From Sulfurovum sp. (GTDB lineage Bacteria > Campylobacterota > Campylobacteria > Campylobacterales > Sulfurovaceae), in the NCBI GenBank assembly GCA_027062365.1, contig JAMOTK010000065.1, positions 1 to 64,000 on the forward strand: a DNA stretch of 64,000 nucleotides. The letters run 5' to 3'. The notes under the pieces are model-generated. The model did not search any database and was not told where the DNA came from. It worked only from the letters and a program-made list of their open reading frames with translations. Numbering within the stretch: position 1 is the first letter of the stretch; every line of letters starts with the position of its first letter. Positions 1 through 64,000 of this stretch are shown here, in pieces. The translations under genes were made by a program, and so were the position numbers.

Positions 1-57
1 CACTCAATAACACTCTCTCAAACCACTTGTTTGATGTCTCTGTGTTGTTGGACGCGT

Positions 58-86
58 ATTATAGCACCAAAACCTTCTCTTGTCAA
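58..86 (-). promoter_or_regulatory. Perfect consensus sigma70 promoter reading leftward out of the window (TTGACA, 17-nt spacer, TATAAT), with an A/T-rich upstream stretch
   Basis: Reverse complement reads acccTTGACAagagaaggttttggtgcTATAATacgcg; -10 at 58-63, -35 at 81-86, spacer 64-80 = 17 nt; also TG-extended (TGcTATAAT). Confidence 0.8.
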
Positions 87-351
87 GGGTTTTACAAAAG
101 AAATTGAAAATTTCTTTGTTTTCTTTTTATTTCTCCCTATCTTTGACATTATCTATTTTTTTACTTACATTATATAAAGGATTAATTTATGAATTTAAAA
201 ATATATCTTTATAACTATACCTTTTTTATGAGGTAATGGGGCATATTACACAGTTCTCTGTACTTTATAGGGATAGTACTTAATATTTTTTATTTTTGGG
301 CTATGGTGTTGTATAATCTTTTTATACTTATTCTTTATTTAAGGGCATATT

Positions 352-528
352 ATGCATTTACTCTATTTATTATCATTCTCTTTCCTTGTTATTTCAGGGT
401 GTTCTTCTCCTACAGTGGAATACTCAAAAGATATAAATACTCAAAATAAGATACACTCGAATCAGTCCTTAGCAACCCATGCTCAAAAAGAATATGAAGC
501 ATTACAAGAAACCCGTAAAAAGGAGTAA
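352..528 (+). CDS. Small putative lipoprotein, 58 aa (below the ORF-track length cutoff)
   Basis: ATG-TAA ORF MHLLYLLSFSFLVISGCSSPTVEYSKDINTQNKIHSNQSLATHAQKEYEALQETRKKE; hydrophobic N-terminus and lipobox VISG-C; upstream TGTATAAT near 315. Confidence 0.65.
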   Translation: MHLLYLLSFSFLVISGCSSPTVEYSKDINTQNKIHSNQSLATHAQKEYEALQETRKKE

Positions 529-600
529 CCCTTTCTATTAACCTTAGATTAATCTGTGTATACTATACTCTAAGCATATATTAACTACAGAAGGAATATT

Positions 601-1287
601 ATGGCTTTATATGATAGAGACTATACATCAACACAAACAGAACATGTTCAAGAGGGTGCTTCAGTTGCATTTATGAAACAAACCTACCAACTCATGGGTG
701 CAAGTATGATTGCAGCAGCAGCTGGGGCTTTTGTTACTATGCCTTACGCTGAAACAGTGCAACAATATAAATGGTTTATATTTGGTGCAGAAATGTTAAT
801 ACTCTTTTTTGGTCTAAGTATGTCAAGAGGTAAACCTGGTCTTAATCTAGCAATGCTTTTCTTATTTACATTTTTAACAGGTGTATCACTGGTACCTTTA
901 TTGGCTTCATTTATTGGTATGGGCAATGGTGCAATGATTGGTAATGCATTTTTAATGACATCTGTACTTTTTGGGGCATTAAGTATGTTTGCTATTAATA
1001 GTAAAACAGACTTTTCAAGCTGGGGTAAGCCACTTTTTATTACCTTGATTGTAGTAATTATAGCTTCGTTAATCAATATTTTTATATTACAAAGCCCATT
1101 CATGCATGTGATAATTACAGCAGGGATTCTTTTATTATTCTCAATAATGACTATTTATGATACACAAAATATTGCCAATGGTGCGTATGATTCTCCCGTA
1201 GATGCTGCAGTATCACTCTACCTTGATTTCTTGAATATGTTTACAGCATTACTTCAACTTCTTGGTATTTTTGGTGGTGATGACTAA
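601..1287 (+). CDS. Bax inhibitor-1/YccA family membrane protein
   Basis: Multi-TM protein with BI-1 style C-terminus (TIYDTQNIANG...SLYLDFLNMFTALLQLLGIFGG). Confidence 0.9.
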   Translation: MALYDRDYTSTQTEHVQEGASVAFMKQTYQLMGASMIAAAAGAFVTMPYAETVQQYKWFIFGAEMLILFFGLSMSRGKPGLNLAMLFLFTFLTGVSLVPLLASFIGMGNGAMIGNAFLMTSVLFGALSMFAINSKTDFSSWGKPLFITLIVVIIASLINIFILQSPFMHVIITAGILLLFSIMTIYDTQNIANGAYDSPVDAAVSLYLDFLNMFTALLQLLGIFGGDD

Positions 1288-1292
1288 TACTT

Positions 1293-1318
1293 AGCAAAGA
1301 AGTATTTACTTCTTTGCT
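1293..1318. terminator. Perfect 12-bp inverted repeat between convergent genes, candidate bidirectional terminator
   Basis: AGCAAAGAAGTA-tt-TACTTCTTTGCT, overlapping the 3' end of the minus-strand methyltransferase gene. Confidence 0.6.
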
Positions 1319-2034
1319 TCTACAAATAGTACTTCAAACTCAAGATAATGAAGAGGATACCTTTTCATTAAATCTTTTGTTTGGGTATACGTTAACTTTC
1401 GTTCTCCACTACTTACCCCACTTTGCTTAATATATTTAAACATATCTCGTGTACTCTTAAATGCTAGATGATACTGACGAACCTCAAATACTACCTCGGT
1501 ATAATATTCTTGTATTATCTCTTGTAAGGTCTTTGTATCATAAATAGGCGACACGATACCTGCTACATCATGTAGGGTTTTAAATGTCCCTGAAGTAAAA
1601 ATACTAGCATACAATAAAGGAGAAAGTAAACTAAGTCTATCCATTGTTATGTTTAAAGCTGTACTCCATTGTAAGGAAGAAGAAGAGACAAGTAAATCAA
1701 CCTGATGTGTAGGAAGCAAGTCAAAAAAACTTTTATCATTAAAATTGGCACATATTTTGTGTACAGTATCAGCAGTAGGATGAATATCTAACATTCTTTG
1801 GCTAGAGTCTAATACAAAAAAGTTATCTACTTTTATATCTTGATTCAGACAATTTTTATACACACTTCCACTACCACAGCCTATATCAATAACAGTTTTA
1901 TAATAATCACAAGGCAATTTATGAACTAAAGTTTTGGCTACTTTGGATTGGATAACATTATAATCATCATATTGATGTGCAAAACGTGTAAATTCTTTAA
2001 CAACCTTGGAGATACACTTTACTTCTTTGTTCAT
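1306..2034 (-). CDS. BioC-like SAM-dependent methyltransferase
   Basis: N-terminal FxxxAxxYDxxxxxQ signature (FTRFAHQYDDYNVIQ) and VIDIGCGSG motif I. Confidence 0.7.
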   Translation of the reverse strand: MNKEVKCISKVVKEFTRFAHQYDDYNVIQSKVAKTLVHKLPCDYYKTVIDIGCGSGSVYKNCLNQDIKVDNFFVLDSSQRMLDIHPTADTVHKICANFNDKSFFDLLPTHQVDLLVSSSSLQWSTALNITMDRLSLLSPLLYASIFTSGTFKTLHDVAGIVSPIYDTKTLQEIIQEYYTEVVFEVRQYHLAFKSTRDMFKYIKQSGVSSGERKLTYTQTKDLMKRYPLHYLEFEVLFVEAKK

Positions 2035-2115
2035 TGATTCTACTTCCTTTCATCACTGTTTCAAACTTTTTTAGGTATAATCGCCCAAATTATACCCAAA
2101 TATTCGGAGGCATAG

Positions 2116-2457
2116 ATGACATCAACATTTTTAATCGTACAAATTGCACTTTCTATCGCAATCACAATTTCAGTACTTTTACAAAAAAGTTCAAGTATTG
2201 GTCTTGGCGCATACAGTGGAAGCAATGAATCTGTATTTGGAGCAAAAGGGCCTACAGGCTTTCTTGCAAAAGCTACATTTACACTTGCATTTGCATTTGT
2301 TGTAAACACATTAGTACTTGGATACTTATACACATCCTCAAATAGTGCATCTGTTACAGATACTTTAGTACCTGCAAACAATATAGCCGTACCTGCTGTA
2401 CCAGTGACAAAGCAAGAGACAACACCTGTAGCACCTGCTGCACCAACAACTAAATAG
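2116..2457 (+). CDS. secG: Preprotein translocase subunit SecG
   Basis: Small two-TM protein with [28 protein letters not shown] signature; upstream of frr. Confidence 0.9.
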
Positions 2458-2480
2458 TATTAATAAAAAAGGGGAAGAGA

Positions 2481-3038
2481 ATGGTAACTGAAATTCTTGA
2501 ACAAACCACAACAAGTATGAGCAAAAGTATCGATGCCCTTAAAAGGGACTTTTCTAGTCTAAGAACGGGAAAAGTGACTACGGGTATTGTAGACAATATT
2601 AAAGTAGATTATTACGGTACGCTTACAGCATTAACACAAGTTGGAAATGTCATTACTACAGATGCTACAACTATTAGTATCACTCCATGGGAAAAGACGC
2701 TTCTTCCTGTGATAGAAAAAGCAATACAAGAAGCAAACATTGGTGTAAATCCTAACAATGATGGTGATTTTATCAAATTATTTTTTCCACCTATGACTTC
2801 TGATCAACGTAAAGAGATTGTCAAACAAGCAAAAGGTATGGTAGAACATGCAAAAGTTTCTATTAGAAATGTAAGAAAAGAAGCCAATGACAAAATTAAG
2901 AAACTTGAAAAAGATAAAGAAGTAAGTGAAGACGAATCTAAAAAAGCTCAAGATAATATCCAAAAAACTACAGATGAGTTTGTTGCAAAAGTGGATGAAA
3001 CTTTTAAGACTAAAGAAGCTGACATCCTTAAGGTATAA
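2481..3038 (+). CDS. frr: Ribosome recycling factor
   Basis: [22 protein letters not shown]...[35 protein letters not shown]. Confidence 0.97.
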
Positions 3039-3040
3039 GT

Positions 3041-3649
3041 ATGAATATCGAACAAGTGTATAAAGATGCAAATGCCCTTTTAGATGGTCACTTTTTACTC
3101 GCAAGTGGTAACCACTCTAGCAGGTACCTACAAAGTGCTAAAGTACTTGAATACCCTAAAAAAGCTTCATTACTTACCGATGCTCTTGCCGATATGATTA
3201 AAGAGGCAGGAATAGAAGTAGATACTATCTGTTCTCCTGCTATTGGTGGTATATTGGCAGGATATGAACTGGCTCGTTCTTTGGATGTACGTTCTATCTT
3301 TGTTGAAAAAAAAGAGGGTGGAATGGAATTACGTCGTGGATTTAGTATTGCCCAAGGTGAAAAAATTATTATTTGTGAAGATATTATTACCACAGGTGGT
3401 TCTGCTCTAAAAGCGTCTAAAGCTATAGAAGCCCTAGGTGGCGAAGTCGTTGCCTTTGCTTCACTTGCAAATAGAGGTTTTTGTAAACGTGTTAAAGGGA
3501 ATGATATTTCAAAAGAAGCATGTGCTTTGCCTGAGGGGATACCACTCTTTGCACTAGATGATTTTACGTTTGAAATGTATGCTCCAAAAGACTGTCCACT
3601 TTGTAAAGAAGGTAACTCTCAAGCCATCAAACCAGGTAGTAACTCTTAG
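3041..3649 (+). CDS. pyrE: Orotate phosphoribosyltransferase
   Basis: PRPP-binding motif [29 protein letters not shown]-terminus. Confidence 0.95.
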
Positions 3650-3653
3650 CCTT

Positions 3654-3682
3654 TATAAGTACCCTATTTACAGGTACTTATA
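3654..3682. terminator. Perfect 10-bp stem-loop between convergent pyrE and herA-like gene
   Basis: TATAAGTACC-ctatttaca-GGTACTTATA. Confidence 0.5.
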
Positions 3683-6011
3683 CCACTCTCCAAACAATAG
3701 CACAAATATCTACATCAATATCTGTTTTTCTAGCTCTTAGTGAAACTTCTTCTATTGTACAATTTTCTATTTTAAATTTTTCATTTAATAGATCTACTTT
3801 ATCTTCTAGTTCATACTCTAGGGTCTCTATCGCTTCATTGATAGTATCCATACGCTTTTGGGCGTGGCTCATATCTCTACGCTCTTTGAGTACGTTACTT
3901 CCTTTTTTTATAGCCCTCCCTATCTTTGTCGGACTTTTACCTCCAAATAATGCACCCAATATAGAGATACCTGCTTCTATCATCGAATCATCAGCATCTC
4001 CTTCTTCTTTTTCTACACGTTCTTTGGCTCGGGCGAGTCTCGTTAAGAGTACTTTTTCTTTTTTGCTATAACGTTCTTGTAGTTTGATAATCTCTTCTTC
4101 TTTTTTTTGAGCCAATACATCTTGTACTCTCACTCTAAAATCGCCTTCACTCTCTTCTACTTTTGATTCTAATTTAGGTGATTTACACTTAAATAAAGTC
4201 AGTGTTTCATTACGATACATATACTCTTTTAGCTCTTTTGTTGTACGTTTTAAAGCTTTATCTTCTGCGATTATTTGTGCCAAAGGATAAAATGTTGCCT
4301 TACTTGGTCTACTCTGTGGAAATTTTGGGAAATGCAACACCTCTTCTACCCTATCATCCCAGTTGATACTATTTGCTTTTTCTTCTACGGTGATATACTG
4401 TTCAAAATCACGTTGTTCATCTATCCCTCTACGTTGGTTATAAAAATGTAAAGTGACTTTAGCCCCAATGTTCGGTGCATATTCACACTCTTCACGATTA
4501 CATGGCTCAAAATATTGTGCGATAGAGCTATCAATACTTTGATAGCTTTGTAAATCATTTTTATTTTTTTCTATTTCTCTTACACTTTTTACTTCAATAT
4601 TTTGTGACTCTTTCTGTTTTTGCATCAATGAAGCTATCTCACTACGTCCGAGAGGTCCTTTTAGGTAGGAGAGTACCCATCGTGTTGAAAAGAGTTTAAT
4701 ATCATCTAAATGGACACTTTTTAAAAAGAATGTTCGTTTAGCTAGATTAGATAAAAGACTTTGTATCTCTTTTTTACTATAACTTCCGTTGATTTTACCC
4801 TCTAGTCCATCTATAACTCTATTGATGTCCTGAATCGTTTGTAAGCGTCCTATAAACCATGTCCCAATATTGGAAAGTCCTTTGTAATCAAGGTCAACTG
4901 GATTTTGTGTACTCAATACGATACCAACACCAAATGCTCTGGCTTGTTTGAGTAAGAGTAACATCGGCTCTTTACTTGGTGGATTTTTACTAGGAGGGAA
5001 AAAGCCAAATATTTCATCCATATAAAGGAGTGTTTTTAGTGCTGAAGTACCTGACTGTCTACGCATCCATGCAATATATTTGTTGAGTAACAGTGTGACA
5101 AAAAACATTCGTTCTTCATCGTTAAGATGGGCAATCGAAAAAATAGCTATTTTGGCTTTACCCTTTTCATCATAAAGAAGCTTTTGAATATCTAAACTAT
5201 CCCCTTGTAACCACAAAGAAAAACTTGGACTTGCAAGAAGTGCATTAAATTTTGTTGCCAATTTAAAACGTGCATCACTAGGATAAAAATCTTTTAAAGC
5301 TAAAATACCTATCTTTGTAAAACTAGGTTTTATGATTTTACCAATCAATACTTCTATGCTTAAATCTTCATTGGCTAACCATGCCTTGGTAATAATATGA
5401 GAAAGAAGTAAATATTCTTTAGAGTCTAAACTATCTCCTTTAATACCTGCTAATGAAAGTAAAGAAGTTGCTGTACTTTTAAGGTAAGATGCAAAAGTGT
5501 CACTATCTTGCATCACCTCTTCAGGAGGTACGTCTAATGAGGACATAATATTAATCGCTACCCCTATAGAACTTCCAGGGGTATAGATAGTTTTTTTTAC
5601 ATCATGTAGCCTCTTCACGCGTGACCTATCTTGTCCCCAACTCTCGATACCCTCTTCCCATACCTTAGCTATCTCTTTTGCATAAGGAACAAGAGATTTA
5701 TTTTTAGATTTTGCTTCATCTGCTACCCATGGTTCAAATGATGTAGGGTTAAAGGTAGGGTCTGTGAAACAAAGGTTTCCCATATCTCCTTTAGGGTCAA
5801 TAATAATGGAAGGGATATTATCAATCGCCGCTTCTTCAATAATACCTAGTCCCAATCCTGTTTTACCAGAACCTGTCATTCCGATAATAGCAGCATGGGT
5901 CGTGAAATTTTTATTTTTTAGTAGTGTCAATGCCTCGATAGAAGACATCGTATCTTTATCAATATCTTTTCCTAGATAAAAAAGTCCCAATTTTTCATAT
6001 ATTTCTTGCAT
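3678..6011 (-). CDS. HerA-like (DUF87/FtsK-fold) ATP-binding protein
   Basis: Walker A GMTGSGKTGLG, SIIIDPKGDMGNLCF, Walker B TLLYMDEIFGFFPP, VLSTQNPVDLDYKGLSN. Confidence 0.85.
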   Translation of the reverse strand: MQEIYEKLGLFYLGKDIDKDTMSSIEALTLLKNKNFTTHAAIIGMTGSGKTGLGLGIIEEAAIDNIPSIIIDPKGDMGNLCFTDPTFNPTSFEPWVADEAKSKNKSLVPYAKEIAKVWEEGIESWGQDRSRVKRLHDVKKTIYTPGSSIGVAINIMSSLDVPPEEVMQDSDTFASYLKSTATSLLSLAGIKGDSLDSKEYLLLSHIITKAWLANEDLSIEVLIGKIIKPSFTKIGILALKDFYPSDARFKLATKFNALLASPSFSLWLQGDSLDIQKLLYDEKGKAKIAIFSIAHLNDEERMFFVTLLLNKYIAWMRRQSGTSALKTLLYMDEIFGFFPPSKNPPSKEPMLLLLKQARAFGVGIVLSTQNPVDLDYKGLSNIGTWFIGRLQTIQDINRVIDGLEGKINGSYSKKEIQSLLSNLAKRTFFLKSVHLDDIKLFSTRWVLSYLKGPLGRSEIASLMQKQKESQNIEVKSVREIEKNKNDLQSYQSIDSSIAQYFEPCNREECEYAPNIGAKVTLHFYNQRRGIDEQRDFEQYITVEEKANSINWDDRVEEVLHFPKFPQSRPSKATFYPLAQIIAEDKALKRTTKELKEYMYRNETLTLFKCKSPKLESKVEESEGDFRVRVQDVLAQKKEEEIIKLQERYSKKEKVLLTRLARAKERVEKEEGDADDSMIEAGISILGALFGGKSPTKIGRAIKKGSNVLKERRDMSHAQKRMDTINEAIETLEYELEDKVDLLNEKFKIENCTIEEVSLRARKTDIDVDICAIVWRVV

Positions 6012-6040
6012 ATTTGTCCTTTAAAATGTGATGTACATTA

Positions 6041-6712
6041 CTAGAGTACCTTAGGCGTTCCCTCTTGGAATGATGTAGGATTATTATTATTTCCCTTTTC
6101 ATTTAGATTAGGTGTTATTGGCTTTTGGTTTTTGGGTGTAGGTTTTTTTGGTTTTGGTTTTGGTTTTTTATTTTTTGGTTTCTTCTTTTTTGGCAGTGGT
6201 TTGCTCACACCTTGAATCAAAAAGGTAATAGGTTCTTTCCCTTGTTGCTTTAAAAAAACCAAAACTTTATCTAGTTTATGATACACATCAAAGAGTTCGA
6301 TATGTTTCATTACAGGATTAATTTCTACTTTATCATCAAAGCGTGTAGGTAAGCGATAGTTATTGCCTTCAATTCTTACTAAAGTATTATCTTTTTTTAA
6401 GACAACCCAACATACTTTAGCCAAAGAAAGAGCATAAAGAGAGTTTCGAGTCCCTTCCATACACAGCCGTGTAAACTCATCTTTTTTTATCGTAATATTA
6501 CCATCTGAATTTAAAATATCAAGATACAGTACTTTGGTAGCTTTGGTTACTTTTTTTGCTTTTTGTAAATGTTTATAAAGATGTGCATTAGAGTCACGCA
6601 TCATAGCTACTGTAGAAAATAGTGCTACGATAACGATACCTAGCAGTGCTATAGAGATGAGGACTTCTATAAGAGTAAAGGCTTTTTGAGTAGAGTTATT
6701 TTGATACTTCAT
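6041..6712 (-). CDS. T2SS minor pseudopilin (GspJ-position) with Lys/Pro-rich C-terminal tail
   Basis: Type IV pilin-like N-terminus (KAFTLIEVLISIALLGIVIVALFS); last gene of gspKLMNCDE-like run. Confidence 0.75.
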   Translation of the reverse strand: MKYQNNSTQKAFTLIEVLISIALLGIVIVALFSTVAMMRDSNAHLYKHLQKAKKVTKATKVLYLDILNSDGNITIKKDEFTRLCMEGTRNSLYALSLAKVCWVVLKKDNTLVRIEGNNYRLPTRFDDKVEINPVMKHIELFDVYHKLDKVLVFLKQQGKEPITFLIQGVSKPLPKKKKPKNKKPKPKPKKPTPKNQKPITPNLNEKGNNNNPTSFQEGTPKVL

Positions 6713-6714
6713 AC

Positions 6715-8226
6715 CTACCCATCCATAATCCCAACACGTACAGCTTCTTCATAGCTAGTTTCTCCTGCTATCAACATAGACCGTAGTTTATCAGCAATCG
6801 TTACCATACCACGTTTTTTCATTGCTTCTCGTACTTGATGGTCATTAAACCCATCTTTCATCATCTCTTTAGCATGGTCATTAATGATAAAAAGTTCACC
6901 TATGGCTTGTCGTCCTTTATAGCCTGTAAAATCACACTCTTTACACCCTATGGACTTAAAATAAATATTATTACTAGGTAATCCTACTTCTTCTAGTGTA
7001 GCAGGGGCTAATTTAGTCCCTGCTTTACAATGGACACATAGTTTTCGAGTAAGTCTTTGAGCGAGTACACCCAAGAGTGTTGAAGAGATAAGAAAGTTTT
7101 CAATACCCATATCCATCAAACGACTGAGCGAAGAGGTAGCATCATTGGTATGAAGCGTAGAGAGCAGTAAATGTCCCGTGAGGGCTGAACGTAGTGCAAT
7201 ATCTGCTGTTTCAGAATCTCGAATTTCTCCTACCATGATAATATCGGGATCTTGTCTAAGGATAGAGCGTAACCCTGCTGCAAACGTAAGACCTACTTTT
7301 GCATTGACTTGTATTTGAGAGATATTATCTGCATTATATTCCACAGGGTCTTCTACGGTGATAATATTTTTATCAGGGGTTGCTATATGTTGTAAACACG
7401 CATGAAGTGTTGTAGATTTTCCAGAACCTGTAGGACCAGTGACCAGTATCATACCATGGGCATGATTGAGTAACTTATATAAGTTTTTACTAATATCTTC
7501 TGAAAAGCCTAAAGATTCTAAAGTAGGGATATCTTCACTTTGAGAAAGAATACGCATCACAACTCTCTCTCCATGATACGTAGGTAAAATAGACACCCTT
7601 ACATCAATCGTTTTACCAGAGATACTTAATTGTGTACGTCCATCTTGGGGTACTCTTTTTTCTGAAATATCAAGATTGGAGATAACTTTAATACGGTTAA
7701 TGACTAATGCAATAATACTTTTCTCTAAATCAAGATGCTTTTTTAATGCTCCATCCATACGTAAACGTACTTCTCCTTTACGTTCGTTACTCTCTATATG
7801 AATATCACTCGCACCCTTTTGGATGGCTTGGAAAAAAAGAGAATTAACCAATTTGATAATAGGGGCAGAATCTTCACTAGAAAGTAAATCTTGTGAATTT
7901 CTAATAAACTCTAGTAAATCACCCTCCACTTCTATCAATTCATCTGAAGAAGTTGCCATTTCATCAAAGTCTGAACCTGTTTGAATTTCTAAAAATTTAT
8001 TTTTAAGTCTTTCAAAACTCTCTTCATCTACCAAATTAACAGGATAAGACAAGGAAAGTTTAGAAAGATGATTTAGGGATTCATTGAGTCTCTCTTGTGT
8101 GACAATAGAGGTAGACACACCATTCACTTCTGCAAATAAAAGAGAATGTTTTATCGCTAGTTTATGATTAATATCCTCTTCCCAAAGGGGTTCAAGGTTT
8201 ACATCTTGAAGACGAGGAAAATGCAT
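6715..8226 (-). CDS. gspE: T2SS assembly ATPase GspE
   Basis: GMILVTGPTGSGKSTTLHA, TVEDPVEY, ILRQDPDIIMVGEIRDSETADIALRSALTGHLLLSTLHTN, CxxC zinc site (CVHCKAG...CKECDF). Confidence 0.95.
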   Translation of the reverse strand: MHFPRLQDVNLEPLWEEDINHKLAIKHSLLFAEVNGVSTSIVTQERLNESLNHLSKLSLSYPVNLVDEESFERLKNKFLEIQTGSDFDEMATSSDELIEVEGDLLEFIRNSQDLLSSEDSAPIIKLVNSLFFQAIQKGASDIHIESNERKGEVRLRMDGALKKHLDLEKSIIALVINRIKVISNLDISEKRVPQDGRTQLSISGKTIDVRVSILPTYHGERVVMRILSQSEDIPTLESLGFSEDISKNLYKLLNHAHGMILVTGPTGSGKSTTLHACLQHIATPDKNIITVEDPVEYNADNISQIQVNAKVGLTFAAGLRSILRQDPDIIMVGEIRDSETADIALRSALTGHLLLSTLHTNDATSSLSRLMDMGIENFLISSTLLGVLAQRLTRKLCVHCKAGTKLAPATLEEVGLPSNNIYFKSIGCKECDFTGYKGRQAIGELFIINDHAKEMMKDGFNDHQVREAMKKRGMVTIADKLRSMLIAGETSYEEAVRVGIMDG

Positions 8227-10430
8227 TAATCTTCTCCAAACAATAAAGACTCATGTGCCGAAACTACATTACTAGGAGTAGAAGTACTTTCTACATAACT
8301 ATCTGTAGTATCTGATACACGCACCTTTTCACTACCAATATCATCTCTTGATGCTATGCGTGAAGCACTTGGATTTTTTTCTTTGTGGATAGAAGTGGAC
8401 TTCGTAGAAGTTTTTTGATAAACTGTGCCTCTTGAAGTGCTAGATACAGGAGTGGGTGCAACATAAGGGTTATGTGTGATAGAATGATTGATTCTTCCTC
8501 TAGCAGACCCTTTTGAGTCAAAAGGATTATCCTCTCTTGATTTTAAATTTTTTTCTATAAGCTTATTATATCGGTTTTGTGCATTGTCTAATTCAGCAAG
8601 TAACCCTTTAAGCTTCTGTAAATCCCCACTTTTTCTAATGATATATGGAGTAAGATAGATAATCACATTTTGTTCTCTCTCCACATCCGATTTATTGGTA
8701 AACAATAAATCTCCTAAAAAAGGTATCTCTCCAAAGAAAGGTACTTTAATTTCTCCTGTCCCACCTACCTTCTTGATAAGCCCTCCTAGTATAATGGTTT
8801 CTCCATTTCTTACAATAGCATTGGTTTTTACTGTTCGCTTGGTGGTGGTAGGTCTATCTGCAATTTGTTCAGAAGAAGGGTCAAGGTCTTCAATCTCTAC
8901 CTCTATTTCTAAACTTACTTGATTATTGCTAGAGAGTCTAGGTTGGACAGTAAGGGTAAGACCAATATCCGTTCTTTCATAGTTATTGACAATATTAGAG
9001 ACCCCAGAAGTAGATTGCTGACCTTGGGTTAAGATAGACATCGTCTGTCCTACATGAATAGAAGATTCTTTATTATTGGTACAAAGCACAGAAGGTTCAG
9101 ACAAAAGATTGGCTGCACCATTTCTTTGCAATAAGTCTAGTTGTGCCCCTAAAGCAAAAACTTTATCTGTAGAATCAATTTTAAATGCAGGGTCTGTTGT
9201 GGTGACAGCATTACCATTATTATCAAGCTGACTGCTCGTTTGATTGGTATTTAAAAAACCTAACAACTCTGAAGACATTTGTAAAGCACTCCCTCCTAGA
9301 TTTCCTGTCATAGAGAAGAGACCTGTAGAAGTGATTGCACCACCTTCTAATCCATATTTCATTCCGATTTGTGTAGCCATATTTGTATCAACTTCAACAA
9401 TTTTGGCTTTGACATACACCTGTGATTTAGGAATATCTATCTTACGTATGGTCTCACGTATATTTTTTATCTGCTCTCCTGTTGCCAATAAGACCAAAGC
9501 ATTTCTTTCGACATCAGAGACAACCATCGCTTTACTCGGAGGTGGACCTCCTTTTTTAGATGTTTTTATCGCAACAGAGTTCATTTGAGAAAGTAATTTG
9601 GAGAGTATTTTTTCCATCTCTTCCACATTTGAGTTTTTCAGACGAACGACATACATCTTTTGAGATTGATCTTCTCCTGCTAAGTCAAGTTGCTTAATAT
9701 ATTTAATCATACGACCTATATTTGTTGTTTTACCTACAAGGATAATAGAATTGGTAGATTCATCTTTAAAAATATCTACTTTTTCACTCTCAATAGTTTG
9801 AGGGAAAAGTTTTTTAGCCATGTTTTGAGCATTGCTAAAAACATCTTTGACCGTAGAATTATTTAGAGGAAGAATCACCGAACTTTTTTCTCCACGTGCT
9901 TCTACTACACGAATAATCTGAGCAATAGACTCTAATGTTTTAGGATACGCAGTAATTGCCAAAACATTATTTTCTTTAAAAGAAATCACTTTAGCACTTT
10001 TGTGTAAGAGTGGTTTTATCTTGGCACGGACGACAGCAGCATTGGTATTGTGTAGAGGAAACATCACCGTTGCCATGACATCACCCTTTATCTCACTTTG
10101 TACAGGTAGACCTTCTCCTGCTGCAGTAGCTGTTTTGACGACCTTATAGTAGGCACCCTTGTCTACCAATGTCAAGCCCTTACTCCCCAAAATAGAATTT
10201 GCCAAAGGAATGTATTCACTATATTTAATAGGTGTTTGGGAGATAAAATCTATCTTTCCTTTGAGTGCTGTTTCTATCAAAATATTTCTTTTGGTCACTT
10301 TAGAAACCATTTCGATAAAGTCTCTTACCTTCATATCTCTAATATTAACATTTATCATTTTTTCTTCTGAGGCATAAGTACTCGTAGATAGCAATAGTAT
10401 CGCACTCAACGCAAGGTTAATTAATTTCAT
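8226..10430 (-). CDS. gspD: T2SS secretin GspD
   Basis: N-domains plus secretin core (GQTMSILTQGQQS..., IVRNGETIILGGLIKK...KVPFFGEIPFLGDLLFTNKS). Confidence 0.95.
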   Translation of the reverse strand: MKLINLALSAILLLSTSTYASEEKMINVNIRDMKVRDFIEMVSKVTKRNILIETALKGKIDFISQTPIKYSEYIPLANSILGSKGLTLVDKGAYYKVVKTATAAGEGLPVQSEIKGDVMATVMFPLHNTNAAVVRAKIKPLLHKSAKVISFKENNVLAITAYPKTLESIAQIIRVVEARGEKSSVILPLNNSTVKDVFSNAQNMAKKLFPQTIESEKVDIFKDESTNSIILVGKTTNIGRMIKYIKQLDLAGEDQSQKMYVVRLKNSNVEEMEKILSKLLSQMNSVAIKTSKKGGPPPSKAMVVSDVERNALVLLATGEQIKNIRETIRKIDIPKSQVYVKAKIVEVDTNMATQIGMKYGLEGGAITSTGLFSMTGNLGGSALQMSSELLGFLNTNQTSSQLDNNGNAVTTTDPAFKIDSTDKVFALGAQLDLLQRNGAANLLSEPSVLCTNNKESSIHVGQTMSILTQGQQSTSGVSNIVNNYERTDIGLTLTVQPRLSSNNQVSLEIEVEIEDLDPSSEQIADRPTTTKRTVKTNAIVRNGETIILGGLIKKVGGTGEIKVPFFGEIPFLGDLLFTNKSDVEREQNVIIYLTPYIIRKSGDLQKLKGLLAELDNAQNRYNKLIEKNLKSREDNPFDSKGSARGRINHSITHNPYVAPTPVSSTSRGTVYQKTSTKSTSIHKEKNPSASRIASRDDIGSEKVRVSDTTDSYVESTSTPSNVVSAHESLLFGED

Positions 10431-11262
10431 ATTCTAACTCCATTTCTTCTTTGTTTCGTGTAATGATTAAACTTAGGTTTTCAACATTTTTAATATTCTT
10501 ATAGATAGCAAAGGCTGCATTATAACTCTTAATCTCTTGTCCATTGATAGATTTAATCATATCATTTCTACGAATCCCCAATTTTGCAAAAGGGGAATCT
10601 TTACGGACAAAATTAATTTTAAATCCATCTAAATCTTTGCCATTTTTAACTTCTGAGATACCTACATTTTTGTAAATATCATCCATATTTTCAGCATAAT
10701 GTTCAAGAAGTGAACGATCGATAATACGCACCCCTCCTGTTTCAGTAACTTCACCGAGAGGTGCTTTGTTTTTATTATAGGGCTTGGGTTCTCTTTTAGG
10801 TTCTTCTCTCTCACTCGTTGCTACAGATTTACCATTTTTAGCCAATAGAATTTTATAATGCTTCGTATTTTTACTAAACATCGCAAAGTTTTGTCCTGCT
10901 CCATCTAAGACAAAGCCATTGACCTCATCCCCGATGCCCAATACTTTTGTATTTTTCTTATACATCACAGTCACCACAGAGACATCATCATCATTATAAA
11001 TACCCAGAAGAGTCAATTCTTTGATACTTCCTTGGACTTTGGCTACCACTTTAGGTTTGATAACTTTAGGTGCGGCTGCTTGATTGGGTGTGAGTTTTAC
11101 TCTATAATAAAGAGCCTTACTTTCTTGGTCTTTTTCTTGGTCAATATCTACAGCAGATAACCATAAAACTTGTATCACAAACCATAAAAGTTTTACCATA
11201 AGTAACAATACCAGAAGAGAAAGTAAAGACTTTATCATCTCAGGCTTAAAAAGATTTTTCAT
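10417..11262 (-). CDS. T2SS GspC-like inner-membrane protein with C-terminal PDZ-like domain
   Basis: N-terminal TM; PDZ-like FVRKDSPFAKLGIRRNDMIKSINGQEIKSYNAAF; overlaps gspD. Confidence 0.75.
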   Translation of the reverse strand: MKNLFKPEMIKSLLSLLVLLLMVKLLWFVIQVLWLSAVDIDQEKDQESKALYYRVKLTPNQAAAPKVIKPKVVAKVQGSIKELTLLGIYNDDDVSVVTVMYKKNTKVLGIGDEVNGFVLDGAGQNFAMFSKNTKHYKILLAKNGKSVATSEREEPKREPKPYNKNKAPLGEVTETGGVRIIDRSLLEHYAENMDDIYKNVGISEVKNGKDLDGFKINFVRKDSPFAKLGIRRNDMIKSINGQEIKSYNAAFAIYKNIKNVENLSLIITRNKEEMELEYEIN

Positions 11263-11761
11263 AGAACCATCCTTTTTTATTTTTTGTTAACATTGGTTTT
11301 AACATATTCATATCTTTGGTCTCTATAAAGTCAATATGTATCTTTTTATCTTTTATACCTATCTCTCCATTGATAAGACCAAATGAACCATTGGCATCTA
11401 TACTTATGCTAAGAGGCGAAGTAATAGTATGTACAAAATTAGCGTCCTTCATCAAGGCAGGGACTTGTGTATGTAAAGATTCATCGGTTTGCAAGTTATG
11501 TATTTCTAATGTACTATAAAATAGCACACTAAAAAATTTTATCTCTTCGATATTAGCAATAGCAATACCCTTGACATGTACCGTTACATCTTTTAGTGTC
11601 AAAGAAAATAGCCCCTCTTCAATGCTTTTTTCATTGAGTTTTACATCTTGTGCTTGTAATTTTTTTTCAATACTATAATAGAGTTCTGCTTTTGGAATAA
11701 AGGCTAAAATAGAAAACCATAAGATTACTGCTATAAATAGACTTTTTTTTACCATTTGCAT
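11246..11761 (-). CDS. T2SS GspN-like protein
   Basis: Short TM-anchored protein with GspN-like LKDVTVHVKGI pattern between gspM- and gspC-like genes. Confidence 0.5.
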   Translation of the reverse strand: MQMVKKSLFIAVILWFSILAFIPKAELYYSIEKKLQAQDVKLNEKSIEEGLFSLTLKDVTVHVKGIAIANIEEIKFFSVLFYSTLEIHNLQTDESLHTQVPALMKDANFVHTITSPLSISIDANGSFGLINGEIGIKDKKIHIDFIETKDMNMLKPMLTKNKKGWFYEKSF

Positions 11762-12153
11762 TTTAACTCCATGGTGTAAGATGTACCTGATTTTATCACA
11801 TCTAGTTTTTGTATTGATACAGCTAGATTCATCACTTTTACTACCACCCTATTAAGCTCTATAGGAGAGAGGTTACTAAATGAAGCCGTAAGCTTTTTAC
11901 CCGTTCTTTTCCACTTTACAGAAGAAGGAGAAACCAAGCTCCTAAGCTTGTCTACTTTTTTTGTGGTTTGTTTATTTGCCCATACTTTTTTAAGTGCAAT
12001 GGTTTCTTTGAGTTCATTCAAAGAGTTACTCGCATCACTACTAGCTACATTTTGCGTAGCAACCAACCCTTGCTTATAAAAAAATGCCATAAGTAATAAA
12101 AGAAATGCAACCGCTACTATCAATTCATTTTTATATGCTTTTATACTATTCAT
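11749..12153 (-). CDS. T2SS GspM-like protein
   Basis: Short protein with N-terminal TM in the gspM position, overlapping the gspL-like gene. Confidence 0.5.
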   Translation of the reverse strand: MNSIKAYKNELIVAVAFLLLLMAFFYKQGLVATQNVASSDASNSLNELKETIALKKVWANKQTTKKVDKLRSLVSPSSVKWKRTGKKLTASFSNLSPIELNRVVVKVMNLAVSIQKLDVIKSGTSYTMELKCKW

Positions 12154-13106
12154 AGTTGCCCCTCTATATTTAAGTTATTGCTATTTTTAAGTCCTACTGC
12201 TACAAAATTTTCTTTCTTTGCCAATGCCTTTAGACGTTTGGACACTTTGGCATTACTACACTCAAAGGTAGCTTGAAATTTTGTATCATTGATAGAGAGT
12301 CTTGTTAGCGTTGCACCCTTAAAAATCATACTAGAGAGTGACTTAATCACATTTCGTTTAGTACGCTCTTCTTTGTCAATCTTACGGTATTTACTTAAAA
12401 TACTTTTGCGTGTATATGAGCTTTCTAATGCAGGGTAATCTTCTAAAATCACTCGCATTTCTTCTTCTTGTATCGCAGACCCATTGCCATAACGAGACGC
12501 TTCTATCACATAAATAGAAGCAAACAATATAAGTATGGCAGCCAAAGTATAGGTATCATTTGTACCAAGTAAGGCATTTCCTCTTGCTTCAAAAGAGACT
12601 CCATTCTTTGGGGTCAAGCTTTTATGAATCTGCATAGTTCTTTTATCAGCATCTAGCAAGGTTTGAGGAACTACCGTCATCGTACCATTAAGATTGACTA
12701 AAGCATCTGTATCTCCTAACAATACAGGAGAGACAAAGGAGGATAAGGATTGTTCTGCAAAGTATATCTTGGAGATAGTCTCTACATCTATCCCTTTACT
12801 TTCTAAAAATGACCTAATCATCTCTGGGTTATATGCGATAAAGAGCCATGAGTCTTCTTCTTTTATCACAAAATAATGATGATTTTGTGCATCTTCTAAC
12901 AATCCATCAAAAAGTGAGGCTGCGATACGTTTGGCTTGATACGCGTATTTTACAGGCAGTTCTTCTCGTATCAATGTATAAAATTGAGGCGTAAGCATAA
13001 TATTGATAGCCTTAGATGGCATCGTATCTATACGTCTCATCTCTTGATATACAAGTATCAGTTCTTTAGTGTTTTCCATGAAATTCAAAATATTTGGCCT
13101 CTCCAT
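12150..13106 (-). CDS. T2SS GspL-like protein
   Basis: Position between gspK- and gspM-like genes; central TM followed by periplasmic region. Confidence 0.45.
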   Translation of the reverse strand: MERPNILNFMENTKELILVYQEMRRIDTMPSKAINIMLTPQFYTLIREELPVKYAYQAKRIAASLFDGLLEDAQNHHYFVIKEEDSWLFIAYNPEMIRSFLESKGIDVETISKIYFAEQSLSSFVSPVLLGDTDALVNLNGTMTVVPQTLLDADKRTMQIHKSLTPKNGVSFEARGNALLGTNDTYTLAAILILFASIYVIEASRYGNGSAIQEEEMRVILEDYPALESSYTRKSILSKYRKIDKEERTKRNVIKSLSSMIFKGATLTRLSINDTKFQATFECSNAKVSKRLKALAKKENFVAVGLKNSNNLNIEGQL

Positions 13107-13977
13107 CTATGTAATCAAATGTAAATCTATATCCCGTATCATAGCGTACGCTACAACGAGATTCTCCCAAGAATGTACTCCCTGCGAGTATCTTTTTCTT
13201 TCTATTATAATCAACACCATTTTCACCTACAAACGTCTCAAGTGACGTTTTATATTTAGAATACATCCATTCACTTACCGTGCGTATATCAATATCAAAT
13301 AGATATGAAATCAACTCGATAGAACTATACTCAGCATCTATTTTCTCTGATTTATCAGAAAAACTAAAGTATTTATGCCATGGTATCAACGCTACTTTTT
13401 GGTCATCAGATTCCATTTCATAACGATTGATTATATTTGAGAGTTGTTTATAGCTAATAATACCATTTTTTTGTATAAGTCTTCTTTGGTCTTGTTTGAT
13501 AAATGTGTTTTCTGAACCAATTTCTAGGCGAATCATTTCTAATAATCTGTCGCCATCTTCTAAATTATACTGTTCCACCAAAAAATCAAACAAACTTTGT
13601 GCCTCGTAAAAAAGATCATATCTTTTTTTATCCCGTTCGAGTCCTAGCCAATTGATATTGACTCCTGCGGAAAGAGGACTACAACTAAGCTGTAGAGAAA
13701 AACGACCATCTTTGGTACGCAAAGAGACAGGTTTTTTATACAATAAGCTAAAGACTCCCTTGCCTTTACCTTTTTTAAATTCCAATAAAATATCTGCATA
13801 ATAGACATTTGCTTGAATCAATGCCTTGGTACTGTCTGCATCACTTTTGACTTCATTAAAATAGCTCAATAAAACAACCGTTAATGCAATCACTACAGAG
13901 AGCACCGAAAGGGTAATAATAAGTGCAAACCCTTTTTTAGAGGGATTACAAGGCGATAATAAGGTCTGTTCTTGCAT
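13066..13977 (-). CDS. gspK: T2SS minor pseudopilin GspK-like (start moved to the internal ATG at 13977)
   Basis: MQEQTLLSPCNPSKKGFALIITLSVLSVVIALTVVLLSYFNEV pilin-like N-terminus and large downstream domain; the track ORF extends to 14064, overlapping gspG. Confidence 0.7.
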   Translation of the reverse strand: MQEQTLLSPCNPSKKGFALIITLSVLSVVIALTVVLLSYFNEVKSDADSTKALIQANVYYADILLEFKKGKGKGVFSLLYKKPVSLRTKDGRFSLQLSCSPLSAGVNINWLGLERDKKRYDLFYEAQSLFDFLVEQYNLEDGDRLLEMIRLEIGSENTFIKQDQRRLIQKNGIISYKQLSNIINRYEMESDDQKVALIPWHKYFSFSDKSEKIDAEYSSIELISYLFDIDIRTVSEWMYSKYKTSLETFVGENGVDYNRKKKILAGSTFLGESRCSVRYDTGYRFTFDYIDGEAKYFEFHGKH

Positions 13978-14042
13978 TTTTATCCATTTAAAAGCTCTAT
14001 TCAAGTAAAATATTAGCAAATTATACCCAAGCAAACTAAAGG

Positions 14043-14477
14043 ATGCAAATGAAACACCCCTCAAAACTAAGAGCAGGATTTTCTCTTATTGAATTACTCA
14101 TCGTTATCGTGATACTCGGAGGTCTTGTTGCCGTAGTTGCTCCAGGACTAATGGATTCAGCAGATCAGGCAAAGCGTGATACCGTGTGCTTAAAGATGAA
14201 TGACCTCGAAAAACGTCTTGATATGTTTAAGCTTGATAATGGAATGTACCCAGAAACGGAAGAAGGATTTGCTGCATTAACTGCCAATCCTGATAGTGAA
14301 AGATACCCAAACTATCGTGCAAAACCATATCTAAAAAAAATCCCAAAAGATTCATGGAAAAGCCCTTTTGTATATATCAAAAAAGGCGATGGCTTTGAGC
14401 TTATCTCTTTTGCCGCAGATAGAAAAGAAGGTGGAGAAGAAAATTCAAAAGATATTCTTTTTAGTGCTTGTAGATAG
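14043..14477 (+). CDS. gspG: T2SS major pseudopilin GspG
   Basis: RAGFSLIELLIVIVILGGLVAVVAPGLM...LDNGMYPETEEGFAAL...PYLKKIPKDSWKSPF. Confidence 0.93.
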   Translation: MQMKHPSKLRAGFSLIELLIVIVILGGLVAVVAPGLMDSADQAKRDTVCLKMNDLEKRLDMFKLDNGMYPETEEGFAALTANPDSERYPNYRAKPYLKKIPKDSWKSPFVYIKKGDGFELISFAADRKEGGEENSKDILFSACR

Positions 14478-15026
14478 ATGATAAAGACAAAAGACAACAA
14501 AAGACGCAAAGGCTTTACGCTTATTGAACTTCTTATTGTTATTCTTATTGTCTCTATGGTCTATATGCTAGGATTCTCTCCTATAGAAAATGAAACCCAA
14601 AAAACCAAAGCACTCTCCCCACTCAATCTAAAATCTACACTCATCTCTAGCGAAGGGGTGAGTGAGCAATTGACACTTCTGTGTGTAGACAAATGTAAAA
14701 CTTGCCTATTGAGACAAGGTCTGTTATCTCCATATCAAGCATACACGAGTACCATCGATCTTAGTGGTATCAAAGCCTATACGGTAGATGCTAGTGATTC
14801 TTTGGTCAAAATAGAATATGAACGCTACAAAGATAAGAAAATTTGTCTTAAAATAGATTTTTATCCCAATGGAAGTTCTACACAAATTATCTTAAAAAAT
14901 GAAAAAGGAAGCTATTTTTTGCCTACCTTTTTTGATGAGCCTAAAAGATTTGATTCAGAAGAAGATGCCAAAGAGTATTGGCTCAATAATTCACAACTTG
15001 TTGCTAACGATGGAGAATTTTATTGA
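14478..15026 (+). CDS. T2SS GspH-like minor pseudopilin
   Basis: KGFTLIELLIVILIVSMVYMLGF prepilin signature; overlaps the next prepilin ORF. Confidence 0.65.
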   Translation: MIKTKDNKRRKGFTLIELLIVILIVSMVYMLGFSPIENETQKTKALSPLNLKSTLISSEGVSEQLTLLCVDKCKTCLLRQGLLSPYQAYTSTIDLSGIKAYTVDASDSLVKIEYERYKDKKICLKIDFYPNGSSTQIILKNEKGSYFLPTFFDEPKRFDSEEDAKEYWLNNSQLVANDGEFY

Positions 15027-15451
15027 TACCTAAAAAAGACCAAATCTTACGCCCTGCTTTTACTATTATTGAGATTTTAATTTCTGTTATTATTATCTCT
15101 GTCTCTATCATCTATGTACTTAAACTACATACAAGCAATGCCAAACAAATCGTCTATATCTCTGAACGCAATAAACGCTCCTTAGAAGACTCCTTGTATC
15201 TTACGCTCAAAACCTTAAAACACCACCAACAAACCAAAACGGCAGAAGAGTTACTCATACGTGAATTTAATATCAAAGAGTCACAAAGTCGTGAAATTTT
15301 AAAAAATAATTCACGCAGTATCTATATTCCTGAAGAAGAGTATATCTACCCACCTCCTGATATACCAGGTCCAACAGCTACAGTAAATGAAGTCAAACTC
15401 AAAGGTAAACACTCTTCTATCTATTGGCATGTAAAGATTACACGTTTTTAG
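15023..15451 (+). CDS. T2SS GspI-like minor pseudopilin (probable TTG start)
   Basis: PAFTIIEILISVIIISVSIIYVLKLH prepilin signature; TTG overlaps the preceding stop codon. Confidence 0.6.
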   Translation: MIPKKDQILRPAFTIIEILISVIIISVSIIYVLKLHTSNAKQIVYISERNKRSLEDSLYLTLKTLKHHQQTKTAEELLIREFNIKESQSREILKNNSRSIYIPEEEYIYPPPDIPGPTATVNEVKLKGKHSSIYWHVKITRF

Positions 15452-15926
15452 AGTACTTCGTGCTTTGTTTGATAAAGAGGATAAACAATCCTAAACCTGT
15501 GAGCATTAAAAAGCCATTGCCTACAATATCATGTGACCAATAAAATGCTTCTTGTCCACTGCCTTGTTCTGTCACAAAAACCACCCATAAGATGCGTAAG
15601 ACATTAACCACAAAAAAGACAATATACCCCCCTATAATCCACACTATTTTTTGGATGATAGAGGAGGGATACGCCAAAAGAGAAGCATACAAAAAAAGAA
15701 GTGGTATCAACCCATTACACAAAGAGGTAATCACGATTTTATACTGAGGGTTAATCCATATATCCTGCCCTTGAAGTTGTTCGGCTTTCAAAAAGAGTTC
15801 TAAAACACTCAAAGTAAGATGGGTTTGGGTCTGATTTAACCACAAAGCCAAAAAAGAGTGAGGAAGATAAAAGAGTAGATACAATCCCCCTAAAAAAAGA
15901 AAATAAAGTGCTATAAATTGTTTCAT
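15438..15926 (-). CDS. Small exosortase/archaeosortase-family transpeptidase-like membrane protein, 162 aa
   Basis: All-TM protein with spaced Cys/Arg/His signature: SLCNGLIPLLFLYASLLAYP ... NVLRILWVVFV ... YWSHDIVGN. Confidence 0.75.
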   Translation of the reverse strand: MKQFIALYFLFLGGLYLLFYLPHSFLALWLNQTQTHLTLSVLELFLKAEQLQGQDIWINPQYKIVITSLCNGLIPLLFLYASLLAYPSSIIQKIVWIIGGYIVFFVVNVLRILWVVFVTEQGSGQEAFYWSHDIVGNGFLMLTGLGLFILFIKQSTKYSKNV

Positions 15927-15959
15927 AAAGACACTATAGCAAGATACAGCTAAAAAAGT

Positions 15960-15965
15960 TATAAT
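15960..15965 (+). promoter_or_regulatory. Candidate -10 element for gspF
   Basis: TATAAT about 28 nt upstream of the gspF start in the 67-bp divergent intergenic gap; no clear -35. Confidence 0.4.
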
Positions 15966-15993
15966 ATGCTACTAAAACAAGGACAATGATAAG

Positions 15994-17208
15994 ATGCTTT
16001 TTAAGTATAAAGGTTTTGACAAATCAGGTAAAAAGGTAAAAGGCACAGTCTCGGCTAGTTCTGTAGAAGAAGCTGGACAGAAACTAAAGACACAAGGTAT
16101 CTACCATGAAGGGCTTACCCCTACAAAAGAGTTTTCACTAGAAGCCTTTTCTAAGCGTCAAATGCCAGGGGAGCTTTTGGCATTGTTTTCTAAAGAGCTT
16201 TCCTCTTACCTCAATTCTGGTATGACCATACTCACGGCGATTAAATTATTGGAGAATCAACATGAGGGAGAAAAACGTTATGTCTCTTTTCTAAATTCAC
16301 TCAAAACCATGATTGATGAAGGAAAGTCACTTTTTAATGCACTTCAAGCCCAAAAGGTCTACGCTTTACCTGACTTTTATCTACAAAGTCTCAATGTAGC
16401 AGGACAAAGTGGAAAGATGGTCGAAGTCCTTACCAATATGGGTACGTTTTTCTCTGCACAAAGTAAAGTACGTAAGCAAGTCAAAGGAGCGATGACCTAT
16501 CCTGCGATTATCTTTAGTGTTGCCATTGGGATGACCTCATTTCTTATCGCTTTTGTCGTGCCTCAAATTACAGAAATTTTTGATGATACAGGTCAAGCAT
16601 TGCCCCCTATTACCCAGTTTGTACTCAATATTAGTGACTTTTTAACAGCACACTATATCGCACTTATCGTAGGCTTTGTCCTCTTCATCTTCTCTTTCAA
16701 ACTAGCCTATGCAAAAGTAGAAGGTTTCCACCGTATCGTCGATATAGGGCTACTCAAAATACCCGTCCTTGGAACGTTGATACAAAACCATGAATTGGGT
16801 AGATTTTCTTACATACTCTCTCTTATGTTATCATCAGGTGTTGCCTATGCCCAAGCTGTACACCTTGCCAAAGCGACCTTTGCCAACTATGGATTCAAAG
16901 CACTCTTTGAAAAAGCCACAGTAAAAGTACAAGAAGGAAACAAGCTCTCTAATGCCCTACAAATGACAAGAGGCGTGAAGCTCAAACGAAACTTCATGCA
17001 GTCACTAGCCCTAGGAGAAGAGTCTAGTGAAGTTGCTAGTATCTTAGACAATATATCAGCACTTTACGCAGAAGAAAACGAAGACAAGCTCAAACTCCTG
17101 CTTAGTCTCTTAGAACCCTTTATGATGCTCTTTATCGGTGTAGTTGTAGGGGTTATTGTCTCTGCTATGCTTCTTCCTATCTTTACCATGACACAAGGAC
17201 TACAATAA
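15994..17208 (+). CDS. gspF: T2SS inner-membrane platform protein GspF
   Basis: Two T2SSF repeats, ELSSYLNSGMTILTAIKLL and LGRFSYILSLMLSSGVAYAQAVHLA. Confidence 0.94.
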   Translation: MLFKYKGFDKSGKKVKGTVSASSVEEAGQKLKTQGIYHEGLTPTKEFSLEAFSKRQMPGELLALFSKELSSYLNSGMTILTAIKLLENQHEGEKRYVSFLNSLKTMIDEGKSLFNALQAQKVYALPDFYLQSLNVAGQSGKMVEVLTNMGTFFSAQSKVRKQVKGAMTYPAIIFSVAIGMTSFLIAFVVPQITEIFDDTGQALPPITQFVLNISDFLTAHYIALIVGFVLFIFSFKLAYAKVEGFHRIVDIGLLKIPVLGTLIQNHELGRFSYILSLMLSSGVAYAQAVHLAKATFANYGFKALFEKATVKVQEGNKLSNALQMTRGVKLKRNFMQSLALGEESSEVASILDNISALYAEENEDKLKLLLSLLEPFMMLFIGVVVGVIVSAMLLPIFTMTQGLQ

Positions 17209-17209
17209 T

Positions 17210-17740
17210 ATGGCAAAACAACGATTTAGAGATATAAAACAAGGCAAAGCCACACCTGTAGACAAGAAAAAAGCCAAAAAAGAAAAAAATATAAAAGAGA
17301 AAAGCATAGTAGAAAACACCAATATCTACTATGCCACATCAAAAGACAAGATAAAAGCATTTTTAACCGATGCATTTATGCTTGTGATGCCTATCATGTT
17401 TATCGTCTTTTATCTCGTGATGGATGGCAGAGAAGATTTTGCACAACACAAAGTATTGGGATGGATATGGATACTCATACCTTTAGTCATCATCCAAACC
17501 ATCTTTATGCACCTTAGTGGGCAGACCCCTGGGTATCGTAACTACCGTATTGCCCTCATAGATGACCATACAGGCAAAAAACCAACCCTTTTTATCATAC
17601 TCTTTAGAAATATAACAGCGATACTTTCTCTTTTTACAGTATTAGGTTGGGCATTAATGTTTTTTAGAAAAGACAATAAAAACCTCCATGACCTCCTCTC
17701 TGCTACCTCTGTCATACGTACCCATGACAAAACAAAATAA
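17210..17740 (+). CDS. RDD family membrane protein
   Basis: RDD-type TM protein: LTDAFMLVMPIMFIVFYLV...GQTPGYRNYRIALID...LFRNITAI...KDNKNLHDLLSATSVI. Confidence 0.85.
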   Translation: MAKQRFRDIKQGKATPVDKKKAKKEKNIKEKSIVENTNIYYATSKDKIKAFLTDAFMLVMPIMFIVFYLVMDGREDFAQHKVLGWIWILIPLVIIQTIFMHLSGQTPGYRNYRIALIDDHTGKKPTLFIILFRNITAILSLFTVLGWALMFFRKDNKNLHDLLSATSVIRTHDKTK

Positions 17741-18872
17741 ATTTCTCTCGCCTCTTTTAGGAGGCTATTACTTTTTTTATTTTGCACTTGTAGGGGTCTA
17801 TGTTATCTTCATGCCCAAAGCATTACTAGAATTAAACTACAGTACCGTAGAAGTGGGTATCCTCTACGCAGCTGCACCGTTTATGCGTTTTTTATTGCCT
17901 TTTATCTTTAGATACTATGTTGCACTCACCCCAAAAGTTTATACGATTTCACTTATTTTTACTTTTTTGGGTTCATTGATTTTTTTACAAACGGTACATG
18001 ATTTTTACTTTTACCTTATTGCCAATCTTTTGTTTGGGGCTTCTATGGGTATCTCTTTGCCGTATGTAGAGACCATCGCATTAGACACCCTCTCCAAAGA
18101 AAGATATGGGAAAGTACGCCTTTGGGGGTCTTTGGGATTTATGGGTATCTCTTTATGGCTAGGCAAAGTATTAAGCACACCACATGAAGCACTCTATTAT
18201 CTTAGTGCCACAGCATTTTTGACCCTACTCTTTGGCTCAATGCTTACTAAGTATGACAAGCCTTCATACGCTCAAACCTCAGCAGACAGCTCTTTTTCAC
18301 TCTCTCGATATTGGGCATTTTGGGTTTCTATTTTTTTGATGCAAGTAGGCTTTGGAGGATTCTATAACTTTTTTACTATCTATGAAACGTCTCATGGAGT
18401 TTCACTAGAGATTACCTCATGGATGTGGAGTTTTGGTGTATTTTGTGAGATATTTATGCTCTATTTTCAAGGGGCATTACTCCAACGTAATCTACTTCAT
18501 ATCCTACAGTTTGCCACACTTGTCACAGCACTACGATGGTTCATACTCTATCTCTATCCTGATTCTATCACGATTGCCTTCATGACACAGTCTCTTCACG
18601 CCATATCTTTTGCTCTATACCATACAGCAGCGATTACCTATGTGTTTTCTCTGTATACCCAAAAGAAGTTAGCCCAACAGTTTTTCTTGGGTATTGCTTT
18701 TGGCTTAGGGGGTTCAGTAGGTGCTATCCTCTCTGGTCAAGTGTATGGAGAATACCTTTTCTTAGTAGAATCTGCTATTACATTATTGGCATTTTTGGTA
18801 CTACTCATTCACCAAAGACGCAAACATAGCATAGACGAAAAAAATACTCACACAAAAAGTACCCACACATGA
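17724..18872 (+). CDS. MFS transporter
   Basis: About 12 TM segments; LGGYYFFYFALVGVYVIFMPKALLELNYSTVEVGILYAAAPFMRFL; start moved to ATG at 17724. Confidence 0.85.
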   Translation: MTKQNKFLSPLLGGYYFFYFALVGVYVIFMPKALLELNYSTVEVGILYAAAPFMRFLLPFIFRYYVALTPKVYTISLIFTFLGSLIFLQTVHDFYFYLIANLLFGASMGISLPYVETIALDTLSKERYGKVRLWGSLGFMGISLWLGKVLSTPHEALYYLSATAFLTLLFGSMLTKYDKPSYAQTSADSSFSLSRYWAFWVSIFLMQVGFGGFYNFFTIYETSHGVSLEITSWMWSFGVFCEIFMLYFQGALLQRNLLHILQFATLVTALRWFILYLYPDSITIAFMTQSLHAISFALYHTAAITYVFSLYTQKKLAQQFFLGIAFGLGGSVGAILSGQVYGEYLFLVESAITLLAFLVLLIHQRRKHSIDEKNTHTKSTHT

Positions 18873-19468
18873 AACCCTACACAACAGCCGTTATCTTCGC
18901 AGGAGGCAAAAGTAGCCGTATGGGACAAGACAAAGCCCTACTCCCCTTTGGAGCATCCCCTACACTCACACAATACCAATACCAACGCCTTCAACGACTC
19001 TTTACAAACGTCTATATCTCCACAAAAAAAGATAAATTTGACTTCGACTGCCATATCATCGAAGACAACTACCCACAATCCTCCCCCCTTGTAGGCTTAC
19101 TCTCTCTCTTTGAAAGCCTACCAAAAGAGGCAGTCGAAGAGGCAGTTTTTGTCCTTAGTGTAGATAGCCCCTTTGTCGATGAACACATCATACACACCCT
19201 CTTTAGTGCACAAGACAAAACATCCGACATTACCCTAGCCCAAAGCCCCCAAGGCACACAACCCCTCTGTGCCATCTACAAAAAATCCATCCTCCCCCTA
19301 CTCAAAACCCAATACCAAAACAATAACCACAAACTCAAAGACCTCTGCCAAAAAGCAAACACCCAAAGCATCTACTTTGAAGACCAAAAACCTTTTATGA
19401 ATTTAAATTATAAAGAAGAGTATGAGAAAGCGTTGTTGAGGATGGAGTGGTGCATGACCAAACCATAG
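18869..19468 (+). CDS. mobA: Molybdenum cofactor guanylyltransferase
   Basis: VIFAGGKSSRMGQDKALLPF nucleotidyltransferase signature. Confidence 0.9.
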   Translation: MKPYTTAVIFAGGKSSRMGQDKALLPFGASPTLTQYQYQRLQRLFTNVYISTKKDKFDFDCHIIEDNYPQSSPLVGLLSLFESLPKEAVEEAVFVLSVDSPFVDEHIIHTLFSAQDKTSDITLAQSPQGTQPLCAIYKKSILPLLKTQYQNNNHKLKDLCQKANTQSIYFEDQKPFMNLNYKEEYEKALLRMEWCMTKP

Positions 19469-19492
19469 ATTGGGTGCATAAAGATACTAGCA

Positions 19493-20392
19493 CTACTCCT
19501 TAGTGCCATCTATCATTTGAGTCATTAGCTTTCGTGAGAAAAAGACAAATTTTTCAAACAGTGATGAACGGTATTTATCCTTGTGATAAATCATCAAAAA
19601 GTCTCGTTTACACTCAAATTCAGGGATATTGACTTTATAAAATGTGCCTTCATTGAGTTCTTTCTCTACAGAAATCGTGGAGATACAAGTCAAACATTTT
19701 CTATCTCGTAAGATACTTTTGATGGATTCGGTATGCCCTAACTCCAAAAAAATATTGAGTTCATCCACATCTTCTTTGATATACTCTAAGAACACTTCTC
19801 TTGTCCCTGAACCTTCTTCTCTTAGTACCCAACGTTTTTGAGACAACACAGTTATATCAGACATCATAGACAGCTCTTTATCAGCTGTGACTATCAGCAA
19901 TTCATCTATCCCTATCTTCTCTTTGATAATATCAGCACCAGAGACAAACCCTTCGACAAAACCAATATCAATGATTCCCTCTTTTATCATACTTGCTATC
20001 TCTTTGGTATTTCCTTCTTTAAGGGTAATCTTGACATCAGGATAGGCACTCATATAGGCACAGATAATCGTAGGCATAAGGTGGTCAACAATAGTCGTAC
20101 TCGCCCCCACACGTATCATCCCTTTGTTTTCTGAATTTTTAAACTCATATTCAATATCAGCTAGTTTTTTATAGATAGGAGATATTTCTTTATGAAAAGC
20201 ACGTCCTACTTCATTGAGTACCAACTTTTTGTTAATCCTATCAAAAACAGGTCTACCCAAAATGTTTTCTAACTCTTTAATAGACATAGAGACTGCCGAT
20301 TGACTAAGCTTCATATCCTTAGCCACATTGGTTAGATGCCCTAAACTCACCACATTTAAAAATATTTGCATTTGTCTTAGTGTTAATTTCAT
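19493..20392 (-). CDS. LysR-family transcriptional regulator (YeiE/CbbR-like)
   Basis: N-terminal LysR HTH LRQMQIFLNVVSLGHLTNVAKDMKLSQSAVSMSIKELENILGRPVFDR; divergent from yeiH-like gene. Confidence 0.92.
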   Translation of the reverse strand: MKLTLRQMQIFLNVVSLGHLTNVAKDMKLSQSAVSMSIKELENILGRPVFDRINKKLVLNEVGRAFHKEISPIYKKLADIEYEFKNSENKGMIRVGASTTIVDHLMPTIICAYMSAYPDVKITLKEGNTKEIASMIKEGIIDIGFVEGFVSGADIIKEKIGIDELLIVTADKELSMMSDITVLSQKRWVLREEGSGTREVFLEYIKEDVDELNIFLELGHTESIKSILRDRKCLTCISTISVEKELNEGTFYKVNIPEFECKRDFLMIYHKDKYRSSLFEKFVFFSRKLMTQMIDGTKE

Positions 20393-20511
20393 TATAATCT
20401 CTTTTTTGATAAATTTATTTGATAGTTTTACACATTTATTAGGCTAATTATATCAAATTTATAGTACAATTTCGCAAATATTATCAATAATTTTGAATAA
20501 AAAGGATTTTT

Positions 20512-21573
20512 ATGGCTTTTTCAGCACAAAATCGTAAAGGTACGCTTAACGGTATTCTCTTTGTTGCACTCTTTTCCGTAGTCGCGACATATATAGCAAA
20601 TATAAGCTTCATTCAGGCGTTAGGACTTTCTCCTTTGGTCATTGGTATCGTGATGGGAATCATTTATGCCAATAGCCTACACCATAAAACCCCACAAGCA
20701 TGGCACACAGGTATTACTTTTTCAGGCAAGAAGATTTTGCGTTTTGCTATTGTCTTTTATGGCTTTAGGATTACCTTTCAACAAATTGCAGAAGTGGGCA
20801 TGGATGGATTTTTAGTTTCACTTATCATGCTTACCTCTACCCTTATCTTGGGTTCATGGCTAGGATACAAAGTCTTTGGTATGGAAAAAGACACCTCTAT
20901 CCTCACTGCTTCTGGGGCAGCAGTATGTGGGGCGGCGGCTGTTTTGGCAACAGAACCTGTACTCAAAGCAGAAGAGTACAAAACGGCTATCGCTGTCTCT
21001 ATGGTGGTACTATTTGGTACGGTTTCTATGTTTTTATACCCTGTACTCTATACCACTATCTTTGAAAATGCCATAGGATTTCTACACATGAGTCCTAGAG
21101 AATTTGGTATCTATGTAGGTGGGACTATCCATGAAGTAGCACAAGTCGTAGCCGTCCCAGCTTCTATCCCCAATGCCCCAGAAGAGATGGCAAATGCCGC
21201 GGTGATTGTCAAGATGACACGTGTGATTATGATTGCTCCTATGCTCATCGTCTTAGGGTTATATCTTGCATGGTCAGCTAAAAAAGAAGGCAATCAAAGA
21301 GATGAAAAGATGAAACTTGTCATTCCATGGTTTGCTGTGTATTTTATCGTAGTAGCAGGGTTCAATTCATTACAACTTGTACCACAAAACATTGTAGATA
21401 TTATCAATCAGATAGACACATTTTTACTCACCATGGCAATGACTGCTCTTGGTATGGGTACAGTCTTTGCCAAATTCAAAGGCTTAGGGTTAGCACCTTT
21501 ATATACTGCTATGAGTATGTTCGTATGGCTAGTTGTTGGTGGATTTGTCGTAACCAAATTGGTTTGTGCCTAA
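20512..21573 (+). CDS. YeiH family putative sulfate exporter
   Basis: GIVMGIIYAN...TASGAAVCGAAAVLATEPVLKAEEYKTAIAVSMVVLFGTVSMFLYP...GTIHEVAQVVA. Confidence 0.92.
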   Translation: MAFSAQNRKGTLNGILFVALFSVVATYIANISFIQALGLSPLVIGIVMGIIYANSLHHKTPQAWHTGITFSGKKILRFAIVFYGFRITFQQIAEVGMDGFLVSLIMLTSTLILGSWLGYKVFGMEKDTSILTASGAAVCGAAAVLATEPVLKAEEYKTAIAVSMVVLFGTVSMFLYPVLYTTIFENAIGFLHMSPREFGIYVGGTIHEVAQVVAVPASIPNAPEEMANAAVIVKMTRVIMIAPMLIVLGLYLAWSAKKEGNQRDEKMKLVIPWFAVYFIVVAGFNSLQLVPQNIVDIINQIDTFLLTMAMTALGMGTVFAKFKGLGLAPLYTAMSMFVWLVVGGFVVTKLVCA

Positions 21574-21599
21574 ACTATATAGTGATAAGATAAAATATT

Positions 21600-22277
21600 T
21601 TGGCATCTTTTCAACAACACGTCAATATCTCAATCATCTCTTCGGGGGTGATTATTGTCCCCTTACATACGGCAAATATATTGAGCCTTAATGAGTCTAT
21701 CATTGCACTCATCGTAGGTCTAGTTGGTGGGATGCTTCCTGATTTAGATTTAGATGATTCTAAACCTACACAAATATTTTTTCAACTACTTTCTATCTTT
21801 ATCCCTCTTATTCTTATTCTCCATATCTTTGAGCAAATCCCCATACTTCATATCCTTGCCTTATGGCTAGTTTGTGGATTGATACTGCATTTTGTCTTAC
21901 GAAAAACCCTCGCACAAATGACCACACACAGAGGAATCTTTCATAGTATCCCCATGGGTATTCTCTTTGCCCAAATTGCCCTCTTTATCAGCCAAGAAAA
22001 GCTACAGCAATCGAGTGAACTTTCTTCTATTATCGCATTTTTTATCTTCTTTGGCTTCATCGTTCATCTACTTTTAGACGAGATTTATAGTTTCAATTTG
22101 TTAGGTATCAAAATCAAAAAGTCCTTTGGTACAGCCCTAAAACTCTATGCCAAAAATAATCTCATCGGTACACTCATCCTATACATACTCATTTTGTTTT
22201 TTTTCAAATATATTCCTATAAATACAGAGGTCTTTCTCCATATTTTTAGGGTACTTAAAGATATGAAAATCATGTAG
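21600..22277 (+). CDS. YdjM-like membrane metal-dependent hydrolase (TTG start)
   Basis: GGMLPDLDLDDSKP...THRGIFHSIPMGILFA...HLLLDEIYSFNLLGIKIKKSFG. Confidence 0.8.
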   Translation: MASFQQHVNISIISSGVIIVPLHTANILSLNESIIALIVGLVGGMLPDLDLDDSKPTQIFFQLLSIFIPLILILHIFEQIPILHILALWLVCGLILHFVLRKTLAQMTTHRGIFHSIPMGILFAQIALFISQEKLQQSSELSSIIAFFIFFGFIVHLLLDEIYSFNLLGIKIKKSFGTALKLYAKNNLIGTLILYILILFFFKYIPINTEVFLHIFRVLKDMKIM

Positions 22278-22335
22278 AGGGAAAAGTCTCACTCAGACAG
22301 ACTGCTCTTTCTCTCTTCCCAATAACATCTAATCA

Positions 22336-22356
22336 TCTCAATGCCCTCCATTGAGA
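22336..22356. repeat. Perfect 8-bp hairpin without a T-run in a convergent intergenic region
   Basis: TCTCAATG-ccctc-CATTGAGA. Confidence 0.5.
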
Positions 22357-22405
22357 AAGTCATCGGATAAAATGTAGCATAATTATCCATTACTTTTTTT
22401 CCACA

Positions 22406-24163
22406 CTAATTACTCAAAGGTTTTGGACTTTTTTTCTTGATGGTAATCATACGCTTTTCTGGTATTTTAAACGTAGGTTTTTTGTTGCCTTGTGTGGACT
22501 CTTCGATGATTTTATCATAGAGATAAATATCGTTTTTGAAGTAGGCTAAGCCTCCTTCTTTGTATACTGTAAAATAGACGATATGGACAGGGATAGACTG
22601 TGTGAGCCTGATGGTAGATGGTTTATTGGTAGCTAGGATTTTATTGATTCTTTCTTGAGGGTATGAGCCTTTGGCATATTTTAGTAACAGTGTGGCTAAG
22701 GTAAAAGGATATTCTACACGTACACAGCCTGAGCTATAGATTTTGTAGCGTCGCTCATGTAAAGATTTGTTATCTGTATCATGTAGATAGACAGAATATT
22801 TGTTAGGAAACATAAACTTTACACGTCCTAAGGCATTGGTGTCTCCTGAGAATTGTACAAAACGATAGGGTACATTTTTTTTACTTTTTTCATAAGGATT
22901 GAGCATGGCAGGGGTCACTTGAACCTCTTTTCCCCTAGAAAATGCGTGAATGTTATTTTCTTTTAAATAGTTTGGGTTTTCACGTAATACATGAATGAGG
23001 TCTCTTTTGATAAGGTTTTGGGGTATCGTCCATGTAGGATTGAGTACTAGATATTCTATCTTATCAGAAAAAATAGGTGTAGGTCTGTCTATCCTACCGA
23101 CTACAACACCTAGTTTTTGAACCATTGTCTGATTGGTATAGTAGCGAAGATTAAAATCAGGCACATTCACTTCTACATATTCATTTTCAAACTGACTAGG
23201 GTAGAGCTTGGTTTTGTCTAAGTTGATAAGAATAGCTTGTATGTTTTTAGTAGCTGGTTGATTGAGATAATAGGTCATTGTTTTATCTATCGTACCTGTA
23301 ATTTTGAGTAGATAGCGTTTTTGGTAGGTTAGCACAGCTTGTTTTAGGGCTTGGTTGAATGTTTTGTTAAGAGAGCTAGTCTTGGGGTAATCTCCAGAGA
23401 TTTGTAAACGCTTTTTGATTTCGATGATACGTTTAGAGCTGTCTCCTAATTTGAATACTTTTTTACTATAAGGAATTTGAGGGAATTTATTCATCATACG
23501 GTAGTCTTTGAGTAGGCTAATAAGCTTTTCATAACGGTCTTTCATCGGGATGAGTGCATAAAGATAGTTATAAATTTCTCCTCGAAGAATCGCAGTACTA
23601 AGGGCTTCTACCGAGGGGAATGTTTTGGGTGTCATCTCCCATGTGGAATGAATATCATCACTTTTGGCTAAAGCATCCATCTTTTTTTGTACAAGATTCC
23701 AATCTACATCACCTTGGACGATAAAACGCACCAAACGTACCATAGAACTCGTAAGAATCAAATCTAATCTAGCATAGATAGCTGCTTTTTTCGATTGGGA
23801 TACATTGTTATTGTCTAGTAGATAATAGAGCTTGGTAATAGAAGCCTGATCAAATGATTTATTTTTATAGTTAAAAAGAGGATTATTGAGAGCTTGTATT
23901 AAGGCACTGGCCTTTTGTGTTTGGTTCTCTCCTGACCATAAGGCTTGATTTCCTGCTCTTGCATAAATGTCTTGGATAGTATGCTTATTTTTACCTTTGA
24001 TTCGTGTTTGTAATCCTCTCACAATATTAGCAGAGATATTTTCCATAGAGAGGGTTTGGGCAGGGAGGTTTATTTGACAAAAAACCATACAAAAAATAAG
24101 TGATAAAATACGCAAAAAAATTCCTAATCTTTTAATTAATTGTGTATTATAGCCAATTATCAC
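22406..24163 (-). CDS. YcbB/LdtD-like L,D-transpeptidase with peptidoglycan-binding domain
   Basis: YSVYLHDTDNKSLHERRYKIYSSGCVRVEYP YkuD motif; PG-binding-like LQISGDYPKTSSLNKTFNQALKQAVLTYQKRYLLKITGTID. Confidence 0.9.
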   Translation of the reverse strand: MIIGYNTQLIKRLGIFLRILSLIFCMVFCQINLPAQTLSMENISANIVRGLQTRIKGKNKHTIQDIYARAGNQALWSGENQTQKASALIQALNNPLFNYKNKSFDQASITKLYYLLDNNNVSQSKKAAIYARLDLILTSSMVRLVRFIVQGDVDWNLVQKKMDALAKSDDIHSTWEMTPKTFPSVEALSTAILRGEIYNYLYALIPMKDRYEKLISLLKDYRMMNKFPQIPYSKKVFKLGDSSKRIIEIKKRLQISGDYPKTSSLNKTFNQALKQAVLTYQKRYLLKITGTIDKTMTYYLNQPATKNIQAILINLDKTKLYPSQFENEYVEVNVPDFNLRYYTNQTMVQKLGVVVGRIDRPTPIFSDKIEYLVLNPTWTIPQNLIKRDLIHVLRENPNYLKENNIHAFSRGKEVQVTPAMLNPYEKSKKNVPYRFVQFSGDTNALGRVKFMFPNKYSVYLHDTDNKSLHERRYKIYSSGCVRVEYPFTLATLLLKYAKGSYPQERINKILATNKPSTIRLTQSIPVHIVYFTVYKEGGLAYFKNDIYLYDKIIEESTQGNKKPTFKIPEKRMITIKKKSPKPLSN

Positions 24164-24254
24164 ATAAGCTTTTGACTCTATGGATAGAAATTAAACATTA
24201 ATTAATGTAATTTTTATTATCATATTTTTATTAATTTAATAAAAGGAATTATAT

Positions 24255-25220
24255 ATGAGAATAAAAAATATCGCTTTGGCTTGTCTTTTGACAATGGGCT
24301 TTGCTTATGCAGAGGGTCAACTAACAGCAGAACTTCAAGGTGCCGCAGGTAACCAAGAGAAACAAATAGATGGACTTATCGCAAAGATAGGAAGCATTGG
24401 ATATGAAACAGGTAGTGTCAATAAACACATTGAAACTTTTTACTTTAGTAAGTACAAAGAAAAAGGTGTAGAGATGATTTCTTTCTTCCCTTTGGTCAAC
24501 AAAGAAAAATTAAGACCTCTTCTTTTAGCAAACCCTGATTTTGGAGCGTATGCACCATTTAACTTTTTGGTCTACAAAACATTAGATAAAAAAACAGATG
24601 ACAATACTTGGTTTGGTCACTTATCAGCAGATACTATGCTCGATATTATCGGTGAAAAAAATGCAGATACACGTAAAGATTTTACAAGTATGATTGCATC
24701 GTATGACGCACTTGTAACGACTGAATTAAAACCAACACAAAGCAAAAAGTTTGAACATAGCAAAGCACTTCCTAGCAATGGACTTACTAAATTTGTAAAA
24801 AAGTTTGATAAACCAGATGATTTAGAAGAGTGGATAGAAGAATTTGTAGGCGACCATGATGGACGTTTTGCTAAACGTAACTTTATCATTGCTGGATTTA
24901 TGGATTTTAAATTTGAATTTGATGATATGGAATTAGATTTTGATAAATATGATGCGTATTGGGTTTCTTCATTATGTCACTTTGAGTTTTCTAACTCTAT
25001 CTTTAACAGAGGTAAACCAGAAGCTGGTATGTTTGCACCTTGTTCTGTATACTTTTATATTCCAAAAGGAAGCAATGAGCTTCACGTAGGATATGCAAGT
25101 GTTGACAATTGGATTAATGCCTTGAACTTTACGGATGCAAAACGTATTGAACACATGAAAGCCATTGATGCAGAAGTAGGCGAAGTATTTACAGCAATGG
25201 GTTTTACATCCGTTAAGTAA
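24255..25220 (+). CDS. Exported acidic protein of unknown function (tentatively DUF302-like C-terminal part)
   Basis: Signal peptide MRIKNIALACLLTMGFAYA; C-terminal FAPCSVYFYIPKGSNELHVGYASVDNWI pattern. Confidence 0.55.
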   Translation: MRIKNIALACLLTMGFAYAEGQLTAELQGAAGNQEKQIDGLIAKIGSIGYETGSVNKHIETFYFSKYKEKGVEMISFFPLVNKEKLRPLLLANPDFGAYAPFNFLVYKTLDKKTDDNTWFGHLSADTMLDIIGEKNADTRKDFTSMIASYDALVTTELKPTQSKKFEHSKALPSNGLTKFVKKFDKPDDLEEWIEEFVGDHDGRFAKRNFIIAGFMDFKFEFDDMELDFDKYDAYWVSSLCHFEFSNSIFNRGKPEAGMFAPCSVYFYIPKGSNELHVGYASVDNWINALNFTDAKRIEHMKAIDAEVGEVFTAMGFTSVK

Positions 25221-25236
25221 TACAGAAATACCTCTT

Positions 25237-25265
25237 GAAAATCACCTTTTTTATAGGTGATTTTC
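25237..25265. terminator. 11-bp perfect stem-loop after the exported protein gene
   Basis: GAAAATCACCT-tttttat-AGGTGATTTTC. Confidence 0.65.
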
Positions 25266-25354
25266 TATTAAACCTCTTCTCTTTTCTCCTTACTCACTAA
25301 TACTTCAACATTATTTAGATAAAATCATGCAATTATATATAATAAAGGATTGTA

Positions 25355-26644
25355 GTGAAAGTTACAGTAAATAAAATAGACGATGCAAATATCATCGTAA
25401 GTGGTACAATTGAAACAGCAACAATAGACGCTAATATCGAAAAATTGGCAAAACAAGCATCTAAAGAGATTAAAGTAGATGGATTTAGAGCAGGAAAAGT
25501 ACCTGTAGCCGTTGTCAAACAAATGCATGGTGAGAAACTAGCACAAGATGCAGAGAGCGAAGCCCTCAAAGACCTTATCGATACAGGTATCGCAGAATCT
25601 GGTATCAATGCTAGTGATATTTTGGGACAGCCTACCTTTAAAAAATATGATAAAGTAGATGCAGGTATCGAAGTAGAAGTAGAAATTTCTAGTAAACCTA
25701 CTCTTGAGCTAGAGGGATACATGGATGTAGTACCAGCATTTGAAAAACCAACTGCTACAGAAGCAGAAGTAGATACAAAACTTGCAGAAATGGCAAAAGA
25801 ACAAGCATCGTATGTAGCAATATCAGAAGCACGTCCTGTTGCCAATGATGATACGGTTATCATTGACTTTGAAGGTTTTGTGGATGATGTAGCTTTTGAT
25901 GGTGGGAAAGCTGAGAAATTCTCTCTTAAAATTGGTTCAGGTCAATTTATCCCTGGATTTGAAGACCAAATCGTAGGTATGAACGTTGGAGATTCCAAAG
26001 ATGTAGAGGTTACATTCCCTGCTGAATACCAATCAGAAGACCTTGCAGGAAAAGAAGCTACATTTAAAGTAACACTGACTGAAATTCAAGAACAAGGCGA
26101 AGCGACTATTGATGATGCCTTGGCTAAAAAACTACTTAAAAATGAAGAAGCAACGCTCACAGAGCTTAGAGAAAAAGTAGGTGCACAAGTAGAAGCAGAA
26201 GCACTTTCTAAAGTATATAATGAAGATTTGAAGCCTAAAATTGTCGAAGCATTGGTAGAAAAATTTGATATTGCACTTCCAAATAATATTGTTGACCAAG
26301 AGATTGATGCTAAAATCAATGCCAAAGCACAAGAAATGAGTGAAGAAGAACTAGCAACATACAAAGACAATGATGAAAAAATCAATACACTTCGTGACTC
26401 GGTAAGAGAAGAAGCCAGTGATTCTGTAAAAGCTACATTTATCGTAGATGCTTTAGCCAAAAAAGAGGACATCACGGTCAATGACCAAGAAGTATCTCAA
26501 GCGATTTACTATGAAGCAATGATGTCAGGTCAAGATGCACAACAAGTAATGAAATATTATCAAGAAAATAATCTACTTTCAGCTGTGAAAATGGGTATGA
26601 TTGAAGATAAACTTTTCGGTAAAATGTTAGGACTTGAAGCCTAA
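25355..26644 (+). CDS. tig: Trigger factor
   Basis: KEIKVDGFRAGKVPVAVVKQMHG; PPIase domain NDDTVIIDFEGFVDDVAFDGGKAEKFSLKIGSGQFIPGFEDQIVGM. Confidence 0.95.
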   Translation: MKVTVNKIDDANIIVSGTIETATIDANIEKLAKQASKEIKVDGFRAGKVPVAVVKQMHGEKLAQDAESEALKDLIDTGIAESGINASDILGQPTFKKYDKVDAGIEVEVEISSKPTLELEGYMDVVPAFEKPTATEAEVDTKLAEMAKEQASYVAISEARPVANDDTVIIDFEGFVDDVAFDGGKAEKFSLKIGSGQFIPGFEDQIVGMNVGDSKDVEVTFPAEYQSEDLAGKEATFKVTLTEIQEQGEATIDDALAKKLLKNEEATLTELREKVGAQVEAEALSKVYNEDLKPKIVEALVEKFDIALPNNIVDQEIDAKINAKAQEMSEEELATYKDNDEKINTLRDSVREEASDSVKATFIVDALAKKEDITVNDQEVSQAIYYEAMMSGQDAQQVMKYYQENNLLSAVKMGMIEDKLFGKMLGLEA

Positions 26645-26650
26645 TCATCT

Positions 26651-26673
26651 AAGGTGCGTGTATGACGCACCTT
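26651..26673 (+). terminator. Stem-loop after tig
   Basis: AAGGTGCGT-gtatg-ACGCACCTT, 9-bp perfect stem followed by a weak T-rich run. Confidence 0.65.
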
Positions 26674-26747
26674 TAGTTATTAACTATTTTAATGTATATT
26701 TGAATTGATTGTAATCTATTCACATATATATTAACAAAGGGCAATTA

Positions 26748-27335
26748 ATGAGTTATATTCCATACGTAGTAGAACAAACAGGCAGAGGCGAAAGATCTTA
26801 TGACATCTATTCACGACTATTAAAAGACCGTATTATCATGCTAAGTGGGGAGGTCAATGACCAAGTAGCCTCAACAATCGTAGCACAAATGCTTTTTTTA
26901 GAAGCACAAGACCCAGATAAAGATATTTATTTTTATATCAATTCTCCAGGAGGAGTGATTACTTCTGGATTGTCTATGTTTGATACTATGAACTATATCA
27001 AACCAGACATCGTTACTATCTGTATGGGACAAGCAGCTTCTATGGGTGCATTTTTATTGGCTTGTGGTACACCTGGTAAGCGTTATGCCTTACCCAATGC
27101 ACGTATCATGATTCATCAGCCTTCAGGTGGTGCGCAAGGGCAGTCTACAGATATTCAGATACAAGCAAAAGAGATTCAACGTCTCAAAGATACACTCAAT
27201 GAAATATTGGCAGAAAAAACAGGCAAAAAACCAAAGCAGCTAGAAAAAGACACAGAACGTGACAACTTTATGTCTTCTGCTGAAGCTGTTGAGTATGGAT
27301 TAATTGATAAAGTACTTACCAAAAGTTTTGTGTAG
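26748..27335 (+). CDS. clpP: ATP-dependent Clp protease proteolytic subunit
   Basis: [55 protein letters not shown]. Confidence 0.98.
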
Positions 27336-27344
27336 CGTATTTTG

Positions 27345-27899
27345 ATGATTAGAGAAATAGTAGTCTACCCAGACAAAAGACTCAAACTTATCTCCCAAGA
27401 AGTCAAAGATTTTGATGGGGGACTATGTGACTTACTAGATGATATGTACGATACGATGATAGCCCGTAATGGGGTAGGACTAGCGGCCATTCAAGTCGGT
27501 GTTGATTTGAGGGTATTGATTATTAATATCCCATTAGAAGATGAAGATGGTGAGAACTACGGAGAAGAGCGTAACCCCAATGACCAACCCAAAGACAATA
27601 CCTTAGAGATGATAAACCCTATTGTCACCCATAAAGAGGGACATGAAAAGTTCCAAGAGGGCTGTCTGTCTATCCCTGGTGTCTACGAAGATATAGAACG
27701 TGCCAAATATGTAAAGGTAGACTACTACGATAGAAAAGGGAACAAACAAACCTTAGAAAATAGCAGTTTTTTAGCCATAGCTATCCAACACGAAATAGAC
27801 CACCTAGACGGTAAAGTCTTCATAGAAAAATTATCCTATATCAAACGCAAAAAATTTGAAAAAGAATGGAAACGCAAACAAAAAGAGGGATTGATTTAA
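27345..27899 (+). CDS. def: Peptide deformylase
   Basis: GVGLAAIQVG, EGCLSIPG, QHEIDHLDGKVF motifs. Confidence 0.97.
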   Translation: MIREIVVYPDKRLKLISQEVKDFDGGLCDLLDDMYDTMIARNGVGLAAIQVGVDLRVLIINIPLEDEDGENYGEERNPNDQPKDNTLEMINPIVTHKEGHEKFQEGCLSIPGVYEDIERAKYVKVDYYDRKGNKQTLENSSFLAIAIQHEIDHLDGKVFIEKLSYIKRKKFEKEWKRKQKEGLI

Positions 27900-28020
27900 A
27901 TCTATAGATATTTGCCTCTTTTTGAAGCATCCATTTCAAAGTATGAATAAGACCTAAATGATAACAACTCTCAAACTAATTTACTTTTAAGCTAAAATGA
28001 CTATACTATCACTTATAAAA

Positions 28021-28037
28021 ATGATAATAATTATCAT
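28021..28037. promoter_or_regulatory. Candidate Fur box upstream of feoB
   Basis: Palindrome ATGATAAT-A-ATTATCAT, 33 nt before the feoB start, resembling the Fur consensus GATAATGATAATCATTATC. Confidence 0.75.
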
Positions 28038-28070
28038 CATTGATTTTATAGATAAAGATAAGGATAAACT

Positions 28071-30194
28071 TTGAAAACAATCACGATTGCCCTAGCAGGA
28101 CAACCTAATGTGGGAAAATCCTCATTGATTAATGCACTCTCTAATGCTTCGCTTAAGGTGGGTAATTTTTCAGGTGTGACCGTAGAAAAGACAGAGGTGC
28201 AGTTTACTCTTTGTGATGAAGTTTCTTGTGAGGACTATGAGGTTCATATCATAGATTTACCTGGGGCATATTCGCTCACTGAATATACGATAGAAGAGAA
28301 AGTAACCAAAAGCTTTTTACAAAGTGATGAGTATGATATTATCGTCAATGTACTCGATTCTACTAATTTACAAAGAAATCTACTCTTTACTACACAGCTA
28401 CTAGAGACAGGCAAAAAGGTAGTTGTGGCTCTAAATATGGATGATGAAGCCAAAAAAGAAGGGATAAAAATAGATGAAAAACAACTCTCTGCTATCTTGG
28501 GTGTGCCGTGTATCAAAACATCTGCTTCTGCCAAAACAGGGATAGACGCACTCAAAAAAGCGATTATAGAAGTGTATGAAAAGCCAGAAACTACGGCAAA
28601 GGTCATCTACTCTGACCCTATAGAAGAAGAGATAAATCTTATCATGGCATTTTTAAAAGAAAAGCACTATAAATGCAAAATGCCTTACCGACAATTAGCC
28701 GTGCGTCTTTTGCAAGAAGATGTAGATGTCTATAGAAAAATGCATGATGAACCGATTTGGATAGAGATGCTTCCTATCATTAGAGATGGACTCAATCACC
28801 TCTATTTGCACAACAATACCAAAGATTTAGATGAGATTTTTGCTGATGAACATTTTGCTTTTGCAAAAGGTGCAAAGATGGAAGTGATGGAAGTAAGTAA
28901 CATGAAAGCTCGAAACCTTACACAAAAGATAGACAATTTATTGATTAACAATATCTTAGGTATTCCTCTTTTTCTTTTCTTTATGTGGGGATTGTTTCAG
29001 CTGACTTTTGAGCTGGGTTCTTTGCCTATGGAAACGATTGACTCTTTTTTCTCTTGGTTAGGGGAACGTGCCAAAGGGGCATTGGGAGAGGGTGAACTAG
29101 GTTCATTGGTCGCAGATGGGATGATTTCAGGGGTTGGGTCGGTGATCATGTTCTTACCCAATATCTTGATTTTGTTTATGGGGATTGCTTTGCTAGAGAC
29201 TACGGGCTATATGAGCCGTGTGGCTTTTTTGCTTGATGGGTTTTTTCATAAATTTGGACTTCATGGCAAAAGTTTTATCCCTTTGGTGACTGGTTTTGGT
29301 TGTTCTGTCCCTGCGTATATGGCAGCACGTACACTCAAAAACGAAAAAGACCGACTTATCACACTGTTTATCATAGGCTTTATGTCTTGTGGGGCTAGAT
29401 TGCCTATCTATGTACTCTTTGCAGGCGCATTCTTTGCAGAAGAACAAGCAGGGAATATCTTGTTTATTATCTACATATCAGGAGCGATGTTAGGCTTACT
29501 CATGGCAAAAGTTCTCAAAGTATTTGTCTTCAAAGGCGAAGATGAACCTTTTGTGATGGAGATGCCAAAGTATCGTATGCCTTCTTTGAAACTCATTTGG
29601 CACACAGTATATGGACAAGCGAAGTCTTATCTCAAAAAAGCAGGAACATTTATTTTGGGTGCGTCTATATTAATTTGGTTTGCAAGTAATTATCCTAAAA
29701 ATACAGAACTCGAATTGGCATACCAAACAAAGATAGAACAGGCATTGAGTAAAGAAGAGAAATCTACACTAAGTAATGCCCTCTCTTTACGCTTACTTGA
29801 AGAGAGTTATTTAGGACAGATAGGACATGCATCTGAGCCATTTTTTGCTCCATTGGGCTTTGATTGGCGTATGGCTGTAGCCCTAGAGACAGGACTAGCA
29901 GCCAAAGAAATCGTGGTTTCTACGCTTGGTGTTTTGTATGCTTTAGGGGATGAGGTCGATGAGGGAAATGCAGGACTTATTGCACAGATACAAGCCAATA
30001 TTCCTTTTGCTTCGGCGATTGCATTTATCGTCTTTGTGATGATTTATTTGCCTTGTTTGGCAGCATCTATGGTCTTTGCCAAAGAAGCAGGAGGGTGGAA
30101 GTATTTGGGGTATCTCTTTATCTCTACGACACTGACAGCATGGATATTGAGCTTTGTGGCTTACAATGTGACACTATTAATTACAGGAGGTTAA
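28071..30194 (+). CDS. feoB: Ferrous iron transport protein B
   Basis: GQPNVGKSSLINAL G1, IIDLPGAYSLTEYT G3, FIPLVTGFGCSVPAYMAARTL membrane core. Confidence 0.97.
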   Translation: MKTITIALAGQPNVGKSSLINALSNASLKVGNFSGVTVEKTEVQFTLCDEVSCEDYEVHIIDLPGAYSLTEYTIEEKVTKSFLQSDEYDIIVNVLDSTNLQRNLLFTTQLLETGKKVVVALNMDDEAKKEGIKIDEKQLSAILGVPCIKTSASAKTGIDALKKAIIEVYEKPETTAKVIYSDPIEEEINLIMAFLKEKHYKCKMPYRQLAVRLLQEDVDVYRKMHDEPIWIEMLPIIRDGLNHLYLHNNTKDLDEIFADEHFAFAKGAKMEVMEVSNMKARNLTQKIDNLLINNILGIPLFLFFMWGLFQLTFELGSLPMETIDSFFSWLGERAKGALGEGELGSLVADGMISGVGSVIMFLPNILILFMGIALLETTGYMSRVAFLLDGFFHKFGLHGKSFIPLVTGFGCSVPAYMAARTLKNEKDRLITLFIIGFMSCGARLPIYVLFAGAFFAEEQAGNILFIIYISGAMLGLLMAKVLKVFVFKGEDEPFVMEMPKYRMPSLKLIWHTVYGQAKSYLKKAGTFILGASILIWFASNYPKNTELELAYQTKIEQALSKEEKSTLSNALSLRLLEESYLGQIGHASEPFFAPLGFDWRMAVALETGLAAKEIVVSTLGVLYALGDEVDEGNAGLIAQIQANIPFASAIAFIVFVMIYLPCLAASMVFAKEAGGWKYLGYLFISTTLTAWILSFVAYNVTLLITGG

Positions 30195-30195
30195 G

Positions 30196-30420
30196 ATGGT
30201 ATTGAGTGATTTAAGAAAAGGAAACAGTGCAGAGATTGTCAAAATACATGCAGATAAGATGCTCAAAGATAGGCTCACTTCTTTTGGGGTGATGCGTGGA
30301 GAGATACTTTTGGTCAAAGGTTGCTCTTTAGCCAAGCAGACTATGGAGATAGAAGTAGGCTCAACCCTTATCGCCCTTCGTGCAGAAGAAGCCCGTAAGA
30401 TAGAGATTAAAATCACCTAG
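30196..30420 (+). CDS. feoA: FeoA family protein
   Basis: Small SH3-like protein LTSFGVMRGEILLVKGCSLAKQTMEIEVGSTLIALRAEEARKIEI, directly downstream of feoB. Confidence 0.85.
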   Translation: MVLSDLRKGNSAEIVKIHADKMLKDRLTSFGVMRGEILLVKGCSLAKQTMEIEVGSTLIALRAEEARKIEIKIT

Positions 30421-30432
30421 AGAAAAGAGGTC

Positions 30433-30463
30433 AAAACTAAAAATATTTGTAAATACTAGTTTT
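30433..30463. terminator. Candidate stem-loop after feoBA
   Basis: AAAACTA ... TAGTTTT with T-rich flank. Confidence 0.4.
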
Positions 30464-30529
30464 TAATTCAACTTATTATAAAAATGATACTTTTGTCATG
30501 GTTTTTTAGATATACTTTCTTCTAATTAA

Positions 30530-32218
30530 TTGAAAATAAGGGAATACATGATAGGCATAGTTCAAAAGATAAAATATATTATTATAAGTATAGGGATATT
30601 CTTCGTAGTCGGTGGGACACAAGGACTCTTGGCTCAAAGTATCAAATTTCATGATGTCGCCTCTACGGTACTGATGAATTCTTTAGCACCTTTGGACTCC
30701 AAACATTTCTTAAAAAATTTTTATAGACAACTGTTCTTTGTGCCTGTATGGGTCAAAGAAGAGGATGTCTCTGACTATACCAAAGACCTTTTTGCCCATA
30801 TCGAAAATGATAAAACACTTACCCAAAACTCAAAACTTAAACAAGATGTCCTTCGCTTAGAATATGATATAAAAGATGTCTATACTCAAAATGACACGTT
30901 AGTAGATAAAGTAAAACTAGAATTTAAAATCGCACAACTCTATAAAGGCTATGCTGATTATAAACTCTATGGGAGTATCAACTGGGGTGCTTTTCAAGGA
31001 CGTTTATTTAATCTTCGTGCCACAGCTATCACAGCAGGGTGGATTACCTATAAGCCCCCATATAGCCCTATTTCTTTGATGGAAAATGTGGTCATGGGAA
31101 GCAGTATTACCAAGATGTTTGAAAAAGCAACACCCAAAGAGTACCATTATCAAGCACTTCACAGCACTCTTTTAAAGTATTTGGAGATAGAAAAAAAGGG
31201 AGGATGGGAACATGTCTCTCTTAAGGGTACATTGGCACTAGGCAAAAAATATACAGCCGTCCCTTCTCTTCGAGAGAGATTACGCAGTAGTGGTGATTAT
31301 GTAGGGTGTAAAACAGCTGAAACAAAAATCTATGACAAATGTCTTCAAAAAGCTGTAATACACTTTCAAAAGCGTCATGGATTAATAGCCAAAGGGGTGA
31401 TGGGCAAGAAGACAGTCAAGGCATTAAATGTCCCTATTGCTACACGTATCACTCAAATGCGTCTCAATCTTGACCGTATCAAATGGCTCTATCCTCGTAA
31501 ATCTGCACGGCATATCGTGATTAATATCCCTGCGTTTACACTCTTTTTTGAAGAAGATAAAAAACTTCGCCAACAGATGAAAGTTATCGTAGGGAAAAGA
31601 AAAAACCCTACACCTGTATTTTCTAATATGGTTACAACAATTGTACTGAATCCTCAATGGAATGTGCCTAAGAGTATTATCCAAAAAGAGATGATTCCTG
31701 CATTACTCAAAAATAAAAATGCCATGAAAAAGCGAGGCATAGAGATATTTACAGGCTGGGATAAAGATGCCAAAAAAATCTCTGGAAGGTCAGTAGATTG
31801 GGCAAAGTATCGTTATAGTAAAAGTGTACCCTACCGTTTTGCACAAGTCTCAGGGTATAGAAATGCCTTAGGTAAGGTCAAATTTCTCTTCCCCAATGAA
31901 TTTTCTGTGTATATGCATGACACACCAAACAAAAAACTCTTTAACCGTAATGTAAGGGCTTTTTCTCATGGCTGTATTCGTTTGCATAAGCCTAGAGAAT
32001 TACTCAAAACTTTTTCTACTTTCAATACAAATATCAACTTTAAAAAATCACAAAAGATACTTAAAGGGAAGAAAAAAGCGTATTTTGGACTCACAAACAA
32101 AGTACCTGTAGATGTGATTTACTTGACTGCCTATGTTGATAATGCAGGTATTTTACAATTTAGAAATGACATCTATGGCTATGATAAGATGCAATTACAA
32201 TCGTATAGAAAATGGTAA
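30530..32218 (+). CDS. Second YcbB-like L,D-transpeptidase
   Basis: YSVYMHDTPNKKLFNRNVRAFSHGCIRLHKPRELL YkuD catalytic motif. Confidence 0.9.
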   Translation: MKIREYMIGIVQKIKYIIISIGIFFVVGGTQGLLAQSIKFHDVASTVLMNSLAPLDSKHFLKNFYRQLFFVPVWVKEEDVSDYTKDLFAHIENDKTLTQNSKLKQDVLRLEYDIKDVYTQNDTLVDKVKLEFKIAQLYKGYADYKLYGSINWGAFQGRLFNLRATAITAGWITYKPPYSPISLMENVVMGSSITKMFEKATPKEYHYQALHSTLLKYLEIEKKGGWEHVSLKGTLALGKKYTAVPSLRERLRSSGDYVGCKTAETKIYDKCLQKAVIHFQKRHGLIAKGVMGKKTVKALNVPIATRITQMRLNLDRIKWLYPRKSARHIVINIPAFTLFFEEDKKLRQQMKVIVGKRKNPTPVFSNMVTTIVLNPQWNVPKSIIQKEMIPALLKNKNAMKKRGIEIFTGWDKDAKKISGRSVDWAKYRYSKSVPYRFAQVSGYRNALGKVKFLFPNEFSVYMHDTPNKKLFNRNVRAFSHGCIRLHKPRELLKTFSTFNTNINFKKSQKILKGKKKAYFGLTNKVPVDVIYLTAYVDNAGILQFRNDIYGYDKMQLQSYRKW

Positions 32219-32814
32219 AACCCTTTGGCTATGCCATCGCTCTAACAGGGAGTATCGCCACAGGCAAGAGTATGGTAGCCATGATTTTTAAGGCATGGGG
32301 CTTTGACATCATAGATGCCGATAGCATCGCTCATACGATACTAGATACACAGCGTGACACTATTGCCAAGATGTTCGGAGCAGATTTAGTACAACAAGAC
32401 AAAATAGACAGAAAAGCCTTAGGTGCTATCGTCTTTACTGATACTAAAAAACGTAAACAACTTGAAGCCTTGCTTCATCCTCTCATCTACAAGCATATCG
32501 AACATCTAGCGATAGAATTGGACAAAAAGAAAGAGCCGTACCTTGTAGATATACCTCTTTTTTTTGAAAATAAATCGTATCCTATAAAGAGGGTTATCGT
32601 TGTCTATACCCCCAAAGCCATACAGCTAGAAAGACTCATACAAAGAGACAACAGTAGCCAAATAGATGCCCAAAAACGTATAGACACACAAATCTCTATA
32701 GAAGAGAAACGCACCTATGCCACCTATCTCATAGACAACAGTAGCACCGTAGAAGCACTAGAAAAAGCCTGTGTCTCTGTAAAAGAAGCTATAGAAAAAG
32801 GAACAATAAAATGA
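32212..32814 (+). CDS. coaE: Dephospho-CoA kinase
   Basis: IALTGSIATGKSMVAMIFKAWGFDIIDADSIAHTIL. Confidence 0.95.
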   Translation: MVKPFGYAIALTGSIATGKSMVAMIFKAWGFDIIDADSIAHTILDTQRDTIAKMFGADLVQQDKIDRKALGAIVFTDTKKRKQLEALLHPLIYKHIEHLAIELDKKKEPYLVDIPLFFENKSYPIKRVIVVYTPKAIQLERLIQRDNSSQIDAQKRIDTQISIEEKRTYATYLIDNSSTVEALEKACVSVKEAIEKGTIK

Positions 32815-33557
32815 CAGTCACAAAGTATTCGGCAAATGGTAATGATTTTGTAATGTGTATCGCAGCAGACAAAGAAGACCGTTCAGCATTGGCTAAAAAG
32901 CTATGCCATAGACAAAATGGTGTAGGAGCAGATGGATTGGTGGTGCTTTTACCACATAAAAAGTATGATTTTGAATGGGAATTTTATAATGCCGATGGGA
33001 GTACAGCCTCCATGTGTGGCAATGCCTCTAGGGCAGTCGCACACTTCGCCCACGAAAAAGGGATAGCCAGAGAAGGTAAAACAGAATTTCTCACAGAAGC
33101 AGGGGTGATACGTGCTACGATTAATGGTCTGTATGTAGTCAGCGATATGGTAGAACCCAAGATACTACGCACCGATATAGAAGCGTATGGGCATACATGG
33201 TGGCTCATAGACTCAGGAGTGCCTCATCTACTGTCTATCCGTGATTGTATCGAAGACTTCAACATAGAAGAAGCTAGAGCCTTACGCCATGAGTACAACT
33301 GTAATGTCAATATCTGTAAAGTAGACGGCGACACCATGTCTGTACGAACCTACGAGCGAGGGGTAGAAGATGAAACCCTAGCCTGTGGTACTGGCATAGT
33401 CGCATGTTTTATACGCAACCACAAAGAAGGCAAAGTACCCGACCAAATCAAAGTATTCCCCAAAAGTGGCGATGAACTCTATGTCAATTATGAAGAAGGC
33501 ATCTATAGATTTGGTGGCAAAGTAACCCAAACATTCGTAGCAGAAACTTCTCTTTGA
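32811..33557 (+). CDS. dapF: Diaminopimelate epimerase
   Basis: YSANGNDFVM, NADGSTASMCGNASRAVAHFA, YERGVEDETLACGTGIVA. Confidence 0.97.
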   Translation: MTVTKYSANGNDFVMCIAADKEDRSALAKKLCHRQNGVGADGLVVLLPHKKYDFEWEFYNADGSTASMCGNASRAVAHFAHEKGIAREGKTEFLTEAGVIRATINGLYVVSDMVEPKILRTDIEAYGHTWWLIDSGVPHLLSIRDCIEDFNIEEARALRHEYNCNVNICKVDGDTMSVRTYERGVEDETLACGTGIVACFIRNHKEGKVPDQIKVFPKSGDELYVNYEEGIYRFGGKVTQTFVAETSL

Positions 33558-33603
33558 TTGGTAGTAATTTTAATCAAGGCTTTAAAAAACTATACAAATT
33601 TCT

Positions 33604-33830
33604 GGTTCCTTCTAAAAAACTGTGGGTAATCCAAAATCAGCTATAATCAAAATATAAAATTCACTAAAAGAGAAGAGATGACAAAAGAATTATTCCAAAT
33701 GGCATTAAATGTAACAGAACCGTGGTTTGTAAGTGACTTGAAGTTTGATGTAGAGTCCAAAAGATTAGATGTCTATTTGGACTTTAAAAAAGGAAGTGTC
33801 TTTGATTTTTTTGATTTTTTATTATCGTAA
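33604..33830 (+). pseudogene. ISL3-family insertion-sequence remnant: putative left terminal repeat plus truncated transposase N-terminus (ORF 33678..33830, 50 aa)
   Basis: ORF MTKELFQMALNVTEPWFVSDLKFDVESKRLDVYLDFKKGSVFDFFDFLLS* resembles ISL3 transposase N-termini (LFQ.AL..T.PW.V....FD...K.LD..LDF..GS.F); upstream ggttccttctaaaaaactgtgggtaat resembles ISL3 IRs. Confidence 0.7.
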
Positions 33831-33839
33831 CATCAGTTT

Positions 33840-34358
33840 TTAATTTCCCCAACCATGCATTCGTTTGGCAACTACTATGTCATAATCGTCGAAGATATTG
33901 TCTATGATATTGATAGAGACATAGTACTGTTCTACTAAAATATCTCTCCATTCATCCCATTGTATGTAGCCTGTGCTAGGGATAATGAGGATGATGTTTC
34001 CTCCTGTTCTGATAATGGGGTAACATTTCTTTAAAAATTCTTCTTTATTTTCTTCTTCAAAGTCTAATGTTGTGATAAGGTAATCGTATTCTATGGCTTG
34101 GATGAGATAACGAGGGCGACGTAGATTGAAGTTTTTGACATGGAGGTAGGGCTTGTTTTGATGGGGATGAAGAGACTCTTCATAAAAAAGCATGTTGGTA
34201 CAGTATAAATAGTAGTCATTTTCTTGTGCAAGACAAAACTTGTGGAGTTCAGGGGTAAGGAGATGTGCTTTATTTGCAAAGTGTACAATGCGTTGGGCTG
34301 GTTTTTTTTGTAGTATCTCTAAGAGTTGTTCTATTTGCTGGGGTTCTATAGGTTTCAT
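33840..34358 (-). CDS. Hypothetical protein, possibly methyltransferase-fold
   Basis: 172-aa ORF with Rossmann-like YDYLITTLDFEEENKEEFLKKCYPIIRTGGNIILIIPSTG; no clear SAM motif I. Confidence 0.5.
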   Translation of the reverse strand: MKPIEPQQIEQLLEILQKKPAQRIVHFANKAHLLTPELHKFCLAQENDYYLYCTNMLFYEESLHPHQNKPYLHVKNFNLRRPRYLIQAIEYDYLITTLDFEEENKEEFLKKCYPIIRTGGNIILIIPSTGYIQWDEWRDILVEQYYVSINIIDNIFDDYDIVVAKRMHGWGN

Positions 34359-34436
34359 CCATTTAGTGTAGCGAAAAAACAGACTAAAAGTCTAAAAGTG
34401 TATAATGTTTTTAGAATAATAAGAAGAGGTTACTGA

Positions 34437-35456
34437 ATGGAACGCAAAAAGATATATAATCCCGAGTCACAAGAAACAACAAGCGAACGCAAGATATTTG
34501 GTGGGAATCCTACAGGTATCTTTGAACTCAATGATATTAAGTACCAGTGGGCATATAACCTTTGGGAAATGATGCTCAACAATTCATGGTATCCAAAAGA
34601 GGTAGATATGACACGTGATGTCAATGACTACAAGCATTTAACCGATGCTGAAAAATCAGCCTATGACAAAGTCTTGGCACAGCTTATCTTTATGGATTCA
34701 TTACAAACCAATAATATTATTGATAATCTTAATCCTTTTATCACAGCCCCTGAGGTCAATCTTATTTTAGTGAGACAAGCCTTTGAAGAGGCGTTACACT
34801 CTCAAAGCTATGCCGTTATGGTAGATAGTATCTCTACCAACTCCAAAGAGATTTATGACCTTTGGAGAAGAGATATGAAGCTTAAGACCAAAAATGATGC
34901 CATCGCTAAGGTCTATGAAAACCTCTCTAACAATCCTTCGGATAAAAATATCGTCAAAGCGATGTTTGCCAATCAAATATTAGAGGGGATTTACTTTTAT
35001 AGTGGATTTGCGTATCTCTATACTTTAGCACGTTCAGATAAGATGTTAGGGACTGCTCAAATGATACGCTTTATCCAAAGAGATGAGGTGACACACCTTT
35101 TGCTTTTTCAAAATATGATTAACTCTACCAAAAAAGAGAGACCAGAACTTTTTACCAAAGAGCTAGAAGATGAGGTCTATCAAATGTTTAGAGATGCCGT
35201 AAAACTAGAGTCTGAATGGGGTGCGTATATCACACAAGGACAGATACTCGGACTCACAGACAATATCATAGAACAGTATATACAATATTTAGCAGATAAG
35301 AGACTCAATGCTGTGGGCATGAAGAAGCTTTATCATGTAGAACACCCTATCAAATGGGTCGATAACTTTTCACAGTTTAACGACCAAAAAACAAACTTTT
35401 TTGAGGGAAATGTGACTAACTACTCTAAGGGTAGTTTAAATTTGGATGATTTTTAA
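34437..35456 (+). CDS. nrdB: Ribonucleoside-diphosphate reductase subunit beta
   Basis: [66 protein letters not shown]. Confidence 0.95.
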
Positions 35457-36189
35457 GATGATTCCTAAACCTAAGACTTTGGAAGTTGTGACCCTGCAAC
35501 TCCCTGTCCAAGCACGGTATCAAGAAAATTTGGATGTGTTGTTATCTTACCTAGAGAGGTACAAAGAAAAACAAATTATTTTAGCCCCAGAAGTATGCCT
35601 AACGGGATTAGACTATGCACACATGACCACTGCTGCAAAATTTTCTGCTAAAGCACTGAAGATACTCAAAAAAGAGATTGATGAGCAGATTGTGGTCTTG
35701 ACCTTAGTGCTTGAAGATGGAGATGAGTTTATCAATCAAGCTGTGGTTATCCATAAGCATAAAATTATCCATAGACAAGATAAAGTCAAGCTTTTTAAAC
35801 TAGGGGATGAAGACCTTTATTTTAAAGAAGGAAAGAAAAAAAAGATTAAACCTTTTGAGATAGATGGAGTGAGCTATGCGATACTGGTTTGCTTTGAATT
35901 ACGGTTTAAAGAGTTATGGTCTCAAATAGAGGGTGTAGATGTGGTGCTTGTCCCTGCACGTTGGGGGAAGCTACGTAAAAAACATTTAGAAGTACTTTCT
36001 TCTGCTTTGGCTATCATGAATCAGTGCTATGTTATGGTATCCAATGCTTCTGATAGTGATATGGCATCTTCTTCTGCTATCATTAGCCCTTGTGGGATAC
36101 TATCAATGGATGATAGGCATGAAGCGATAGAGGGTATCGTTGATTTCCGAGAAATAAAAAAGATGCGTCGCTATATAGTGATAGATTAA
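35446..36189 (+). CDS. Carbon-nitrogen hydrolase (nitrilase) family protein
   Basis: [13 protein letters not shown] (Glu), RQDKVKLF (Lys), [15 protein letters not shown] (Cys) triad context. Confidence 0.85.
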
Positions 36190-36277
36190 AAGCGTATTTA
36201 ACGAGACTTTAGATAGTATTTCAATACTCTATAATAAGGGGTTATGTTTCAAAACATGAGGATAGGATAATGAGTAT

Positions 36278-36913
36278 ATGATTAAAGCAAGACAACGAGA
36301 GAATCTCGTCATAGAGATAGAAAAACTTTTTCCATTAGACACTTGTGTCAAAAAAGCATTTTTATCGGTGGATAGAGAAACGTTTGTTCCTGCACAGTTT
36401 AAGCATCTTTCTTACAATCTTGATGCCCTTCCTTTATCGGCTAGGCAATGGATTTCTTCTCCTTTAACTGTAGCAAAGATGACACAATATCTGGAACTTG
36501 AAAATATTGATTCTGTACTTGAACTAGGCTGTGGATCTGGCTATCAAGCAGCGATTCTTTCTCAGATATGCCGTCGTGTCTTTACGATAGAACGTATCGA
36601 TGAACTTCTAAAAGAGGCAAAAGATACATTTTCCAAACTCGAAATGTATAATATCTTTACACACTTTGATGATGGACAACGTGGATGGAAACAATATGCC
36701 CCTTATGACCGTATTTTATTTTCGGCTACAGCAAAAGAGATACCCAAGGTACTTTTTGAACAACTTTCAGAGGGAGGTATCCTCCTTGCACCTATTGAGA
36801 AGTCTCCCAATAATCATATCTTGACACGCTATGACAAAAAAAATGGACGTATCCGTAGTACAGAGATAGAGCCATGCCTTTTTGTCCCTATCTTAGATGG
36901 CACACAAAAATAA
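36278..36913 (+). CDS. pcm: Protein-L-isoaspartate O-methyltransferase
   Basis: VDRETFVPAQ, SVLELGCGSGYQAAILSQICRRVFTIERI, HFDDGQRGW. Confidence 0.92.
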   Translation: MIKARQRENLVIEIEKLFPLDTCVKKAFLSVDRETFVPAQFKHLSYNLDALPLSARQWISSPLTVAKMTQYLELENIDSVLELGCGSGYQAAILSQICRRVFTIERIDELLKEAKDTFSKLEMYNIFTHFDDGQRGWKQYAPYDRILFSATAKEIPKVLFEQLSEGGILLAPIEKSPNNHILTRYDKKNGRIRSTEIEPCLFVPILDGTQK

Positions 36914-36928
36914 AAAACAGGAAAAATT

Positions 36929-38017
36929 ATGCAACTACTAAAAAAATTCTCAAAAGAGTATAGTCTCTTTTTAGCAATATTTACTTTTTTTATCATTGGT
37001 TACTTTGAACATACGCTTATACAGAGTACAGTAGGTAATTTAATAGGCTTTGGTGTTTTGTTTGCTGTGATTATTTATACTGCCATGTCCGTAGCACATC
37101 ATGCCGAAATGTTGGCAGAAAAGTTTGGTGAGCCTTATGGTACGCTTATTTTGACTATCTCTGCTGTCGTTGTAGAGATAGTGATTATCGTGATTATGAT
37201 GATGCATGACAAAAACCCTGTCTTAGCTCGTGACACTATCTATGCTGCGTTGATGCTCGATATCAATGGATTGCTAGGTATTGCTGCGATTATTGGAGGT
37301 ATCAAGTATGGTGAGCAACCTTATAATGTAGATTCCTCTAATTCGTATCTCTCTATGTTACTCGTAGCTATTGGTATAGCGATGGTTTTGCCCCATTTTA
37401 TAGATGTGGAGCATCACAATATGTTTATGCTTTTTAATGTGATTACTTTTACCTTACTTTATATTGTATTTACACGGATTCAACTGACTTCTCATAAGTA
37501 CTTTTTTGAACATGATATGAAAGAAGAAACCTGTAAAAAAGAGAAATCATGTACAACACATAAAGAGATAGATGCAAGGTATCATAGTATTAACCTTGTC
37601 CTATCCATCATAGTCATAGGTGCATTAGCAGAGGTACTCTCTATCTTTATGGGCAATACTTTAGCCACATTTGGATTACCTTTAGCGATTGGGGCAGTGG
37701 GTGTTGCTGTGATTTCTGCTGCACCAGAGCTTATCACTGCTGTACGTGCTGCTGTAGATAATCGTATGCAAACAGTCATTAATATTGCACTAGGGGCTTC
37801 TTTAGCTACGGTGTTGCTTACTATCCCTGCTGTGATAGTCGTTACAAAAATCTATGGTATGGAGCTAGACCTTTCTTTGACTCCTTTACAAGGTGTAATG
37901 ATAGGGTTGACCCTTTTAGTCAGTATCGTGAATTTTAACGATGGTGAAACCAATGTTCTTGAAGGGTTTTTACACTTTATTTTATTTATCGTTTTTGTCT
38001 TTTTATTGTTTGTGTAA
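36929..38017 (+). CDS. ChaA-like Ca2+/Na+:H+ antiporter
   Basis: GEPYGTLILTISAVVVEIVIIVIMM and APELITAVRAA cation/Ca exchanger repeats. Confidence 0.85.
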   Translation: MQLLKKFSKEYSLFLAIFTFFIIGYFEHTLIQSTVGNLIGFGVLFAVIIYTAMSVAHHAEMLAEKFGEPYGTLILTISAVVVEIVIIVIMMMHDKNPVLARDTIYAALMLDINGLLGIAAIIGGIKYGEQPYNVDSSNSYLSMLLVAIGIAMVLPHFIDVEHHNMFMLFNVITFTLLYIVFTRIQLTSHKYFFEHDMKEETCKKEKSCTTHKEIDARYHSINLVLSIIVIGALAEVLSIFMGNTLATFGLPLAIGAVGVAVISAAPELITAVRAAVDNRMQTVINIALGASLATVLLTIPAVIVVTKIYGMELDLSLTPLQGVMIGLTLLVSIVNFNDGETNVLEGFLHFILFIVFVFLLFV

Positions 38018-38029
38018 CAGAGGAATGCT

Positions 38030-40513
38030 ATGAATAAATTATTTATTGCCTTTCTCTCTTTTATTGTTATTGTTCTTTCTGTTCTTATTGCGATACGACT
38101 TTTTATCTTTAGTGATAGTGGCAATGATACTATCAAGAGCTATATACAAACTTCTTTAGAACAAAAGACAGGACTGCCTGTAGATATATATGATTTTAGT
38201 TTAGATGAAAATAAAATAAAGTTTTCTCTTAAAATCAATAAAGAAATAGACGTAGATGTCATTACACAATACAATATTTTATCTCAATCTTTTGATGGTA
38301 TTTATCATATTTACAGTAAAAAATTTAACTATAAGGGGTTTGCTTTACGCCATGCTGATTTACGTGGACGTTTTACTGGGGCATCTGATGATATGCAAAT
38401 CACAGGTACAGGCAGGGTACTAGATGCAAATCTAAGCTATCGTTTACACATGGAAGAGAGTGCGTTTCAACATATAGAAGTACAGATGAAAGCACTTAAT
38501 ATCTCTGAGGTATTTGCACTTCTAGGCGAGGACTCTCTTCTTGAGGGTACGGTAGATATGAATGTATACTTACCACATATTGGAGAATCTTCAGCCAAAG
38601 GGCATGGAAAAATTATTTTACATAAATCTTTTTTTAATAGAGAAAAAATAGCCCAAAAATATGACATATCCCTACCCAAAGATAGTTATGTCATAGGTGA
38701 TATTGATATGAAGCTAGAAGGCAAAGAGTTAAGCTGTGTCTCTCAACTAGAAGGTAATCTTTTTAGCTTACGTAGTGATAATGCATCTTTTAATGTATCC
38801 AATAGAACCTTTGAAGCTCAGTATAAAATGGATGTGAATAATTTAAATCTTTTTACCCAAAATAAGCTCAGAGGTGCATTTAAGCTAGAAGGTAAAATAG
38901 AAGCAGATAAAGAGAAGTTTCATATAATGGGGGCTAGTCATTCGTGGGGAGGTATACTAGTCTTTGATAAAACAGATGTCTTTACTTTACGCTTTGATAA
39001 TTTAGCATTAGAAAAGGTGCTTTATGCTACTAAACAGCCCTCTTTTGCTAAGGGCGTACTTAGTGGAGGGATTAATAATTTTAAAGACCTAAAACAAGGT
39101 CAATATACATTAGAGATAAAAGAGGGTACTTTTATCGCAGATGTCTTCAAAAAGCAATGGGGATATGAAATACCGAGTATGAATGACTTTACTTTAGCTT
39201 CACAAGGATACATTGTCAAAGACTTTGTAGAGATGAAAAGTATCCTCAACTCAACGTTGGGTGATTTAGATTTAGCCAAAGGTAAATATCTATTAAAAGA
39301 TAAATCATTTTCTACCTCTTATGCACTTTTTTTACCCAATATAGGGCTACTGATACATGACAATATGGCAGTCAAACGAGGCTATATTCGTGCAAATGGA
39401 GAAGCTACTTTATCAGAAGAGTCTCGTATTGTAGGAAAATTAGAAGGTTTAGGAGGAGTCGTAGATTTTGAATATACGCCTAAAGACCTCAACGTAGAAG
39501 CCCCTGACCTCTTTATTGAAAAAATTCTTTCTTTGTCTGATTTACCACGCTATGTCAAGGGCAAAGTATTGACCAAAGTAACAATGCATGATATGAAAAA
39601 GAGAGAAGGGAAGTTTTCTATCAGTAGTGATGACCTTATGACTCAACCACGTATCATAGAAAAAATAATAGGTAAACCTATAGCGATTAAAATGCAGATG
39701 AGAGCTGAAGGAAATGTAACCAAAGAAAAAGTAAGATTGTCTGCATTGTTTTATAATGATATGGCAAAATTTTCTTTAGATAATATGCGTATTGACAGAA
39801 AAAATAAAACAGTAAAGAGTGAGTATCTTTTAGATATTTTAGAATTGAAAAATGCCTATGCCTTAACCAATAGAAAGCTATATGGCCCTATGAAAATTGT
39901 AGGTACGCTCTCTAAAGAAAAGGAGCTTGAGATCATAGGCTATACCCATTCTTTAGGTGGAGAGATAAGCTTTTTACAAAGAGAGCATGACATCGTTACA
40001 GATATTAACACCGTTTCTTTAGATAATATCATTGCTTTATTTGGGCATGATAGATGGGTAAATGGAGATGTACGAGGAAATATAGAGTACAATAGCAAAG
40101 AGAAGATAGGTACAGTTGATCTTAATATTTCTAAGTTTCAAATTATCTCTAACAGTAGTACAAAGATGCTCAAAACGATTATTGGCAAAGACCCCTCACG
40201 CATTATCTATCGCACTACCACACTTTACGCAGAGATAGAAAAAAACATTATAGAATATACATTGTTAGCAGAAGGTAGTCACTCTACGATAGAAATCATC
40301 AATGGACTTATAGATAGAAAATCCAATACACATAGAGCATATATTACATTCACCTACGAGGACTATGAAATAACAGGCGAAATCAAAGGAAGCATAGACC
40401 ATCCAACACTAAGTATCGACCCTACAGCACTCCTACAAAGTCCACTAGGCGAAAAGATACAAGATAAAGTAGATAAAGCCTTGGGTGGATTTTTAAAAGG
40501 GTTTAAATTTTAA
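38030..40513 (+). CDS. Large AsmA/DUF3971-like envelope protein, 827 aa
   Basis: Single N-terminal TM then long repetitive beta-type sequence; AsmA-like C-terminus (IKGSIDHPTLSIDPTALLQSPLGEKIQDKVDKALGGFLKGF). Confidence 0.65.
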   Translation: MNKLFIAFLSFIVIVLSVLIAIRLFIFSDSGNDTIKSYIQTSLEQKTGLPVDIYDFSLDENKIKFSLKINKEIDVDVITQYNILSQSFDGIYHIYSKKFNYKGFALRHADLRGRFTGASDDMQITGTGRVLDANLSYRLHMEESAFQHIEVQMKALNISEVFALLGEDSLLEGTVDMNVYLPHIGESSAKGHGKIILHKSFFNREKIAQKYDISLPKDSYVIGDIDMKLEGKELSCVSQLEGNLFSLRSDNASFNVSNRTFEAQYKMDVNNLNLFTQNKLRGAFKLEGKIEADKEKFHIMGASHSWGGILVFDKTDVFTLRFDNLALEKVLYATKQPSFAKGVLSGGINNFKDLKQGQYTLEIKEGTFIADVFKKQWGYEIPSMNDFTLASQGYIVKDFVEMKSILNSTLGDLDLAKGKYLLKDKSFSTSYALFLPNIGLLIHDNMAVKRGYIRANGEATLSEESRIVGKLEGLGGVVDFEYTPKDLNVEAPDLFIEKILSLSDLPRYVKGKVLTKVTMHDMKKREGKFSISSDDLMTQPRIIEKIIGKPIAIKMQMRAEGNVTKEKVRLSALFYNDMAKFSLDNMRIDRKNKTVKSEYLLDILELKNAYALTNRKLYGPMKIVGTLSKEKELEIIGYTHSLGGEISFLQREHDIVTDINTVSLDNIIALFGHDRWVNGDVRGNIEYNSKEKIGTVDLNISKFQIISNSSTKMLKTIIGKDPSRIIYRTTTLYAEIEKNIIEYTLLAEGSHSTIEIINGLIDRKSNTHRAYITFTYEDYEITGEIKGSIDHPTLSIDPTALLQSPLGEKIQDKVDKALGGFLKGFKF

Positions 40514-40610
40514 GAATAAGTGATGATTATGTTTAATTTGGTTATGATTTTAGAATACATACTTTTAAAAGTGAGAGGGTAGCTAATATGATAAAAAGTG
40601 ATTTTAGATA

Positions 40611-41543
40611 ATGGATAAAAATTCAAAAATATATATCGCAGGGCATCGAGGTTTAGTAGGTTCGGCTATTGTAGCAAATCTAAAAGCAAAAGGCTATCAT
40701 AATTTAGTCTATAGAACACATGAGGAACTAGACCTTATCACACAGCAAGACGTAGCAGACTTTTTTGAAAAAGAAAAGCCAGAGTATGTGATACTAGCTG
40801 CTGCTAAAGTAGGGGGTATTATTGCCAATAATACCTATAGGGCTGAATTTATTTATGAAAATCTGCAAGTTCAAAACAATGTTATCCATCAGAGTTATCT
40901 GCATAATGTCAAAAAATTACTCTTTTTAGGAAGTACCTGTATCTATCCTAAGTATTGCCCTCAGCCGATGAGTGAAGAGAGTTTACTTACTTCTGAACTT
41001 GAATACACCAATGAACCCTATGCAATAGCCAAAATCGCAGGAATAAAGATGTGTGAGAGTTATAATATTCAATATGGAACAAATTTTATCTCTGTTATGC
41101 CTACTAATTTGTATGGTAAAAATGATAATTTTGACTTAGAAACTTCTCATGTGCTTCCTGCACTTCTTCGTAAGATGCACGAAGCAAAAGTAGCAAATAA
41201 GCCTCATGTAGAAATATGGGGAAGTGGTAGCCCTAGACGAGAATTTATGTATAATGAAGATATGGCAGATGCTTGTGTATTTTTACTAGAGAAGAAAGAA
41301 AGACAAAATACCCATATTAACATCGGTACAGGTGTTGATATATCTATCAAAGAATTGGCATTACTCATCAAAAAGATAGTAGGCTTTAAAGGTGAATTGA
41401 AATTTGATACAAGCAAACCTGATGGTACACTACTCAAACTTACCAACCCTTCTAAGTTACACGCATTGGGGTGGAAGCATAAGGTAGGCTTAGAAGAAGG
41501 AGTAGAACGTGTGTATCACTGGTACTTGGAGAATGTGAAGTGA
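40611..41543 (+). CDS. fcl: GDP-L-fucose synthase
   Basis: IAGHRGLVGSAIVANL, AAAKVGGIIANNTYRAEFIYENLQVQNNVIHQSY, FLGSTCIYPKYCPQPMSEESLLTSELEYTNEPYAIAKIAG. Confidence 0.93.
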   Translation: MDKNSKIYIAGHRGLVGSAIVANLKAKGYHNLVYRTHEELDLITQQDVADFFEKEKPEYVILAAAKVGGIIANNTYRAEFIYENLQVQNNVIHQSYLHNVKKLLFLGSTCIYPKYCPQPMSEESLLTSELEYTNEPYAIAKIAGIKMCESYNIQYGTNFISVMPTNLYGKNDNFDLETSHVLPALLRKMHEAKVANKPHVEIWGSGSPRREFMYNEDMADACVFLLEKKERQNTHINIGTGVDISIKELALLIKKIVGFKGELKFDTSKPDGTLLKLTNPSKLHALGWKHKVGLEEGVERVYHWYLENVK

Positions 41544-41555
41544 ATAATAGAATGA

Positions 41556-42551
<996 letters not shown>

Positions 42552-42552
42552 T

Positions 42553-43677
42553 ATGAACTTTATCCCCTATGGTAAGCAAAGTATTGATAAAGATGATATA
42601 GAGAGTGTTGTTGAAACTCTTAACTCTGATTTTCTAACAACTGGACCTAAAGTAAAAGAGTTTGAAGAGGCTATTGCTTCTTATTGTGTGGCAAAGTATT
42701 GTGTAGTTGTAGCGAATGGCACAGGTGCTTTACATCTTGCTTCTTTGGCTCTATTAAAAAGAGGTGATAGAGTGATTACTACTCCAAACTCATTTTTAGC
42801 CACTTCTAATTCTATCCTTTATGTTGGGGCAGAGCCTATATTTGTAGATATTACAAATGATGGAAATATAGATCTGGATTTATGTGAAGAGGAGTTAAAA
42901 AAAGACAGTGCTATAAAGGCTATCTATGCTGTGGCTTTTAGTGGTAATATGGTAAACCAAGAAAAATTAGCCTATTTAAGAGAAAAATATAATATAAAAA
43001 TATTAGAGGATAATGCTCATGCTATTGGAGCAGTTTATAATGGAATAAAAGCAGGAAGTTGTATTAATTCTGATTGTTCTATCTTTTCTTTTCATCCCGT
43101 GAAGCATTTAACCACAGGAGAGGGTGGCGCGATTACTACGAACTCTAAATCGATTTATGAGGAGCTTTTAACTCTTAGAGGTCATGGAATGGTAAAAACT
43201 CCTGATATGAAACCTTGGGAGTATGAGATGAGAGAGCTTGGATTTAATTATAGAATAACTGATATTCAGTGTGCTTTGGGACTTTCTCAACTCAATAAAT
43301 TAGATAGTTTTATAGAAAGACGTATAAAAATTGCTCAAAGATATGATACAGCTTTTGAAAAAACTTTTATCAAACCTCTCTATCTTTTTGATGAAAAATC
43401 TTCCTATCATCTCTATGTAGTTCAAGTTGATTTTAGAAAACTAAATATTTCTAAAGAAGAACTATTTATTAAAATGAGAAAAAAAAGTATAGGGTTACAG
43501 CTTCATTATATACCTATCAATAAGCAACCATACTATAAAGCTTTAGGCTATGGAGAGGCAAGAACTCCTATGATGGATAAATATTATGAAGAGTGTTTTT
43601 CTTTACCTATATTTCCAAAATTGAGTGATGATGAGCAGAAGTATGTTATTGAGTCTCTCTTTGAGGTACTTAAATGA
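42553..43677 (+). CDS. pseC: UDP-4-amino-4,6-dideoxy-N-acetyl-altrosamine transaminase
   Basis: DegT family: IPYGKQSIDKDDIESVVETLNSDFLTTGPKVKEFE, FSFHPVKHLTTGEGGAITTNS. Confidence 0.94.
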   Translation: MNFIPYGKQSIDKDDIESVVETLNSDFLTTGPKVKEFEEAIASYCVAKYCVVVANGTGALHLASLALLKRGDRVITTPNSFLATSNSILYVGAEPIFVDITNDGNIDLDLCEEELKKDSAIKAIYAVAFSGNMVNQEKLAYLREKYNIKILEDNAHAIGAVYNGIKAGSCINSDCSIFSFHPVKHLTTGEGGAITTNSKSIYEELLTLRGHGMVKTPDMKPWEYEMRELGFNYRITDIQCALGLSQLNKLDSFIERRIKIAQRYDTAFEKTFIKPLYLFDEKSSYHLYVVQVDFRKLNISKEELFIKMRKKSIGLQLHYIPINKQPYYKALGYGEARTPMMDKYYEECFSLPIFPKLSDDEQKYVIESLFEVLK

Positions 43678-44573
43678 GATTTATAGAGTATAGAGGAGAT
43701 AAGATTTCAAAATTATCTTTGGGAACGGTACAGTTTGGATTGGATTATGGTATTGCAAATAGTAGTGGTCAACCAAATCAAGAAGATGTAAATAGAATAA
43801 TTGAGTATCTTTATAAAAATAAGATAAACTGCTTTGACACGGCACAAGCTTATGGTAATTCAGAAGAAGTATTAGGAAGAGCTATTAAAGATAAAGCTGA
43901 ACTCTTTATTATCTCAAAACTCAAATCAGATATTTTTAAAAAAAATGCTATTAAAAATGTTGAACAATCTCTAAAAAATCTAAATATCTCCTCTCTCTAT
44001 GCTCTACTCCTACATGATAGCGAGCTACTCTTTAATTGGTCAGATGAGTATGCGGTGATTATTAACAAGTTAAAAGAGAGTCAAAGGATAAAATATTTTG
44101 GTGTTTCTATCTATAATGACATAGATTTTGAGTTGGCTTTGGAGAATAGATATATAGAGTTTATTCAAATACCATTTAATATATTTGACCAAAGAGCCAT
44201 TACGCAAGGTTGGCTAGAGAAAGCTAAAAAACATAATAAATTGATTTTTATACGGAGTATCTTTCTTCAAGGGCTTTTTTTTATAGATAGAAATAATCTA
44301 CCTAAAAATTTAGAACAAGCCAAAGAGCCATTAAAATTATTTGATAAATATAGTAAAAAATTAGATATGAGTATAGGCGAACTTGCATTGAGTTTTGTAG
44401 ACTCTGTGGCTACAGATTCACTTTTGCTTTTTGGTTGTGATAATATTGAACAGGCAAAAGAGGATATACTAAATTATAATCAATTAAAGAGACTTGATGG
44501 TCAGAGTATTGCAGATATTACTAAAAGTTTTAAAGATGTTGACGAATCTATCTATAATCCTACAAAGTGGTAG
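43674..44573 (+). CDS. Aldo/keto reductase
   Basis: SKLSLGTVQFGLDYGIAN, CFDTAQAYGNSEEVLGRAI AKR signatures. Confidence 0.9.
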   Translation: MRFIEYRGDKISKLSLGTVQFGLDYGIANSSGQPNQEDVNRIIEYLYKNKINCFDTAQAYGNSEEVLGRAIKDKAELFIISKLKSDIFKKNAIKNVEQSLKNLNISSLYALLLHDSELLFNWSDEYAVIINKLKESQRIKYFGVSIYNDIDFELALENRYIEFIQIPFNIFDQRAITQGWLEKAKKHNKLIFIRSIFLQGLFFIDRNNLPKNLEQAKEPLKLFDKYSKKLDMSIGELALSFVDSVATDSLLLFGCDNIEQAKEDILNYNQLKRLDGQSIADITKSFKDVDESIYNPTKW

Positions 44574-44575
44574 AT

Positions 44576-45340
44576 ATGAATAGAAAAATAATTGCCCTTT
44601 TACAAGCTAGAACAGACTCTACAAGGTTACCTAAAAAGGTTCTTAAAATTATTTTAGATAAGCCAATGATTATTCATCAACTACAAAGGACTCAGAAATC
44701 AAAATATATAGATAAATTAATTTTGGTTACTAGTAATCAAGATAGTGATAGCCAATTAGCAACTATCGTAAAAAAATATAATTTTAATATCTATAGAGGT
44801 GATAAGGATAATGTATTAAAACGCTTTTATAGTATTGCAGAAGAGTTGAAATTATCAGAAGATGATATTATTGTTAGGCTTACAGGGGATTGCCCTCTAC
44901 ATGATGCTATGGTTATTGATGAATCAATAGAGGCTTTTATGAAATCAGACTGTGACTACTTAGCAAATTGTATTGAGCCTATATATCCTGATGGCTTAGA
45001 TGTAGAAGTTTTTAATTTTAAAAGTTTAAAAGAGGCATATAATAGTGCCACACTAAATTTTCAAAGAGAGCATGTTACACCCTATATCCGAGATAGTGGT
45101 CTATTTAGAGTTATGAATTTGAACAGAGAACCAATTCATATTAACTGGCGATTAACAGTAGATGAAGAAAATGATTTGAAGCTTATTGTAAAAATATATG
45201 AACATTTTAATTCTACCTATTTTTCATTTAAAGAAATCATAAAATTTTTAGAACAAAACGGTGAGTTATTACAATTAAATAATAAAACAAATAGAAATGA
45301 AGGCTATTTAAAATCTTTAAGGGAAGACAATGATAAATAA
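44576..45340 (+). CDS. SpsF-like cytidylyltransferase-family protein
   Basis: IIALLQARTDSTRLPKKVLKIILDKPMIIHQLQR...RLTGDCPLHDAMVIDE; start moved to ATG 44576. Confidence 0.88.
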   Translation: MNRKIIALLQARTDSTRLPKKVLKIILDKPMIIHQLQRTQKSKYIDKLILVTSNQDSDSQLATIVKKYNFNIYRGDKDNVLKRFYSIAEELKLSEDDIIVRLTGDCPLHDAMVIDESIEAFMKSDCDYLANCIEPIYPDGLDVEVFNFKSLKEAYNSATLNFQREHVTPYIRDSGLFRVMNLNREPIHINWRLTVDEENDLKLIVKIYEHFNSTYFSFKEIIKFLEQNGELLQLNNKTNRNEGYLKSLREDNDK

Positions 45341-46637
45341 TTTTACAAAATCCAATGAACTAAGAAAAAAAGCTTCAAGATTAATACCTGGTGGAGCGCA
45401 TACTTATAGTAAAGGAGATGACCAATTTCCACAACTTTCTCCTCATTCTATTGTTAGAGGTAAAGGTGCAAGAATTTGGGATGTTGATGGTAATGAATTT
45501 ATTGATTGGGGTATGGGACTTACCTCTGTTCTTTTAGGACACGCTTATGAACCAATTACCAATGTGATTAAAAAAGAACTTGATAATGGAGTAAACTTTA
45601 TAAGACCCTCTTTTATAGAGGCTGAATTTGCTGAACAAATTATAGAACAAATTCCATCAGCACAGATGGTAAAATTCTCTAAAAATGGCTCAAATGCTAC
45701 TACATCAGCAGTTAAATTAGCTAGAGCATATACAGGAAAAGAGATAATTTTACGATGTTTTGATCAGCCATTTTTTAGTATTGATGATTGGTTTATAGGA
45801 GATACTGATATTAGTTCAGGTGTCACAAGAGATACAAAATCTAAAACCAAACATTTTAAATATAATGATATAGAAAATTTAAAAGAGACTATTGCAAAAT
45901 ATAAAGAGGATGGTATTGCTTGTATTATTATGGAACCTGCTTCAACAGAAGAACCCAAAGAGGGTTATCTTCAAATAGTAAGAGATATTTGTACAAAAGA
46001 GAGTATTATTTTAATTTTTGATGAAGTTGTTAGTGGATTTAGATTTCATCCTAAAGGGGCTCAATTTTTATATGGGGTAACTCCAGACTTATCTACTTTT
46101 GGAAAAACGATGGCAAATGGATACTCTATATCTGCTTTAGTTGGGAAAAGAGAGATTATGGAACTAGGTGGATTAGAACATAAAAAAGAACGTGTATTTC
46201 TTTTATCCACTACGTATGGTGGAGAAACACATCACCTAAGAGCAGGACAAAAAACTCTTGAAATTTTAAATCATAATGACTATGAAGTAACAAAGTATGT
46301 ATGGAGTATTGGAAAAAAGATAAAAGATAGTTATAATGAAATAGTAAGATCTTTGGGATTAGTGGGATATACCTCTATGGAGGGTATAGATTGCCGTCCT
46401 TATTTCTTTTTTAAAGATAACTACATAAGAACACTTTTTGCACAAGAGATGATAAAACATGGTGTACTTATTCAAGGAATTGTACCATCATTTTCTCATA
46501 AAGATAGTGAAATATCTCAAACAATAGAGGCTTTTGAAAAATCATTAAAAGTTCTCTCTTATGCTATTGAATCGAAGAAGGTTCATGAATTATTGATAGG
46601 AGAGCCTATAAAGCCTGTATTTAGGAAATATAACTGA
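45330..46637 (+). CDS. Glutamate-1-semialdehyde aminomutase-like PLP aminotransferase
   Basis: ASRLIPGGAHTYSKGDDQFP, ILIFDEVVSGFRF, STFGKTMANGYSISALVGKREIME. Confidence 0.9.
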   Translation: MINNFTKSNELRKKASRLIPGGAHTYSKGDDQFPQLSPHSIVRGKGARIWDVDGNEFIDWGMGLTSVLLGHAYEPITNVIKKELDNGVNFIRPSFIEAEFAEQIIEQIPSAQMVKFSKNGSNATTSAVKLARAYTGKEIILRCFDQPFFSIDDWFIGDTDISSGVTRDTKSKTKHFKYNDIENLKETIAKYKEDGIACIIMEPASTEEPKEGYLQIVRDICTKESIILIFDEVVSGFRFHPKGAQFLYGVTPDLSTFGKTMANGYSISALVGKREIMELGGLEHKKERVFLLSTTYGGETHHLRAGQKTLEILNHNDYEVTKYVWSIGKKIKDSYNEIVRSLGLVGYTSMEGIDCRPYFFFKDNYIRTLFAQEMIKHGVLIQGIVPSFSHKDSEISQTIEAFEKSLKVLSYAIESKKVHELLIGEPIKPVFRKYN

Positions 46638-47974
46638 TGAATATTTTAATAAGAGCAGACTCCTCTTCAACTATAGGAACAGGTCACATTATGCGAGACC
46701 TAGTTTTAGCCAAGCAGTACCCAAAAGCCAATATTATATTTGCAACCCAAGAGTTAGCAGGAAGTATTAATCACAAGATTATAGAAGCTGGTTATAAGTT
46801 GGAGATTTTAAACTCAAATGATATAACAGAGGTAGATTCTCTAATCCAAAAATATAATATTGAGTTGATAGTAATTGACCATTATGAGATAGATTATAAC
46901 TATGAAAAAGCACTAAAAGAGAGCTATCCAAATCTAAGACTTTTAGCCTTTGATGATACTTATGAGAGACATCATTGTAATATACTTTTAAATCATAATA
47001 TAAGTGCTGATGAGAAAAGATATAAGGGGCTAGTTCCCAAATATTGTGAGCTTAGGTGTGGAGCTAAATATACGCTTTTACGAGAAGAGTTTATTATACG
47101 AAAAAAGAGTAAAACACTATTTATTGCAATGGGTGGAGCTGACCATAGCAACATAAATATAGATATTTTAGAGGTTTTAAAAGAGTTTGAGTATCTCGAA
47201 GTAAATCTTGTAACCACTACAGCCAATCAAAATTTAGAACAACTAAAAGAGTATGTTCAAGATAAAGATTGGATAGAGTTACATATCAATTCAAATAAGA
47301 TAGCAAAGCTTATGAGAGTTAGTGATTTTGCTATAGTTACCCCTAGTGTTACTTTGAATGAAGTATTTTTTATGGAGCTTCCTTTTATTGCTATTAAGAC
47401 AGCTGATAATCAAGAGGATATGGTTCAATATTTTATTGAAAATGAGTATACTGTTTTGGAAAATTTTGATGATAAAGAGTTAACAGAGAGTATATATAAT
47501 CTTTTGAAACCTGAACTTATTAACTTTATAGATTTGTCTTTAGGGGATAAGAAGATGGTTTTAGAGTGGAGAAACCATCCAACTATTAGAAAATGGATGT
47601 TAACAAAAGAGAAGATACCCTTAGAAAATCATCTATCTTATATAGACTCTTTAAAAACTAAAAGTGATAGAGTCTATTTTTTAGTGAAAGAGCAAGATAA
47701 GCCAATTGGCATTATTGATTTTACAGATATAGATTTGATTCAATCAAAAGCCTCTATTGGTATCTATGCTAAACCTAAATTAAGAGGGGTTGGAAATCTA
47801 TTGATGCAAGAGATTATTAACTATGGCTTTGTTAAATTAAAGTTAGAGAGTCTAATATCAGAAGTTTTTAATAGTAATGATTTGGCAATAAGATTATATA
47901 ATAGATATGGATTTAAAGAGATAGATAGAAGAGATAATATGAGTATAATGGAGCTAAAAAATGAAAATAGGTAA
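46637..47974 (+). CDS. pseG: PseG-PseH fusion: UDP-sugar hydrolase domain plus C-terminal GNAT acetyltransferase domain
   Basis: N-terminal PseG RADSSSTIGTGHIMRDLVLAKQ...DDTYERHHCNILLNHN; C-terminal GNAT MVLEWRNHPTIRKWMLTKEKI...GIYAKPKLRGVGNLLMQEIINYGF. Confidence 0.92.
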   Translation: MNILIRADSSSTIGTGHIMRDLVLAKQYPKANIIFATQELAGSINHKIIEAGYKLEILNSNDITEVDSLIQKYNIELIVIDHYEIDYNYEKALKESYPNLRLLAFDDTYERHHCNILLNHNISADEKRYKGLVPKYCELRCGAKYTLLREEFIIRKKSKTLFIAMGGADHSNINIDILEVLKEFEYLEVNLVTTTANQNLEQLKEYVQDKDWIELHINSNKIAKLMRVSDFAIVTPSVTLNEVFFMELPFIAIKTADNQEDMVQYFIENEYTVLENFDDKELTESIYNLLKPELINFIDLSLGDKKMVLEWRNHPTIRKWMLTKEKIPLENHLSYIDSLKTKSDRVYFLVKEQDKPIGIIDFTDIDLIQSKASIGIYAKPKLRGVGNLLMQEIINYGFVKLKLESLISEVFNSNDLAIRLYNRYGFKEIDRRDNMSIMELKNENR

Positions 47975-48995
47975 TTTTGATTTAGAGAAAGATGGAACTT
48001 TTATTATAGCAGAGTTATCAGCTAATCATGGTGGTAAAATAGAAATAGCAAAAGAGAGTATAAAAGTAGCCAAAGAGATCGGTGCTAACGCTATCAAGCT
48101 TCAAACTTATACTGCTGATACTTTAACTCTTGATAGTGATAATGAGGATTTTATTATAAAAGGGGGAACGCTTTGGGATGGTAAAAAGCTTTATGACTTA
48201 TACAAAGAGGCGTATCTTCCTTGGGAGTGGCACAAGGAGTTATTTAGATATGCTAGAGAGATAGATATAGATATATTCTCCTCTCCATTTGATAAGAGTG
48301 CTGTTGATTTCTTGGAGAAATTTAATCCATCTGCTTATAAGATAGCATCATTTGAGATAACAGATTATGAACTAATCAGATATACAGCATCAAAAGGGAA
48401 ACCTATAATTATTTCAACAGGAATCGCTACTATAGATGAGATACAAGATGCTGTTGATATTTGTAGGAGTGAGGGAAATGATAATATAGTACTTCTAAAA
48501 TGCACCTCATCATATCCTGCACCACTTGAAGATGCTAACCTAAAGATGATACCAAATTTAGCCCAAACTTTTGGAGTAATCAGTGGGGTTAGTGACCACA
48601 CCATAGGTTCAACTGCCCCAATAACTGCTATTGCACTGGGAGCTAAAGTGATAGAGAAGCATTTTATAATAGATAAATCTATTGGTGGAGCTGATGCTGA
48701 GTTTAGTATGGATAGAGAGGAGTTTGCTCAAATGGTAAAAGATATTAGAGATACAGAGAAGCTTCTGGGTAGAGTTGATTATAGTATGAGTGAGAAGAAA
48801 AGAAAATCTCGTCAGTTTGCTCGAAGTCTTTATGTGGATAAGGATATTAAAGAAGGAGAAATGTTTACTAAAGATAATATTAGGAGTGTGAGACCCTCTT
48901 TTGGGATGCATCCTAAGTATTTGAAAGATGTTTTGGGTAAAGTAGCTGTTAAGAATTATGAGTTTGGAGATAGGTTTGAACAACATTTTTTTTAA
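47961..48995 (+). CDS. pseI: Pseudaminic acid synthase
   Basis: IAELSANHGGKIEIAKESIKVAKEIGANAIKLQTYTADTLTLDS; GVSDHTIGSTAPITAIALGAKVIEKHFIIDKSIGGADAEFSM; C-terminal SAF domain. Confidence 0.96.
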   Translation: MKIGNFDLEKDGTFIIAELSANHGGKIEIAKESIKVAKEIGANAIKLQTYTADTLTLDSDNEDFIIKGGTLWDGKKLYDLYKEAYLPWEWHKELFRYAREIDIDIFSSPFDKSAVDFLEKFNPSAYKIASFEITDYELIRYTASKGKPIIISTGIATIDEIQDAVDICRSEGNDNIVLLKCTSSYPAPLEDANLKMIPNLAQTFGVISGVSDHTIGSTAPITAIALGAKVIEKHFIIDKSIGGADAEFSMDREEFAQMVKDIRDTEKLLGRVDYSMSEKKRKSRQFARSLYVDKDIKEGEMFTKDNIRSVRPSFGMHPKYLKDVLGKVAVKNYEFGDRFEQHFF

Positions 48996-50538
48996 TAAAT
49001 TATTAAATATTTTCTTTTTATCTAAATTAGAAAAAAAACTATATATATATTTCGATATAAAAAAGAAAGTAAAAAAGAATAAAAAAATTCTTGTTGAATG
49101 TGTAGAGGATTATTATTATTATAGTTTATTTGGAATGATAGTTCAATCTTTAGATTCTAAAATAGATACAGAAATATATGTAGCTAGAAATTTATCGGTA
49201 GGAGCATCTTCTAGTTTACTAAATTTCATTAAAAGTCTAGTCTTTCATAATAGATTTAGGGATAATAAATGGATAAAATTATACCGTGCCTATACCAATG
49301 GAATAGCCTATAGACATGAAGGGACTACAAGTATCGTATTGAATATTGTATTATTTGTACAAGCATTTAAAATATACAACAAGTTACACTCAAAGAAAGA
49401 TGTTTTAAATTTAAAATTTAATGATATTTTGGTAGGTGATTTAATATATGATAGCTACTTAAGGTATAAACCAGCAGCAACAGTTGATACTAATGATTTT
49501 TATTTATGCATTGTAATATGGCAAAGTTTAAGAAATATAAAAATGACACAAGATTATTTTGTGAAAAATAATATTAAATTTGTATTAACCTCTTATAGTA
49601 GTTATATTCATCATGGAATAACAGCCAGAGTAGCTATACATCATGGTGTAGATGTTTATTCATTTGGTGATTATGGTTTATTTTATCAAAAACTCACAAG
49701 TGATTATTGCTACCATGCTAAAGATTGTAGAAATTATTTTAAAAACTATAAAAAAAATGAGCATAACATACATTTACATTTAGCCACTGAGGGATTAGCC
49801 AATAGGTTGAATGGGAAAATAGATATGGCGACTTCTTATATGAAGGAGTCAGCGTATAAAAACCATAGTGAAGATATTCCTGAAGTGAAGAATAGTGTTG
49901 TTATTTTTTTGCATGATTTTTTTGATAGTCCACATATCTATGAAAAAATGTTGTTTTGTGATTTTTATGAATGGTTTGAAAAAACAATTGATATATTAAA
50001 AGAGAATAAAATTGATTTTTGGATTAAGCCACATCCTAATCAGATGGAAGATAGTAAAATAGTAGTAGAAACGTTAAAAATTAAATATCATAATTTAAAA
50101 TTTTTATCGACTAAGATAACAAATAAACAGTTAGTCGATAGTGGAATATGTGCTGGTATAAGTGTATATGGCACAGTAGCACATGAGCTTGCTTATCTTG
50201 GAATACCAGTTGTGTTATGTGGAGATAACCCTCATAGTAGTTACTCTTTTTGTTTTGAAGCAAAAAATAATCAAGAATATGAAATAATGTTACAAGGGAT
50301 AAATAGTTTAACTCTGCCACAAGATACTAAATATCAAGTAGAATCATTTTACTATATGCATAATTTAAATCATAGTAAAGAAATGATTGCGTTATTAGAT
50401 GATATGTCAAATTTAAGAGGAGCCTGTGTACAATTAAATGAACAATCATTTATAAAATATATGGATACAACTGATGAAATAATGAGTAATCAAGAATTTA
50501 AAAATTTAATTAAAAAATTAATGAAGGAAAATAGATGA
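48958..50538 (+). CDS. Capsule/surface polysaccharide biosynthesis-like protein of unknown specificity
   Basis: FWIKPHPNQMED motif typical of Kdo-transferase/capsule-type proteins; start uncertain (track start lies inside pseI). Confidence 0.55.
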   Translation: MSLEIGLNNIFFNKLLNIFFLSKLEKKLYIYFDIKKKVKKNKKILVECVEDYYYYSLFGMIVQSLDSKIDTEIYVARNLSVGASSSLLNFIKSLVFHNRFRDNKWIKLYRAYTNGIAYRHEGTTSIVLNIVLFVQAFKIYNKLHSKKDVLNLKFNDILVGDLIYDSYLRYKPAATVDTNDFYLCIVIWQSLRNIKMTQDYFVKNNIKFVLTSYSSYIHHGITARVAIHHGVDVYSFGDYGLFYQKLTSDYCYHAKDCRNYFKNYKKNEHNIHLHLATEGLANRLNGKIDMATSYMKESAYKNHSEDIPEVKNSVVIFLHDFFDSPHIYEKMLFCDFYEWFEKTIDILKENKIDFWIKPHPNQMEDSKIVVETLKIKYHNLKFLSTKITNKQLVDSGICAGISVYGTVAHELAYLGIPVVLCGDNPHSSYSFCFEAKNNQEYEIMLQGINSLTLPQDTKYQVESFYYMHNLNHSKEMIALLDDMSNLRGACVQLNEQSFIKYMDTTDEIMSNQEFKNLIKKLMKENR

Positions 50539-51983
50539 ATATTCTTATCAATTTACAATCATTTGATGATAATGATGTCTATGAAGAAATTATTAAACTA
50601 TCCTGTAATAATAAAATAAATTTTATCTTTTTAAGTTCATCTCTTATGCATAGTCTGGATGAAGAATTATATTGTTTGTATACTTCGATCAATAAAGTAA
50701 CTATACTAAAAACAAATAATTTATTTGAACTATCAAACATGAATAACAATATTTTTGATTTATCAAAAGAGTACCTAGAAACAGAAAAATACTTATACAC
50801 AGATATCCTTTCATCCTATCGATGGTTACCGATTTCTAAAAGAAAGGATAATGATTTCTTATCTTTTTCTATGGTATTTTATTATGATGTATATAACTAT
50901 TGGAATACATTTTTTAAAAAAAATATGATTCATTTTGTCATACAGTTAAATGAAGAACATTCTTCATTAGATAGTATCCTTATAAGGGTTGCAAAAGAGT
51001 ATAAAATAAAAAATATCATTACCTCAAGAATAGTTGGTGCTTTTACCTCGGGAACAGAAGAATACCATGCACTCTATGATAACAATAGTAATGAATACAT
51101 GAAAATCATAAAGACCAGTAGCGATGTCGGTGTTAAACTTAATGAAAACTCAAACTTTACAGTATTCTCAAATAGTTATAAAAAAAACTTGTCAAGTAAA
51201 ATATCTTTGATATTTAATAAATTTTATAGTACCCTATTTGATAATAAACTCGTAGTAAAAGTAAAAATTAAAAGACTCTACACTGCTCTTCTAAATAAAA
51301 TTATTACAAGTATACAACTTAGAAAACAATATTTTTATATAAAAGAGCTTAATCAATATTATCACAAACTCGCAATTGACAAAGTAAATTTAAATTTAAA
51401 TTATATTTATTATTGTTTACACTTTGATCCAGAAGCCTCCACACTACCAAAAGACAATGCTCATGCAAATCAACTCCTAAATTTGAGAATCTTAGCATCC
51501 TCATTACCAAAAGGTTGGAAAATTTATATCAAAGAACACCCACATCAGTTATCTTATAATATCTATTATGACTATTTATTAAATCAACTGCATTCAGTAG
51601 ATAATTTTCGAAGTAAAAATTTTTATAATTATATGCATAGTATAAGCAATGTTGATTTAGTTGGTTTGGACAATAACCATCAAAGTTTAATTCAAAATGC
51701 CAAATTTATAGTTTCGAATACGGGGACAGTGTTTAGAGAAGCTACTTATTTAAAAAAGCATTGTATCACTTTCTCTCAAAATTCATTTTATGCTATGCTT
51801 AAAAATGTTAATGTAGTGAATAATGTAGATACATGTAGAGAAGTTATAGATACCTACAAAGATACAAAAGTAGAAGATATAGAAGTTGATGAGATTTTCG
51901 ATGAATATGCTATCACTATTAATAAAATTAATAAGGTCTCATCAATCATATTAAGATATATAAGTCAAAGTGTGCTAAAATAA
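50535..51983 (+). CDS. Second capsule/surface polysaccharide biosynthesis-like protein
   Basis: WKIYIKEHPHQL motif; FIVSNTGTVFREATYLKKHCITF. Confidence 0.55.
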   Translation: MNILINLQSFDDNDVYEEIIKLSCNNKINFIFLSSSLMHSLDEELYCLYTSINKVTILKTNNLFELSNMNNNIFDLSKEYLETEKYLYTDILSSYRWLPISKRKDNDFLSFSMVFYYDVYNYWNTFFKKNMIHFVIQLNEEHSSLDSILIRVAKEYKIKNIITSRIVGAFTSGTEEYHALYDNNSNEYMKIIKTSSDVGVKLNENSNFTVFSNSYKKNLSSKISLIFNKFYSTLFDNKLVVKVKIKRLYTALLNKIITSIQLRKQYFYIKELNQYYHKLAIDKVNLNLNYIYYCLHFDPEASTLPKDNAHANQLLNLRILASSLPKGWKIYIKEHPHQLSYNIYYDYLLNQLHSVDNFRSKNFYNYMHSISNVDLVGLDNNHQSLIQNAKFIVSNTGTVFREATYLKKHCITFSQNSFYAMLKNVNVVNNVDTCREVIDTYKDTKVEDIEVDEIFDEYAITINKINKVSSIILRYISQSVLK

Positions 51984-52002
51984 CGAATTAAAAGAGGTTA
52001 CA

Positions 52003-52704
52003 ATGGTTTTCAAAAATATTAAATTATTAGTAAAAAAAAGCGATTGGTTGAGTGAGATATGGCTATCCTATAAAATTAGAAAAGCTTGGATGACTCGGAA
52101 AAGTACCAAAGATGATGATCATCTACTGCTCTATTGGGATGATGAAGGTGAAAATAGGCAAAAAATTGTAGATATTCTAGCAAATATTTTAACAGATAAA
52201 GACAATCAATGTGAAAGTATTATGGACTTTGGATGCCATGTTGGAACAACATTTAAATTGCTTTCAAAAAAACTGCCTAATATTAAGATGTATGCTGTTG
52301 AACCAAATATTGAAGCTTGTGACTTTTTAGTACAAAAGCTACCTCTTGTTAATGTGTATCAGTTAGATGACTCAAAGTTTATCAATGAGGATTTTTCAGA
52401 ACATAAAATTGATATCTGTCTTATTAATTCTGTATTTTATTCCATGAAATCCTATCGGGTGTTTAGTGTATTGAAAAAGATAAGTAAAATGTGTAATATT
52501 ATTGTGATAGCTGATTCCATGTCGAATCTAAATGGTAGTAAAACCATCTTCAATAGTGAACCAGTTTATTTTTCACATCCATATATTACCTGGTTAAACA
52601 CATTGGGATTTACACAAATTGACCTTATCCCTGCACCGACTCCAACACCTCAATTAGAAGCTTTTTTAATTGTAAGGACTATTTCTAATGAGAAGATAAA
52701 ATGA
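52003..52704 (+). CDS. Class I SAM-dependent methyltransferase
   Basis: SIMDFGCHVGTTFKLL motif I; DICLINSVFYSM. Confidence 0.8.
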   Translation: MVFKNIKLLVKKSDWLSEIWLSYKIRKAWMTRKSTKDDDHLLLYWDDEGENRQKIVDILANILTDKDNQCESIMDFGCHVGTTFKLLSKKLPNIKMYAVEPNIEACDFLVQKLPLVNVYQLDDSKFINEDFSEHKIDICLINSVFYSMKSYRVFSVLKKISKMCNIIVIADSMSNLNGSKTIFNSEPVYFSHPYITWLNTLGFTQIDLIPAPTPTPQLEAFLIVRTISNEKIK

Positions 52705-53666
52705 TAAAGAATATTGCAAAAAAAATTCTTCCACGTTTTGTGCAAGATAAAATAAGAAAAATAATAATGATACGAAATAAAACAAACTCATATACAAGAG
52801 AAGTTTTTAATCTAAAGTATCAATACAAAAAAGACTTTGATATAATAAAAGAGCGTAAAGCCGTTTATAATAGTTCAGATATTAGCTTTACTAAGCTACA
52901 AAAAGATTTATTATATCATTTTTCTAAAACAGGCTTATTTTTAGGTGAGCTAAAAGACTATTATCAAAGAAGTGAAGAATTATTACAGTATTTAGAAAAT
53001 CTATCAAATACAGTTAAAGGAAAGACCCTAGAGGAAGCAGAATCTCTCAATCTTAAATATGAAGAAAAATATAATATGAATAGTAGAGGTAATTTTGTTA
53101 ATCTATACCATCCTAAAAAAGATATTAATGACCCCATTAAAGATTTTTTAACAGATCCTAGTATTTTTACAATGGCAGCAAAATATCTTGGTGAGATTCC
53201 TCAACTTATGATGGTTCAATTTCTTTTTACACCAAATAATACACTAAATCCAAGTGGTCCAATGCTATGGCATTTAGATAGACATCATGATAGTGTATTT
53301 AGAATGTTTATTAATCCCGTTAGTGTACAAAAAGAAAATGGTGCGACAAGAGGATTTCCAAATACATATAATGAAGATGATTTTTATCAAACTTATCCTT
53401 ATTTTAGTGATGAAGAAGCAGTAGCTAATGGTTTTAATATGAATGATATTGTCTATATGGTTGGAGATGCTGGAAAATTTGGAGTAGTAGATACGTGTCA
53501 AAACTTTCATTGTGGAAGTATTTCAGAAAAAGAACGATTTGTTACAATCATGACTTTTGTACCTTATTTATTTAAAGGTGATTATGAAGCAGATAATCTT
53601 ATTGGAGATAGAAATTTATTTGAAAAAGAAAATAAAATTATATATGACTACTTTAAAAATAATTAA
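52701..53666 (+). CDS. Phytanoyl-CoA dioxygenase/2OG-Fe(II) oxygenase-like protein
   Basis: LWHLDRHHDSVFRMFINP (HxD-type) with distal NFHCGSISEKERFVTIMTF (His...Arg). Confidence 0.65.
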   Translation: MIKNIAKKILPRFVQDKIRKIIMIRNKTNSYTREVFNLKYQYKKDFDIIKERKAVYNSSDISFTKLQKDLLYHFSKTGLFLGELKDYYQRSEELLQYLENLSNTVKGKTLEEAESLNLKYEEKYNMNSRGNFVNLYHPKKDINDPIKDFLTDPSIFTMAAKYLGEIPQLMMVQFLFTPNNTLNPSGPMLWHLDRHHDSVFRMFINPVSVQKENGATRGFPNTYNEDDFYQTYPYFSDEEAVANGFNMNDIVYMVGDAGKFGVVDTCQNFHCGSISEKERFVTIMTFVPYLFKGDYEADNLIGDRNLFEKENKIIYDYFKNN

Positions 53667-53681
53667 GAATATATACTCAAT

Positions 53682-55361
53682 ATGTTAAACAAAATAAAAA
53701 GTTTAATTACTAAAAAAGATAGAAAAATTTTATTTATTCTTCTTTGCATGGGATTAATACTCTCTTTAATAGAAATAATTGGTATTGCTGCTATTATGCC
53801 ATTTATCAATATAGTAACTGATCCAAGTATAATAATAAGTAATACATATTTTAATAGTTCTTATCATTTTTTTGGATTTATAAATGAAAAAGATTTCATC
53901 CTTACTTTTGGTATAGTACTTATCTGCTTTTATGTTTTTAGAGCAATTTATACAGTTTTTTTTACGTATTTTTTAAATAAATTTACTTCATATAAATATA
54001 AAAGTTTAGTAGATATTATTTTTGAAAACTATTTAAATCTACAATATGAAAATTTTATTACTAAAAATAGTTCGGAAATGCTTAAGATAATTATTACCGA
54101 TGCAGGGCAGTTATCTGCATTGACTACTAATATTTTAAATTTTATAATGGAACTTTTCATATTACTTATGATTTATATTATGTTACTTTTTGTTAACTTA
54201 GAAATGACATTAGTTCTGACATTAATATTAGGGTTAAAAGTTTTATTATTAACTAAAACTATTTCAAAAAAGATTAAGATAAAGGGAAATGAACGAGTGA
54301 TTGTTGAAAAAAGTTATTATAAAATCATAAGTGAAAGTTTATCCAATTTTAAATTTATTAAATTACTTTCTGAACAAAAAGAGTTAATTGAAAAATTTAA
54401 AGTTATCTCTAATCAATTTTCATATATACAGATATATAATAATACGATACAAATATTACCACGTATTTTACTTGAATCCTTCGGTTTTTCACTTTTAATT
54501 GGAGCGATGATATATCTTATTGTTACAAATGCAAATACATCTATAGTAATTAGTACTATTAGTATTTATGCCTTAGCCTTATATCGTACATTGCCAGCAA
54601 TTACAAAGATAATAAATAGTTATAATAATATTATTTTTCATTCTAAATCATTAGATATTGTTTATGATGCTGTACATGAAGTAGGGACATTAGAGAACAC
54701 TAAAATCATAAACTTTAATAAATCTATCACTCTTAAAAATATTTATTTTAGCTATAAAGAGAATACTACTATTTTAAATAATATTAGTATACATATCCAA
54801 AAAGGTAAAAAAATTGCATTTATTGGAAAGAGTGGTGGAGGAAAATCAACATTAGTTGATTTGATTTGTGGACTTTATTACCCAGATAAAGGGGATGTTT
54901 TTATTGACAATAAGAAATTAAATAATCAAAATATATTATCTTGGAGAAAAAAAATTGGATATATCCCTCAATCAATATATCTTTTTGATGGTACTGTTTC
55001 AGAGAATATTATTTTTGGTAGAGTCTATGATAAAGAAAAATTGATAAAAGTTTTAAAACAGGCTAATATTTATACTCTAATTTTAAATAAAGATGGCTTA
55101 GATACTATGGTAGGAGAAGGAGGTATTCAGCTTAGTGGTGGTCAAAAACAACGGATAGGGATAGCTAGAGCATTGTATGGTAATCCTGAAATTTTGGTAC
55201 TTGATGAAGCAACATCTGCTCTTGATACTGAAACTGAAACAGCTATTATGGATGAAATTTATAGTATAAGTGAAGATAAAACATTGATAATTATCGCACA
55301 TCGATTAAGTACAATTAAGAGATGTGATATAAAAATAGATTTAGATGATATTAATAAATAA
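53682..55361 (+). CDS. PglK-like ABC transporter (lipid-linked oligosaccharide flippase candidate)
   Basis: N-terminal TMD (LFILLCMGLILSLIEIIGIAAIMPFINIVTD) resembling PglK; Walker A GKSGGGKSTLVDLI, LSGGQKQRIGIARALYGNPEILVLDEATSALDT. Confidence 0.82.
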   Translation: MLNKIKSLITKKDRKILFILLCMGLILSLIEIIGIAAIMPFINIVTDPSIIISNTYFNSSYHFFGFINEKDFILTFGIVLICFYVFRAIYTVFFTYFLNKFTSYKYKSLVDIIFENYLNLQYENFITKNSSEMLKIIITDAGQLSALTTNILNFIMELFILLMIYIMLLFVNLEMTLVLTLILGLKVLLLTKTISKKIKIKGNERVIVEKSYYKIISESLSNFKFIKLLSEQKELIEKFKVISNQFSYIQIYNNTIQILPRILLESFGFSLLIGAMIYLIVTNANTSIVISTISIYALALYRTLPAITKIINSYNNIIFHSKSLDIVYDAVHEVGTLENTKIINFNKSITLKNIYFSYKENTTILNNISIHIQKGKKIAFIGKSGGGKSTLVDLICGLYYPDKGDVFIDNKKLNNQNILSWRKKIGYIPQSIYLFDGTVSENIIFGRVYDKEKLIKVLKQANIYTLILNKDGLDTMVGEGGIQLSGGQKQRIGIARALYGNPEILVLDEATSALDTETETAIMDEIYSISEDKTLIIIAHRLSTIKRCDIKIDLDDINK

Positions 55362-56355
55362 GATATTACGATATATCAAAATCTACAGTTATATGATATT
55401 TAATAATTTTAAAATAAGGCATTTAAATAGATTACTATTAAAATTATCTAATCCAAAATTAAGAATAGGAAAGTTTTTAATTTTAAAGCTAGATAGTACT
55501 AGTGTCTTTTTAACACACTCTAATGAAATATATAATAATGTAAATATCGAAATAGAGCCTAATGGATGTTTATTTCTTCGTAAAGGTGCGTGGATAGGAA
55601 ATAATGTAGCAATAAATGTAAATAATATAATTGTTGGTAAATACTCAGGGATACATGATTCTGGTACTATTATTGGAAATGTTTATATTGGAGACTATGT
55701 CATGATAGCAAAAAATGTTTTTATATCATCAGGTAAACATCATTATGATATACATCCATCTATGCCTATAAAAATGCAAGATAGTATATATGAACAAAGA
55801 CATGGTGCTTTTTGTGAAAATATTGCTATTCATGATGATGTATGGATTGGTGTTAATTGTGTCATTATGCCAGGAGTTACAGTTGGGAAAGGTGCTATTA
55901 TTGGTTCAAATTCAGTTGTCCTCAAAGATATAGCACCGTATACAGTGGTAGCAGGAAATCCAGCTAAATGTATAAAACAAAGATATGATTTTACTCCAAA
56001 GAAAATTATTTTGGCATCTACATACTTGGATTATCCTTATTTTTATTCTGGATTTAATATTGAAAAAGAACCATTGGTTTTTTTAGATAGTACAGATATT
56101 CTATTAGCATTAAATAAATTTTCAGTATGTTTAAAACTTGAACAAGAAAAATATATAGCCCTTGAAATAAGGGCATTAGAGGATAACCTAGAGTTGGTAT
56201 ATAAAAATCAAGTACAATCTATTGATAGAACTTTTCAAACACTTGTATTTGACATTCAAAATAAAAATAAAAATTTATTTGAATTTCAAACTTCAAATTT
56301 TACTAATTTATCATATTTTGAGATATTTGAAATTAAAAAAGCATGGCTATATTAA
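55345..56355 (+). CDS. Hexapeptide-repeat acyltransferase
   Basis: Left-handed beta helix repeats IHDDVWIGVNCVIMPGVTVGKGAIIGSNSVVLKDIAPYTVVAGNPAKCIKQRY. Confidence 0.85.
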   Translation: MILINKILRYIKIYSYMIFNNFKIRHLNRLLLKLSNPKLRIGKFLILKLDSTSVFLTHSNEIYNNVNIEIEPNGCLFLRKGAWIGNNVAINVNNIIVGKYSGIHDSGTIIGNVYIGDYVMIAKNVFISSGKHHYDIHPSMPIKMQDSIYEQRHGAFCENIAIHDDVWIGVNCVIMPGVTVGKGAIIGSNSVVLKDIAPYTVVAGNPAKCIKQRYDFTPKKIILASTYLDYPYFYSGFNIEKEPLVFLDSTDILLALNKFSVCLKLEQEKYIALEIRALEDNLELVYKNQVQSIDRTFQTLVFDIQNKNKNLFEFQTSNFTNLSYFEIFEIKKAWLY

Positions 56356-56398
56356 TGGGGTTAAATAGTCTACTACTATAAAAACAAGAGGACAAAAG

Positions 56399-57340
56399 TT
56401 GATTGAAATAAAATTAGACCCAATAATCATCTTCACATACAGAAGAAAAATAGATAAATTAATTGAAAGTTTATCTAAAAATAAACTTTCAATTAAGAGT
56501 GAATTATATATCTTTTCTGATGGAAACAAAAATGAAAAAGATTTTGAAGAGGTACAAGAAGTTAGAAAATATTTAAAAACAATAAAAGGTTTTAAAGGTA
56601 TTACTATTATTGAATCTTCTGTAAATAAAGGTTTAGCAAATTCTATTATTGGTGGGGTATCACGGGTTATTGATACTTATGGTAGCGTGATTGTGTTAGA
56701 AGATGACCTAATAGTCTCTAAGGATTTTTTAGACTATATGAATGATGCTTTGAAGTTTTATGAGAAGGATAGCAATATATGGTCTATATCTGCGTATGCT
56801 CCAAAGCTAGAGTGTCTTGATACTTTGAACGCTGATGTATACTTATCCCCTAGGGCATCTTCTTGGGGGTGGGCTACTTGGCAGGATAGATGGGAATGTA
56901 TAGACTGGGAAGTTGAAGATTTTTTGACTCTAAAAGTAAATAAAAGCTTAAAATATAAGTTTAATCTAGGTGGTAATGATATGTTTAAAATGCTTGAATT
57001 ACAAATGTTAGGCAAGATAGACTCTTGGGCTATTAGATGGTGTTATAGTCAATTTAGATATAATAGGTATACTGTTTATCCAAAAGCATCCAAAATTATC
57101 AATGATGGATTTGGGGACAATAAAGGCACACATAATAGTGGGAACAATAGTAAGTTAACCTTAGCACTAAACCATCATAGTGTTAAGTTCCAAAAACTCT
57201 CTATCGAACCAAAAATAATAAAATGTTTTAAACTGTTTCATGATTTGAGTTTTAAGACAAAAATTGGGTATTTTCTAAAAAAGTATGGTGGGTATGGGTT
57301 TGTGAAGAGTGTATTAAAAAGGGAACAAAGGAGTCTGTAA
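56399..57340 (+). CDS. Glycosyltransferase (GT2/GT-A-like)
   Basis: PIIIFTYRRKIDKLIESL...VIVLEDDLIVSKDFLDYMN...SSWGWATWQDRWECIDW. Confidence 0.75.
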   Translation: MIEIKLDPIIIFTYRRKIDKLIESLSKNKLSIKSELYIFSDGNKNEKDFEEVQEVRKYLKTIKGFKGITIIESSVNKGLANSIIGGVSRVIDTYGSVIVLEDDLIVSKDFLDYMNDALKFYEKDSNIWSISAYAPKLECLDTLNADVYLSPRASSWGWATWQDRWECIDWEVEDFLTLKVNKSLKYKFNLGGNDMFKMLELQMLGKIDSWAIRWCYSQFRYNRYTVYPKASKIINDGFGDNKGTHNSGNNSKLTLALNHHSVKFQKLSIEPKIIKCFKLFHDLSFKTKIGYFLKKYGGYGFVKSVLKREQRSL

Positions 57341-58180
57341 ATGTTAGAAAAATATTTTAATAATAATTTTTTAGATGGTGATTGTTTGGTGGGAGATGAT
57401 TTTAATGAAAAAGAAATTGGACAATGGTACAAAGAAGAGGAAGAGGCGTATTGTAACTTAACAAGTAATAAAAATACTAACAAATATTTATATGAAAACA
57501 TCAATAACTTTTATGGCTTACCAAAAATATTACATAAATTAAAAAATAATAAAAGTTTAAATATACTTTGTTTTGGTGCTGCGTATGGTGGTGAAGTGAG
57601 AGCAATAAAAAATATACTAGATAAAGACACTTCAATAGTATATAACATTACCGTGATTGATTCTTCAGATGTCATGCTACAAAGTATAAAAGAAGAATTA
57701 GATGTTAATATTGTAAAAGCTAGTATGAGTGGAGCGATGCAATTAGATATGGATTCATTTGATTTAATTACCTCATTTGGTGTTTTACATCATATTCCAA
57801 ATGTTAGCTATATCTTATCTGAATTTACAAGAGTACTTAAGCCAAAAGGTTTTATTTTTTTAAGAGAACCAATATCTTCTATGGGTAATTGGAGTCAAAA
57901 AAGAGTAGGCACAACGATGAATGAAAGAGGTATTAGTAGTGAGTACTTTTTGAAAACTTTTGATACATTAGAATATAAAATACTATCTAAACATTATTGT
58001 TTTTTTAGTCCAATATTAAAGATTTTTAATAAAGTGAAATTAGGGCTAAACTCTTATCTTGTAATATATACAGATTATTTATTTTCAAAATTATTTAGTT
58101 GGAATATTCACTATTTTAGAGATACAACATTTAAAAAAATTGCACCTGGTTCTATTTTTATGTTAATTCAAAAAAAGTAA
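57341..58180 (+). CDS. Class I SAM-dependent methyltransferase
   Basis: LNILCFGAAYGGEVRAI...FDLITSFGVLHHIPNVSYILSEFTRVLKPKGFIFLREP. Confidence 0.85.
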   Translation: MLEKYFNNNFLDGDCLVGDDFNEKEIGQWYKEEEEAYCNLTSNKNTNKYLYENINNFYGLPKILHKLKNNKSLNILCFGAAYGGEVRAIKNILDKDTSIVYNITVIDSSDVMLQSIKEELDVNIVKASMSGAMQLDMDSFDLITSFGVLHHIPNVSYILSEFTRVLKPKGFIFLREPISSMGNWSQKRVGTTMNERGISSEYFLKTFDTLEYKILSKHYCFFSPILKIFNKVKLGLNSYLVIYTDYLFSKLFSWNIHYFRDTTFKKIAPGSIFMLIQKK

Positions 58181-58185
58181 AACAT

Positions 58186-59253
58186 TTGAAAATATTATTA
58201 GTAGGTCCTCTTTTACCTCCTATTCATGGACAATCTTTAGCTTTTACAAGGTTTTATGAAAGTATTACTTCTCATAAAAAGATATGTATAGATACCAATA
58301 TGGAATATAAAAGTACTTTTATGAAATATCTTGGTACTTTCAAAATATTTTTCATGATGCTGTATAAAATTATTTTTTATAAAATAGATGTAATTTATTT
58401 TACTTGTTCTCGAAGTTTTTTAGGTTCTTTGAAAGATGTATTGCTTATCCATTTAGCTACGTTAAAAAAGATTAAACTTGTAAATCATCTTCATGGTTCT
58501 GATTTTTATGAATTTCTACACAGTAGTCCTAAATGGTATCAAAAGAGGCTATTTTCTTCATATTCTAAAGTAGATATTTCTGTGGTACTTTTAGATTCTA
58601 TGAAAGCTCAGTTTGAGGATTTCCCCACTATGAAGTTAGAAGTGGTAGCAAACTTTTATGATAAAGCATTAAATGACACCTATGCAAAAAAAGATGATAA
58701 AATAAAAAATTTACTCTATCTATCAAATATAATAAAAAGTAAAGGTATATTTGAACTTATAGATGCTTTTGAAGCCTTATGTAAAAAATATGATACTATA
58801 ATACTACATATCGCAGGTGGATTTATGGCAGATGAATATATGTCTATAGAAGAAGTAAAACAAGCGTTTTATAGTAAAATAGATAATAATAATAAAATAA
58901 ACTATGTAGGTAAAGTGTTTGGGAAGGAAAAAGTAAAACTTCTTCAAAAATCTGATATATTTTTACTCCCTAGTTATTATAAATCTGAAGCATTTCCCAT
59001 ATCTATTATTGAAGCGATGAGATGTGGGAATGCTATTGTCACTACAGATTATAAATATCTCCCCCAAGTTGTAAACAATCAAAATGGGTTTTTAGTGGAA
59101 ATAAAATCAGTGAGTGCTTTAGTGAGAAGTATAACGATATTATTAGAAGATACGAAGCTTCTTACTCAGATGCAATTACACAATACGCAAGAAGCCCAAA
59201 AGAGATATAGTTTAGATACATATATAGACAGGCTACATAAAATAGTTTTTTAG
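58186..59253 (+). CDS. Glycosyltransferase family 4 (TTG start)
   Basis: KILLVGPLLPPIHGQSLAF...NLLYLSNIIKSKGIFELIDAFE...FLLPSYYKSEAFPISIIEAMRCGNAIVTT. Confidence 0.92.
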   Translation: MKILLVGPLLPPIHGQSLAFTRFYESITSHKKICIDTNMEYKSTFMKYLGTFKIFFMMLYKIIFYKIDVIYFTCSRSFLGSLKDVLLIHLATLKKIKLVNHLHGSDFYEFLHSSPKWYQKRLFSSYSKVDISVVLLDSMKAQFEDFPTMKLEVVANFYDKALNDTYAKKDDKIKNLLYLSNIIKSKGIFELIDAFEALCKKYDTIILHIAGGFMADEYMSIEEVKQAFYSKIDNNNKINYVGKVFGKEKVKLLQKSDIFLLPSYYKSEAFPISIIEAMRCGNAIVTTDYKYLPQVVNNQNGFLVEIKSVSALVRSITILLEDTKLLTQMQLHNTQEAQKRYSLDTYIDRLHKIVF

Positions 59254-59268
59254 AAAGAAGTAAAAAGT

Positions 59269-60018
59269 ATGAAAATATCCATCATCACCGTAGTCTATAA
59301 TAACCAATTAACCATACGAGATGCCATAGAATCTATCCTCTGTCAAACCTATAAAGATATAGAATATATTATCGTAGATGGGGCAAGTACTGATGGTACG
59401 ATAGAGGTCATCAAAAGTTATGGCAATAAAATCACTACATTTATCAGTGAACCTGATAATGGTCTATATGATGCGATGAATAAAGGTATTGCACTTGCTA
59501 CAGGAGAGGTCGTAGGTATATTAAATAGTGATGATTTTTATAGTGATGCCTTTGTGGTAGAAAAGATTATGAAGATATTTTCCACACAAGATGTACAGAG
59601 TGTTTTTGCTGATTTAGTCTATGTTCATCCTGATAATCTTGATAAAGTAGTGAGGCATTATGATAGTAGTTATTTTCATCCTTCAAAATTTGCTTATGGA
59701 TGGATGCCTGCTCATCCAACGTTTTTTGTCAAGAGGGAGATGTATCAAAAGTATGGGGTTTTTAAAGTAGATTATAAAATAGCTGCTGATTATGAACTTT
59801 TGGTACGATTTTTAGCAAAATATGAGGTGAGTTATATGTATCTTAATGAAGTGATTATCAAGATGCGAATTGGTGGTATAAGTACAAGTGGTCTAAAGAG
59901 TAACTATATTTTAAATAAAGAACTTATACGAGCATGTAGAGAAAATGAGATTTATACCAATTGGCTGATGGTATTATCGAAGTATCCAAAAAAGATTTGG
60001 GGATTGATAAAAAAATGA
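59269..60018 (+). CDS. Glycosyltransferase family 2
   Basis: ISIITVVYNNQLTIRDAIESILCQTYKDIEYIIVDGASTDGTIEVI. Confidence 0.95.
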   Translation: MKISIITVVYNNQLTIRDAIESILCQTYKDIEYIIVDGASTDGTIEVIKSYGNKITTFISEPDNGLYDAMNKGIALATGEVVGILNSDDFYSDAFVVEKIMKIFSTQDVQSVFADLVYVHPDNLDKVVRHYDSSYFHPSKFAYGWMPAHPTFFVKREMYQKYGVFKVDYKIAADYELLVRFLAKYEVSYMYLNEVIIKMRIGGISTSGLKSNYILNKELIRACRENEIYTNWLMVLSKYPKKIWGLIKK

Positions 60019-60875
60019 AAAATTTATTACTCACAGGAGCCAATGGATTTGTAGGAAGCTATTTTAAAAAGCATTATAACGAGGCATTCAAGATAAAAAC
60101 CTTTAGCTTTTTAAGCGATGATTTTGAAGCCTTGTGTTTAAATGGCATTGAGGTAGTGGTACATTTGTCTGCTTTGGTGCATCAGATGGATGGGGTAGAG
60201 AATGAGTCGGAGTATGAAAGAGTGAATGTCACCCAAACACTACAACTTGCCCAAAAAGCTAAAAAGAGTGGAGTAGGTCATGTCATCTTTATGAGTAGTG
60301 TAAAAGTCTATGGTGAAGAGAGTGATACTGCCTATCATGAAGATACAGCCTGTTACCCTCTTGATGCCTATGGTAAAAGTAAATTAAAAGCAGAGAAAGC
60401 ACTTCAAAATATAGAAGATGATAGTTTTAAAGTAAGTATCATCCGTACCCCTATTGTGTATGGATATGGTGTGAAAGCAAATATGCATAATCTCATTACA
60501 CTTATTGATAAAATACCAATTTTACCCTTGGGAGGGATTAAAAATAGTCGTAGTATGGTATATATAGGTAACCTTTGTGCTATAATATCTGCGATTATAA
60601 ATACTGAAAAATCGGGAATATTCTTGTGTAAAGATGAAGAGACTCTCTCTACTACAGAATTGATTTTACATATTGCTTCGGCAAGTGATAAAAAGATATT
60701 TTTAGTTTCTTTGCCTTTTTTTGCCTTTTTACTTCAAAAATTCAAGCCCTCTTTTTATAAACGCTTGTATTTAAGTTTAGAGATTGAAAATAGTAAAAGT
60801 AAAAAAACACTACAGTTTTCTGTACCCTATAGTGCAGAAGAGGGCATAAAATTAATGATACATGGAGAGAAATAG
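60015..60875 (+). CDS. WbpV-like NAD-dependent epimerase/reductase
   Basis: KNLLLTGANGFVGSYFKKH...VVHLSALVHQMDGVENESEYERVNVTQTLQLAQKA...FMSSVKVYGEES; ATG at 60015 overlaps the preceding stop; longer track start at 59961 is less likely. Confidence 0.85.
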   Translation: MKNLLLTGANGFVGSYFKKHYNEAFKIKTFSFLSDDFEALCLNGIEVVVHLSALVHQMDGVENESEYERVNVTQTLQLAQKAKKSGVGHVIFMSSVKVYGEESDTAYHEDTACYPLDAYGKSKLKAEKALQNIEDDSFKVSIIRTPIVYGYGVKANMHNLITLIDKIPILPLGGIKNSRSMVYIGNLCAIISAIINTEKSGIFLCKDEETLSTTELILHIASASDKKIFLVSLPFFAFLLQKFKPSFYKRLYLSLEIENSKSKKTLQFSVPYSAEEGIKLMIHGEK

Positions 60876-62990
60876 ATGCAAGTAAATCGTACAACACACA
60901 TAATAATTTTGATAGCGATAGCCTATGCTTTAAGTATAGCAGTGAGATTGATATGGGTCTATCAATTTGCTGGGAATGATAGCTTTATTTGGGATGGACA
61001 GCTAATGATTAATACTAATGATGGGTATTATTTTGCTGAAAGTGCTAGAGATATACTTAATGGGACAACAGTATATAAGCCTGATGCTAATGGTGCATTG
61101 GCTATTATGACCGTTTTCTTTGCTAAGATTCTCCCTTTTAGCTTTGAGACCATTATCCTCTATATGCCTGCTTTTTTAGGTGCATTACTCGTGGTGCCTA
61201 TTGTACTCATAGGATATAGTCTAAATCGTCCTTATCTTGGATTTATTGCAGGGTTGTTTGCTTCTATTGTCTGGAGTTATTATAACCGTACGATGACAGG
61301 ATATTATGATTCTGATATGCTCAATATTGTGACACCTGCTTTTGTCTTGTGGAGTATTATCCATGCATTGACCACACAAAAGAATAGATATCTTATCTTG
61401 ATGATTATGATGATGGTTGCCTCTCAATTTTGGTATAGTAAAAATATTTCTTTAAATACAGCCATGGTATTTATGGCTGTGATATATGTGATGGTAAAGG
61501 ATAGACATAATATCTTTAATCTAAAACTTATCGCTTTTGCATTTATCGGCTTGGCATTTATTCCTCTTGCACTTAAAGCTATTTTAGCACTTATCCTCTT
61601 TGGACTTTTTCATTATAAAGATACACTCACCAATAAATATATCTATCCCATAGCAGGTATAATGTTTGTACTTTATCTCTATAGTGGGGCATTTTATTCT
61701 ATAGTAAGTTCACTCAACCTTTATGTTTTTAATAGATTCTTTCCCACAGAAGTGCTTCAAGGTGTATCAGGATTACAATTTTTTGATGTCATTGGTACAG
61801 TAAGAGAAGCAGGGGCTATTCCTTTTGAAACTTTTGCCAATCGTATTAGTGGACATACCATTACTTTTTTATTTTCTACAATAGGTGTGATTATGCTTAT
61901 AATTAGATATCCTATACTTATTGTATCTTTGCCTATGGTTGCCATGGGCTTTATGGCATACAAGTCTGGACTTAGATTTACGGTGTATGCTGTGCCTATC
62001 TATGCTTTGGGTTTTGGATACATAACTCTGTATCTTAGCGAAAAGCTCAAACTTATTATTTTGGATAAGAAAAAGCTACAAATAGCTCAAATAATCATGC
62101 CGATTTTGATAGTATCTTTGGCACTGTATCCCAATATTATGCATATCATTGGCTATAAAGTACCTACTGTACTCAATAAAACAGAAGTACAAGACCTGGA
62201 TAAGCTCAAAGCCATCTCTTCACCGAAGGACTACACTTTGTCATGGTGGGATTATGGGTATCCTATTCGTTATTACTCAGAGACGCAAACACTGATAGAT
62301 GGAGGAAAGCATCAAAATGATAATTTTATTATTTCTCAAATGATGTTTAGTACTTCTGCTCAACAAGTTGCAAATTTAAGTCGTCTAGCAGTAGAGACAT
62401 ACGTAGATGACAATTGTTCAGTTGTAGCAAATACTTTATTTCAACAAGGAAAAGAAAATCAACTTGACCCTACACTATTTTTAGAAGAGTTAGACGATGC
62501 ACACTATGTCTTACCTGCTAAAACACGTGATGTGTATCTTTACTTACCGTATAGAATGCTCAATATATTTCCTACAGTAGCTAAGTTTGGTAACTTAGAT
62601 TTGACTACAGGGTTAGCGTTACGTAAAATGGTGTTTTACCCGACAGGTATGGCGAGTAATAACAAAGGGGTTATTCAATTTAGCAATGGTATTATCTTTG
62701 ATGGACAAAAAGGTGAACTCACTATTGGTAGGCAAAAAACAAAGGTAAAATATTTTATCTCTACACAAAATACAGTAAAAGGTCAAATAAGCCTAGACGC
62801 AAAAATCTTTCATATAGATGGAGACTATGCCGTAGTGTATATGAAAAGTTATGGACGTTTTGTGGTTATGGACTTAGAGACTTTTCACTCTACTTATGTA
62901 CAAATGTTTATACTTGGGAAATATGATAAGAATCTTTTTGAATTGGTTGTTTCCTCACCCTATAGTAAAATTTATAAATTGAAGATTTAA
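60876..62990 (+). CDS. pglB: STT3/PglB-type oligosaccharyltransferase
   Basis: NTNDGYYFAESARDIL (first extracytoplasmic loop, cf. PglB NDGYAFAEGARD), multi-TM N-terminal half, catalytic WWDYG at 62244-62258. Confidence 0.92.
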   Translation: MQVNRTTHIIILIAIAYALSIAVRLIWVYQFAGNDSFIWDGQLMINTNDGYYFAESARDILNGTTVYKPDANGALAIMTVFFAKILPFSFETIILYMPAFLGALLVVPIVLIGYSLNRPYLGFIAGLFASIVWSYYNRTMTGYYDSDMLNIVTPAFVLWSIIHALTTQKNRYLILMIMMMVASQFWYSKNISLNTAMVFMAVIYVMVKDRHNIFNLKLIAFAFIGLAFIPLALKAILALILFGLFHYKDTLTNKYIYPIAGIMFVLYLYSGAFYSIVSSLNLYVFNRFFPTEVLQGVSGLQFFDVIGTVREAGAIPFETFANRISGHTITFLFSTIGVIMLIIRYPILIVSLPMVAMGFMAYKSGLRFTVYAVPIYALGFGYITLYLSEKLKLIILDKKKLQIAQIIMPILIVSLALYPNIMHIIGYKVPTVLNKTEVQDLDKLKAISSPKDYTLSWWDYGYPIRYYSETQTLIDGGKHQNDNFIISQMMFSTSAQQVANLSRLAVETYVDDNCSVVANTLFQQGKENQLDPTLFLEELDDAHYVLPAKTRDVYLYLPYRMLNIFPTVAKFGNLDLTTGLALRKMVFYPTGMASNNKGVIQFSNGIIFDGQKGELTIGRQKTKVKYFISTQNTVKGQISLDAKIFHIDGDYAVVYMKSYGRFVVMDLETFHSTYVQMFILGKYDKNLFELVVSSPYSKIYKLKI

Positions 62991-63938
62991 ATGTTTTATC
63001 TGATACTCTTTCTCTTATCTATATGTTTAACATATACTATCAAAGTGATAGCAGAGCAAAAATCTATCATGGATATCCCCAATGATAGAAGTGCCCATAC
63101 TAGACCTACCCCTAGAGGGGGAGGGTTAGCAATTATTATCATTTTTTATATAGGTCTTTTTTATCTTAGAGATTCTGTAGAGCCTAGACTCTTTTATGCT
63201 CTTTTATTTGCCCTTCCTGTGGCTATTATCGGTATATTAGATGACTTCTTTACGCTTAGCTCTAAGGTACGACTTCTTGTACAAAGTATCTCTGCTATTT
63301 TAGCTCTTTATTTTTTGGGTGGGGTCAATGAGATTGATTTTGGTATTTTTGTCTTTCAAGGGGCATGGGTCAATATATTGGCATTTATCTCCATCTTGTG
63401 GGTAACAAATCTCTATAATTTTATCGATGGTATCGATGGTTACGCAGGATCACAAGCTTTGATTATAGGTCTTGCTCTCTTTCTTCTCTTTTCTAATCCT
63501 TTAGGATTGGTCATCGTGGCTTCATCTTTAGGGTTTTTGGTCTTCAATTGGAATAGGGCTTCTATCTTTATGGGCGATGTCGGTTCAGCAACCCTAGGCT
63601 TTATCTTTGCTATATTTATCTTTTATGATACAAGTCATGGTAATATCTTTATCTGGCTTATCTTACTCTCTTTATTATGGGTAGATACAACGGTCACACT
63701 TATCCGTAGATGGCGTAATGGTGAAGCGATTACACAAGGACATAACAAACATGCCTATCAGCGTCTCGTCCAAAGTGGATGGTCTCATAGTAAAGTATCT
63801 CTTTATGCCCTTATTTTCAATATGTTTTTTCTCATACTATTGTTGATACAAGAACATCGGTCTATTACTCTTGGTGTTAACTTATGTATACTTACACTTA
63901 TTTATATAGGCATCGAACATAAAAAAAGATTTATCTAG
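62991..63938 (+). CDS. WecA/WbpL-like polyprenyl-phosphate glycosyl-1-phosphate transferase (MraY family)
   Basis: DIPNDRSAHTRPTPRGGGLAI, GILDDFFTLSSKVRLLVQ, NLYNFIDGIDGYAGSQ, FMGDVGSATLGF, GHNKHAYQRL. Confidence 0.92.
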   Translation: MFYLILFLLSICLTYTIKVIAEQKSIMDIPNDRSAHTRPTPRGGGLAIIIIFYIGLFYLRDSVEPRLFYALLFALPVAIIGILDDFFTLSSKVRLLVQSISAILALYFLGGVNEIDFGIFVFQGAWVNILAFISILWVTNLYNFIDGIDGYAGSQALIIGLALFLLFSNPLGLVIVASSLGFLVFNWNRASIFMGDVGSATLGFIFAIFIFYDTSHGNIFIWLILLSLLWVDTTVTLIRRWRNGEAITQGHNKHAYQRLVQSGWSHSKVSLYALIFNMFFLILLLIQEHRSITLGVNLCILTLIYIGIEHKKRFI

Positions 63939-64000
63939 CAAATCTTAGATATACTAATAAAATTATACTAAACTATAATAAAATATTAATATACAGAAAG

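Follow-up and report, generated by a model that had tools for sequence, protein, structure and literature searches.

A putative exosortase linked to type II secretion genes, and a candidate SDSG-type sorting tail, in Sulfurovum and its relatives

What is a small exosortase-family gene doing on the opposite strand inside a type II secretion system (T2SS) cluster, and on which proteins might its product act? Both questions are raised by a 64,000-nucleotide stretch of Sulfurovum sp. DNA (the window), in which an open reading frame of 162 aa with an ATG start (15438..15926, minus strand) overlaps by 14 bases the 3' end of a pseudopilin gene (15023-15451, plus strand) and is followed by gspF, which starts at 15994 on the plus strand. 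This antisense placement, and the motifs SLCNGL, NVLRI and YWSHDIVGN in the encoded protein, are as described in an earlier sequence-only reading, which had suggested that T2SS substrates or pseudopilus-associated proteins might be processed by the enzyme.

On the plus strand the surrounding cluster comprises gspG, the major pseudopilin gene (14043..14477; TIGR01710 at 131.9 bits, above cut-off), a GspH-like minor pseudopilin gene (14478..15026; the N_methyl family PF07963 at 32 bits and TIGR02532 at 27.5 bits), the overlapping minor pseudopilin gene (15023..15451), which has a prepilin N-terminal motif and is weakly GspI-like (gspI model 13.3 bits, below cut-off), and gspF, for the inner-membrane platform protein (15994..17208; PF00482 at 138 bits, TIGR02120 at 274.5 bits, below its cut-off of 424). 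On the minus strand lie a GspJ-like pseudopilin gene (6041..6712), named from its prepilin motif and from neighbourhoods, the gspE ATPase gene (6715..8226), an open reading frame with 71-85% identity to counterparts in the T2SS clusters of relatives, the gspD secretin gene (8226..10430), for which 149 of the 175 family genomes have an ortholog (E<=1e-50), and a gspC-like gene (10417..11262), assigned from position and from sequence with a PDZ-like region at the C terminus. On the minus strand, position and conservation in relatives further suggest gspN-like (11246..11761), gspM-like (11749..12153) and gspL-like (12150..13106) genes, the last with no family match. The same considerations give a gspK-like name to the minus-strand gene at 13066..14064; family models (TIGR, Pfam) gave no match above threshold, so this name is provisional, and the listed frame begins at TTG, the true start probably lying further inside. 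Elsewhere in the window, 40611-63938 is a surface-sugar and glycan block with a sugar epimerase, a NeuB-like synthase, glycosyltransferases and an ABC transporter, and a 704-aa protein (60876-62990) resembles PglB/STT3-type oligosaccharyltransferases, these names being taken from sequence only.

Membership of the 162-aa protein in the exosortase/archaeosortase family, as proposed earlier, is borne out by TIGR04178 (49.8 bits, cut-off 23) and by Pfam PF09721 (39.7 bits, gathering threshold 25.7), and Cys70, Arg111 and His132 are invariant in an alignment of 23 homologs. Named relatives of the gene come from Sulfurovum sp., and orthologs at 53-65% identity are present in seven of ten sampled congeners. 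An AlphaFold2 model, for which the input was homologs only, has a pLDDT of 93.6 and a pTM of 0.86, with five helical segments (2-20, 25-45, 73-85, 90-121 and 125-161), as befits the multi-pass membrane proteins of TIGR04178. A beta hairpin (55-65) stands immediately ahead of the catalytic Cys, and the earlier description of the protein as "all-TM" must be amended to that extent. These family scores, orthologs, invariant residues and confident model establish that the reading frame is a real gene and not a chance one. A search of the PDB, by sequence and by fold, returned no solved structure related to the enzyme.

The subtype is another matter. Among the named exosortase models (XrtH, XrtX, XrtG and others) none scores above cut-off; XrtH comes highest, at 51 bits against a cut-off of 86, and XrtH membership, to which the sequence-only reading had likened the enzyme, was rejected on that score. 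The PEP-CTERM/EpsH-type model TIGR02602, which had been named as a further check, gives 23 bits against 105.55.

Exosortases are paired with tripartite C-terminal tails, and such a signal was found. In Sulfurovum sp. AR (L028) and in a genus designated g2 (L037), large repeat proteins encoded beside the enzyme gene end in a motif, a transmembrane (TM) helix and a basic stretch, and each of them adjoins a gene for an outer-membrane beta-barrel of about 220 aa. A search of relatives with a profile of this barrel yielded further pairs of tailed protein and barrel, and alignment of the tails gave the consensus (C)xC...(K)SDSGDA(L/M), then a TM helix, then (F/Y)(V/I)R(R/K)EE, which supplies the co-occurring tripartite tail characteristic of the TIGR04178 family. 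The carriers are mostly giant repeat proteins of the SdrD_B/DUF11 type. Tailed protein, barrel and exosortase genes are neighbours at five loci, on the same strand in L037 (g2), L041 (g6) and L177 (g1) and adjacent in L028 and L185 (g1). None of the NCBIfam sorting-tail models matches the SDSG tails above cut-off: the IPTL_CTERM model matches one of 18 tails, at 15.1 bits against a cut-off of 20.5, and the MYXO-CTERM model TIGR03901 matches two of the 18, with a best E of 0.15. The remark of the sequence-only reading that no window protein bears a sorting tail is right for the SDSG type, which none of them has.

Other genes stand near the enzyme or carry the tail. In some genus-1 genomes a gene of 604-663 aa precedes the exosortase gene on the same strand (L029, L033, L034, L167, L168 and L183), and its 604-605 aa copies have a C terminus resembling an MscS-type channel; the adjoining 604-616 aa gene was considered as a substrate and rejected, its end showing no tail signal. 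At five other loci, mini-proteins of about 67-81 aa (L206 1465-1683, minus strand; L207 1592-1795, minus; L208 1489-1698, plus; L209 1368-1604, plus; L210 1464-1709, minus) consist of a signal peptide, an AGGDIAPVEP-type linker resembling the N terminus of the barrel family, and an SDSG-type tail. Their genes adjoin a conserved gene of about 148 aa, and they are possibly the smallest substrates.

In the genome from which the window comes, a search with the tail profile gives a single clear match, to a protein encoded at the end of contig C59 and cut off there (E 4e-11), with a tail that reads ...TRSDSGDTLGNW-TM-YYVRKEE and an end that reads TRSDSGDTLGNWSLFILMFLTGLIGLYYVRKEELYLKK. The N-terminal 2,564 aa of the protein are encoded on contig C60; because the ends of the two contigs share exactly 127 bases, the parts probably belong to one gene broken in assembly, of about 4,000 codons, a length in which repeats could hide more. 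The protein is of the SdrD_B/DUF11 type, and over the first 1,100 aa it shows 37% identity to a giant protein of genus g5 that is encoded directly after the exosortase gene (L039/L040). In its own genome, the protein of about 4,000 aa is the candidate substrate. No cysteine precedes its SDSG motif, and members of the close barrel subfamily are missing from the genome, the best score being 69.5 bits vs at least 128 in the enzyme-bearing relatives sampled. Two outer-membrane barrel genes do lie beside the N-terminal end of the giant protein (C60:500-16500); they belong to the general barrel family, outside the close subfamily.

Enzyme and tail go together across genomes. Among 90 good assemblies both were found in 43, the enzyme only in eight, the tail only in four and neither in 35 (Fisher p 7e-13); within the genus the corresponding counts, which leave out one pseudogene case (G357), are 35, 6, 6 and 31 (p 7e-10), all of these being raw genome counts in which kinship is ignored. 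Some of the eight enzyme-only and four tail-only genomes probably reflect contig breaks in long repeats. In G357 the exosortase at the T2SS site is a pseudogene, present only as fragments with several stops and frameshifts, and no intact tailed protein was found in that genome.

The linkage to T2SS genes was followed through the family, where the enzyme occurs in 92 of 175 genomes of Sulfurovum relatives; in an order-wide sample it is rare outside the family. At least 57 of the 92 have the enzyme at a T2SS locus, a figure that combines neighbourhoods with genomes in which GspD is encoded no more than a few kilobases away on the contig of the enzyme gene, the rest being unlinked or interrupted by contig breaks that prevent a call. 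Six genera and four arrangements are represented: antisense in the pseudopilin-gspF gap (g1, g82 and g84); at the same site on the sense strand (g83); on the same strand directly after gspC-D-E and the GspJ-like pseudopilin gene (11 of 12 g7 genomes); and, in three g5 genomes, next to the T2SS genes together with a barrel gene. That the linkage might be a quirk of one genus was accordingly rejected on wider sampling. Strict linkage nevertheless fails: the enzyme is unlinked in every genome sampled from g2, g3 and g6 and at nine of 28 genus-1 loci, so that the association with T2SS genes pointed out by the sequence-only reading holds as a recurrent one but not as a rule. Away from T2SS genes the enzyme adjoins tailed protein and barrel genes, at the five loci given above, or lies near glmS (L035 and others). 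The exosortase gene tree follows the genera, and on it the arrangement must have changed about eight times; its deep forks are weak and poorly resolved, which makes it uncertain how many of the T2SS linkages are independent. A GspD ortholog is present in 91 of the 92 enzyme-bearing genomes vs 58 of the 83 without the enzyme, a difference that owes much to the T2SS-free genus g4. Since those 58 have a T2SS without the enzyme, the T2SS does not need it.

Two other families have exosortases of their own. In family f4 (L045, L047) a separate lineage of exosortases is encoded about five genes from gspC-gspD and adjoins the gene for a tailed protein of about 880 aa, a possible further link between exosortase and T2SS. 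In family f18 (L046, L049, L051, L052 and L053) a different subfamily is followed by a conserved gene of about 200 aa, with VPLSP-type tails nearby in some; no T2SS link was seen in these neighbourhoods.

The cysteines ahead of the tail motif correspond to a feature of the barrel. Among 34 adjacent pairs, two patterns occur ahead of SDSG in the tailed protein, CxC and a single Cys, and without exception the CxC proteins are paired with barrels lacking Cys at alignment column 165 and the single-Cys proteins with barrels having it, in what is read from the strand pattern as the first outer loop. What the correspondence does show is that every tailed protein stays with a particular kind of barrel. 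The matching patterns may go back to two ancient kinds of cassette, each passed on as a pair, instead of reflecting direct bonds. Because the tail in the window's own genome has no Cys and that genome has no such barrel, it is probably the barrel, and not the exosortase, that the cysteines serve.

The sequences themselves show the enzyme family, the tail, its co-occurrence with the enzyme, the linkages between genes and the corresponding cysteines of tailed protein and barrel; cleavage, transfer to an acceptor, export by the T2SS and attachment at the surface are inferred, and would take place as follows. Giant repeat adhesins would enter the periplasm via Sec and be tethered in the inner membrane by the C-terminal TM helix behind the SDSG-type motif. 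The exosortase, through Cys70, Arg111 and His132, would make its cut at the motif, on the periplasmic side of the membrane, and free the protein, which it would probably hand on to a small acceptor, as is thought for other exosortases. The T2SS would then carry the released protein across the outer membrane, and in most relatives the adhesin would remain surface-bound with its partner, the beta-barrel of the adjoining gene. If exosortases studied elsewhere and the GlyGly-CTERM and MYXO-CTERM systems (PMC3237569, PMC11980579, PMC3325183) are a guide, the enzyme probably frees the adhesin and the T2SS exports it. The reading preferred here, at a probability of about two in three, is that of a dedicated exosortase, tied to the T2SS, by which adhesins with the SDSG tail are freed from the inner membrane and made available for export. 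A more detailed version, comprising a T2SS-dedicated exosortase, an SDSG-CTERM signal outside the NCBIfam models and a barrel whose matching loop cysteines hold the base of the adhesin, perhaps through disulfides, is offered tentatively, the odds being somewhat against it as a whole.

It may be argued instead that the enzyme processes SDSG-tailed proteins while its place in the T2SS cluster is merely inherited, the substrates staying in the periplasm or leaving by a different exit. The unlinked enzymes of g2, g3 and g6, and of about one genus-1 locus in three, agree with this, as does the frequency of T2SS without enzyme; an antisense gene in g1, g82 and g84 implies no shared operon there, and giant repeat proteins could take another route. 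Repeated retention, however, is a better fit to four arrangements, two of which put the gene on the same strand inside a T2SS operon or at its end (g83, g7), together with the T2SS-side placement in g5, and 91 of 92 enzyme-bearing genomes keep a T2SS. An inherited position is for these reasons considered unlikely.

Two further explanations have much less to commend them. Decay of the exosortase in the window's own genome into a non-functional relic would accord with the missing close barrel (69.5 vs at least 128 bits) and the cysteine-free tail, but the frame is open, every catalytic residue is present, the same genome encodes a clear tailed protein, and a true relic looks different, as the stops and frameshifts of G357 illustrate; the idea is very improbable. 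The chance is slimmer still that the enzyme is an accessory factor by which pseudopilins or other components of the T2SS are matured: pseudopilin genes adjoin it in many genomes, but the tail is absent from all window proteins, many genomes have a T2SS and no enzyme, and the pseudopilins carry the usual N-terminal prepilin motif for prepilin peptidase. Of the original suggestion, pseudopilus proteins as substrates are thus unsupported, whereas the discovery of a tail signal and of the proteins that bear it has turned T2SS-exported surface proteins into concrete candidates, the SDSG-tailed proteins being the putative substrates.

The preferred reading, release by an exosortase for T2SS export, has counterparts among known systems. 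With the exosortase/archaeosortase superfamily (TIGR04178, PF09721; EpsH/PEP-CTERM) the enzyme shares the family score, the order of Cys, Arg and His, the multi-pass membrane topology and the co-occurring tail of motif, TM helix and basic end, but it is linked to T2SS rather than exopolysaccharide genes, falls far under every named subtype cut-off, goes with an SDSG-type motif rather than PEP or IPTL, and has one or few putative substrates in most genomes. The likeness to IPTL-CTERM/XrtH consists of the best named enzyme model (51 bits) and of a weak IPTL_CTERM match by the tail of the window's own genome (15.1 bits), both under the curated cut-offs (86 and 20.5), and the IPTLxxWG motif is absent. 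Tail-processing enzymes that work with T2SS have precedents in rhombosortase (PMC3237569) and myxosortase (PMC11980579). GlyGly-CTERM/rhombosortase likewise involves a membrane enzyme that processes tails in T2SS bacteria, with dedicated enzyme-target gene pairs, but rhombosortase is a rhomboid serine protease unrelated to exosortases; it was reported to be co-distributed with T2SS, no particular T2SS subclass being found (PMC3237569). In the MYXO-CTERM/myxosortase and TraA-TraB system, surface proteins with tails that are often CxC- or GCGC-like are exported by T2SS and have an envelope partner encoded adjacently (PMC11980579, PMC3325183). Myxosortase differs in being a CPBP-type protease, also unrelated to exosortases; the MYXO-CTERM model misses the Sulfurovum-set tails (best E 0.15), in which the Cys pattern tracks the barrel partner, the Cys being absent from the tail in the window's own genome.

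Within the body of literature searched there was no paper on exosortases in Sulfurovum, the one match being incidental, and two matches for Epsilonproteobacteria were incidental by title. The exosortase family is itself known; what is new is a T2SS-linked member with a dedicated tail signal outside current models. The route of exosortase substrates across the outer membrane was called currently unclear in a 2025 study of a cyanobacterial exosortase (PMC12188702). If the proposed pathway is true, it would provide an answer to how such substrates cross that membrane, and the enzyme would be a third, unrelated type, after rhombosortase and myxosortase, to feed tail-anchored proteins to the T2SS.
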